Of a DNA stretch of 37,757 nucleotides, positions 1-37,757 are shown piece by piece; position 1 is the stretch's first letter; the number at the start of each line of letters is the position of its first letter. Origin of the DNA: an uncultured Treponema sp. (GTDB taxonomy: Bacteria; Spirochaetota; Spirochaetia; Treponematales; Treponemataceae). The notes below the pieces were generated by a model. The model was not told the DNA's origin and ran no database searches. It was given only the letters and a program-made list of their open reading frames with translations. The stretch is taken from contig CAMPAL010000011.1 of assembly GCA_946631855.1 (NCBI GenBank), positions 1 through 37,757 of the forward strand, written 5' to 3'. The position numbers and the translations under genes were made by a program.

Positions 1-432
1 TTCAATCTGTAGCTCGCTTACTTCTTGAATCGGCTCGAAATGCTTTGTGTTACGAGTGACCAAAACCATGTGATTTGCAAGTGCGATGGAGGCAATCATG
101 CTGTCTTCTTTCTGGGTCGGCTTACCTAGTTTTTCAAGATTTGCTCTGATTTTTGCCTGAATAGCGGCTGCTTTTTCCGTGAAGTGTTTTATTTTGAAAT
201 TTTCATGTACATCATCCATTAGAAAATTTTCAAGATATTTTTTATTCAGACCTTCTGGCAGACGATACATGCCAAAAAGCATTTCCTGCCATACGGGTGC
301 ACAAATTGCACAGTCGGAGTTGTGTTCTGCAATTTTTTTAATCACATTAAAACTTGGGTTCGGCTTGATTATTTCTGAAACAATATTTGAATCCAAAAGA
401 TAATGTGGCTCTTCATCATCTATGTTATTCAT
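1..432 (-). CDS. vapC: VapC-like PIN-domain toxin (3' end cut by window edge)
   Basis: The PIN-domain ribonuclease fold is recognisable: LLDSNIVSE near residues 12-20 supplies the first acidic residue (Asp14) and the nearby Glu20, KEDSMIASIAL carries a later acidic residue, and VTRNTKHFEPI is the typical C-terminal PIN motif. In this family the acidic residues hold Mg2+ for RNA cleavage. The frame stays open for 144 codons to the window edge, so only the last few residues can be missing. The ATG at 432 overlaps the antitoxin stop by 8 bases, which implies translational coupling. The target RNA cannot be told from sequence. Confidence 0.9.
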   Translation of the reverse strand, partial: MNNIDDEEPHYLLDSNIVSEIIKPNPSFNVIKKIAEHNSDCAICAPVWQEMLFGMYRLPEGLNKKYLENFLMDDVHENFKIKHFTEKAAAIQAKIRANLEKLGKPTQKEDSMIASIALANHMVLVTRNTKHFEPIQEVSELQIE

Positions 433-733
433 CATCAAAAACCCCGTCAAAGACATGACTTTCGTAGCTGTCTGGAGTATTGTCCCTCACGTCAAAAATC
501 CTGTCGATATCTTCATTTGTCAAAGTACCGTCAACTTTTTTTCGGAATTCGGCTGCACGGTCCAGGATAGTTCCTTTGCGAGTTCTTGCAAGCATCTGAT
601 TGTATTCATCAAAAGAAAGAATAACACCAACAGTCTTATTTCGGCGAGTAATAAAAACCGGCCCGCTTTCTTCAGCCTGGTGCATAAAAAAAGGAAGTTT
701 ATTTTTTGCTTCGTACATTGGAACTGCATTCAT
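425..733 (-). CDS. Phd/YefM-type antitoxin of the VapBC-like pair
   Basis: A 102-residue protein with a Phd/YefM-like N-terminus: MNAVPMYEAKNKLP, then GPVFITRRNKTVGVILSFDEY. In the family this part folds into a DNA-binding dimer that autoregulates the operon. The acidic C-terminal half (DNTPDSYESHVFDGVFDDE) is the likely toxin-neutralising tail. A GGAGG Shine-Dalgarno sits six bases before the ATG. It is the first gene of the pair and directly precedes the PIN toxin, with overlapping ends. The combination of a Phd-type antitoxin with a PIN toxin is common. Family assignment is confident; regulation is inferred. Confidence 0.9.
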   Translation of the reverse strand: MNAVPMYEAKNKLPFFMHQAEESGPVFITRRNKTVGVILSFDEYNQMLARTRKGTILDRAAEFRKKVDGTLTNEDIDRIFDVRDNTPDSYESHVFDGVFDDE

Positions 734-757
734 AGTATGCCTCCGTATCTATAAGAT

Positions 758-792
758 GTATAAAGTATACTATGAGATAGCTAGGAATTCAA
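758..792 (-). promoter_or_regulatory. Promoter and probable operator of the toxin-antitoxin operon
   Basis: On the minus strand TTGAAT (787-792) is followed after 17 bases by TATACT (764-769), giving a start near 757, about 24 bases before the antitoxin ATG. The -10 region is embedded in symmetry: the palindrome AGTATACT at 764-771 and the inverted repeat GTATA-AAG-TATAC at 758-770. Phd/YefM antitoxins bind such palindromes to repress their own operon, so this is a natural operator candidate. Binding itself is inferred. Confidence 0.65.
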
Positions 793-875
793 GGTTTATA
801 TAGCTATATTAAAAGAAAGAATATTTTACTCTAGCGTTTTTAAAAAATAAAAATTATAGTGAATCAGGAATAGGA

Positions 876-1286
876 ATGTTTATGAAAAGAAACTGGAATG
901 TGTATGCAAAAATTCTTGCTGTTGTAGCAGTACTTTTTTTAATGGCTGGCGGATGGCTCATTGCTCGTCGTAAGGCAAATATTACCGAGGCAGCAAAACT
1001 TCCTTTTTATAATGTAGATCTTTCTGAAGTTGAAGATGGGGAATACTATGGTAAAACTTACACCACCTTTTTGCATCTTCAGCTTAAGGTTTTTGTTCAA
1101 AATCACACTATTACAAATATCGAAGTGATTGAAGCAGAAGGAATTGACAGCGAAACTGCAAAACCAATTCTAAAAGAAATGATAAATCAGAATAAAGTGG
1201 TTGTACCGGCAATTAAAGGGGCTGAACTTGGTAGTCTTGTTTATATAAGTTGTGTAGACGGAGCACTTTATGCTGGAAAACTCTAA
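876..1286 (+). CDS. Membrane-anchored FMN-binding-domain protein
   Basis: A 136-residue protein with one N-terminal membrane segment (about residues 10-30, KILAVVAVLFLMAGGWLIA) and an extracytoplasmic domain resembling FMN_bind: DGEYYGKTYTTFLHLQLKVF, ITNIEVIEAEG, then AIKGAELGS near the end. In RnfG/NqrC-type proteins the corresponding C-terminal motif is SGAT, whose Thr carries covalent FMN. Here it reads KGAE, so covalent flavinylation looks unlikely. AGGA motifs support either ATG 876 or ATG 882. Its end overlaps the queH start by 17 bases. Function is unknown; a redox or flavin-related role is inferred from the fold only. Confidence 0.7.
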   Translation: MFMKRNWNVYAKILAVVAVLFLMAGGWLIARRKANITEAAKLPFYNVDLSEVEDGEYYGKTYTTFLHLQLKVFVQNHTITNIEVIEAEGIDSETAKPILKEMINQNKVVVPAIKGAELGSLVYISCVDGALYAGKL

Positions 1287-1941
1287 GCAGAAACGTAATT
1301 ATCAGAAGGAATTAGATTTTCTTTTATCTGGTTTTGAAAAAAATTCTACACATAAGCCAACTTTACTTTTGCATGCCTGCTGTGGCCCCTGTTCATCCTA
1401 CTGTCTGGAATACTTATCCTCATATTTTCAGATAACTGTTTTTTACTACAATCCAAATATTTATCCGGAAGAAGAATATATACGCCGTTTTGAAGAACTA
1501 AAAAAACTGTACCAGACTTTTCCACCAGTGCTTGAGGGTAATGTAAAAGTTGTAGAAAAAAATTATAATCCTCAGGAATTTTATGACGCAATCAAAATTA
1601 AAGAAGAGCCGGATTTAGCTTTTGAAGCAGAAAAAGGCGAACGCTGCAGACGGTGTTATTTTTTACGTTTAAAAGCCGCTTATGATTATGCCAGTGAAAA
1701 TAATTTTGATTATTTTTGTACAACGCTTTCAATCAGTCCTTTTAAGGATGCAGAAAAACTTAATGATATTGGGGAAGAACTTGTGAGGGAACAGACCCCT
1801 AAATTACCACGCTGGCTCCCTTCTGATTTTAAGAAAAAAGGCGGATTTAAACGTAGTCTTGAAATTAGTCAGGAATACAATATGTACCGGCAGGATTATT
1901 GTGGTTGTGTTTATTCAAAAAATAATATAAATCATCACTAA
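1270..1941 (+). CDS. queH: Epoxyqueuosine reductase QueH
   Basis: QueH makes the last step of queuosine tRNA modification, reducing epoxyqueuosine to queuosine, and is unrelated to QueG. The diagnostic features are present: LLLHACCGPCSSYC (Cys37, Cys38, Cys41), ERCRRCYFLRL, the TTLSISPFKD stretch, LPSDFKKKGGFKRS and the C-terminal YRQDYCGC. These cysteines bind metal/Fe-S in the family. Length (223 residues) is normal. The ATG at 1270 lies inside the upstream gene, preceded by GGAG at a spacing of six. A GGGAACAGACCCC element (1787-1799) encodes EQTP just before the SDFKKK block, where relatives usually have a short tract ending in Tyr-Leu. Confidence 0.93.
   Translation: MLENSKQKRNYQKELDFLLSGFEKNSTHKPTLLLHACCGPCSSYCLEYLSSYFQITVFYYNPNIYPEEEYIRRFEELKKLYQTFPPVLEGNVKVVEKNYNPQEFYDAIKIKEEPDLAFEAEKGERCRRCYFLRLKAAYDYASENNFDYFCTTLSISPFKDAEKLNDIGEELVREQTPKLPRWLPSDFKKKGGFKRSLEISQEYNMYRQDYCGCVYSKNNINHH
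1787..1799 (+). repeat. 13-bp dispersed element, copy 1 (one mismatch), in queH
   Basis: GGGAACAGACCCC, 12 of 13 bases matching GGGGACAGACCCC, followed by TAAATT. Read as E-Q-T-P within QueH. Confidence 0.6.
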
Positions 1942-1957
1942 AAAAAGAGAAATATTC

Positions 1958-1963
1958 TATAAT
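1958..1963 (+). promoter_or_regulatory. Candidate -10 box for argA
   Basis: TATAAT lies 29 bases before the argA ATG; an AGGA occurs between them. No good -35 hexamer is visible at 16-18 bases upstream, so this is a weak call. Confidence 0.35.
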
Positions 1964-1992
1964 AATATAAACTTTACAGGAAATAATAAGAA

Positions 1993-3306
1993 ATGCTTGC
2001 AAATAAAAAAGCCGAAAGTGTAAGAGGCGTAATTCGATATCTTCAGAAATTCAAGAATGCTCTTGTTGTAATTTATCTTGATGATAAAACAATTGAGTCG
2101 CCTTTGTATTCTTCCCATATCAGAGATATTGCCTTGCTTCATGAGGCAGGTTTACAGGTAGTTATAATTCCCGGAGCCCGCAGCAGGATTGATGAAGTAT
2201 TAAGTTCTGCAAATATAAAATGGACCTACAAAGAAAACAGTCGTGTTACAGATTCAAATGCAATGCCTTTAATCAAAATGGCAGCTTTTGATGTTTCCAA
2301 CACAATTATGACTAGTCTTGCGGCAAATAGAATTACTGCTGTAATTGGTAACTGGGTTCGTTCCCGTGCCAAAGGTGTTATCAATGGTTTTGATTTTGGT
2401 ACTGCCGGTGAAATAGATAAACTTGAAGTAGATGCCATAAAAACTGTATTGAATCATGGATTTATTCCAATTTTCCCTTGTATCGGCTGGAATTCTATTG
2501 GACATCCTTACAATATCTCTTCTATGCTTCTTGCCCAACAGGTTGCAATCAATCTTAAGGCTGATAAATTATTTTATGTAAGTCAGGATGGAAGTATCGA
2601 TTCAAAAAGATATAAAATTCCTCAGTCTTTTGCTCTTTCTGAAAAAGGAAATGTTCCTGCTATGAATCTTGATGAGGTTGATGAGTTCATAGCTGAAAAT
2701 CCTGATTTGGAAGAACTTACTCTTGGACTATTAAATTCTTCAAAGCAGGCATGTAGCTCTGGAGTAACTCGTGTTCATCTTCTTGATGGAAAAGATGATG
2801 GATCAATGCTTTGTGAAATTTTCAGTGAACTTGGTTCTGGTACAATGATTTATACAAGCAATTATGGAAAAATCAGACCTATGCTTCAGACTGATATTCC
2901 TGCAGTTCTTGCCATTATGAGTCCTTTTGTAAAATCTGGAAAATTACTGCCAAGAACAGAACAGCAGCTGGCTTTATCATTTAATGATTATGTTGTTTAC
3001 GAACTTGATGGTGGAGTTCACGCTTGTGCGGCTCTTCATATGTATGATGATAAACAGGCGGAAATTGCTGCAGTTGCGGTGGATGAAAACTTTGAGCACA
3101 TGGGAATTGGTCCAAAACTGATTGAAAATTTAATTGCAAAAGCAGAGAAAGAAAATGCAAAATCAATCTTTATAATGACAACTCAGGCTTCTGACTGGTT
3201 TGAAAAGCTTGGTTTTGTTGAAGATAAAATTGAATCATTACCAGAAAAAAGAAGGATTATCTGGTCTAGTTCTAGAAATTCAAAAGTATTCAGATTAAAA
3301 AAATAA
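1993..3306 (+). CDS. argA: N-acetylglutamate synthase (amino-acid kinase fold plus GNAT domain)
   Basis: Catalyses acetyl-CoA + L-glutamate to N-acetylglutamate, the first step of arginine synthesis. Residues 1 to about 290 form an amino-acid-kinase-like domain (ALVVIYLDDKTIESP, VVIIPGARSRIDEVL, IPIFPCIGWNSIGHP), which in ArgA binds arginine for feedback control. Residues from about 295 to 437 form the GNAT acetyltransferase domain, with the acetyl-CoA loop in EHMGIGPKLIENLI and the late WFEKLGFVED element. This two-domain layout and 437-residue length match classical ArgA. No other arg gene is in the window. The esterase follows after 18 bases, so the two may be co-transcribed without being related in function. 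Confidence 0.9.
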   Translation: MLANKKAESVRGVIRYLQKFKNALVVIYLDDKTIESPLYSSHIRDIALLHEAGLQVVIIPGARSRIDEVLSSANIKWTYKENSRVTDSNAMPLIKMAAFDVSNTIMTSLAANRITAVIGNWVRSRAKGVINGFDFGTAGEIDKLEVDAIKTVLNHGFIPIFPCIGWNSIGHPYNISSMLLAQQVAINLKADKLFYVSQDGSIDSKRYKIPQSFALSEKGNVPAMNLDEVDEFIAENPDLEELTLGLLNSSKQACSSGVTRVHLLDGKDDGSMLCEIFSELGSGTMIYTSNYGKIRPMLQTDIPAVLAIMSPFVKSGKLLPRTEQQLALSFNDYVVYELDGGVHACAALHMYDDKQAEIAAVAVDENFEHMGIGPKLIENLIAKAEKENAKSIFIMTTQASDWFEKLGFVEDKIESLPEKRRIIWSSSRNSKVFRLKK

Positions 3307-3330
3307 ATTTATAAATATGAAGGAATGATT

Positions 3331-4473
3331 ATGAAGGTAAAAATTGATGATTTATTGTGGTTTGGTCGTAATTTAGATAACGAAGGAATCAGATATTTTG
3401 ATTATTCTGCAACAGGTTTTTGTTTTTTGATGAAGGGTAAGAAAGCTCTTGCTCATATTGTGAGTGACCCTGAAAACTGGAATGAAACAACTTATGGTGT
3501 AATTGGCTCGTTTGTGAATGAAGGTACAGATTATCGTCTTGAAACTCTTCCAGAAGAACCTGCAAAAAAGTTTGTTTTAACTGAAAAAGATAATACTTGT
3601 GTTTTATTTGAATCTGAAGAAGAAAAAACTGTATGTATCCGTGTTTTGAAACTTTCTGAAGCAGCATTTGGTTATGCCGGTTTAAAAGAACTGGAAATTG
3701 AAGGAAGTTTAATTCCTTTCCCAAAAGATGATAGTGAAATTCAGGATGCTTTATCATTGAGCATAAATTCTTCTTTACCAGAACCAGTTGTTCAACCTTC
3801 TATTAAACTTGAAGTGATTGGAGACAGTATTACCTGTGGTTATGGTATTGAAGGTGTCTGGGAAAAAGATTCTTTTACAACTAAACAGGAAAGAGCAGAT
3901 AAATCTTACGCTTTGCTAACTGCAAAATTACTGAATGCAAATTTATCTTGCTGCAGCTGGAGTGGAATTGGAATTATTTCAAATTATGTAGATCCAGAAA
4001 CTGCAAAATTACCAGATACTCACTGGCTTATGCCTGGAAACTGGCCATATACAGATAAATCTCTTTCTTTAAGACTTGGTCTTGAACCTGAAGTTTGGGA
4101 TGAAAAAAAGTTCTCTCCTGATATTGTTGTTATTCACCTTGGTACAAACGATCAGTCTTGGGTTCATGGTCATGAAGAACGACGTCTTGGTTATGTAGCA
4201 GGAATGCGACAATTGGTAGAAGCAGTTCATCGTCGTTCACCAAAAGCAAAAATTTGTTGTTGTCTTGGTATAATGGGGCAGGAATTGTGTGATTCAGTCG
4301 AAGAAGCTCTTAAACTTTTTCATGATGATTTTAAGAATGTTCCTGTTAAATTTGTAAAATTTCCTGTTCAGGATGAAAAAGACGGTATTGCTGCAGACTG
4401 GCATCCATCAGCAAAAACTCATGCAAAAATTGCAAAAGTTCTTGCTGATGCTTTGAAAGACTGGGTTAATTAA
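3331..4473 (+). CDS. CE2-like SGNH esterase (probable carbohydrate deacetylase), cytoplasmic
   Basis: About 380 residues in two parts. The N-terminal region (about 1-155) looks like a beta-sandwich. It is followed by an SGNH hydrolase domain with Ser166 in EVIGDSITCGYG, the HLGTNDQSW block and DWHPSAKTH carrying Asp356 and His358. This order is that of family CE2 acetyl esterases, which remove acetyl groups from xylan or other polysaccharide-derived sugars. No signal peptide is visible, so it should act in the cytoplasm on imported oligosaccharides. I start at ATG 3331, six bases after AAGGA; an ATG at 3325 touches that AGGA. Its stop overlaps the convergent hydrolase stop at 4470-4473. The precise substrate is uncertain. 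Confidence 0.82.
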   Translation: MKVKIDDLLWFGRNLDNEGIRYFDYSATGFCFLMKGKKALAHIVSDPENWNETTYGVIGSFVNEGTDYRLETLPEEPAKKFVLTEKDNTCVLFESEEEKTVCIRVLKLSEAAFGYAGLKELEIEGSLIPFPKDDSEIQDALSLSINSSLPEPVVQPSIKLEVIGDSITCGYGIEGVWEKDSFTTKQERADKSYALLTAKLLNANLSCCSWSGIGIISNYVDPETAKLPDTHWLMPGNWPYTDKSLSLRLGLEPEVWDEKKFSPDIVVIHLGTNDQSWVHGHEERRLGYVAGMRQLVEAVHRRSPKAKICCCLGIMGQELCDSVEEALKLFHDDFKNVPVKFVKFPVQDEKDGIAADWHPSAKTHAKIAKVLADALKDWVN

Positions 4474-5939
4474 TCATCATAATGTTTGAACAAACACACT
4501 GGCTCTTCCTCAATTCTTATTTCAGGTAATTTTGGAAGGGTGGTGTAGCTGTTGTACATCCATTCACCATCGGCTGCTGAATAGGGGTCTGTCCCCTCAT
4601 ATGGATGATTCAAACCATCTTTTGGTGGACAGAAGAATCTGAGTTTCATGTCAGCAGCTTTTGTAAGTGGTTTTTCAAAGAAGTAAGACATTAAATCAAC
4701 ACACTTTGTTCCTGGTGCTTTGTAGAACCAGTAGCCGCCAAACTCCATCATAATATTCATATCAAGTAATTCATCTTTAAAATAAACTTCAAAATAGTGT
4801 GGAGTTTTGTTGAAATGGCAGTCCACCTCAACGCCTTCCGCATCTTCCGAAGATGACCATCTTAATTTGGCTGGAAGTTCAATTTTACCGGATGTTTCAA
4901 TTGGCTGGTGGAAGAATGGTTTGTGTAATTCTTCGCGGTACATTGCAAGCATTGGCTGTTCAATTCCTACATCATGATTGTTTGGATCGGTAACTTCCAG
5001 ACCAAGTCGTCCATCATCACGGAACTGATACATTGTAAAAGCAGAAAGCCATTTTTCATCATCTTTTTGAAGTCTTTCCATAAAGTGCTTCATCATATTT
5101 GACTGTTCAAAAGCACCGGTAACATCACCATCACCATTAAGTTCTGAAAGAACCATTGGTTTATCCTGTCCTGTAATTTCTCGCAGGCGGTGGAGGGTTG
5201 CTTTTGCCTTGTCGTAAACTGCATCTACATCATAGCAGGCGTAATTTTTTGTTTCTTTTGTTGCTACATCAACAGGCCATCCCCAGTGCAAAGAAAGATA
5301 ATTATCTCCAGACCAGATATCTGCTGCTTTATGTGCTTCAAGGAAGATGTCTTCCATTTCAAGTTTGCCTGTAGTCTGATCAAACATTCCTGCACACAAA
5401 ATCATTTTTACATTTGGAGCATACTGGTGCATAACTTTACAAACCAGAACAAAAAAATCTGCCAGTTGCTGATATGTGGCACGTTTATTAAAACAGAACC
5501 AGGAACCTGTACATTCATGATTAACACGCAACAACAAGCGGCCATAAGGGCGTAAATCTTTTGCAACAGGAATTAATTCTTCTTCTGTTAAAGTTGGGTC
5601 AATTGTTAAGGTAAGGACAACATCCTGTCCGCGCTGTCTGATTTCTTTCATAAATTTGAAAGGTTCGTCATCGCGAAGTCCCTCTTTTCCACCACGATAA
5701 GGGAAATAATCTTCGTATGGATAATCCCATGCTCCAGAAGGAGTTTTCTGTTTATGAACAATACTGGCACGTCCTGGCCATCCTTTATCATTAGGATAGT
5801 AGGTGTACATCAAACTGATTCCACGGTGGATTTTTCTCATTTTCTGGAGAATATAATCCTGATTTACATAAAGACCGCGTTCACTACCATCTCCAAGGTC
5901 AAGTGCACAGCCTGCTGATTTTAAAACGACTTTATTCAT
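4470..5939 (-). CDS. GH26-like (clan A) glycoside hydrolase, cytoplasmic
   Basis: A protein of 489 residues. A probable TIM barrel covers about residues 30-335, with RVNHECTGSWF (Glu142, likely acid/base; compare the R-x-x-HE-x-x-G-x-W-F pattern of GH26) and MVLSELNGDG (Glu266, likely nucleophile). A beta-rich C-terminal domain (about 355-489) begins around KIELPAKLRWSS. No signal peptide is seen, so it should cleave imported oligosaccharides, perhaps manno- or xylo-oligomers. The ATG at 5939 is chosen because AAAGGA lies at proper spacing; the ATG at 5948 overlaps that motif. A 13-bp element encodes GTDP in the C-terminal domain. The GH26 family is inferred from motifs; another clan A family is possible. 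Confidence 0.7.
   Translation of the reverse strand: MNKVVLKSAGCALDLGDGSERGLYVNQDYILQKMRKIHRGISLMYTYYPNDKGWPGRASIVHKQKTPSGAWDYPYEDYFPYRGGKEGLRDDEPFKFMKEIRQRGQDVVLTLTIDPTLTEEELIPVAKDLRPYGRLLLRVNHECTGSWFCFNKRATYQQLADFFVLVCKVMHQYAPNVKMILCAGMFDQTTGKLEMEDIFLEAHKAADIWSGDNYLSLHWGWPVDVATKETKNYACYDVDAVYDKAKATLHRLREITGQDKPMVLSELNGDGDVTGAFEQSNMMKHFMERLQKDDEKWLSAFTMYQFRDDGRLGLEVTDPNNHDVGIEQPMLAMYREELHKPFFHQPIETSGKIELPAKLRWSSSEDAEGVEVDCHFNKTPHYFEVYFKDELLDMNIMMEFGGYWFYKAPGTKCVDLMSYFFEKPLTKAADMKLRFFCPPKDGLNHPYEGTDPYSAADGEWMYNSYTTLPKLPEIRIEEEPVCLFKHYDD
4584..4596 (-). repeat. 13-bp dispersed element, copy 2 (exact)
   Basis: GGGGTCTGTCCCC on the plus strand; in the minus-strand gene it reads G-T-D-P. It continues as CTCAT, as copy 5 does. 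Confidence 0.75.
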
Positions 5940-6066
5940 TGCTAACATCCTTTACCTTAATTATATATGAAAGAAGTAAGATAAAAATATAAAAAATTAA
6001 ATATAAAAATTGTAAAAATATGTTTTTTTAAGCCTGCTCAGAGAACTTTAATGCAAGTTTCTACAA

Positions 6067-6095
6067 TTGACCTATATTCATTTAATCTGTAAAAT
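6067..6095 (+). promoter_or_regulatory. Strong promoter of ppdK
   Basis: TTGACC (6067-6072) and TAAAAT (6090-6095) are separated by exactly 17 bases. The predicted start near 6102 gives a leader of about 47 bases ending in GGAG (6137-6140), eight bases before the ATG. This is a near-consensus sigma-70 type promoter. Confidence 0.75.
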
Positions 6096-6148
6096 AATTT
6101 ATTATTTAACTTTGCAAATAATAAATTTATTATAATGGAGTAAAATCA

Positions 6149-8836
6149 ATGGCTACAAAGTATGTTTACTTTTTCGGCAATGGTGACGCAGAAGGCGATG
6201 AATCAATGCGTCCTATTCTCGGTGGTAAAGGTGCAAACCTTGCTCAGATGGCAAAAGCCCCTTTAAGTCTTCCAGTTCCACCTGGATTCACAATTTCAAT
6301 TGACGTTTGTCAGGAATACTACAAATTAGGAAAAAAATATCCTGAAGGACTTGATAAGGAAGTTGCAGAATATCTTAACAAACTTGAAACAACTTTCGGA
6401 AAGAAACTTGGTGATGAAAACGATCCACTTCTCGTTTCTGTTCGTTCAGGTGCTGCTGAATCTATGCCTGGTATGATGGATACAATCCTCAACCTCGGTC
6501 TTAATGATAAATCAGTTCTTGGTCTTGCTAACAAGACAAATAATCCACGTTTCGCATGGGATGCTTACCGCCGCTTTATCCAGATGTACGGTAACGTTGC
6601 TATGGGCGTAGATCATGATAAATTCGAAGCTATCATCGACGAAGTAAAAGCAATCCGCGGAATTAAAGAAGACGTTGAACTTACAACTGAAGAACTCCAG
6701 CAGATTGTTGCTAAGTACAAGGAAATGTACAAGAAAGAGAAGGGAGAAGACTTCCCTCAGGACCCACAGGTTCAGATGTGGGGAGCTATCGGTGCCGTAT
6801 TCGGTTCTTGGATGAACGAACGCGCTATCATTTACCGCAAGCTCAACAATATCGACGAAAACGTAATCAAGGGAACTGCTGTTACTGTAATGGCTATGGT
6901 ATTCGGTAACATGGGTGATACATCAGGAACTGGTGTAGCATTCTCTCGCGACCCTTCAACTGGTGAGAACCACTTCATGGCTGAGTACCTTATCAACGCT
7001 CAGGGTGAAGACGTAGTAGCTGGTATTCGTACTCCAATGGATATTTCTGCTCTTGAAAAACAGCAGCCAGAAATCTTCAAGGAAATCTCTACAATCCGTG
7101 ATCGTCTTGAAGCTCACTATCATGATATGCAGGATATGGAATTCACTGTACAGGAAGGAAAACTCTTCATGCTCCAGTGCCGTAACGGAAAACGTACAGG
7201 TCCTGCTGCTGTAAAGATGGCTGTAGACATGGTTGGCGAAGGAATGATTACAAAAGAAGAAGCTCTTCTCCGCGTAAAGCCAGATCAGCTTGATCAGCTC
7301 CTCCACCCACAGTTCGAATCTAAAGCTCTTAAATCAGCTAAACCTTTAGCATCTGCTCTCAACGCTTCTCCAGGAGCTGGTTGTGGTCAGATCGTATTCA
7401 CAGCAGAAGAAGCTGTAGAATGGGACAAAGCTGGTAAGAAAGTTATTCTCGTTCGTAAAGAAACATCTCCTGATGACATTGCAGGTATGTATGTTGCTCA
7501 GGGTATTCTTACATCTACTGGTGGACGTACATCACACGCAGCTGTAGTTGCTCGTGGTATGGGTACACCTTGTGTATGTGGATGTTCAGATGTTGTATTC
7601 ACAGGTAAAGATACTGTTACAATTGGCGGAAAGAAATTCAAGAAGGGTGACTTCATTTCTATCGACGGTTCAACAGGTAACGTATATGGTGAAGTAATTC
7701 CTGTAACTCCAGCTTCAGTTTCTGGCGACCTCGAAACATTCCTTGGTTGGGCAGACGAAGTTCGCGCTGCTTCAGTTCGCACAACTCCATCTGGAAAAAC
7801 TGTAAAGGGATTCGATGTTCTTGCTAACGCTGAACAGAACGAAGCTCCACAGGCATTCCGCTTTGGTGCTGCTGGTATTGGTCTTTGTCGTACAGAACAT
7901 ATGTTCTTCGAAGAACCAAAACTTACTTCATTCCAGAAGATGATTATTTCTGACTCTACAGAAGAAAGAAAGGCTAACCTTGCTGCTATCCTTCCTCTTC
8001 AGCAGAAAGACTTCTACGGAATCATTAAGACTATGGAAGGACGTGCTGTAACAATCCGTCTTCTTGACCCACCTCTTAACGAATTCGTACAGGCTGAAAC
8101 TCCAGACTTGGCAAAAGCTCTTGCTAAGAAACTTGGTGTAAAAGTTGACTTCATCAACAAAAAATATGCTGAATTGAACGAACACAACCCAATGCTCGGT
8201 CACCGTGGTTGTCGTCTCGCTATCACATATCCAGAGATTTACGAAATGCAGGTTGAAGCTATTGCTCGTGCAACAGCTCAGGCTGAAAAAGAAGGTCTCA
8301 AACACGATGTTCGCATCATGATTCCAAACGTAACTACATTCGCTGAATTGAAACAGATTCGTGCTCAGGCAGAAGCTGTAATTGCTAATGTAAACAAAGA
8401 ACTTGGTCTTTCTTTGAAGTTCCAGATTGGTTCTATGATCGAATTCCCACGTGCTGCTGCAACTGCTAACCAGATTGCTGAATATGCAGACTTCTTCTCA
8501 TTCGGTACAAACGACCTTACACAGACAACATTCGGCTTCAGCCGTGATGACTACTCTAAGTTCATCGATTCTTACTTGGATCAGAAGGTTCTCCTCCAGG
8601 ACCCATTCAAGACTTTGGACGAAGATGGTGTTGGTGTAATGATTGGTCTCGCAGAAGAAAAGGGACGTTCAGTTAAATCTGACCTTCACCTCGGAATCTG
8701 TGGTGAACATGGTGGAGACCCAGCTTCTATCGCATTGTGCTACAAGCTTGGTTTGAACTATGTATCTTGTTCACCATTCCGTGTACCAGCAGCTAGATTG
8801 GCAGGTGCACAGGCTGTAATAAAATCAAACAAGTAA
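6149..8836 (+). CDS. ppdK: Pyruvate, phosphate dikinase
   Basis: Interconverts pyruvate + ATP + Pi and PEP + AMP + PPi. The 895-residue length is typical. The N-terminal nucleotide domain begins GGKGANLAQMAK, followed by VSVRSGAAESMPGMMDT. The phosphohistidine domain has GGRTSHAAVVARGMGTPC with the carrier His463. The C-terminal PEP/pyruvate barrel has GIGLCRTEHMF, MLGHRGCRL, SFGTNDLTQTTFGFSRDD and the catalytic-Cys motif GICGEHGGDPASI. Codons are much richer in C-ending choices (AAC, TTC, ATC, CTC) than in neighbouring genes. Together with the strong promoter, this suggests very high expression, consistent with a central glycolytic role of PPi-dependent PpdK in fermenting bacteria (inference). 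The gene appears monocistronic, with terminators at and after its stop. Confidence 0.97.
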   Translation: MATKYVYFFGNGDAEGDESMRPILGGKGANLAQMAKAPLSLPVPPGFTISIDVCQEYYKLGKKYPEGLDKEVAEYLNKLETTFGKKLGDENDPLLVSVRSGAAESMPGMMDTILNLGLNDKSVLGLANKTNNPRFAWDAYRRFIQMYGNVAMGVDHDKFEAIIDEVKAIRGIKEDVELTTEELQQIVAKYKEMYKKEKGEDFPQDPQVQMWGAIGAVFGSWMNERAIIYRKLNNIDENVIKGTAVTVMAMVFGNMGDTSGTGVAFSRDPSTGENHFMAEYLINAQGEDVVAGIRTPMDISALEKQQPEIFKEISTIRDRLEAHYHDMQDMEFTVQEGKLFMLQCRNGKRTGPAAVKMAVDMVGEGMITKEEALLRVKPDQLDQLLHPQFESKALKSAKPLASALNASPGAGCGQIVFTAEEAVEWDKAGKKVILVRKETSPDDIAGMYVAQGILTSTGGRTSHAAVVARGMGTPCVCGCSDVVFTGKDTVTIGGKKFKKGDFISIDGSTGNVYGEVIPVTPASVSGDLETFLGWADEVRAASVRTTPSGKTVKGFDVLANAEQNEAPQAFRFGAAGIGLCRTEHMFFEEPKLTSFQKMIISDSTEERKANLAAILPLQQKDFYGIIKTMEGRAVTIRLLDPPLNEFVQAETPDLAKALAKKLGVKVDFINKKYAELNEHNPMLGHRGCRLAITYPEIYEMQVEAIARATAQAEKEGLKHDVRIMIPNVTTFAELKQIRAQAEAVIANVNKELGLSLKFQIGSMIEFPRAAATANQIAEYADFFSFGTNDLTQTTFGFSRDDYSKFIDSYLDQKVLLQDPFKTLDEDGVGVMIGLAEEKGRSVKSDLHLGICGEHGGDPASIALCYKLGLNYVSCSPFRVPAARLAGAQAVIKSNK

Positions 8837-8850
8837 ACTTGTTTGATTTT
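8821..8850 (+). terminator. Terminator hairpin overlapping the ppdK stop codon
   Basis: Perfect 13-bp arms, AAAATCAAACAAG (8821-8833) and CTTGTTTGATTTT (8838-8850), enclose the four-base loop TAAA, which contains the ppdK stop codon. The 3' arm ends in a T run. It may terminate transcription or protect the 3' end. Confidence 0.7.
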
Positions 8851-8852
8851 TG

Positions 8853-8877
8853 CGAGAATTCCCTACGGGAATTCTCG
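8853..8877 (+). other. Perfect stem-loop downstream of ppdK
   Basis: Arms CGAGAATTCCC (8853-8863) and GGGAATTCTCG (8867-8877) with a TAC loop. No T run follows, so it is not a classic terminator; it could be an mRNA 3'-end stabiliser. Confidence 0.6.
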
Positions 8878-8920
8878 TCATCTAACAAATAAATTAAGTT
8901 AGTTTTCAAATAACGGAATG

Positions 8921-8958
8921 AAGAGGTCTTCATAGAAATATGGAGACCTCTTTTTTTT
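8921..8958 (+). terminator. Rho-independent terminator after ppdK
   Basis: AAGAGGTCT (8921-8929) pairs with AGACCTCTT (8944-8952) and is followed by an unbroken T run to 8958. This is the clearest terminator for ppdK. Confidence 0.85.
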
Positions 8959-8996
8959 AACTCGCTCGATAAATCTCGCTCGGAGCCATTTTTAAT

Positions 8997-9167
8997 GAAG
9001 AACCTAAAGTAACCCTTTCGGCTTACTTTTTAACGGTTCTTCGATTATAGGCTTGAGCCCCAGCACCCTGCCGGGCTGCCGCCAGATAAATCTGGCGAGA
9101 CGAATTTACGGATAAGCCTAAAAAACTTGCCACTGGCAACTTTTTTTTAACGGCTTTCCGATTTTAG
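8997..9167. repeat. Two tandem diverged structured intergenic elements
   Basis: Unit 1 (8997-9050) and unit 2 (about 9112-9167) share CCTAAA, a hairpin, a T run, TTTTTAACGG and a terminal CGATT-A/T-TAG. Each inner hairpin has an AT-rich outer stem, one C-C mismatch, then an inner GC stem. Unit 1 is also enclosed by GAAGAACC (8997-9004) and GGTTCTTC (9035-9042). Between the units are TAGGCTT/AAGCCTA (9048-9054 and 9114-9120) and the near-perfect hairpin CGCCAGAT/ATCTGGCG (9080-9097). There is no coding sequence. I do not recognise a named family. Confidence 0.55.
9127..9148 (+). terminator. Terminator-like hairpin with T8 tail in unit 2
   Basis: TTGCC-ACT-GGCAA followed, after one C, by eight Ts. 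It would stop any readthrough before the lipoprotein gene. Confidence 0.55.
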
Positions 9168-9181
9168 TCATGTAATAAAAT

Positions 9182-9210
9182 TTGATTTAACTATTTTCTC
9201 CTTTTATAAT
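9182..9210 (+). promoter_or_regulatory. Promoter of the lipoprotein-S41 peptidase operon
   Basis: TTGATT (9182-9187), 17 bases, then TATAAT (9205-9210). The start would be near 9217, just before AGGAG and the ATG at 9228, giving a very short leader. Confidence 0.7.
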
Positions 9211-9227
9211 TTTGTATAGGAGAAGAT

Positions 9228-10328
9228 ATGAAAAAAGTTTTTTATTTAATAATTTTAGTTTCTAGTCTTTTTTGTCTTTCTTGTAAAAGTAAAGTTGAAA
9301 AAAAATCTTTAAATGTTAGTCCTGTTGTAATTGAGGATAATAATCTTGTATTTCAGGTTGATCCAAAAAGTGAATTACTTATGATGGCTCTCAGGCTTGC
9401 TAAGGTTAATGCCATGTCTTATACAAGTGGTTTTGATTATGTTTTTACAAATGACCGTTTGGTGGAAAAATATAAAGATCATCCTTTAATCAAACAGTTA
9501 AGTAAAGCTAATAAAAAATATAAGGGTGATTTTTCGTCTGAACTGGAAATTGCAAAATATATTTCTGATGATATAACCACGCTGAATGTGGATAGCAAAA
9601 ATCTGCCTTTGGAATTGCAGGCCTTCTGGTCGTTGATAAATCTTAATCAGTTTATTGATAATTTGAATGATTTTGCAGTAAAGATTCAATTTGAACGTAT
9701 CTGGAAGATGAATGAAGGTAAAAATAGAATAGGACTTACCAATCTGAAAGAGTTTTATCAGAAAAATGATTATAAAATTCTTTCGTGGGTGGAAAATACA
9801 TTTTTTACAAAAGAATATTCCTGTAAGTTCACGATCAATTCCAGTTTTTATGTAAGAAATTATTTTTTCCCACTTTCTGCTCGATTTTCTGGAAAAAATG
9901 TTCTTCTGGACCTTTATCATCCTATGGATTTAAATAGTGAAGGTTTTGATGATGGCTGGACAAGTTTGTATTGGGAAGAATCAATCATTCAGACAATATT
10001 GATGGAAAATTGGGAAGAAATTGAAGGAAAAATCAAACCTTATGTAGATGAAGTATTAAAAAAGAATAAAATTTCTGTAAAAAAATTTAATAAAGAAAAT
10101 TATATTCAAGAAATCAGGTATTATCTTTCGTTAATTTTGCTAACTGATTATGTAAAAATGGCCAAAACAGAGGAAGATATTCAAGGTTTTCAGAATTATT
10201 TAAAACAGAAAATTCTTTTGGAAAATGTTGAAGAAATTATTTTGGATCATGAAAGTTCTTATTTGAACAATAGAGATCAATATCCTGAATATAAAGATTT
10301 TATTATTGAATATCTTAAGCAGTTTTAA
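9228..10328 (+). CDS. Predicted lipoprotein, possibly DUF4932-like with a degenerate active site
   Basis: A protein of 366 residues. The N-terminus MKKVFYLIILVSSLFCLSC is a signal peptide with a lipobox ending at Cys19, so it is an envelope lipoprotein. The start has a good AGGAG. The segment VDPKSELLMMALRLAK followed by KYKDHPLIKQLSK resembles the opening of DUF4932-type proteins, which often carry a metallopeptidase-like HExxH. At the comparable place this protein has YWEESIIQTIL, with no zinc-binding HExxH, so a catalytic role is doubtful. This family link is from memory of the motif and is weak. It lies 3 bases upstream of an S41 peptidase, suggesting the two act together at the envelope. 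Confidence 0.6.
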   Translation: MKKVFYLIILVSSLFCLSCKSKVEKKSLNVSPVVIEDNNLVFQVDPKSELLMMALRLAKVNAMSYTSGFDYVFTNDRLVEKYKDHPLIKQLSKANKKYKGDFSSELEIAKYISDDITTLNVDSKNLPLELQAFWSLINLNQFIDNLNDFAVKIQFERIWKMNEGKNRIGLTNLKEFYQKNDYKILSWVENTFFTKEYSCKFTINSSFYVRNYFFPLSARFSGKNVLLDLYHPMDLNSEGFDDGWTSLYWEESIIQTILMENWEEIEGKIKPYVDEVLKKNKISVKKFNKENYIQEIRYYLSLILLTDYVKMAKTEEDIQGFQNYLKQKILLENVEEIILDHESSYLNNRDQYPEYKDFIIEYLKQF

Positions 10329-10331
10329 AAT

Positions 10332-11969
10332 ATGAAAAAACGTCATTTATTCTGGATAATTCCTCTTTCAATCATTTTTGCAGTATTTCTGACAGTTTTA
10401 TTAGGACATCTGATTAGTCCGGTAAAAGTTTTGCCAATATCATCAAAAAATAAAGCAAAAAATTCTGTAAGTGAAAAGGAAATTAAAGAGGACCTTAAGT
10501 ACTTAAAATATTATTTTGAAAATATGTATGCTGGTTACGATCTTATGGTGGAAAAAGGTTTTGATATTGATAAGGTTTGTGATCAGATTTATGTAAAGAT
10601 TTCAAAAGAAAAGGGCAGCCTTGAAAAGGTGAATTCTTCGGTTTTTCGGCAGAAGATTCAGGAAGTTTTATTAAAAGAAATAAATATTGTTGATATGCAC
10701 TTATCGATTGCAGGAATTGGTACACCACTAAAAAGGCTTTATTTTTCGGATATATATTTTAAGGAAAAGCAAGGGCCTCAGGGTAAACAGTATTTTGTTT
10801 ACAAAATTCAGCAAGATCCTTTTACTGAAGCTATGAAAAAGGATTTAACGATTTTACCTTTGCCTGATGAAATTAAAATTGGGATGGAATATACAGGGCC
10901 GGAAGTAAACTTACGAGAGTGTATTCTTGATTCAGAAAAGCTTTATCGTTATGCAGTTTTAACTAATAAAAATCCAAAGTATGCAAATATCAGTCTTGAA
11001 GGTACATCAATCACAATTCCAGTTCTTCCTTCAATCTCGCTTTCTAGTGAAAAAATGCAGGGTTATGCTGAAACAGAAGATACTCTCTATATTTCATTAA
11101 GGGATTTTGTTTTTAATAGTGGAAGTTCAAATTATGAAGAATTAGGCAAACGAGAATTTCAATCATTATGTGAAAATGCAAGGGAACTTTCTAAAGGTAA
11201 AAAAAATCTGATTATTGATTTACGTAATAATGGGGGTGGGGATCCTTTTAGAAGAAATGCTGTATTTGCAAATTTAATGTATAACTCTTCTGAAATTACT
11301 CAAGATATAGTTACTTCTATTGCGGTGGTAGGTGAAGATAATGAAAAACGGATTCTTTCATCACCACTTGCACATTTTTACCGTAGAAACTTCTTTTATG
11401 ATTTAAAGAAATTTTTTAAATCTTTTGAGTTTAAGGATTACGAAGTAAAGTATCCTTTCGAAATTTTTGAAGAAATAGAATATAAAAACTGGAAAAAAAT
11501 AAATTATTCTTATGCATTTGGAGAATTATTTTTTCCGAGCAGAAAATGGATTACAGAATTTAATGGTGAAATAAAAGGTTTGCCTGAACCAGATTTTAAG
11601 GGTGATATTTATATGCTAACTAATTCTTATTCTGCGTCTTGTTCCGAATATTCTATGGCTTTGGCATACGAATTTGAAAAATTTGATGGAGTACAAGTTC
11701 ACCACATTGGAGAAAATACTTGCGGTGCAGTGAGTTATGTTAATCCTGTGAGTATAGTTTTACCTAATTCAGGTTTTTGGATCTATATGCCAACAGCTTT
11801 AAATCTTGATTCAAAAGCATTTGTGCATTCAAAGTATCATGGTGAAGGGGAAGGCTGGTATCCTGATTACTGGGTAAATAGTTTTCAAATTTCTGAACTT
11901 CTCCAGTATTTAATTGATGATCCTGAATTAAAAGAAATGCTTGTAGGGATTGAACGCGGATATTTATAA
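10332..11969 (+). CDS. Membrane-anchored S41-family peptidase (IRBP/tricorn-like)
   Basis: A protein of 545 residues. An N-terminal membrane segment (about 6-26, FWIIPLSIIFAVFLTVLLG) anchors an extracytoplasmic protein. The C-terminal half contains S41 signatures: LIIDLRNNGGGDPFRRN, then LTNSYSASCSEYSMALA with the likely catalytic Ser, and GENTCGAVSY. CtpA-type (S41A) enzymes have a Lys in a TFGKG motif; here that place has GA, so this is more like S41B enzymes. No PDZ domain is obvious. It starts 3 bases after the lipoprotein stop with little Shine-Dalgarno, so translational coupling is likely. The substrate is unknown. Confidence 0.8.
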   Translation: MKKRHLFWIIPLSIIFAVFLTVLLGHLISPVKVLPISSKNKAKNSVSEKEIKEDLKYLKYYFENMYAGYDLMVEKGFDIDKVCDQIYVKISKEKGSLEKVNSSVFRQKIQEVLLKEINIVDMHLSIAGIGTPLKRLYFSDIYFKEKQGPQGKQYFVYKIQQDPFTEAMKKDLTILPLPDEIKIGMEYTGPEVNLRECILDSEKLYRYAVLTNKNPKYANISLEGTSITIPVLPSISLSSEKMQGYAETEDTLYISLRDFVFNSGSSNYEELGKREFQSLCENARELSKGKKNLIIDLRNNGGGDPFRRNAVFANLMYNSSEITQDIVTSIAVVGEDNEKRILSSPLAHFYRRNFFYDLKKFFKSFEFKDYEVKYPFEIFEEIEYKNWKKINYSYAFGELFFPSRKWITEFNGEIKGLPEPDFKGDIYMLTNSYSASCSEYSMALAYEFEKFDGVQVHHIGENTCGAVSYVNPVSIVLPNSGFWIYMPTALNLDSKAFVHSKYHGEGEGWYPDYWVNSFQISELLQYLIDDPELKEMLVGIERGYL

Positions 11970-11979
11970 TTTTCTTCTG

Positions 11980-12008
11980 TTGTGAATAAGTCATTTTTTG
12001 GGTATATT
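11980..12008 (+). promoter_or_regulatory. Promoter of pyrF-pyrKD, predicting a leaderless pyrF mRNA
   Basis: TTGTGA (11980-11985), 17 bases, TATATT (12003-12008). The +1 would fall at about 12014-12015, the A of the pyrF ATG. Confidence 0.6.
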
Positions 12009-12014
12009 GGAGCC

Positions 12015-12941
12015 ATGAACAAACATAATATGCAGCTCCTTCAGGAGCTTTCTTTGAAAAATGGTCCTTTGTGTGTTGGGTTGGACACAGATCCTTCTTA
12101 TATTCCAGAAAATATTCTTAAACAGTATGAAAGTCCTGCAAAAGCTGTTTTAGCTTACAACAAAGCAATTATTGATCGTGTTGCTAATGATAAATCTGCA
12201 TCATGTTTTAAGGTTCAGATTGCTTATTATGAGGCAATGGGACTTGAAGGTATGCAGGTTTATTCTGAAACCTTGAAAATGGTTCGTTCTAGCGGCTTAA
12301 TGGCAATTTCTGATATTAAACGTGGTGATATTGGAGCTACTTCTGACGCTTATGCCAAGGCACATTTTAAGGGTGATTTTGAAACTGACATCATCACAAT
12401 TAATCCTTATATGGGATTTGATACACTTGTTCCTTTCACAAAATATTCAAGTCCAGACTGTGGTGGAAAAGGTGCCTTTGTTCTTTTGTGTACATCAAAT
12501 CCAGGTATGACTGATATTGAACACCAGAAACTGGCAGATGGTGGACTTCTTCTTGAACGCGTTGGTGATGAAATTGCCCGTATTGGTCAGGAATTCAAAC
12601 AGTATTATGCAGATCAGACTTGTGGAATTTTTGGTGCAGTTGTTGGGGCTACTCAGGAAGCAGATGCACGTTATCTTCGTGATAAATATGCTGATACATT
12701 CTTCCTTATTCCTGGTTATGGTGCTCAGGGTGGTGCGGCAAGAATCGCTGCTACTTTGCTTGATAAGGCTGGTGGAGCTGTAAATTCAAGTCGTGGTATT
12801 TTGTGTGCATGGAAAAAAGATGCTGAACTTACAGGAAAAGTTGAAGCTGGCACTTTAACTCTTGATGATATTGCCGATGCAGCTGCAAGAAATGCAATTT
12901 TTTCTAAAAACGATTTGTTGAACGCAAAAAAATCATTGTAA
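12015..12941 (+). CDS. pyrF: Orotidine-5'-phosphate decarboxylase (type 2)
   Basis: Converts OMP to UMP, the last step of de novo UMP synthesis. Key motifs: PLCVGLDTDP near the start, FKVQIAYYEAMG, the catalytic ISDIKRGDIGATSDAYA and a late FLIPGYGAQGG phosphate-binding loop. The 308-residue length and motif style fit the longer type 2 PyrF. I choose ATG 12015. The frame extends to a GTG at 11982, but that has no Shine-Dalgarno and lies inside the predicted promoter. A GGAG sits only two bases before ATG 12015, too close for normal use, which fits leaderless translation. The pyrK-pyrD fusion follows after 22 bases, so this is a pyrimidine operon. Confidence 0.93.
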   Translation: MNKHNMQLLQELSLKNGPLCVGLDTDPSYIPENILKQYESPAKAVLAYNKAIIDRVANDKSASCFKVQIAYYEAMGLEGMQVYSETLKMVRSSGLMAISDIKRGDIGATSDAYAKAHFKGDFETDIITINPYMGFDTLVPFTKYSSPDCGGKGAFVLLCTSNPGMTDIEHQKLADGGLLLERVGDEIARIGQEFKQYYADQTCGIFGAVVGATQEADARYLRDKYADTFFLIPGYGAQGGAARIAATLLDKAGGAVNSSRGILCAWKKDAELTGKVEAGTLTLDDIADAAARNAIFSKNDLLNAKKSL

Positions 12942-12963
12942 AAATATAAGTGGAGCAGGTGAT

Positions 12964-14760
12964 ATGTTTAAAGATTGTCAGGGGATTCCATATCCGGTTT
13001 ATGCAGAAGGATGTGTAAGCACTTGTAAGGTTGTAAAGGACGCTGTTCCTGCAAATAGTGTTTATGAACTTGTGGTTCTTTTGGGGACAGATGCTCAGGA
13101 ACCTGCGGCAGGCCAGTTTTACATGCTTCATGCAGTTCGTTCAAATGTTTTGCTGGGCCGTCCAATCAGTGTTTATAAGGCAGAAAAAAATTCTGATGGA
13201 AAGGTTGAAATTACTTTCTTAATTCTCCTGAAAGGTCGTGGAACAGAAGAACTTTGCTCTTTGAGAGAGGGTGATAAGATTAATTTGCTTGGACCTTGCG
13301 GAAACAGATTCCCTTATCCTGAAAAGAGTGATAAGAAGGTCTGCATTGTTGGTGGAGGAATTGGCGTTGCGCCTGTAGTAGGTTTTGCATCAACTTTACC
13401 AGAAAAATCATATGACTTTTTTGCTTCGTTCAAATCAGGCTCATACGGTCTTGAAAATCTTCATGCCAACAAACTGACTATCACCACAGATGATGGTTCT
13501 GTTGGAGTGCATGGAATGCTTCCTGCCGCTTTGTCTGTTCAGGTTTTGAAAGAAGGAAATTATTCTGCTTTGTATGCCTGTGGTCCAATCCCAATGCTTG
13601 CATATTTACAGAAAATATGTGCTGAAGCGGGGGTAAAATGCTGGCTAAGTATGGAATCCAGAATGGCCTGCGGTGTTGGAGTTTGTCTTGGTTGTGTAAT
13701 TGATACAACTCAGGGAAAACTTCGTTGTTGTAAAGAAGGGCCTGTTTTTGACGGTTCAATTTTAAAATTTGAAAAGGTTGATGTAGTTGCCGGAATAAAA
13801 GTTCAGCCAAGAAGAGAACCTTTAACTGACAAGCCAGATTTATCGGTTGAGATTGCTGGTGTTAAATTCCAGAATCCGGTGATTGGTTCTTCCGGAACTT
13901 TTGGATTTGGTACTGAATATAAAACAGTTTTTGATGTAAATCGTCTTGGTGGTATTTCCAGTAAGGGTCTGACCCTTGAAGCTAGACAGGGAAATGACGG
14001 AATCCGTTTGCATGAGTTTACAGGCGGTCTTATGAATTCAATTGGACTTCAGAATCCTGGAATAAAGCATTTTATTGATAATGAACTTCCAGAAATGATG
14101 AAGCTTAAACCGGTTGCAATTGCAAATCTTTCGGGTTCAACAATGGAAACTTATGTAGAAGGAGCAAAACTTCTGGAAAAAACAAATGTTCCAGTGATTG
14201 AATTGAATATTTCCTGTCCAAATGTTAAGGCTGGTGGAGCTGCCTGGGGAATGTCTTGTACAGCAGCCAGTCAGGTTGTAAAGGCTGTTCGTGCAGAAAC
14301 AAAAAAGCCTTTAATTGTAAAACTGACTCCACAATCAACAGAGCTTAATCAGGTTGCTTTGACTTGTATTGAAGCTGGGGCAGATGGAATAAGTCTTTGT
14401 AATTCTTTCCAGGGCATCGCAGTGGATATTGAAAGAGGAGTTCCAGTATTCAACAATCTTAAAGCTGGTGTTGGTGGACCAGCTGTAAAACCTATTGCCG
14501 TTCGTTTGATTTATGAACTTGTAGAAGCAATTAATACTCTGCCTGTCGAAAAAAGAGTTCCTGTTATTGCAATTGGAGGAATTTCTACCTGGCAGGATGC
14601 AGTTGAATTTATTATGGCAGGTGCTTCGGCATTGCAGGTTGGAACAATGACTTTTGCAAATCCTAAAGCCATGATCGAAATTATAGATGGACTTGAGGCC
14701 TTTATGAAACGCAAAGGTTATAAAACAATAGATGAAATGAAAGGTCTTATTCAAAAATAA
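12964..14760 (+). CDS. pyrKD: Fused dihydroorotate dehydrogenase B: PyrK electron-transfer domain plus PyrD
   Basis: One 598-residue protein. Residues 1-270 are PyrK: the FAD-binding RPISVY motif, the VGGGIGVAPVVG NAD-binding loop, then a 2Fe-2S site at Cys236, Cys241, Cys244 and Cys256 (ACGVGVCLGC and CCKEGPVF). Residues about 293-598 are class 1B PyrD: VIGSSGTFGFG, GGISSKGLT, LNISCPNVKAGG with the catalytic Cys, and VIAIGGISTWQDA with ALQVGT. In most bacteria with this enzyme the subunits are separate genes; here NAD+ reduction and dihydroorotate oxidation sit in one chain. A strong GGAGCAGG precedes the ATG. Both halves look intact, so the fusion is likely functional. Confidence 0.93.
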   Translation: MFKDCQGIPYPVYAEGCVSTCKVVKDAVPANSVYELVVLLGTDAQEPAAGQFYMLHAVRSNVLLGRPISVYKAEKNSDGKVEITFLILLKGRGTEELCSLREGDKINLLGPCGNRFPYPEKSDKKVCIVGGGIGVAPVVGFASTLPEKSYDFFASFKSGSYGLENLHANKLTITTDDGSVGVHGMLPAALSVQVLKEGNYSALYACGPIPMLAYLQKICAEAGVKCWLSMESRMACGVGVCLGCVIDTTQGKLRCCKEGPVFDGSILKFEKVDVVAGIKVQPRREPLTDKPDLSVEIAGVKFQNPVIGSSGTFGFGTEYKTVFDVNRLGGISSKGLTLEARQGNDGIRLHEFTGGLMNSIGLQNPGIKHFIDNELPEMMKLKPVAIANLSGSTMETYVEGAKLLEKTNVPVIELNISCPNVKAGGAAWGMSCTAASQVVKAVRAETKKPLIVKLTPQSTELNQVALTCIEAGADGISLCNSFQGIAVDIERGVPVFNNLKAGVGGPAVKPIAVRLIYELVEAINTLPVEKRVPVIAIGGISTWQDAVEFIMAGASALQVGTMTFANPKAMIEIIDGLEAFMKRKGYKTIDEMKGLIQK

Positions 14761-14773
14761 ATAAAAATTATTA

Positions 14774-14798
14774 TTTAGGGTTTATTACAAACCCTAAA
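14774..14798. terminator. Stem-loop after pyrKD
   Basis: TTTAGGGTTT (14774-14783) and AAACCCTAAA (14789-14798) with an ATTAC loop. It is not followed by Ts on the plus strand, so it is a weak terminator or a processing structure. Confidence 0.45.
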
Positions 14799-14807
14799 AA
14801 CGGCGAA

Positions 14808-14838
14808 GTCAAGGCTTTAAGCGTACGCGTGCCTTGAC
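14808..14838. other. Stem-loop with palindromic loop
   Basis: GTCAAGGC (14808-14815) pairs with GCCTTGAC (14831-14838). The loop contains the self-complementary GCGTACGC, which could allow loop-loop pairing. No coding sequence is present. Confidence 0.5.
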
Positions 14839-14849
14839 TCGACGTATAT

Positions 14850-14887
14850 AAGAACCTCGTGTTAGAATACTAATGCGAGGTTTTTTT
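14850..14887 (+). terminator. Terminator-like hairpin that contains the Shine-Dalgarno of the next gene
   Basis: AAGAACCTCG (14850-14859) pairs with CGAGGTTTTT (14876-14885) around a 16-base loop, with seven Ts to 14887. The GAGG in the 3' arm is also the Shine-Dalgarno of the hydrolase starting at 14888. It may terminate pyrKD transcripts and mask translation of readthrough RNA. Confidence 0.55.
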
Positions 14888-16117
14888 ATGAAGAATTTAC
14901 AAAAAGTTATAGGAGTTATATTTAGTTTTATGATTGGAACAGCATTATTTGCCAAAGCACCTTTTAATATTTCAGATGCAGATTATAAATTGATGATGAA
15001 GGAAAGTCTGGTAAGTACTGGAAATAATTATCGTTTGAAATGTGTTCTTGAAAAAATGAAAAGTGGTGAAAAAGTCTGGGTTGCAGCTTTAGGTGGTTCT
15101 GTAACTGAAGGTGCCGGTCCTGAAAAATTTACAGATGGATATGCATATCAGTTTTTCAGAATGCTTCAGAAAAAATACACCCCAAATGAAGGTAAAAACT
15201 TATTTTTTAATAATGCCGGCTTAAGTGGAACTCCATCTCTTTTGGGAATGATTCGTTATCAGGCGGATGTTGTTGAAGTTTGTGGAGGAAACCCTGATTT
15301 GCTGATTGTTGAATTTGCCGTAAATGATGAAGGCAATGAAACTATGCAGAAGTCATTTGAAGCAATCATCAGAAAGGCTCTTGAGGCAAATCCAAAAACT
15401 GCGGTGATTGCTTTATATAACGCTGCAGAATATGGAAATACTATGGCCCAGAAAAAGCCGGTTGCAGATTATTATCATATTCCACAGGTAAATATATTAA
15501 AAATTGTAAATGATGCAATTTCATCTAAAAAAATAAAGAAAGAGGAGTTTTTTACAGATAATGTTCATCCTACACTGAACGGTCATACTCTTGTTATGGA
15601 TTGTCTGATAAATCTCTGTGAAACAGTTGATAATGCTCAAATTGATAAACCTGCTTTGATTCCAGAAAAACTTTATAAAAATCCTGGTTTTGATAATTTT
15701 GTAAGAGTTTTTGGTGATGATAAAAATATTAAAATTTCAAAAGGAGCATTTACCGAAAAAGATAATAATACCCAGTCTTTAAAGAAAACAAACAAGGGTG
15801 ATTTTCCTGAAAACTGGCATAAAAATCAGGGAAGCAAAAATGATACTTTTGTAGTTGAGGCTGATTGTAAGAACTTTCTTTTAACTTATAAGGTTCAGGG
15901 GTCATGGCTAACAGAGGTGTTTGGAAAGGCTGATATTTATGTTGATGGAAAACTTTTCAAAACTGTTGAAGGAAACGCCAAGGGTGGATGGAATAATAAC
16001 GAAACTCTTCTTTTGGTGAATGATGTAAAGAGCGGAAAACATAAAATTGAAGTTAAAATGGCTTCGGGTGATGAAAAAAAGGCTTTTACAATAGTTGCAA
16101 TGGGATATTCAAAATAA
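14888..16117 (+). CDS. Secreted SGNH/GDSL-family hydrolase
   Basis: A protein of 409 residues. A signal peptide (about 1-22, ending GTALFA) precedes an SGNH domain: AALGGSVTEGAG with nucleophile Ser71, NNAGLSG, EFAVNDEGNE with Asn146, and DNVHPTLNGH with Asp224 and His227. In this family such enzymes remove acetyl or other acyl groups from carbohydrates. The C-terminal part (about 270-409) looks beta-rich and may bind substrate. I start at ATG 14888, seven bases after GAGG. An ATG at 14873 lies inside the hairpin loop, lacks a Shine-Dalgarno and would put charged residues ahead of the signal peptide. The MATE gene follows after one base. Confidence 0.8.
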   Translation: MKNLQKVIGVIFSFMIGTALFAKAPFNISDADYKLMMKESLVSTGNNYRLKCVLEKMKSGEKVWVAALGGSVTEGAGPEKFTDGYAYQFFRMLQKKYTPNEGKNLFFNNAGLSGTPSLLGMIRYQADVVEVCGGNPDLLIVEFAVNDEGNETMQKSFEAIIRKALEANPKTAVIALYNAAEYGNTMAQKKPVADYYHIPQVNILKIVNDAISSKKIKKEEFFTDNVHPTLNGHTLVMDCLINLCETVDNAQIDKPALIPEKLYKNPGFDNFVRVFGDDKNIKISKGAFTEKDNNTQSLKKTNKGDFPENWHKNQGSKNDTFVVEADCKNFLLTYKVQGSWLTEVFGKADIYVDGKLFKTVEGNAKGGWNNNETLLLVNDVKSGKHKIEVKMASGDEKKAFTIVAMGYSK

Positions 16118-16118
16118 A

Positions 16119-17459
16119 ATGGAAAAAAATTTAACCCAGGGAAGTATTTTTAAAAATATAGTTCAGTTTTCATTTCCCTTTCTTTTATCATATTTTTTAC
16201 AGACTTTGTATGGAATGGCAGATTTATTCATTGCCGGACAGTTCAATGGTGCTGAAGTTATTTCTGCTGTTTCGATTGGAAGTCAGGTAATGCATATGTT
16301 CACCGTCATGATTGTTGGACTTGCAATGGGGTCAGGAGTTTTAATTGGTCAGGCGGTTGGAGCCAGAGATTCGAAAAAAACTGCTAACGTGATAGGAAAT
16401 ACAATCATCCTTTTTCTCTTTCTTTCTGTAATTTTAACAGTTCTGCTTTTTATTCTTGTAAAACCAATTGTAAATGCGGTTTCTACACCATCAGAAAGTA
16501 TTGAACAGACGGTGGATTATTTACGAATCTGCTTTTTGGGTATTCCTTTTATCATTGCTTATAATCTTGTTGCATCAATTTATAGGGGAATGGGAAATTC
16601 AAAAAGTCCTATGATTTTCATTGCAATTGCCTGTGTGATAAATATCATTCTGGATTTTATTTTTATGGGCGTTTTTGGAATGAAAGCTTCGGGAGCTGCA
16701 TTTGCAACTGTTATAGCCCAGGCAATCAGTGTAATAATCAGTTTTTTTGCAATGTTTAAAGGAAAAAATGGATTAAAACTGAAAAAAGACGATTTCAAAA
16801 TCAATAAAAATATTGTGACTGATGTATTAAAAATTGGTCTTCCTGTAGCTTGCCAGGATGGATTTATACAGATTTCATTCCTTGTTATAACAACAATTGC
16901 AAACAGGCGTGGGGTAGAAGTTGCGGCTGCTGTTGGAATCGTAGAAAAAATCATTACCTTTTTGTTCCTGATTCCTTCCAGTATGCTTTCTACAATCAGT
17001 GCAATTTCTGCTCAAAATATTGGGGCTGGAAAGATGGAAAGGGCTGTAAAAACTTTATTTGAAGGTACTGCAATTGCACTTGGAATTGGAATGATTTTTG
17101 CAGTAATTTTTCAGTTTGTTTCTTATCCGGTGCTGAAAACTTTTACAAAAGATACAGAAGTTATAAAACTTGGGGTTCAGTATTTAAGGACATATGTGAT
17201 TGATTGTGTTTTTGCCAGTGTGCATTTTTGCTTTAGCGGATATTTTGTTGCACTCGGAAAATCACTTATTTCTTTTGTACATAACTGTATTTCAATCATA
17301 TTTTTCAGGATTCCAGGGGCTTACCTTGCCGCAAAAGTATGGCCTGAAACTCTAACTCCAATGGGACTTGCAGCTCCAATTGGATCTCTTGTATCTGCAT
17401 TAATTTGTGTATTTGCTTTTTTTGTGATAGAGAATCGGGCAAAGAAATCTTCTTTATAA
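16119..17459 (+). CDS. MATE-family multidrug/toxin exporter
   Basis: A protein of 446 residues with about twelve membrane segments. The start QFSFPFLLSYFLQTLYGMAD is typical of MATE proteins, as is the mid-protein repeat of the fold around LKIGLPVACQDG. These exporters use Na+ or H+ gradients to remove cationic drugs or metabolites. The ATG at 16119 comes one base after the hydrolase stop, with no clear Shine-Dalgarno, so it is likely coupled to that gene. The substrate cannot be predicted. Confidence 0.9.
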   Translation: MEKNLTQGSIFKNIVQFSFPFLLSYFLQTLYGMADLFIAGQFNGAEVISAVSIGSQVMHMFTVMIVGLAMGSGVLIGQAVGARDSKKTANVIGNTIILFLFLSVILTVLLFILVKPIVNAVSTPSESIEQTVDYLRICFLGIPFIIAYNLVASIYRGMGNSKSPMIFIAIACVINIILDFIFMGVFGMKASGAAFATVIAQAISVIISFFAMFKGKNGLKLKKDDFKINKNIVTDVLKIGLPVACQDGFIQISFLVITTIANRRGVEVAAAVGIVEKIITFLFLIPSSMLSTISAISAQNIGAGKMERAVKTLFEGTAIALGIGMIFAVIFQFVSYPVLKTFTKDTEVIKLGVQYLRTYVIDCVFASVHFCFSGYFVALGKSLISFVHNCISIIFFRIPGAYLAAKVWPETLTPMGLAAPIGSLVSALICVFAFFVIENRAKKSSL

Positions 17460-17494
17460 AAAAACCGGGTGTCGTCTGGCAATACGACACCCGG
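17458..17494 (-). terminator. Terminator of the small-RNA candidate
   Basis: Perfect 11-bp stem CCGGGTGTCGT / ACGACACCCGG (17465-17475 with 17484-17494), followed on the minus strand by seven Ts. It has no T run on the plus strand, so it works for the minus-strand transcript. Confidence 0.8.
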
Positions 17495-17596
17495 CTATAG
17501 GAGCAAGTTGTCAAACAGGGTAGGAACTTTTCCTGTCTGACTATATTAAATTATAAGAGCCTTAACTAAGCTTTTATGTTAGGCATGCCTAACAAT
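17458..17596 (-). ncRNA. Candidate small RNA with its own promoter and terminator
   Basis: About 135-140 nt on the minus strand, starting near 17594. In order it has: the palindromic hairpin GTTAGG-CATG-CCTAAC; a weak hairpin around AGCTTAGTTAAGGCT; a stem of CAGACAGG with CCCTGTTTG; a linker TTGCTCCTATAG, whose CTCC could pair with Shine-Dalgarno sequences; and a terminator. There is no convincing ORF. The downstream neighbour is on the opposite strand, so it is not a leader. I do not recognise it as 6S, SRP or tmRNA. Confidence 0.6.
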
Positions 17597-17600
17597 TAGA

Positions 17601-17629
17601 AATATACAGGGAATCCACGCTTTGTGCAA
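17601..17629 (-). promoter_or_regulatory. Promoter of the small-RNA candidate
   Basis: On the minus strand TTGCAC (17624-17629), 17 bases, TATATT (17601-17606). Confidence 0.65.
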
Positions 17630-17682
17630 GGGGTTTTTTAAAATATTTTATAAAAATGCAAAAAAAAGAACTAAATAATCGT

Positions 17683-17688
17683 TATAAT
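17683..17688 (+). promoter_or_regulatory. -10 box seven bases before the hrpB ATG
   Basis: TATAAT preceded by GT. Its predicted +1 falls at or next to ATG 17696, implying leaderless mRNA. No good -35 is visible. Confidence 0.45.
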
Positions 17689-17695
17689 AAAAAAA

Positions 17696-20089
17696 ATGTA
17701 TAAAAAAGAAAAAATACAAAGCTTTCCCATAGCGAATTATTTAGATCAAATTTGCGATAGTTTGAAAAAGTCTTCCTCACATGTAATGGTTTTAACTGCG
17801 GAAACTGCTGCAGGAAAATCTACAGTTCTTCCTCTTGCTTTACTGGAAAATTTTGAAGGTAAAATAATAATGACTCAGCCACGGCGTCTTGCAGTCCTTG
17901 GAGTTGCAAACAGAATAAGTGAACTTCTGGAGGAGGAATGTGGAAGGGGGGAAGTCGGCTATAAAATCCATCTTGAAAATAGAGTTTCAAAAAATACAAG
18001 GTTAGAAGTGGTAACTGAAGGAATACTTGTCAGACAGCTTCAGAAAGATCCGGTTCTAGAAAATTATAATCTGGTTATTATTGATGAATTTCATGAACGT
18101 TCAATAAACACAGATCTTCTGCTTGCGTTTTTAAAAGAGGCCCTTGAACTTCGGGATGATTTATATGTCATCATAATGTCGGCTACCATAGATACTGAAA
18201 AATTACAAAACTATTTTTTGAAGGATGATAGAGAATTACCTCTTTTCCAGATTCCAGGCCGCCAGTTTCCGGTTGAAGTTGTTTACAAACCGGAATTTTC
18301 TGTTGAAAATGCAGTTTTGCAGGAAATAAATCGTTCGGAAAAAGGAAATATTCTTGTTTTTTTACCTGGAATAAGTGATATTCGAAAAGTTTTTTCAAAT
18401 TTGCAGGATGAACTTAGAGAAAAAGATGTTGAACTGCTTATCCTCCACTCTAGTATTTCTCTGGAAGAACAGAAAAAAGTTTTAAAAGATTCAAAATCCA
18501 GACGCGTTATTTTATCTTCATCAATTGCAGAAACGTCTTTGACCGTTCCTGGTGTTACTATTGTTATTGATTCAGGATTAGCGCGCGTAAACCGGATAAA
18601 TATTTCTACTGGTATGGAAAATCTTTCGACTGAAGTAGAAAGTGAATTTTCTGCGGAACAAAGAAAAGGTCGTGCGGGACGTTTGCAGGCTGGAAGATGC
18701 ATTCGTTTGTGGTCTGAGTTTGAGCCTAGAATAAAAGATTTTCCACCAGAAATCATGCGTGCAGATTTGACAGAGCTGGTTTTGGAATGTGCTGAAAGAG
18801 GAATATTTTACGTGGATGGAATTGACTGGCTCGATAAACCTTCTAAGGCCTCCTGGACAGAAGCGGTCAAACTTTTGCAGAATCTTGGAATGCTGAAAGA
18901 AGATTTACGAATAAATGATAAAGGTAAGGTCGCTCTGGAACTTGGTTTACATCCGCGTCTGGCTGCAATTGCGATTGATGGAGGGGGACAGACCCCTGGT
19001 GGAATATCTTCTGAATGTAAAAAATTACTTTTGAAATATTCATCTTATTCAAAAGCGTCTCCAGAAATTCAGGAAAAGTTCATAAATGATTTGAACAGGC
19101 GTTTGAAAGATTGTCCTGTTGCTTTGGGGTCTATCCCCCCTGTTAATTTGGGGTCTGTCCCCTCATGTAAAAATCCATCTCTTCCTCTGGTTCTTTCAGG
19201 CTTTCCTGACCGAATTGCCAGATGTGTTAGTGAGTGTGGTGTGGAACCTGCTGAGTATCAGTTTCCGAGCGGAAGAAAGGCTCTGCTTTATCAGGGAAGA
19301 GCACCACAATGGATTGTTGCTCCATCTGTTTTGGCGGGAAAATCTGAAGGAAGCATTTTTGAGTTTGAAGAGTTAAATCAGCAGGAAATTGATGATTTTA
19401 TGGAAATTCATGCTCAAAAACGTCAGAATTGCAGATTTTCAGAAGGAAAAATCCTGAAAACTGAAGATTTATGTTATGGGCAGATAGTTTTATCTTCCAA
19501 AAAAATCCAGTCTGACCCCGGAGATTTACAGGCGGCCTGGATAAATGAAGTTCAGACAAAAGGATTTAATCAGCTTCCTCTTGATGCAAAAATTGAAAAT
19601 CTTCTTTTGCGATATGAATTTTATAATCAGCAGAAAGGTGATAAAGCACTGGCGGATGATAAAAATCTCAAGCTTTATCTGGAAGAAAAAATTGAAGAAT
19701 GGTTATCACCCTTTATGTCAGGCATTTCTAAATTGACCTCTCAAATTGTTTATGATGCTCTTTTTTGGTTTTTAAAGGGGACAGACCTCGAAAAAAATGT
19801 TCCGGAATCACTGCTTCTTCCAAATGGACGTAAATGTAAGGTAAAATATGAAAGGCAGGAAAAAATTAAACCTGTTATAGAGATTATTATTCAGAGAATT
19901 TTTGGTTGTTTTGAAACACCTGAAATTTGCGGACAGAAGGTTTTGTTCAAACTTTTATCTCCAGCGAGCAGGCCTTTACAAATTACGGAAGATTTAGCAA
20001 ATTTCTGGACTGGAGCTTGGCCTGAAATCTGTAAAGAGATGAAAGGACGTTATCCAAAGCACAATTGGAATTATAAACTGGTGGATTGA
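17696..20089 (+). CDS. hrpB: DEAH-box ATP-dependent helicase HrpB
   Basis: A protein of 797 residues. RecA1 has Walker A ETAAGKST (Lys41), TQPRRLAVLGVA, VIIDEFHERS (Asp130, a DEFH form of the DEAH box) and MSATIDTEKL. RecA2 has NILVFLPGISDI, SSSIAETSLTVPGV and EQRKGRAGRLQAGRCIRLW. Winged-helix, ratchet and HrpB C-terminal regions follow. It is an RNA helicase-like protein; its cellular role in bacteria is poorly defined. No Shine-Dalgarno precedes the ATG. Remarkably, it contains four copies of the 13-bp GGGGACAGACCCC element between residues about 430 and 700, encoding GQTP, GSIP, GSVP and GTDL, including a double insertion before the SGFPDRIARC block. Confidence 0.92.
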   Translation: MYKKEKIQSFPIANYLDQICDSLKKSSSHVMVLTAETAAGKSTVLPLALLENFEGKIIMTQPRRLAVLGVANRISELLEEECGRGEVGYKIHLENRVSKNTRLEVVTEGILVRQLQKDPVLENYNLVIIDEFHERSINTDLLLAFLKEALELRDDLYVIIMSATIDTEKLQNYFLKDDRELPLFQIPGRQFPVEVVYKPEFSVENAVLQEINRSEKGNILVFLPGISDIRKVFSNLQDELREKDVELLILHSSISLEEQKKVLKDSKSRRVILSSSIAETSLTVPGVTIVIDSGLARVNRINISTGMENLSTEVESEFSAEQRKGRAGRLQAGRCIRLWSEFEPRIKDFPPEIMRADLTELVLECAERGIFYVDGIDWLDKPSKASWTEAVKLLQNLGMLKEDLRINDKGKVALELGLHPRLAAIAIDGGGQTPGGISSECKKLLLKYSSYSKASPEIQEKFINDLNRRLKDCPVALGSIPPVNLGSVPSCKNPSLPLVLSGFPDRIARCVSECGVEPAEYQFPSGRKALLYQGRAPQWIVAPSVLAGKSEGSIFEFEELNQQEIDDFMEIHAQKRQNCRFSEGKILKTEDLCYGQIVLSSKKIQSDPGDLQAAWINEVQTKGFNQLPLDAKIENLLLRYEFYNQQKGDKALADDKNLKLYLEEKIEEWLSPFMSGISKLTSQIVYDALFWFLKGTDLEKNVPESLLLPNGRKCKVKYERQEKIKPVIEIIIQRIFGCFETPEICGQKVLFKLLSPASRPLQITEDLANFWTGAWPEICKEMKGRYPKHNWNYKLVD
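18984..18996 (+). repeat. 13-bp dispersed element, copy 3 (exact), in hrpB
   Basis: GGGGACAGACCCC, read G-Q-T-P, inside DGGGQTPGG between the winged-helix and ratchet regions. Confidence 0.75.
19126..19138 (+). repeat. 13-bp dispersed element, copy 4 (one mismatch), in hrpB
   Basis: GGGGTCTATCCCC, read G-S-I-P, 11 bases before copy 5. It is followed by CCTG, as copy 8 is. Confidence 0.7.
19150..19162 (+). repeat. 13-bp dispersed element, copy 5 (exact), in hrpB
   Basis: GGGGTCTGTCCCC, read G-S-V-P. It shares the 3' extension CTCAT with copy 2 and the 5' flank AATTT. Confidence 0.75.
19777..19789 (+). repeat. 13-bp dispersed element, copy 6 (one mismatch), in hrpB
   Basis: GGGGACAGACCTC, read G-T-D-L. 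Confidence 0.6.
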
Positions 20090-20103
20090 GGGGGTAATAC
20101 TAT

Positions 20104-20934
20104 ATGTTTGTTTTTTTGTCATTTTTATTGATAGTTCTGGGCTTGTCAGGAATCTTTTATGATGTCCTTTTGATATGCATGAATCCAGGAACTTTTTGGG
20201 ATAATGTAACTTCTTTCACCCATATATGGAGTCTTGCTGGAATATGTTTTATCGCTCTTGGAATTTACAGGTTGCGAAAAAAAAATTCCTTCTGGAGTAG
20301 TCTGAAAAAATCTCTTAAACTAATAGTCGTTAGTTTACTTGCATTTATTCTGGGTGTTTCACTTTGTTCTTTAGTTTTTATCTGTAATCCTGTTCTTACA
20401 GATATGAATGAGCAGGCTGATTATGTTATTTTGCTTGGTGGTGGAATTGATAAAGATGGCAATTTGCCTTTAAGCGTTATGAATCGTGTAAAAAAGGCGG
20501 CAGAATATTTAGAAAAACATACGGAAGTTTCTTGTGTAGTTACAGGGGGAACTTTGAAGTGGCTGCCTTATTCCGAAGCTCCTGAACTTAAAAATCAACT
20601 TGTAAAAGCAGGAATCGAGGAAAATCGTATTCTGGTGGAAGATAAGGCTCTTGATACCATTCAGAATTTTGAAAATTCAATTAAACTTATTTCAAACAAT
20701 TCAGGTATTTCCGTAGCAGAATTGTTAGATAAAAAATATGTGATTGTTTCAAATGGATTTCATTTACGCAGGGCAGAACGTCTTGCAAGAAGAATGGGTT
20801 TTGCAAACGTAAGTGGACTTTCTGCAAAATGCCCTGCTTACGTTTGTCTTCATAATTATGTGAGGGAAATTGGCGCATATGTAAAATTGAATATGCGCAT
20901 TTTGCTCACTGGTGAACCAGATTTACTTTCCTAA
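20104..20934 (+). CDS. DUF218 (YdcF/SanA-like) membrane protein
   Basis: A protein of 276 residues with three N-terminal membrane segments (about 2-25, 38-55, 72-96), then a DUF218 domain: ADYVILLGGGIDKDGNLP, VTGGTLKWL, ALDTIQNFENS and KYVIVSNGFHLRRAERLA. Relatives SanA, ElyC and YdcF act in envelope integrity or lipid-linked precursor metabolism, and the exact reaction is unknown. GAGGGGG nine bases before the ATG overlaps the hrpB stop, so the two genes are probably co-transcribed. Its 3' end overlaps the convergent proC by 12 bases. Confidence 0.85.
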   Translation: MFVFLSFLLIVLGLSGIFYDVLLICMNPGTFWDNVTSFTHIWSLAGICFIALGIYRLRKKNSFWSSLKKSLKLIVVSLLAFILGVSLCSLVFICNPVLTDMNEQADYVILLGGGIDKDGNLPLSVMNRVKKAAEYLEKHTEVSCVVTGGTLKWLPYSEAPELKNQLVKAGIEENRILVEDKALDTIQNFENSIKLISNNSGISVAELLDKKYVIVSNGFHLRRAERLARRMGFANVSGLSAKCPAYVCLHNYVREIGAYVKLNMRILLTGEPDLLS

Positions 20935-21711
20935 AGCAATAGAACGATCACAGGCAGCTGTAACGGCTTCAATTACTGCATTACGGAAGTTGTTCTTTTC
21001 AAGAGCGGCAACTCCTTCAATAGTTGTTCCTGCTGGTGAACAAACCATATCTTTTAGAACGGCAGGATGTTGTCCATTTTCCAAAACCATTCCTGCTGAA
21101 CCGTAAACAGTTTGTGCTGCATAGGTGTAGGCCTGAGAGCGTGGCATTCCACAGCGAACTGCTGCATCTGCTAAGGCTTCAATGAACATAAATACAAAAG
21201 CAGGTCCAGAACCAGAAACGGCAGTTACACAATCCATCAGTTTTTCAGGAACTTGTTCAACCTTTCCAGCCGAAGATAAGATTTCTTTTACAGTAGCAGC
21301 TTCTTCTGCCTTGATATTGTCTTTATAAGTGATGGCGGTCATTGCTTGACCAATTTGTGCACAAACATTTGGCATCATACGAACGAATCTTGCTTTTGGT
21401 GCCCAGTTTTCCAGCTTTTCAAGTTTTACTCCGGCAGCCATTGAAATTACAACTGCATTTGTAGGAATACATCCTGCAATTTCTGCAAAAACATCTGATA
21501 AGAACTGAGGTTTTACAGCCAGGAAAATGTAATCTGCATCTAAAACTTCTTTGTTTGTTGAAACAAAAGTTGCTCCAGTTTCATTTGCAAAGGCTTTTCC
21601 AAGTTCAACATTTTTATCAGTTACTTTGATATTTTTAACATCATACTTTTTACAGATGGCCCGCATAATTGCTCCACCCATAGCACCAGTTCCAATACAT
21701 GAAATTTTCAT
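20923..21711 (-). CDS. proC: Pyrroline-5-carboxylate reductase
   Basis: Reduces pyrroline-5-carboxylate to proline with NAD(P)H. The Rossmann motif ISCIGTGAMGGAIM opens the protein. Other family blocks are FLAVKPQFL, VISMAAGVKLEKLE, FVRMMPNVCAQIG and the C-terminal signature VSGSGPAFVFMFIEALADAA followed by VCSPAGTTIEGVAALE. The 262-residue length is normal. AGGAGG precedes the ATG. It is the last gene of proA-proB-proC, 20 bases after proB, so the operon carries the full route from glutamate to proline. Confidence 0.96.
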   Translation of the reverse strand: MKISCIGTGAMGGAIMRAICKKYDVKNIKVTDKNVELGKAFANETGATFVSTNKEVLDADYIFLAVKPQFLSDVFAEIAGCIPTNAVVISMAAGVKLEKLENWAPKARFVRMMPNVCAQIGQAMTAITYKDNIKAEEAATVKEILSSAGKVEQVPEKLMDCVTAVSGSGPAFVFMFIEALADAAVRCGMPRSQAYTYAAQTVYGSAGMVLENGQHPAVLKDMVCSPAGTTIEGVAALEKNNFRNAVIEAVTAACDRSIALGK

Positions 21712-21731
21712 TTTAATCCTCCTGTTTTAGC

Positions 21732-22529
21732 TTATTCTGCATTAAATAAAGTTGCCTTTGAAAGTCCGTCATACAGTTTGATTAAAGCTGTTTCTTCAGA
21801 ACCATTGGCAAGTATCATTTCAATTCCATATTTTGTTACTTTTTCGGCAGCCTGAAGTTTTGTTTCAATTCCTCCAGTTCCAAAAGAGTTTGTTTCTCCA
21901 ATTGTGATTGTTTTTCTGAGTTCAGGGATTGAAGAAACTGTTTCTATCAATTTAGCATTTTTGTTTGTTTTAGGATTATCAGTGTAGATGCCATCAATAT
22001 CGCTGAAAAGAATCAGTAAATCTGCTGACCAGAGAATTGCTGTGAGAGCAGAAAGATTGTCGTTATCACCAATTTTAATTTCATCAAAACTTACGCTGTC
22101 ATTTTCGTTGATGATTGGAACAACTCCTTCATCTACCAGGGTAAATAAAGTATTTCGAATATTCAGACTTCTGTGTTCATTTTCAAAATCATCTTTTGTG
22201 AGCAGGAGCTGACCAATGTGAATGTCCTGTTTCTGAAAGGCTTTACGCCACTGATGCATAAGTTCAACCTGGCCAATAGAACAGAGGGCCTGACGGTAGT
22301 GAACATCCTTTTTGCGGGCCCATTCTTTTGTTGTAGAAACGCCTGCAACCTGAGCTCCAGAAGAAACCAGAATAATTTGTTTTCCCTGTTTAATAAGGCT
22401 GGCACATTGTTCTGCAAAAGAAAGCATAAATTCCAGGTTGATTGTTCCATCTGCTTTTGCAAGGGTGTTTGAACCAATCTTAATAACAATTTTACGAGCT
22501 TTTTTCAAACTTTCACAAATATTTCCCAT
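21732..22529 (-). CDS. proB: Glutamate 5-kinase (short form without PUA domain)
   Basis: Phosphorylates L-glutamate, the first and usually feedback-inhibited step of proline synthesis. The amino-acid-kinase domain is complete: KIVIKIGSNTLAK, ILVSSGAQVAGV, VPIINENDSVSFDEI, FGDND-like IGDNDNLSA, ILFSDIDGIYTDNP and GTGGIETKLQAAEKV. At 265 residues it lacks the C-terminal PUA domain found in enterobacterial ProB. AGGAG precedes the ATG; this AGGAG is the last unit of a heptamer array in the proA-proB gap. Confidence 0.95.
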   Translation of the reverse strand: MGNICESLKKARKIVIKIGSNTLAKADGTINLEFMLSFAEQCASLIKQGKQIILVSSGAQVAGVSTTKEWARKKDVHYRQALCSIGQVELMHQWRKAFQKQDIHIGQLLLTKDDFENEHRSLNIRNTLFTLVDEGVVPIINENDSVSFDEIKIGDNDNLSALTAILWSADLLILFSDIDGIYTDNPKTNKNAKLIETVSSIPELRKTITIGETNSFGTGGIETKLQAAEKVTKYGIEMILANGSEETALIKLYDGLSKATLFNAE

Positions 22530-22533
22530 AATT

Positions 22534-22575
22534 TACTCCTATCACCTAATACCTAGAACCTAAAACCTATCACCT
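22534..22575 (-). repeat. Heptanucleotide tandem array ending in the proB Shine-Dalgarno
   Basis: Read on the minus strand there are six consecutive 7-mers: AGGTGAT, AGGTTTT, AGGTTCT, AGGTATT, AGGTGAT, AGGAGTA. The first unit contains the proA stop TGA; the last supplies the proB Shine-Dalgarno AGGAG. The array fills the entire 40-base proA-proB gap. Confidence 0.75.
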
Positions 22576-23817
22576 GGTTTGTCCGTCACCATCAATCAGG
22601 TATTTTGTTGTGGTTAAAGCTTTTATTCCCATTGGTCCACGAGCGTGCAGTTTTTGGGTTGAAATACCAAGTTCTGCTCCAAATCCGAATTCTCCGCCAT
22701 CTGTAAAACGGGTCGAAGCATTTACATAAACACAACTTGCATCAATCATCGACTGGAAAAGTCTTGCTTTAGAACGGCTTTCTGTGATGATGGATTCGCT
22801 GTGTTTTGTATTATGACTGTTGATATAAGAGATTGCTTCTTCAATGCTTTCTACAACTTTTACACAGCATTCATAATCAAGGTATTCGTTTCCAAAATCT
22901 TCTTCTGTAGCTGGAAGTGCATTTTTGAGATATTTAATTGCCTTCTGATCTGCATGAAGTTTTACTCTGCCATTGAAAGTTTTTTCCAGCATTGGCAGGA
23001 ATTTTTCTGCAATTTTAGAATGAACTACAATACATTCAATAGCGTTACAAACACTTGGTCGCTGGATTTTTGCATTTTCAGCAACTTTACATGCCATCTC
23101 CAGATTTGCATCTTCATCTACATAAAGGTGGCAGACACCTGATCCAGTTTCAATTACTGGAACGCGGGCATTTGAAACAACATTTTGAATTAATTTTTTA
23201 CCGCCGCGTGGAAGAACTACGTCAATCAATCCTACAGCATTAAGAATCTGGTCTACATCGCTGTGGTCATGTTCGTGAACTTCAACAAGTTCAATTGCTT
23301 CTGGGATTCCATCTTCAGTTTTTGAAAGGGCTTCTTTTATCACCCTTACAATTTCTTTGTTGGAATTATAGGCTGATGAAGATCCGCGAAGTAAAATGGC
23401 ATTTCCACTTTTGTAAGCCAGACTGAATGCATCAACTGTTACATTTGGTCTGCTTTCGTAAATAATTGAAACAACTCCAAGAGGAACTCTTACCTGGCGG
23501 ATATTCAAACCATTTGGAGTTTTCCATCCTGCAATTTCTTCACCAATAGGATCAGTCTGTCCAATCACAATTTTAAGACTTTCGACAATTCCGTTTATTC
23601 TTTTATCATCCAGCATTAAGCGGTCAATCAGCGATTCAGACATTCCATTTGAACGGCCTGCATCAATATCTTTTTTATTTGCTTCGATGATTGATTTGCG
23701 GTTTGTATCTAAGGCCTGGGCAACTTCAGAAAGAACTCTATTTTTTACTGAAGCATTCTGAAGAGCCAGTTTTTGAGAGGCTGTTCTAAGTGAAGAAGAG
23801 ATTTTTTGAATATCCAT
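22570..23817 (-). CDS. proA: Gamma-glutamyl phosphate reductase
   Basis: Reduces gamma-glutamyl phosphate to glutamate semialdehyde. Aldehyde-dehydrogenase-fold motifs: VPLGVVSIIYESRPNVTVDA, GNAILLRGSSSAYNSN, VDVVLPRGGKKLIQNV, the active-site region RPSVCNAIECIVV and the C-terminal FTDGGEFGFGAELGIS and HARGPMGIKALTTTKY. The 415-residue length is normal. The start has a strong AGGAGG. It is the first gene of proABC and begins only some 24 bases after the T run of an upstream terminator, so its own promoter is unclear. Confidence 0.96.
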   Translation of the reverse strand: MDIQKISSSLRTASQKLALQNASVKNRVLSEVAQALDTNRKSIIEANKKDIDAGRSNGMSESLIDRLMLDDKRINGIVESLKIVIGQTDPIGEEIAGWKTPNGLNIRQVRVPLGVVSIIYESRPNVTVDAFSLAYKSGNAILLRGSSSAYNSNKEIVRVIKEALSKTEDGIPEAIELVEVHEHDHSDVDQILNAVGLIDVVLPRGGKKLIQNVVSNARVPVIETGSGVCHLYVDEDANLEMACKVAENAKIQRPSVCNAIECIVVHSKIAEKFLPMLEKTFNGRVKLHADQKAIKYLKNALPATEEDFGNEYLDYECCVKVVESIEEAISYINSHNTKHSESIITESRSKARLFQSMIDASCVYVNASTRFTDGGEFGFGAELGISTQKLHARGPMGIKALTTTKYLIDGDGQTR

Positions 23818-23840
23818 TTTGTCCTCCTGGAAATATAAAT

Positions 23841-23870
23841 AAAAAAACCGGAACCTGCTATAAGTCCCGG
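23841..23870 (-). terminator. Terminator between the unknown gene and proA
   Basis: On the minus strand CCGGGACT pairs with GGTTCCGG (G-U pairs included) around a TATAGCA loop, followed by seven Ts. It ends the 24420-23899 transcript and may attenuate entry into proA. Confidence 0.8.
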
Positions 23871-23898
23871 CTTATGTGGCCATTTTGTAAACCACTTA

Positions 23899-24420
23899 TT
23901 AATAGTTTGCTAAGAAGTACATTCCCAACATCATTGCTATCCGGCACTTATCGTCATTCCAGTCGGCTTTGGGAGGAAGGTTTGAAATGTACCACCAGAA
24001 AATACCAAATTCTGGGTCAATGCGGAGTGTATATTCTGCAAAGTCTGGAGAATCTGGTTTTTGTCCAAACATAAGGAAAACTGCCTGATTAATAATCTGC
24101 AGGAAAAGAGTGTAATTATCTTTCCATTCGTTATTACCAAGGAAAATATCTAATTGGTATAAAAGTTGATCTTTTAATGCAATGTCTGATTTTTCAACCC
24201 AGGTTTTCTGGATTAAAAGAGTAAGATTATTTTTAAAGCTAGCAACAAGTTTAGAAACTCCAGCATCATCCAATTGTGTTAAACCTTTGCTTGAGCCAAA
24301 AGCGATTGCAATTTTATCTGCTGATCCGTCGTAGCCATTCTTTTTATCAAGAAAATCCGAGAGTGCATTTATAGTGTCTTTGTCTAAAAATTCTGAAAGA
24401 ATATCGGCTTGTTTAATCAT
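23899..24420 (-). CDS. Uncharacterised 173-residue protein
   Basis: I do not recognise a family. The protein starts MIKQADILSEFLDKDTI, is mostly helical and soluble in character, and has no signal peptide. It contains GIFWWYISNLPPKADWNDDK near residues 140-160 and ends LGMYFLANY. The ATG at 24420 is chosen because a good promoter (TTGATT-17-TAATAT) ends seven bases upstream. A longer reading from 24456 would begin inside that promoter. It is monocistronic, with a terminator just downstream, and divergent from the MATE transporter gene. Confidence 0.65.
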   Translation of the reverse strand: MIKQADILSEFLDKDTINALSDFLDKKNGYDGSADKIAIAFGSSKGLTQLDDAGVSKLVASFKNNLTLLIQKTWVEKSDIALKDQLLYQLDIFLGNNEWKDNYTLFLQIINQAVFLMFGQKPDSPDFAEYTLRIDPEFGIFWWYISNLPPKADWNDDKCRIAMMLGMYFLANY

Positions 24421-24427
24421 AATTAAG

Positions 24428-24456
24428 ATATTAAAGAAGATTGAAAAAATAATCAA
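24428..24456 (-). promoter_or_regulatory. Promoter of the 173-residue gene (leaderless architecture)
   Basis: On the minus strand TTGATT (24451-24456), 17 bases, TAATAT (24428-24433), then seven bases to the ATG. No Shine-Dalgarno lies between. Confidence 0.65.
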
Positions 24457-24505
24457 TTATAAGAATCTCTATCTTTATAATCTATGTTTTTTGTTTAAAA
24501 CAAAT

Positions 24506-24511
24506 TACAAT
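24506..24511 (+). promoter_or_regulatory. -10 box six bases before the second MATE gene
   Basis: TACAAT, with the ATG at 24518 falling on the predicted +1. There is no Shine-Dalgarno, and the -35 is weak (TATGTT at 24483-24488). Confidence 0.4.
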
Positions 24512-24517
24512 ATATTT

Positions 24518-25882
24518 ATGAATAATAAAAATATTACAGCTGACCAACAGTTCAATAAAATGGTGAATGAACCTGTTTCGAAATTGATTACAACTTTAGC
24601 TATACCTACGGTTATTTCCATGCTTGTAACTTCTATTTACAACATGGCGGATACATTTTTTGTATCACAAATTAATACTCAGGCGAGCGCAGCTGTTGGT
24701 ATTGTATTTCCAATCATGTCTATAATTCAGGCTTTTGGTTTTACTCTTGGTATGGGTGCTGGAAGTTTGATTTCTATAAAACTTGGTCAGAAGAAAAATG
24801 ATGAAGCTTCTGTAATTTCTTCAACTGCATTTTTTTCAGCCTTAGGTTTTGGTGGTGTAATTCTTGTTTTAGGAGTTCTTTTTTCATCACAGTTTATGAG
24901 ACTGGTTGGTGCTTCTGAAGCTGTTTTGCCTTATGCAAATGATTATGCCCGTTTTATTTTTCTTGGTGCACCATTTATGTGTGCTTCTTTTGTATTAAAT
25001 AACAGCCTGCGTTCAGAAGGAAAATCTTTTTTATCAATGATTGCCCTTACTTCTGGTGGGGTAATCAACATTGCGCTTGATCCATTTTTTATTTTTGTAT
25101 TAAAGATGGGAATTAGCGGGGCAGCGGTTGCAACTCTTATCAGTCAGTTTATAAGTTTTATGATTCTTTTAAGCTGGTATTTAAGAAAAAAGGTAATTTG
25201 TCATATAAGTATAAATTTATTTGGAAAACCTAAAATTCTTGGTAAAATAATTTATACAGGGGTTCCTTCCTTAGCACGACAGGGACTGGCAAGTATAGCA
25301 ACAATTCTTTTAAACACAATGGCAGGACGATACGGTGGAGATTCTGGTATTGCCGCTATGTCAATTGTCACAAAGATTTGTATGTTTATTGCTTCAATTA
25401 TGATTGGAATTGGACAGGGCTTCAGCCCAGTAAGCGGTTATAATTATGGAGCAAAAAGATATGATAGAGTTTTTAAAGCCTGGGTTTTTATGGTTATAAG
25501 CGGATTTTGTCTTATGAGTTTTCTTGCAGGATTTTGTATAATTTTTGCTCCTCAGATTCTTCGTGCCTTCCGTGATGATGACCTGGTAGTTCAGGTTGGA
25601 ACGGTTGCTTTAAGATATCAGGCTGCTTTTATACCATTCCACCCACTGATTGTTGGAACAAATATGTTAATGCAGTCAACAAGACATGTAAAACAGGCAA
25701 CTTTCCTTTCTATGAACAGACAGGGTGTATTTTTTATACCTGCAATTTTAATTTTACCGTCAATAATGGGTCTTACAGGTGTAGAAATAACACAGTTTGT
25801 TGCAGATTTCCTTAGCGCATTGGCAGCAATTCCTTTTGCTGTATGGTTGTTTAGAAAATTAAAAAAGCAGGAGAATTCTTAA
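24518..25882 (+). CDS. MATE-family exporter, second in window
   Basis: A protein of 454 residues with about twelve membrane segments. The family opening is present (VSKLITTLAIPTVISMLVTS, YNMADTFFVSQ), and the second half of the fold begins near IIYTGVPSLARQGLASIA. The frame is open upstream to 24374, but that would add a non-conserved Lys/Asn-rich extension. ATG 24518 gives a normal MATE N-terminus and sits right after a -10 box. Its stop overlaps the next start as TAATG. It is a different MATE subgroup from the 16119 gene, as the sequences are clearly distinct. Confidence 0.9.
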   Translation: MNNKNITADQQFNKMVNEPVSKLITTLAIPTVISMLVTSIYNMADTFFVSQINTQASAAVGIVFPIMSIIQAFGFTLGMGAGSLISIKLGQKKNDEASVISSTAFFSALGFGGVILVLGVLFSSQFMRLVGASEAVLPYANDYARFIFLGAPFMCASFVLNNSLRSEGKSFLSMIALTSGGVINIALDPFFIFVLKMGISGAAVATLISQFISFMILLSWYLRKKVICHISINLFGKPKILGKIIYTGVPSLARQGLASIATILLNTMAGRYGGDSGIAAMSIVTKICMFIASIMIGIGQGFSPVSGYNYGAKRYDRVFKAWVFMVISGFCLMSFLAGFCIIFAPQILRAFRDDDLVVQVGTVALRYQAAFIPFHPLIVGTNMLMQSTRHVKQATFLSMNRQGVFFIPAILILPSIMGLTGVEITQFVADFLSALAAIPFAVWLFRKLKKQENS

Positions 25883-28818
25883 TGAAAAAATTATTACTTG
25901 TTTTTAGTCTGTCTATATTTTCAGCAGTTTTCTGGGCTCAGACAAAAGATACTTTTTTTAAAGATTATGTAAGTAAAACCTGGACGGTGGAAGATGGCAT
26001 GCCAGGAAATTCCATAACAGATATATATCAGAGTAAAGAAGGATATATTTATTTTGGAACTTATGGTGGTCTAACCCGCTTTGATGGTGTCCGTTTTTTA
26101 ACTTACAACAAATATTATGATTCAAGATATGGATTCCTTTCTGCACGTTCGATTATGCAGGATTCAAAAGGAAATTTCTGGGTAGGATCAAATGATGAAG
26201 GTGCCTACTGTCTTAGACCAAGTGGCGATATCATTTCTTTTACAACTGAAAATGGTCTTACAAACAATTCAATCCGTTCATTTTGTGAAGATAAAGATGG
26301 AAATATCTGGATTGGAACTGCATCGGGCGTAAACTGTGTTGGCAAAGATTACAAACTGGAAAAAAGAGAAGGATTTAATGAGATTCCGCTTGATAATCAT
26401 TTTATTGTAGCTCAAATGTATTGTGATACAGCTGGTAGAATCTGGATTGTAACCAGGGCTGAAAATGGACTTTATGTTTATGCAAACGGAAAATTTTCTA
26501 TCTATGATGGTATTCATGTAATAAATAATCCGGTTGTAACAGCAATTAATCAGGATTCAAACGGAGCTTACTGGTTTGGAGTTGCCCCATACTATGCAGT
26601 AAAAATTTCGGCCGATGAAGAAGTCCTCCATAATCTTGGATACGGAGCTCAGAAAGGAACAATTGTTTCAACAATTTATCAGGATTCAGCAAGAAACATC
26701 TGGTTTGGACTGGATAATGGAATCACAATTTATCATGACGGGCTTTATTCTTATTATGATAAAAGTAAAGGTCTTTCTGACGACAGTGTTGGAAAAATCA
26801 TAGAAGATAAAGAAAAAAATATCTGGATTGCAACTGATCATGGTGGAGTTCAGAAATTAAGTTATGGAAAATTCCAGACAGTTGGAATGCATACTACAGT
26901 AAATGCAATTGCTCAGGATTCTTTTAGAAAGGTTGTCTGGATTGCTGGTGATAACGGACTTTACTGCTATCAGAATAATTCTTTTATCACAAATAGTATT
27001 ACTGAATATTGTAAAGATGTCCGTATCCGTCACTTATCTGTTACTAAGAATGGTGCACTTTTAGTTTCAACTTATGAAAAATTTGGACAGTTAAAGTTCA
27101 ATCTTGATGGAAGCATTCAGGCCTGGACAAAAGATAAGGGAATTATTGGAAATCGTGTTCGTGTTGCCGAAGAACTTAATAATGGTGATTTATATATTGG
27201 AACTACAACAGGTCTTTCAATTGTTGATGGAAAAACTGGAAAAATTCAGAATATTGCAAAAGGCGAAGATTTAGATAACGATTACATCATGTGTCTTTAT
27301 GAAAATCCTGACGGAACAGTCTGGGTTGGAACTGACGGTGGTGGAATTTTTATCTTAAAAGATAGAGAAATTGTCAAAAAAATTACAAAAGAAACTGGTC
27401 TTGCTGGAAATGTAGTATTTAAGATTCAGTCTTTTAAAGATGGAGAAATCTGGATTTGTACAGGTACTGGAGCTTCTTATTACAAAAACGGAAGGATTTT
27501 TAATTTTAACTCTTCAAATGGATTTAATACGGATGGTGTTTTCCAGCTCATACCAGATATTTCTGGAAGAATCTGGGGTACAAGTAACCGTGGTATTTTC
27601 TACATCAAAGAAAATGATGCAATGGATGTTCTTGATGGTCGTAAAGTTAATGTATTCATGAAATTCTATGGCAGATTGGATGGTATTACTTCAGGAGGAA
27701 TTACTTCTACATCACTTTCTATGAAAGATGATATGGGAAGAGTCTGGTTCACTTTGATAGACGGTTTTACTATTTTTGATCCGGTTAGAAATGCTTCAAA
27801 AAATTCACCACCAGAAGTAAAAATCGAAGATGTGATTGTTGATGGGGAAAAATATCCTGTGATAGACGGAACAATTGTTCTGCCGGCTGAAACAAAACGT
27901 CTTAATATAAATTATACAGGCATCAGTTTTATTTCTTCAGAACAAATTATGTTTAAGACAAAACTTGCTGGATTTGAAGAAAAATATTCAGACTGGTCAG
28001 ATATCCGAGTTGCTTCTTATACAAACCTTGGCCCTGGAGAATACACTTTCTCTGTAATTGCAGAAAATGGTGATGAAGTACAGAGCTTAAATGCAGCAAG
28101 TATAAAAATCATAAAAGAATCATTTATCTGGCAAAGACCAGGCTTTATTGTGTTTGTTCTTGTCATGATAACTACTGTAATTTGTCTTTTGGTTTCGTTA
28201 AAACTTTATTCTTTGAAGAAACAGCAGAGAAAAACTGAAAAATTCTTTATAGAAGTTATTGAAGCTTTTGTTGGAACAATAGATGCAAAAGATAAATATA
28301 CAAATGGTCATTCTACCCGTGTTGCAAAATATTCAAAAATGCTTGCAAGTGCTTATGGTTTGAATGATGAAGAAATAAAAGAGATTTATTATGCGGCTAT
28401 GCTTCATGATATTGGAAAGATTGGAATTCCAGACTCAATTATCAATAAGCCGGAAAAACTTACAGATGAGGAGTACAACATCATTAAAACACATTCTGTA
28501 ATTGGAAGTCAGATTTTAAGTTCAATTTCATCAATGAAAAATATTGCAGTTGGTGTACGAGGTCATCATGAAAGATTTGATGGAAAAGGATATCCAGATG
28601 GATTACAGGGAACTGACATACCATTAATTGCAAGAATTATCACCGTCGCCGATGCATATGATGCTATGACTTCAAATCGTAGTTATAGAAAATTTATGGC
28701 ACAGGAAGATGCAAGAAGTGAAATTGTAAAGAATCGAGGAATTCAGTTTGATCCGGAAATTGCAGATAAAATGATTGAAATCATTGATGCAGATGAAGAA
28801 TACAAACTGCATGAATAG
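25882..28818 (+). CDS. Periplasmic beta-propeller sensor with cytoplasmic HD-GYP phosphodiesterase
   Basis: A protein of 978 residues. A signal peptide (MKKLLLVFSLSIFSAVFWAQ) is followed by many repeats of the two-component-propeller type (for example GNFWVGSNDEG, GNIWIGTASG, GTVWVGTDGGG) over about 30-640, a Y_Y_Y-type domain (about 670-745, ending GPGEYTFSVIAENGDEVQS), one membrane segment (about 755-775) and an HD-GYP domain with HDIGKIGIPD (His842-Asp843) and HHERFDGKGYPDG (GYP 903-905). HD-GYP enzymes degrade c-di-GMP or related dinucleotides. All metal-binding motifs look intact. It probably links a carbohydrate-like periplasmic ligand to second-messenger turnover (inference). It is coupled to the MATE gene by TAATG and also has its own AGGAG. 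Confidence 0.9.
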   Translation: MKKLLLVFSLSIFSAVFWAQTKDTFFKDYVSKTWTVEDGMPGNSITDIYQSKEGYIYFGTYGGLTRFDGVRFLTYNKYYDSRYGFLSARSIMQDSKGNFWVGSNDEGAYCLRPSGDIISFTTENGLTNNSIRSFCEDKDGNIWIGTASGVNCVGKDYKLEKREGFNEIPLDNHFIVAQMYCDTAGRIWIVTRAENGLYVYANGKFSIYDGIHVINNPVVTAINQDSNGAYWFGVAPYYAVKISADEEVLHNLGYGAQKGTIVSTIYQDSARNIWFGLDNGITIYHDGLYSYYDKSKGLSDDSVGKIIEDKEKNIWIATDHGGVQKLSYGKFQTVGMHTTVNAIAQDSFRKVVWIAGDNGLYCYQNNSFITNSITEYCKDVRIRHLSVTKNGALLVSTYEKFGQLKFNLDGSIQAWTKDKGIIGNRVRVAEELNNGDLYIGTTTGLSIVDGKTGKIQNIAKGEDLDNDYIMCLYENPDGTVWVGTDGGGIFILKDREIVKKITKETGLAGNVVFKIQSFKDGEIWICTGTGASYYKNGRIFNFNSSNGFNTDGVFQLIPDISGRIWGTSNRGIFYIKENDAMDVLDGRKVNVFMKFYGRLDGITSGGITSTSLSMKDDMGRVWFTLIDGFTIFDPVRNASKNSPPEVKIEDVIVDGEKYPVIDGTIVLPAETKRLNINYTGISFISSEQIMFKTKLAGFEEKYSDWSDIRVASYTNLGPGEYTFSVIAENGDEVQSLNAASIKIIKESFIWQRPGFIVFVLVMITTVICLLVSLKLYSLKKQQRKTEKFFIEVIEAFVGTIDAKDKYTNGHSTRVAKYSKMLASAYGLNDEEIKEIYYAAMLHDIGKIGIPDSIINKPEKLTDEEYNIIKTHSVIGSQILSSISSMKNIAVGVRGHHERFDGKGYPDGLQGTDIPLIARIITVADAYDAMTSNRSYRKFMAQEDARSEIVKNRGIQFDPEIADKMIEIIDADEEYKLHE

Positions 28819-28831
28819 GTAAATTTACTAA

Positions 28832-28859
28832 TTGACTACATGTTTTATTCTTGTAGAAT
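28832..28859 (+). promoter_or_regulatory. Promoter of xylB
   Basis: TTGACT (28832-28837), 16 bases, TAGAAT (28854-28859). The leader is about 40 bases and ends in AGGAG before the ATG at 28905. Confidence 0.65.
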
Positions 28860-28904
28860 TTTGCATATTATTTTGGAAACAAATAAACAGGAGAAAATAG
28901 AAAA

Positions 28905-30389
28905 ATGAAAACTGTTGCAGGTATTGATCTTGGAACACAGAGTATGAAAGTCGTAATTTATGATTACGAAAAGAAAGAAATTATAGAAAAGGCATCTTGC
29001 CCAATGGATTTAATTTCAGAAGCAGACGGAACACGTGAACAGAAGACTGAATGGTTTGATAAAGGTCTTGAAGTTTGTTTTGGAAAACTTTCTGCAGAAA
29101 ACAAAAAAACAATTGAGGCTATTGGTGTTTCAGGACAACAGCACGGTTTTGTTCCTTTAGATAAAGATGGAAAAGCTTTGTATAACATCAAACTCTGGTG
29201 CGATACATCAACTACAGAAGAATGTAAAATCATTACAGAAGCAGCTGGTGGTGCAGATAAAGTTGTTGATGCACTCGGAAATCTTATGCTTACTGGTTTT
29301 ACCGCTCCAAAAATCCTCTGGCTTAAACGCAATAAAGCAGATGCTTTTGCCGCATTGAAATATATCATGCTTCCTCACGACTATTTGAACTGGAAGCTTA
29401 CAGGCGAATACGTTATGGAATATGGTGATGCTTCTGGTACTGCCTTATTCGATTCAAAGAACCGCTGCTGGTCAAAGAAGATTTGTGACATTATCGATTC
29501 AAATCTTATCAATATCCTTCCTAAATTAATTGAACCTTCTGCTCCTGCTGGAAAAGTTTCTGCACAGGCTGCTAAGGCTTATGGCATTCCAGAAGGAATT
29601 CCTGTTTCTGCTGGTGGTGGAGACAACATGATGGGTGCTGTAGGAACTGGTACTGTTGCAGATGGATTCCTTACAATGTCTATGGGAACTTCTGGAACAC
29701 TTTACGGTTATTCAGACAAGCCAATTGCTGATCCTGCAAACGGTTTGAGCGGTTTCTGTTCTTCTACCGGTGGATGGTTACCACTTCTTTGTACAATGAA
29801 CTGTACAGTTGCTACAGAATTTGTTCGCGGACTTTTCCAGATGGACGTAAAAGAACTTGATGGAGAAGCTTCTAAGGCTCCTTGTGGTTCAGAAGGCGTT
29901 CTGGTAATTCCTTTCTTCAATGGGGAACGAACTCCAAACCTTCCAAATGGACGTGCAAGTATTACAGGTCTTACATCAGCTAATACAAATAGAGCTAATA
30001 TTGCCCGTGCTTCTCTTGAATCTGCAGTATTTGCTATGCGTGGTGGACTTGAAGCCTTCCGTAAACTTGGATTCCAGCCAAAGGAAATTCGCCTGATTGG
30101 TGGTGGTTCAAAATCTCCTATCTGGCGTCAGATTGCAGCAGATATTATGAACCTTCCAATTCGTGTTCCACTTTTGGACGAAGCAGCTGCTCTTGGTGGT
30201 GCTGTTCAGGCCCTCTGGTGCTTGAAAAATCAGTCTGGTAAGTGTGATATTGCTCAGCTTTGTGCAGAACACATCAAACTTGATGAATCTAAGAGTACAA
30301 ATCCAATTGCAGAAAATGTAGCAGCTTACAATAAAGCTTATGCAGAATATGACAAGATTGTAAAAACTCTTACACCACTTTATGAGTAA
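28905..30389 (+). CDS. xylB: Xylulokinase
   Basis: FGGY-family kinase of 494 residues phosphorylating D-xylulose to xylulose-5-phosphate. Motifs: AGIDLGTQSMKVVIYD (phosphate 1), IGVSGQQHGFVPLD (xylulokinase-type substrate region), LPHDYLNWKLTG, AGGGDNMMGAVGTG, MSMGTSGTLYG and RLIGGGSKSPIWRQI (adenosine motif). The gene has its own promoter and a terminator, so it is monocistronic. With GH10 and the esterase it makes a plausible xylose-catabolic set, although no xylA is in the window. Confidence 0.93.
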   Translation: MKTVAGIDLGTQSMKVVIYDYEKKEIIEKASCPMDLISEADGTREQKTEWFDKGLEVCFGKLSAENKKTIEAIGVSGQQHGFVPLDKDGKALYNIKLWCDTSTTEECKIITEAAGGADKVVDALGNLMLTGFTAPKILWLKRNKADAFAALKYIMLPHDYLNWKLTGEYVMEYGDASGTALFDSKNRCWSKKICDIIDSNLINILPKLIEPSAPAGKVSAQAAKAYGIPEGIPVSAGGGDNMMGAVGTGTVADGFLTMSMGTSGTLYGYSDKPIADPANGLSGFCSSTGGWLPLLCTMNCTVATEFVRGLFQMDVKELDGEASKAPCGSEGVLVIPFFNGERTPNLPNGRASITGLTSANTNRANIARASLESAVFAMRGGLEAFRKLGFQPKEIRLIGGGSKSPIWRQIAADIMNLPIRVPLLDEAAALGGAVQALWCLKNQSGKCDIAQLCAEHIKLDESKSTNPIAENVAAYNKAYAEYDKIVKTLTPLYE

Positions 30390-30416
30390 TCTGGTTTTGC
30401 AGTTTTAATTCTTCTT

Positions 30417-30454
30417 AAAACCCGTAGTTCGTTTTTCGGATTACGGGTTTTTTT
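30417..30454 (+). terminator. Terminator after xylB
   Basis: CCCGTA (30421-30426) pairs with TACGGG (30442-30447), with an inner CG/CG pair and flanking A/T pairs, and is followed by seven Ts. Confidence 0.85.
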
Positions 30455-30486
30455 ATAAAAAACAATGCAAAATCTAATATTTTTGT

Positions 30487-30492
30487 TATAAT
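30487..30492 (+). promoter_or_regulatory. -10 box six bases before the response-regulator gene
   Basis: TATAAT, preceded by GT as at hrpB, with six Ts then the ATG at 30499. There is no Shine-Dalgarno, which predicts a leaderless mRNA. Confidence 0.45.
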
Positions 30493-30498
30493 TTTTTT

Positions 30499-31260
30499 AT
30501 GAGTAAGATGGTTTTTATTGGTCCTAAGGACAAAATAAGCACAAAGTATTTTAATACGGCTTCAATGAAGTTTGCTTCCAAGTTTGTGGAAATTAATGAT
30601 GAGTCTGTAAAAAAAATCAATGACTTTAAACCGGACTTTGCAATTGTTTATGTTTATAATCTTCCTTTCGATAATTCTGATTATGTAATAGATGTTTTAA
30701 TGAACTTAAAAGATATTCCTGTTGTTTTGTATGGAACAAAATCTGAATATAAAGTTTATGAACAGTCATGCCAGGCAAAGTTTATATCTTTTATTCTTGC
30801 ACCTGTTTTAGAAGATGATTTTGCTAAACGAGTTTATAAGTTTTGGGTTGATATTCACATTGATGTAACAGATGTTTTAATTGAAAAGTCAGAGGATAAC
30901 AGAAAAAAAGTCCTGGTTGTAGACGACGATCCTATATCACTACGACAGATGATGAACATGCTTAAAGATAAGTATAAAGTTGCTGTTGTAAAGAGTGGAC
31001 CTGCTGCTCTGGAATATCTTACAAAAGAAGTACCAGATCTTATTCTTTTGGATTATGAAATGCCAGGGTGGGATGGAGTTCAGACTCTGGAAATGATAAG
31101 AGCCAATAAAGATTTAATTTCTATACCAATTTTGTTTCTTACAGGCATTTCTGACAGGGAACTGGTTACAGAAGCTCTTAAACATAAACCTCAAGGCTAT
31201 ATTTTGAAAAATTCAGATCGTAACACAATTTTAGAAAAAGTTTCTTCGGTTTTTAAATAG
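30499..31260 (+). CDS. Response regulator with pseudo-receiver plus C-terminal receiver domain
   Basis: A protein of 253 residues. Residues 136-253 are a receiver domain: KKVLVVDDDP (acidic pocket), phospho-acceptor Asp185 in LILLDYEMPGWDG, LFLTGIS (Thr switch) and YILKN (Lys). Residues 1-125 look like a degenerate receiver (KMVFIGP, DFAIVYV, IPVVLYGT) lacking the acidic pocket and acceptor Asp. There is no output domain, so it likely works by protein-protein contact, for instance in phosphorelay with the hybrid kinase 36 bases downstream. Confidence 0.85.
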   Translation: MSKMVFIGPKDKISTKYFNTASMKFASKFVEINDESVKKINDFKPDFAIVYVYNLPFDNSDYVIDVLMNLKDIPVVLYGTKSEYKVYEQSCQAKFISFILAPVLEDDFAKRVYKFWVDIHIDVTDVLIEKSEDNRKKVLVVDDDPISLRQMMNMLKDKYKVAVVKSGPAALEYLTKEVPDLILLDYEMPGWDGVQTLEMIRANKDLISIPILFLTGISDRELVTEALKHKPQGYILKNSDRNTILEKVSSVFK

Positions 31261-31296
31261 GCTGATAAAGATACTTCAAACTCCAGGGAAAAAATC

Positions 31297-33873
31297 ATGA
31301 AAAATCCTTTTATAATGCATTTTGAAAGTGATGAAGAAAGGCATATTTTTGAGTTGGAATGTGCAAAGGTTGATAGTAAAAGGGTCTACTTTTATGCAGG
31401 TTTAATCTTTTTATTCCAGGCCTTCCTTTTGCTGTATGATTATCTAAATCCTGGTATAGAGTTTGCCCAGGTTCAATGGCTTTACAGAATTATGAACACT
31501 GCAATGGCAGAAATTTCTCTTCTTGTAATAGTTGCTACGGCTCTTTGTCATAGGGATTTTGAAAAAAAGTACAAAATTTTCTACATCATTTTATGCATTT
31601 ATTCTGTTTTAATACTTTCAGATTCCATTTTGGACGGAATTATTGGTGCTTATGCAAATGGACATGAAGATTTGACCTTTTTCTTTATCTGTCTGATGCT
31701 TACTTCCTGCGTATTTTTTATTAATCCTGTAATTGTTTTAATAATGTCCGCTCTGGAACTTTTTGTTTTTATCATCATAACTTATAAAATATTTCCTTCT
31801 TCCTATCATGTTTACTTGCCTTATCCTATTTTTATCATATTTATAACAACTACAGTTTCATATTTTCGTGCCTATCAGATGCGGCGAATCCTTCGTCAGA
31901 AATCTCTGATTGAAAAAATGCAGAAACAGGCAGAAATGGAAAATGAGATGAAGTCAGTTTTCCTTGCAAATATGAGCCACGAAATTCGAACCCCAATGCA
32001 TTCGATTATAGGTATGAGTGAACTGGCAATGGATTTTAATCTTCCTGATGCACAAAAAAATACAATCCGTCAGATTCATTCTTCAGGGGTCAGTCTACTT
32101 GGAATTATTAACGATATTCTGGATTTATCAAAAATTCGTTCAGGAAAAATGGAAATTACCTGTGCAGATTATGATCTTCTGAAACTTTTTTATGATATTT
32201 CTAATGTTGTTTTAGTAAGATTGAAGGATAAAGATGTTGAACTTCGGCTGGAAATTGATCCTGAACTTTCTGCAAAATTTCATGGAGATGATCAGCATAT
32301 CCGTCAAATTATACTTAATCTTGCAGGAAATGCGGCAAAATTTACAGAAAAAGGACACATCACTCTTAGGCTCGAAAAACTTGAAAAGTATGAAAATAGA
32401 AGCGGATATAGGGTTTCTGTAATTGATACTGGTGTAGGAATCCGCCAGGAAGATATGGGAAAACTTTTTGATGCTTTTAAACAGCTCAATATGTCAATGA
32501 ATCGTACAAAGGGTGGAACAGGACTTGGACTTAATATTTCAAAAAATCTTGTTCAACTTATGGACGGTTCAATTGGGATTGAATCTGAATATGGAAAAGG
32601 TTCCTGTTTTTATGTAAATCTTCCTCAGGAAAGGGTAGGTCAGACTTCTTGTGAGCAGGCATATAAAACAATTTTTGATGCAGCACCTGTTTTGAGCGAA
32701 CAGCCGGAGTTGAAACTACTTTTGGTGGAAGGCTTTCTAAATAAGGCGGAATATTCTGCTTTATTTGCAGAGGAAGCAGAAAGAGTCAAATTTTTGGCAA
32801 GTAAGGCAAATATTCTTGTTGTTGATGATAACGAAGTAAATCTTCAGATTGCTCAGGGCTTGTTAAAAAAACTTGGAGTTAATGCCGAGCTTGCTGAAAG
32901 TGGTTTTAAGGCACTGGAGTTAATTTCTAAAAAAGATTACGACATTATTTTTATGGACCATCAGATGCCGGTTATGGATGGAATTGAAACCTTAAAAAAG
33001 ATTCGGGAAATGGAAAATAAGGATGATGGGGGACAGACCCCTAAAATTTCCAGGGTTGTTATTGCTTTAAGTGCCAATGTTTCCTATGGATCCAGAGAAA
33101 ATTTTCTTGCAGCTGGTTTTAATGATTTTCTTGGAAAGCCTGTTCAGGGCAGAGATTTTCAGAGGATTTTACAAAAGTGGCTTCCGGAAAACTTAATTGA
33201 AGAGGTAGAAAAAAATGATGAGGGGTCTGTCCCCCCTGATACAGTTTTAATTCCAAAAGATTTTACAGAGCAGGCCCAGAAACTTCATTCTTACAATATT
33301 GATGTAGAGCAGGCTGTAGAAAATGCCGGAGATTTTGAAAACTGGTTTAATGTAACTAAAACTTTTACAAGACTCATTTCTAAAAATGCTTCAGATATAG
33401 AAAAAGACCTTATTAATGGTGACTACAAGGATTTTACAATTTTAGTTCATGCCTTAAAGAGTTCAGCCAGAATTATTGGTGCGAATAAACTTTCTAAGAG
33501 TGCAGAAGAACTGGAAATGCTTGGAAAAGACATACAGGCTAAAAATGGTAATTTTGAAGAAATTCTTGGTCAAATTCAGGTAAAAACAGGAAAAATGTTG
33601 TCAGAATATCGTGAATTTGAAGGAATTTTAGCCCCAATTTTTGAAGATCCTTTATCTTCATCTGAAGAGAAAAAACTTATGACGGTGGATGAATTTGAAG
33701 GGATAAAAGCAAGTATTCTCCAGGCCTGCGATTCCTGCGACCTTGAAAAAATAGAAAAAGAAATGGACAAAATAAAAGGCTTCTATTTGCCTCAAGAAGT
33801 AAATCTTGATATAGAAGCCTTAACCGATGCTATTGATCAGATAGATTTTGACAGGATAAAAACTCTTATTTAA
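31297..33873 (+). CDS. Hybrid sensor histidine kinase (7TM-like N-terminus, HisKA, HATPase, REC, Hpt)
   Basis: A protein of 858 residues. About six membrane segments occupy residues 30-190 with no recognised ligand domain. HisKA follows with ANMSHEIRTPMH (His228), then HATPase (NLAGNAAKFT, VIDTGVGI, GGTGLGLNIS), a receiver (ILVVDDNEVN, Asp554 in FMDHQMPVMDG) and an Hpt domain (LVHALKSSARIIGA, His718). The order allows a full His-Asp-His relay within one protein, passing on to a separate regulator. Two 13-bp elements insert GQTP within the receiver (about 579-582) and GSVP in the receiver-Hpt linker (about 643-646). Its 3' end overlaps convergent lysA. Confidence 0.92.
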   Translation: MKNPFIMHFESDEERHIFELECAKVDSKRVYFYAGLIFLFQAFLLLYDYLNPGIEFAQVQWLYRIMNTAMAEISLLVIVATALCHRDFEKKYKIFYIILCIYSVLILSDSILDGIIGAYANGHEDLTFFFICLMLTSCVFFINPVIVLIMSALELFVFIIITYKIFPSSYHVYLPYPIFIIFITTTVSYFRAYQMRRILRQKSLIEKMQKQAEMENEMKSVFLANMSHEIRTPMHSIIGMSELAMDFNLPDAQKNTIRQIHSSGVSLLGIINDILDLSKIRSGKMEITCADYDLLKLFYDISNVVLVRLKDKDVELRLEIDPELSAKFHGDDQHIRQIILNLAGNAAKFTEKGHITLRLEKLEKYENRSGYRVSVIDTGVGIRQEDMGKLFDAFKQLNMSMNRTKGGTGLGLNISKNLVQLMDGSIGIESEYGKGSCFYVNLPQERVGQTSCEQAYKTIFDAAPVLSEQPELKLLLVEGFLNKAEYSALFAEEAERVKFLASKANILVVDDNEVNLQIAQGLLKKLGVNAELAESGFKALELISKKDYDIIFMDHQMPVMDGIETLKKIREMENKDDGGQTPKISRVVIALSANVSYGSRENFLAAGFNDFLGKPVQGRDFQRILQKWLPENLIEEVEKNDEGSVPPDTVLIPKDFTEQAQKLHSYNIDVEQAVENAGDFENWFNVTKTFTRLISKNASDIEKDLINGDYKDFTILVHALKSSARIIGANKLSKSAEELEMLGKDIQAKNGNFEEILGQIQVKTGKMLSEYREFEGILAPIFEDPLSSSEEKKLMTVDEFEGIKASILQACDSCDLEKIEKEMDKIKGFYLPQEVNLDIEALTDAIDQIDFDRIKTLI
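33029..33041 (+). repeat. 13-bp dispersed element, copy 7 (exact), in the hybrid kinase receiver
   Basis: GGGGACAGACCCC, read G-Q-T-P and followed by TAAAATT, like the TAAATT after copy 1. Confidence 0.75.
33222..33234 (+). repeat. 13-bp dispersed element, copy 8 (exact), in the hybrid kinase linker
   Basis: GGGGTCTGTCCCC, read G-S-V-P and followed by CCTG, as copy 4 is. Confidence 0.75.
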
Positions 33874-35131
33874 AGTTCTTTACTCCGTCTAAATCCAATG
33901 TTGCAAATAAATCATCGATTGTTTCACGACGTCGGATTTCTTTGAAACTTCCATCTTCTCTCATAAGAATTTCACCACAGCGGAGTTTTCCATTGTAGTT
34001 AAAGCCCATTGCACGACCGTGAGCACCAGCATCATGAATAATGATATGATCACCAATGTCAATTTTAGGAAGTTTGCGGTCTACAGCAAATTTATCGCAG
34101 TTTTCGCAGAGGGAACCTACTACATCATAAGTGTGATCTTTTGCAGCATTTTCTTTTCCACTGACAGTAACTTCATGGTAAGCCCCATACATTCCAGGAC
34201 GCATAAGATCTGCCATACAAGAATCTGTACCAATGTATTCTTTGTAAGTGTGTTTTTCGTGAATTGCAGTAGTAATTAACCAGCCGTATGGACCAGTAAT
34301 AGGACGACCACATTCCCAGTGAATTTCCATTGGATCAAGGCCAGCAGGAACAAGAACTCTGTCATATTCTGCACGAATTCCTTTTGCAACGTAATCATAA
34401 TCTACGGCAACCTGATCAGGCTTGTAAGGAATACCAAGTCCTCCACCTAAATCAACAAATTCAATACGAACGCCAGATTTTTCTTTAATTTCAACAGCAA
34501 GTTCAAAAACGAGTTTTGCAGTATCAACAAAGAAATCTGGATTTAATTCATTTGAAGCAACCATTGTGTGAAGTCCAAAATGTTTTACACCTTCATCTTT
34601 GCAGATTTTATATGCCTGAATGATTTGTTCACGGGTAAGACCATATTTTGCTTCTTCTGGTTTACCAATGATTGAGTTACAGCCCTGTTTGTCTTTTCCT
34701 GGATTGTAGCGGAAACAGATTTTTTCAGGGAGTTTTCCGAGGTGTTTTTTCAGATAGTCGATATGTGTTATATCATCCAGATTAATGAGATTTCCTCTTT
34801 CATAAGCATATTTATATTCTGCAGCAGGAGTTTCGTTTGAAGTAAAAAGAACTAAATCACCTTTAATATCTGATATTTCAGAAAGCATAAGTTCTGGCAA
34901 AGATGAACAGTCAGTTCCACATCCTTCTTCTGCAAGAATTTTTAAGATATAAGGATTTGGACAGGCTTTTACAGCATAGTGTTCAACAAATTTAGGAAAA
35001 ATGCTGAATGCTTTTGTGAATTTTCGCATGTTTTCGCGAATTGCCTTTTCATCATACAGATAAAATGGAGTAGGGAAATCTTTAATAAGATTATCCAACT
35101 GTGATTTGTTTAGTGGAAAATTTGAACTCAT
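33866..35131 (-). CDS. lysA: Diaminopimelate decarboxylase
   Basis: PLP enzyme making L-lysine from meso-diaminopimelate. Fold III decarboxylase features: TPFYLYDEKAIREN, HYAVKACPNPYIL with the PLP Lys, the FVDLGGGLGIPY glycine loop, HWECGRPITGPYGWL and SLCENCDKFA. The last corresponds to the usual C-E-S-x-D motif contributed across the dimer, with Asn in place of Ser. The 421-residue length is normal. GCGAGG precedes the ATG. An alternative is a related substrate such as carboxynorspermidine, but the motif set favours LysA. Confidence 0.85.
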   Translation of the reverse strand: MSSNFPLNKSQLDNLIKDFPTPFYLYDEKAIRENMRKFTKAFSIFPKFVEHYAVKACPNPYILKILAEEGCGTDCSSLPELMLSEISDIKGDLVLFTSNETPAAEYKYAYERGNLINLDDITHIDYLKKHLGKLPEKICFRYNPGKDKQGCNSIIGKPEEAKYGLTREQIIQAYKICKDEGVKHFGLHTMVASNELNPDFFVDTAKLVFELAVEIKEKSGVRIEFVDLGGGLGIPYKPDQVAVDYDYVAKGIRAEYDRVLVPAGLDPMEIHWECGRPITGPYGWLITTAIHEKHTYKEYIGTDSCMADLMRPGMYGAYHEVTVSGKENAAKDHTYDVVGSLCENCDKFAVDRKLPKIDIGDHIIIHDAGAHGRAMGFNYNGKLRCGEILMREDGSFKEIRRRETIDDLFATLDLDGVKNFK

Positions 35132-35149
35132 ATAATACCTCGCTGCAAA

Positions 35150-35178
35150 ATTATGTCAAAATCGAGGTTTATTATCAA
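35150..35178 (-). promoter_or_regulatory. Promoter of lysA
   Basis: On the minus strand TTGATA (35173-35178), 17 bases, CATAAT (35150-35155). The +1 falls just before the GCGAGG Shine-Dalgarno, giving a leader of about 12 bases. Confidence 0.6.
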
Positions 35179-35207
35179 TATGTATCAAAAAGGCGAAAAA
35201 TCAGTTT

Positions 35208-36224
35208 TTATTCTTTTGTGATTGTGTAGAAGGCTGGTTTTTTATGCCCCTGACCATCAAACAAAAGTGGTGCATCTGTACGTCCTTGAACAGGGAAGTT
35301 ATTTTTCCATGAAAAATTGTCTGTAACACCCCATAAAAGAACATCTTTTAAATATCCTTTTTCAGCTTCTTTCTTAAAGCAGTTAAAAATTTCCTGATAG
35401 CGTTTAGCCTGTTCTTCCAGAATTTCTACAGTTACTTCTTTTTTTGCTTCTTTATCATCTTTGTAGATAGAAACATCCATTTCTGTAACAATTACATTCA
35501 ATCCGAGCTGACCAAATTTTTCTATTGTTTCTTCAATTTGTGATACTGGAGGATAATCTACAGAAATGTGCATTTGTAAGCCAACTGTATCAACTGGTAC
35601 ACCGCGGTCTAACATGCCTTTCACCAGTTTATACATTCCTTCTCGTTTTTCAGGAATAATTTCCAGATTGTAATCATTTATAACAAGACTGGAATTTGGA
35701 AAGGCTTTTTTTGCCCAATGGAAGGCCTTGTCTATATATTCAGGTCCAATTATCTGATACCACAAGGAATGTTCACTTCCATCACGTAAATCAAAATTTT
35801 TATCAGAAATGCATTCATTTACAACATCAACAGAAGAAACATATTTATGATATCTTCTGCCAACTTTGAAAATATATTTTTTCAGGCGTTTTTCAAGTTT
35901 TTCTTTTGAAACAAGACTTCCATCCCGGTTTTTAAAAATCCACTCAGGAGATTGATTATGCCAGACAAGAGTATGCCAGCGAACAGCCTTGTTGTACTTT
36001 CTTGCAAATTTTATAAAGGCATCGGAGCGTGCAAAGTTATATTTGCCAGGTTTTGGATAAACTCCAACCATTTTTGTGTCATTTTCGCAAACGATAAGAT
36101 TAAAATGATCTTTTACCAGTTGAATATCAGGAAAGCTTGCTTCATCTTTTGTATAAAAGAGCCAGTTTAAGGCAGCGCCTACTCTAAAATAATTATCATA
36201 ATAATTGCTTAATGAATTACACAT
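35208..36224 (-). CDS. GH10 endo-beta-1,4-xylanase, cytoplasmic
   Basis: A single GH10 barrel of 338 residues: FRVGAALNW, RWHTLVWHNQSPEW, acid/base Glu137 in VVNECISD, NDYNLE, GLQMHI, nucleophile Glu248 in VTEMDVSI and LLWGVTDNFSW. There is no signal peptide or binding module, so it probably trims imported xylo-oligosaccharides, as intracellular GH10 enzymes do. No Shine-Dalgarno is visible before the ATG (GCCCT). A CATAAT lies six bases upstream, but a better promoter is found at 36256-36284. lysA follows on the same strand, with its own promoter. Confidence 0.93.
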   Translation of the reverse strand: MCNSLSNYYDNYFRVGAALNWLFYTKDEASFPDIQLVKDHFNLIVCENDTKMVGVYPKPGKYNFARSDAFIKFARKYNKAVRWHTLVWHNQSPEWIFKNRDGSLVSKEKLEKRLKKYIFKVGRRYHKYVSSVDVVNECISDKNFDLRDGSEHSLWYQIIGPEYIDKAFHWAKKAFPNSSLVINDYNLEIIPEKREGMYKLVKGMLDRGVPVDTVGLQMHISVDYPPVSQIEETIEKFGQLGLNVIVTEMDVSIYKDDKEAKKEVTVEILEEQAKRYQEIFNCFKKEAEKGYLKDVLLWGVTDNFSWKNNFPVQGRTDAPLLFDGQGHKKPAFYTITKE

Positions 36225-36255
36225 AGGGCGATTATGTAGCTTTTTGGTATATTAA

Positions 36256-36284
36256 AATATAAGAAAGATTTCTTAAAATTGCAA
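36256..36284 (-). promoter_or_regulatory. Promoter of the GH10 xylanase
   Basis: On the minus strand TTGCAA (36279-36284), 17 bases, TATATT (36256-36261). The leader would be about 25 bases without a Shine-Dalgarno. Confidence 0.6.
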
Positions 36285-36297
36285 AATTCTCTATGTT

Positions 36298-36325
36298 AAA
36301 AAAAGAAGCCGCCTGTTTCGGCGGC
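36298..36325 (-). terminator. Terminator of the RNA upstream of the xylanase
   Basis: GCCGCC (36320-36325) and GGCGGC (36308-36313) with a GAAACA loop, then TTC and seven Ts on the minus strand. Confidence 0.85.
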
Positions 36326-36400
36326 CTGTTTGATGCTAAAGTTCACGTAGAACTGCACCTTAAAATATATCCAGCGATTAGCAGCTGGTAGCTTTAATGT

Positions 36401-36448
36401 CTAACGTTTAGCCACGTCCTGGCGTGTTGTCTTTGTCGGAAATTGCAT
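36401..36448 (-). CDS. Small ORF (15 aa) with perfect Shine-Dalgarno inside the candidate RNA
   Basis: AGGAGG (36454-36459) lies five bases before the ATG. The peptide is MQFPTKTTRQDVAKR, then TAG. It is short, basic and hydrophilic, with no membrane segment and no run of one amino acid that would mark a classical attenuator. Translation is plausible from the Shine-Dalgarno alone; function is unknown. Confidence 0.4.
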   Translation of the reverse strand: MQFPTKTTRQDVAKR

Positions 36449-36510
36449 TATTGCCTCCTCTACAAGCAGCCGGTAGCCGTCCTTATCTCGGTTCCCTAAC
36501 CACGTTTTTA

Positions 36511-36538
36511 ATAATACCATGGATTTCTTATAAGGCAA
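36511..36538 (-). promoter_or_regulatory. Candidate promoter of the RNA upstream of the xylanase
   Basis: On the minus strand TTGCCT (36533-36538), 16 bases, TATTAT (36511-36516). A second TTGACA lies farther upstream at 36585-36590, with a poorer -10. Confidence 0.5.
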
Positions 36539-36681
36539 GTTTTTTTTGTAAAAAAATTAAATAATTTTAGGTGAAATTTATTACTGTCAAATTACTATGT
36601 TAGTGCTAATATATAATCGTAAAGATGTTTTCTTATTAGAAAAGGCAATTTTTAAGGAAATATCAGGAGATTAGAAAAAAA

Positions 36682-37335
36682 ATGCGTATTAAATCTGTTT
36701 TCTCTCATAGTTTTGAGAAATATGGAAAAGTGCTTACAGGTTATGATGTAGCAGATCTTTTAAAAAAATTAGATGAAACTACAGATAAGCCTGCTAATGC
36801 AGTTATTTATGAACCGGGAGATGCAGGTCTTGAATCTTTGCCAGTTGCAAAAGAATTCAGTGATAATGCATATGGTGGAATGCCAATTCAGGTTGGATAT
36901 TGTAACGGTTTCAATACAAAATTAAATTGTCTTGAATATCACCGTGGTTCAGAATTAAATATCCCTTCAAATGATATGGTACTTTTGTTAGCACCACTTC
37001 AGTCTGTAAAAAATGGAAAATTAAATACAAGTGCAGTTGAAGCTTTCTATGTTCCAAAAGGAACTGTTGTAGAAGTTTATGAAACAACTTTGCACTATGC
37101 ACCATGTAACGCTGTAAAAAATGGTGAAGTAAGTAAAGAAGGCTTCCGTGTAATCATCGTTCTTCCAAAAGATACAAATACAGAAAAACCAAAGATTACA
37201 GAAAAGAATTTTGAAGATAAGTTACTTTGGGCTCGTAACAAGTGGCTCATTGCACATGCAGATTCAAATGAAGCAAAACAGGGTGCTTTTGTAGGTCTTA
37301 CAGGCATCAATATTGATTTAGCAAAAAACAAATAA
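36682..37335 (+). CDS. DUF4867-family protein
   Basis: A soluble protein of 217 residues. It matches what I recall of DUF4867, found beside sugar isomerase genes: YEPGDAGLESLP, GGMPIQVGYCNGFN, LEYHRGSELN and VEAFYVPKGTVVEVYETTLHYAPC, which together suggest a cupin-like beta-barrel with conserved His and Glu. AGGAG precedes the ATG. It lies 34 bases upstream of the L-fucose-isomerase-like gene, so both are probably one operon; a role in handling the same sugar (for example as epimerase or isomerase) is inferred. Confidence 0.7.
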   Translation: MRIKSVFSHSFEKYGKVLTGYDVADLLKKLDETTDKPANAVIYEPGDAGLESLPVAKEFSDNAYGGMPIQVGYCNGFNTKLNCLEYHRGSELNIPSNDMVLLLAPLQSVKNGKLNTSAVEAFYVPKGTVVEVYETTLHYAPCNAVKNGEVSKEGFRVIIVLPKDTNTEKPKITEKNFEDKLLWARNKWLIAHADSNEAKQGAFVGLTGINIDLAKNK

Positions 37336-37369
37336 AAGAAGAATAATCTTCTAAAAATAGGAGCAAAAA

Positions 37370-37757
37370 ATGAATAACAATTCACCAAAAATGAAAATTG
37401 GTATTGTCGCAGTTAGCCGCGACTGTTTCCCAGAGTCACTTTCAGTAAACAGAAGAAAGGCTCTCGTTGAAGCTTACACAAAAAAATATGGAGCAGATGA
37501 TATTTACGAATGCCCAATTTGTATCGTAGAAAGCGAAATCCACATGGTACAGGCTTTGGAAGATATTAAGAAAGCAGGATGTAATGCACTTTGTGTTTAT
37601 CTTGGAAACTTTGGTCCAGAAATTTCTGAAACTTTACTTGCAAAGCACTTTGACGGTCCAAAAATGTTCTGTGCTGCTGCAGAAGAGTCTGGAAACAGCC
37701 TGATGGACGGACGTGGAGATGCTTACTGTGGTATGCTCAACGCTTCTTACAACTTAC
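37370..37757 (+). CDS. L-fucose isomerase-like protein (5' part only)
   Basis: The first 129 codons are in the window; the rest lies beyond the right edge. It starts MNNNSPKMKIGIVAVSRDCF after TAGGAG and continues with CPICIVESEIHMVQALED, CNALCVYLGNFGPE and FCAAAEES. This is the N-terminal Rossmann-like domain of the L-fucose/L-arabinose isomerase superfamily. The active-site residues are in the missing part. It is likely to interconvert an aldose and a ketose taken up from plant or host glycans. Confidence 0.75.
   Translation, partial: MNNNSPKMKIGIVAVSRDCFPESLSVNRRKALVEAYTKKYGADDIYECPICIVESEIHMVQALEDIKKAGCNALCVYLGNFGPEISETLLAKHFDGPKMFCAAAEESGNSLMDGRGDAYCGMLNASYNL

Follow-up and report, generated by a model that had tools for sequence, protein, structure and literature searches.

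A conserved RNA family of gut and rumen Treponema with covarying hairpins and a selected 15-codon reading frame

A short minus-strand unit that precedes a xylanase gene in an uncultured Treponema raises the question of whether it serves this gene as a leader or is an RNA gene in its own right, and whether its RNA, its peptide, or the act of translation matters. The window, that is, the whole stretch of 37,757 nucleotides analyzed here, is one contig of a Treponema-like genome of 217 contigs. The initial annotation had described a promoter-like pair, a structured region, an AGGAGG, a 15-codon open reading frame (ORF), a terminator, and a separate xylanase promoter, and all of these are present on the minus strand as described. 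The promoter (36511..36538) combines a -35 element, TTGCCT (36538-36533), a 16-nt spacer, and a TG-extended -10 element, TATTAT (36516-36511), and transcription is predicted to start near 36504 on the same strand. There follow hairpin P1 of the 5' domain (36466..36503), with the apical loop AGAUAAGGA; the Shine-Dalgarno (SD) sequence AGGAGG (36459-36454), whose GGAGG is invariant or nearly so across the RNA family; the ORF MQFPTKTTRQDVAKR (36401..36448), with its ATG at 36448-36446 and the stop codon TAG at 36403-36401; hairpin P3 (GCCA-GGACG-TGGC, 36411..36423), within the latter half of the ORF, close to its stop codon; hairpin P4 (CCAGC-loop-GCTGG, 36371..36388), directly 3' of the ORF; hairpin P5 (GGTGC...GCATC with an inner stem, 36332..36359); and the intrinsic terminator (36298..36327), formed by a stem (36327-36306) and a T tract (36305-36298). 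Bounded by the promoter (36538-36511) and the terminator (36327-36298), the RNA unit on the minus strand has a length of ~205 nt. The GH10 xylanase (PF00331, 3e-93) is encoded on the same strand, its ATG lying at 36224 and a promoter-like pair of its own at 36284-36256. The folding energy of the single window sequence is ordinary (z = -1.17), and the case for an RNA rests on comparison.

Such comparison confirmed that the RNA gene is real, above chance. Two sister species (loci L001 and L002) share 100% identity in the 5' part and in the SD-ORF part and 96% in the 3' part, while identity amounts to 59-65% in the flanking gaps, 72% in the xylanase gene, and 90% in the DUF4867 gene, the unit thus being conserved more strongly than both neighboring genes. 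The promoter pair was found in 56 of 57 divergent members, against 12.6 expected by shuffling, preceding the SD sequence by 49.4 ± 2.0 nt, and the hairpin and T tract of the terminator were seen in full-length family members. BLAST added 18 more genomes from the genus, though a few hits were due to chance (the matches L018 and L019 were discarded as such). A covariance model built on the 5'-terminal 90 nt detected the RNA in 98 of the 200 genomes sampled from the genus, and a broader model detected it in 105 of 274 family genomes, of which 97 belong to the same genus (out of the 200) and the other 8 to two sister genera; in the genus genome lost between the two models (G185), the hit was a chance match within apparent coding sequence. 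The hit L145 was likewise discarded as a chance match. Extending the search to 296 genomes drawn across the phylum added three weak matches only (E values of 0.001-0.003), which were excluded from the count, and no convincing member was found outside the genus and the two sister genera in the family and phylum searches. Judged by these models, roughly one in two of the species sampled from the gut and rumen Treponema group carries the RNA, with T. bryantii, T. saccharophilum, T. ruminis, and T. zioleckii among the named hosts alongside many rumen and gut assemblies. The usual copy number is one, with four copies in T. zioleckii (G028) and in genome G125.

No Rfam 15 family reached its gathering score anywhere in the window, and relaxed thresholds gave chance matches only; viral contigs, plasmids, and phages held no match to the RNA, and a phage or plasmid origin was set aside. 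The literature searches made returned no report of this RNA, and the main text of a human-microbiome survey names only ribosomal-protein leaders for Treponema (PMC8040213). The RNA is thus a conserved family that is new as far as the searched libraries show, its general kind being already known.

The covariation of four hairpins, P1, P3, P4, and P5, greatly exceeds that of shuffled and slid controls. Across 78 distinct 5' sequences, 94.0% of the cells were paired, with a covariation score of 0.429 versus 0.206 for shuffles and ≤0.081 for slid controls, and across 44 full-length sequences the score was 0.448 versus 0.221 shuffled and ≤0.103 slid, it being understood that a model drawn by eye guided the fitting of alignment A4 and so leans its counts towards the structure, and that the plain MAFFT alignment A5 gave the same result, its P4 and P5 columns having been picked by scanning A5 itself. 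Pairs changed on both sides occurred in each of the six helices counted in the full-length alignment, those of P1 included, and the stems of P4 are compensatory. The apical loop of P1 is nearly invariant across the family (AGAUGAGGA). A hairpin over the SD sequence, P2, was not counted as conserved: it is weak (about -1 to -4 kcal/mol), shows no both-sided changes, and is lost in the MKLQ lineage. The P4 loop often reads GG(C/U)UAA or AGUUAA despite a variable stem, which may point to a role in binding or in a tertiary contact. The near repeats CTACCGGCTGCT and CTACCAGCTGCT, which correspond to the 3' strand of P1 and the 5' strand of P4, are present in this genome as had been noted, but they are not a feature of the family, the best 12-mer identity being 7.67 versus 7.07 in shuffled sequences, and the alternative pairing around the ORF that had been proposed for them finds no support.

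The reading frame was likewise found to be conserved in relatives. Among 60 divergent members, related sequences whose counts are not independent events and which were chosen by a pattern requiring the start region, leaving out the lineages with an MRSP start, the first frame-0 stop falls at codon 13-16 in 50, compared with 10/60 and 6/60 in the other frames and a shuffled mean of 8.8 (maximum of 17 in 200 trials). The position of the first stop is 15.6 ± 3.0 codons in frame 0, versus 17.2 ± 12.8 in frame +1 and 17.3 ± 13.6 in frame +2, and TAA (28), TAG (21), and TGA (11) are all in use. The N-terminus of the peptide is conserved as MQ[F/I/Y]PTK: codon 2 alternates between CAA and CAG, codon 6 between AAA and AAG, and codon 3 encodes F, I, or Y, while the fourfold sites of codons 4 and 5 (CCG and ACA) hardly vary, which indicates that part of the MQFPTK conservation acts at the RNA level. 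An in-frame 3-nt variant, one codon shorter and starting MLPTK..., occurs in six members of the nonredundant set, and one sister genus reads MKLQTETHNLHEVIIR, again by an in-frame 3-nt difference. At L131, L139, L146, L147, and L165 to L167, the SD sequence and AUG are kept and the ORF ends at codon 7 or 8 (MRSPEI*, MRSPEIR*, and MRSPNI*), whereas L135, with the same MRSP-type start, reads 18 codons. The stops at codon 7 weaken the case for a function of the peptide and may hint that ribosome loading matters more. On these comparisons, translation of the ORF appears to be selected, and the peptide may or may not be its purpose.

The foremost alternative is that the unit is simply a small mRNA, in which the 14-16-aa peptide is what matters and the hairpins only stabilize the message or tune its translation. 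The selected frame and stop position, the conserved N-terminus, and a promoter, SD sequence, and terminator that together make a minimal gene would all suit such a message. We nevertheless regard it as unlikely for several reasons: (i) P1, P4, and P5 covary outside the ORF; (ii) the fourfold sites of codons 4 and 5 are frozen; (iii) the peptide shrinks to 6 aa in two lineages in which the RNA and the SD sequence persist; and (iv) the second half of the peptide tracks the stem sequence of P3 and not a protein pattern. The frozen fourfold sites, as part of an invariant RNA stretch around the start codon, lend themselves to the opposite explanation, a purely noncoding structured RNA whose SD sequence and AUG are kept as RNA, e.g., for binding 16S rRNA or a regulator, and the P1 loop does carry a further SD-like AGGA. 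We consider this quite improbable, since the stop position is constrained in frame 0 only, all three stop codons are used, and the indels near the start are of 3 nt. Titration of CsrA, with the AGGA of the P1 loop and the SD sequence as putative binding sites, would draw on the csrA gene found in 28 of 30 relatives, the genome of the window included, and on a GGA that is nearly invariant in the P1 apical loop; it is held to be more improbable again, GGA not being clearly enriched (4.40 versus 3.75 in shuffled sequences) and only a single apical loop carrying it consistently, unlike in CsrB/RsmZ-type RNAs.

The genomic surroundings bear on the remaining question, that of a leader. In a survey of ~80 loci, some of which are the same place counted twice, the largest cluster sharing a neighbor comprised 8 loci, and, of the next genes downstream, 49 shared the strand of the unit and 31 were opposite to it (n = 80); in many genomes, what follows the end of the unit is a convergent gene. 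When paralogs from a single genome are compared, the match covers ~250-255 bp only, from promoter to terminator, and visual inspection showed no terminal inverted repeats. A cis leader that would control termination ahead of the xylanase through translation of the small ORF, as had been suggested at the outset, is largely refuted as a general rule and very improbable indeed: although the xylanase begins ~75 nt past the terminator on the same strand in the window and in one sister species, the neighbors elsewhere differ and lie on either strand, the unit duplicates without them, and the near repeats are not conserved.

Some further observations concern individual copies. Two T. zioleckii copies (L080, 3690-3951, and L094, 3930-4191) share 98.5% identity across 262 bp, a match that runs exactly from promoter to terminator, whereas their flanks are unrelated and no terminal repeats were seen; it would seem that the RNA gene moves, or undergoes conversion, as a bare unit. 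Copies also lie at contig edges, namely, at the ends of G125:C10 and at the starts of G213:C269 and C64, as would be expected if near-identical copies break assemblies, and copy numbers may hence be underestimated. One T. zioleckii copy (L023, on G028:C6) lies ~240 nt from a divergent gene whose protein start is Cas9-like (MKTLGLDIGTNSIGWGIV...), probably by coincidence, as this neighbor was absent at the other loci examined. An integron attC site, an idea arising from a GTTAGAC motif, was dismissed, no matching partner site being seen by eye.

Taken together, the unshared neighbors, the bare-unit paralogs, and a conservation above that of the neighboring genes argue for a trans-acting gene, and the reading that we favor, and hold to be probable, is a free-standing small RNA gene of ~205 nt whose product would be both structured and translated, in the manner of dual-function small RNAs (sRNAs). 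With moderate confidence, we propose that it works like such an RNA, belonging to the class in part only: its own promoter and terminator are found at the sequence level and a translated small ORF by comparison (frame-specific stop and in-frame indels). Of the dual-function sRNA suggested earlier, the translated small RNA thus stands, as a stand-alone unit with covarying hairpins and a selected frame, while base-pairing and a working peptide are candidate roles; for pairing with a target mRNA in particular, the covariation speaks for selection at the RNA level only. RNA polymerase would start at the extended -10 promoter of the unit and end at its intrinsic terminator, and ribosomes would load on the conserved SD sequence, read ~15 codons through P3, and stop right behind it. 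P1, P4, and P5, with the invariant RNA around the start codon, would form a regulatory body acting in trans, and the melting of P3 by the passing ribosome could, speculatively, be the control step. A more specific proposal, possible yet doubtful, is that ribosome loading sets the activity of the RNA, passage through P3 switching its forms, with a peptide free to shrink to six residues and no detectable Hfq; it rests on the SD sequence, the start codon, and a stop being kept. A search of 30 relatives turned up no Hfq gene, which makes the usual chaperone-dependent pairing unlikely.

Apart from Borrelia, spirochaetes have had their small RNAs little explored, and a well-delimited, strongly covarying RNA with a selected 15-codon frame in cultured species (T. 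bryantii, T. saccharophilum, T. ruminis, and T. zioleckii) offers a handle on posttranscriptional control. It also offers a case in which genetics can tell RNA function from translation, and the short-ORF lineages provide a natural test of what selection keeps, the peptide or the act of translation.

Among known systems, a type I toxin was rejected, since a short hydrophobic peptide would be expected and peptides such as that of the window are hydrophilic by inspection, and the 6S RNA model (RF00013) had no match in 21 relatives, although a diverged 6S RNA may be missed. With CsrB/RsmZ-type RNAs the family shares a GGA in an apical loop and hosts that possess csrA; it differs in its unenriched GGA, its single consistent loop site, and its ORF. 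Phe_leader had the best E value among the weak Rfam matches (20.6 bits versus a cutoff of 55), the aligned part being essentially the terminator hairpin; a short ORF followed by a terminator is indeed common to leader-peptide attenuators and the Treponema RNA, but the latter has no conserved same-strand downstream gene. VcdRP of Vibrio cholerae, which encodes the 29-aa small protein VcdP (PMC8672173), likewise joins an RNA and a small protein on one small transcript; its base-pairing element lies at its 3' end, its protein is larger, and no sequence relationship was found. Spot 42 of E. coli is a dual-function sRNA encoding SpfP, of 15 aa (PMC11955535). The Treponema RNA differs from it in having no sequence or Rfam match, in hosts in which Hfq was not found, in the covarying hairpin inside its ORF, and in pairing that is here only a candidate activity, and resembles it in being predicted to form a small independent transcript with a translated frame of 15 codons.
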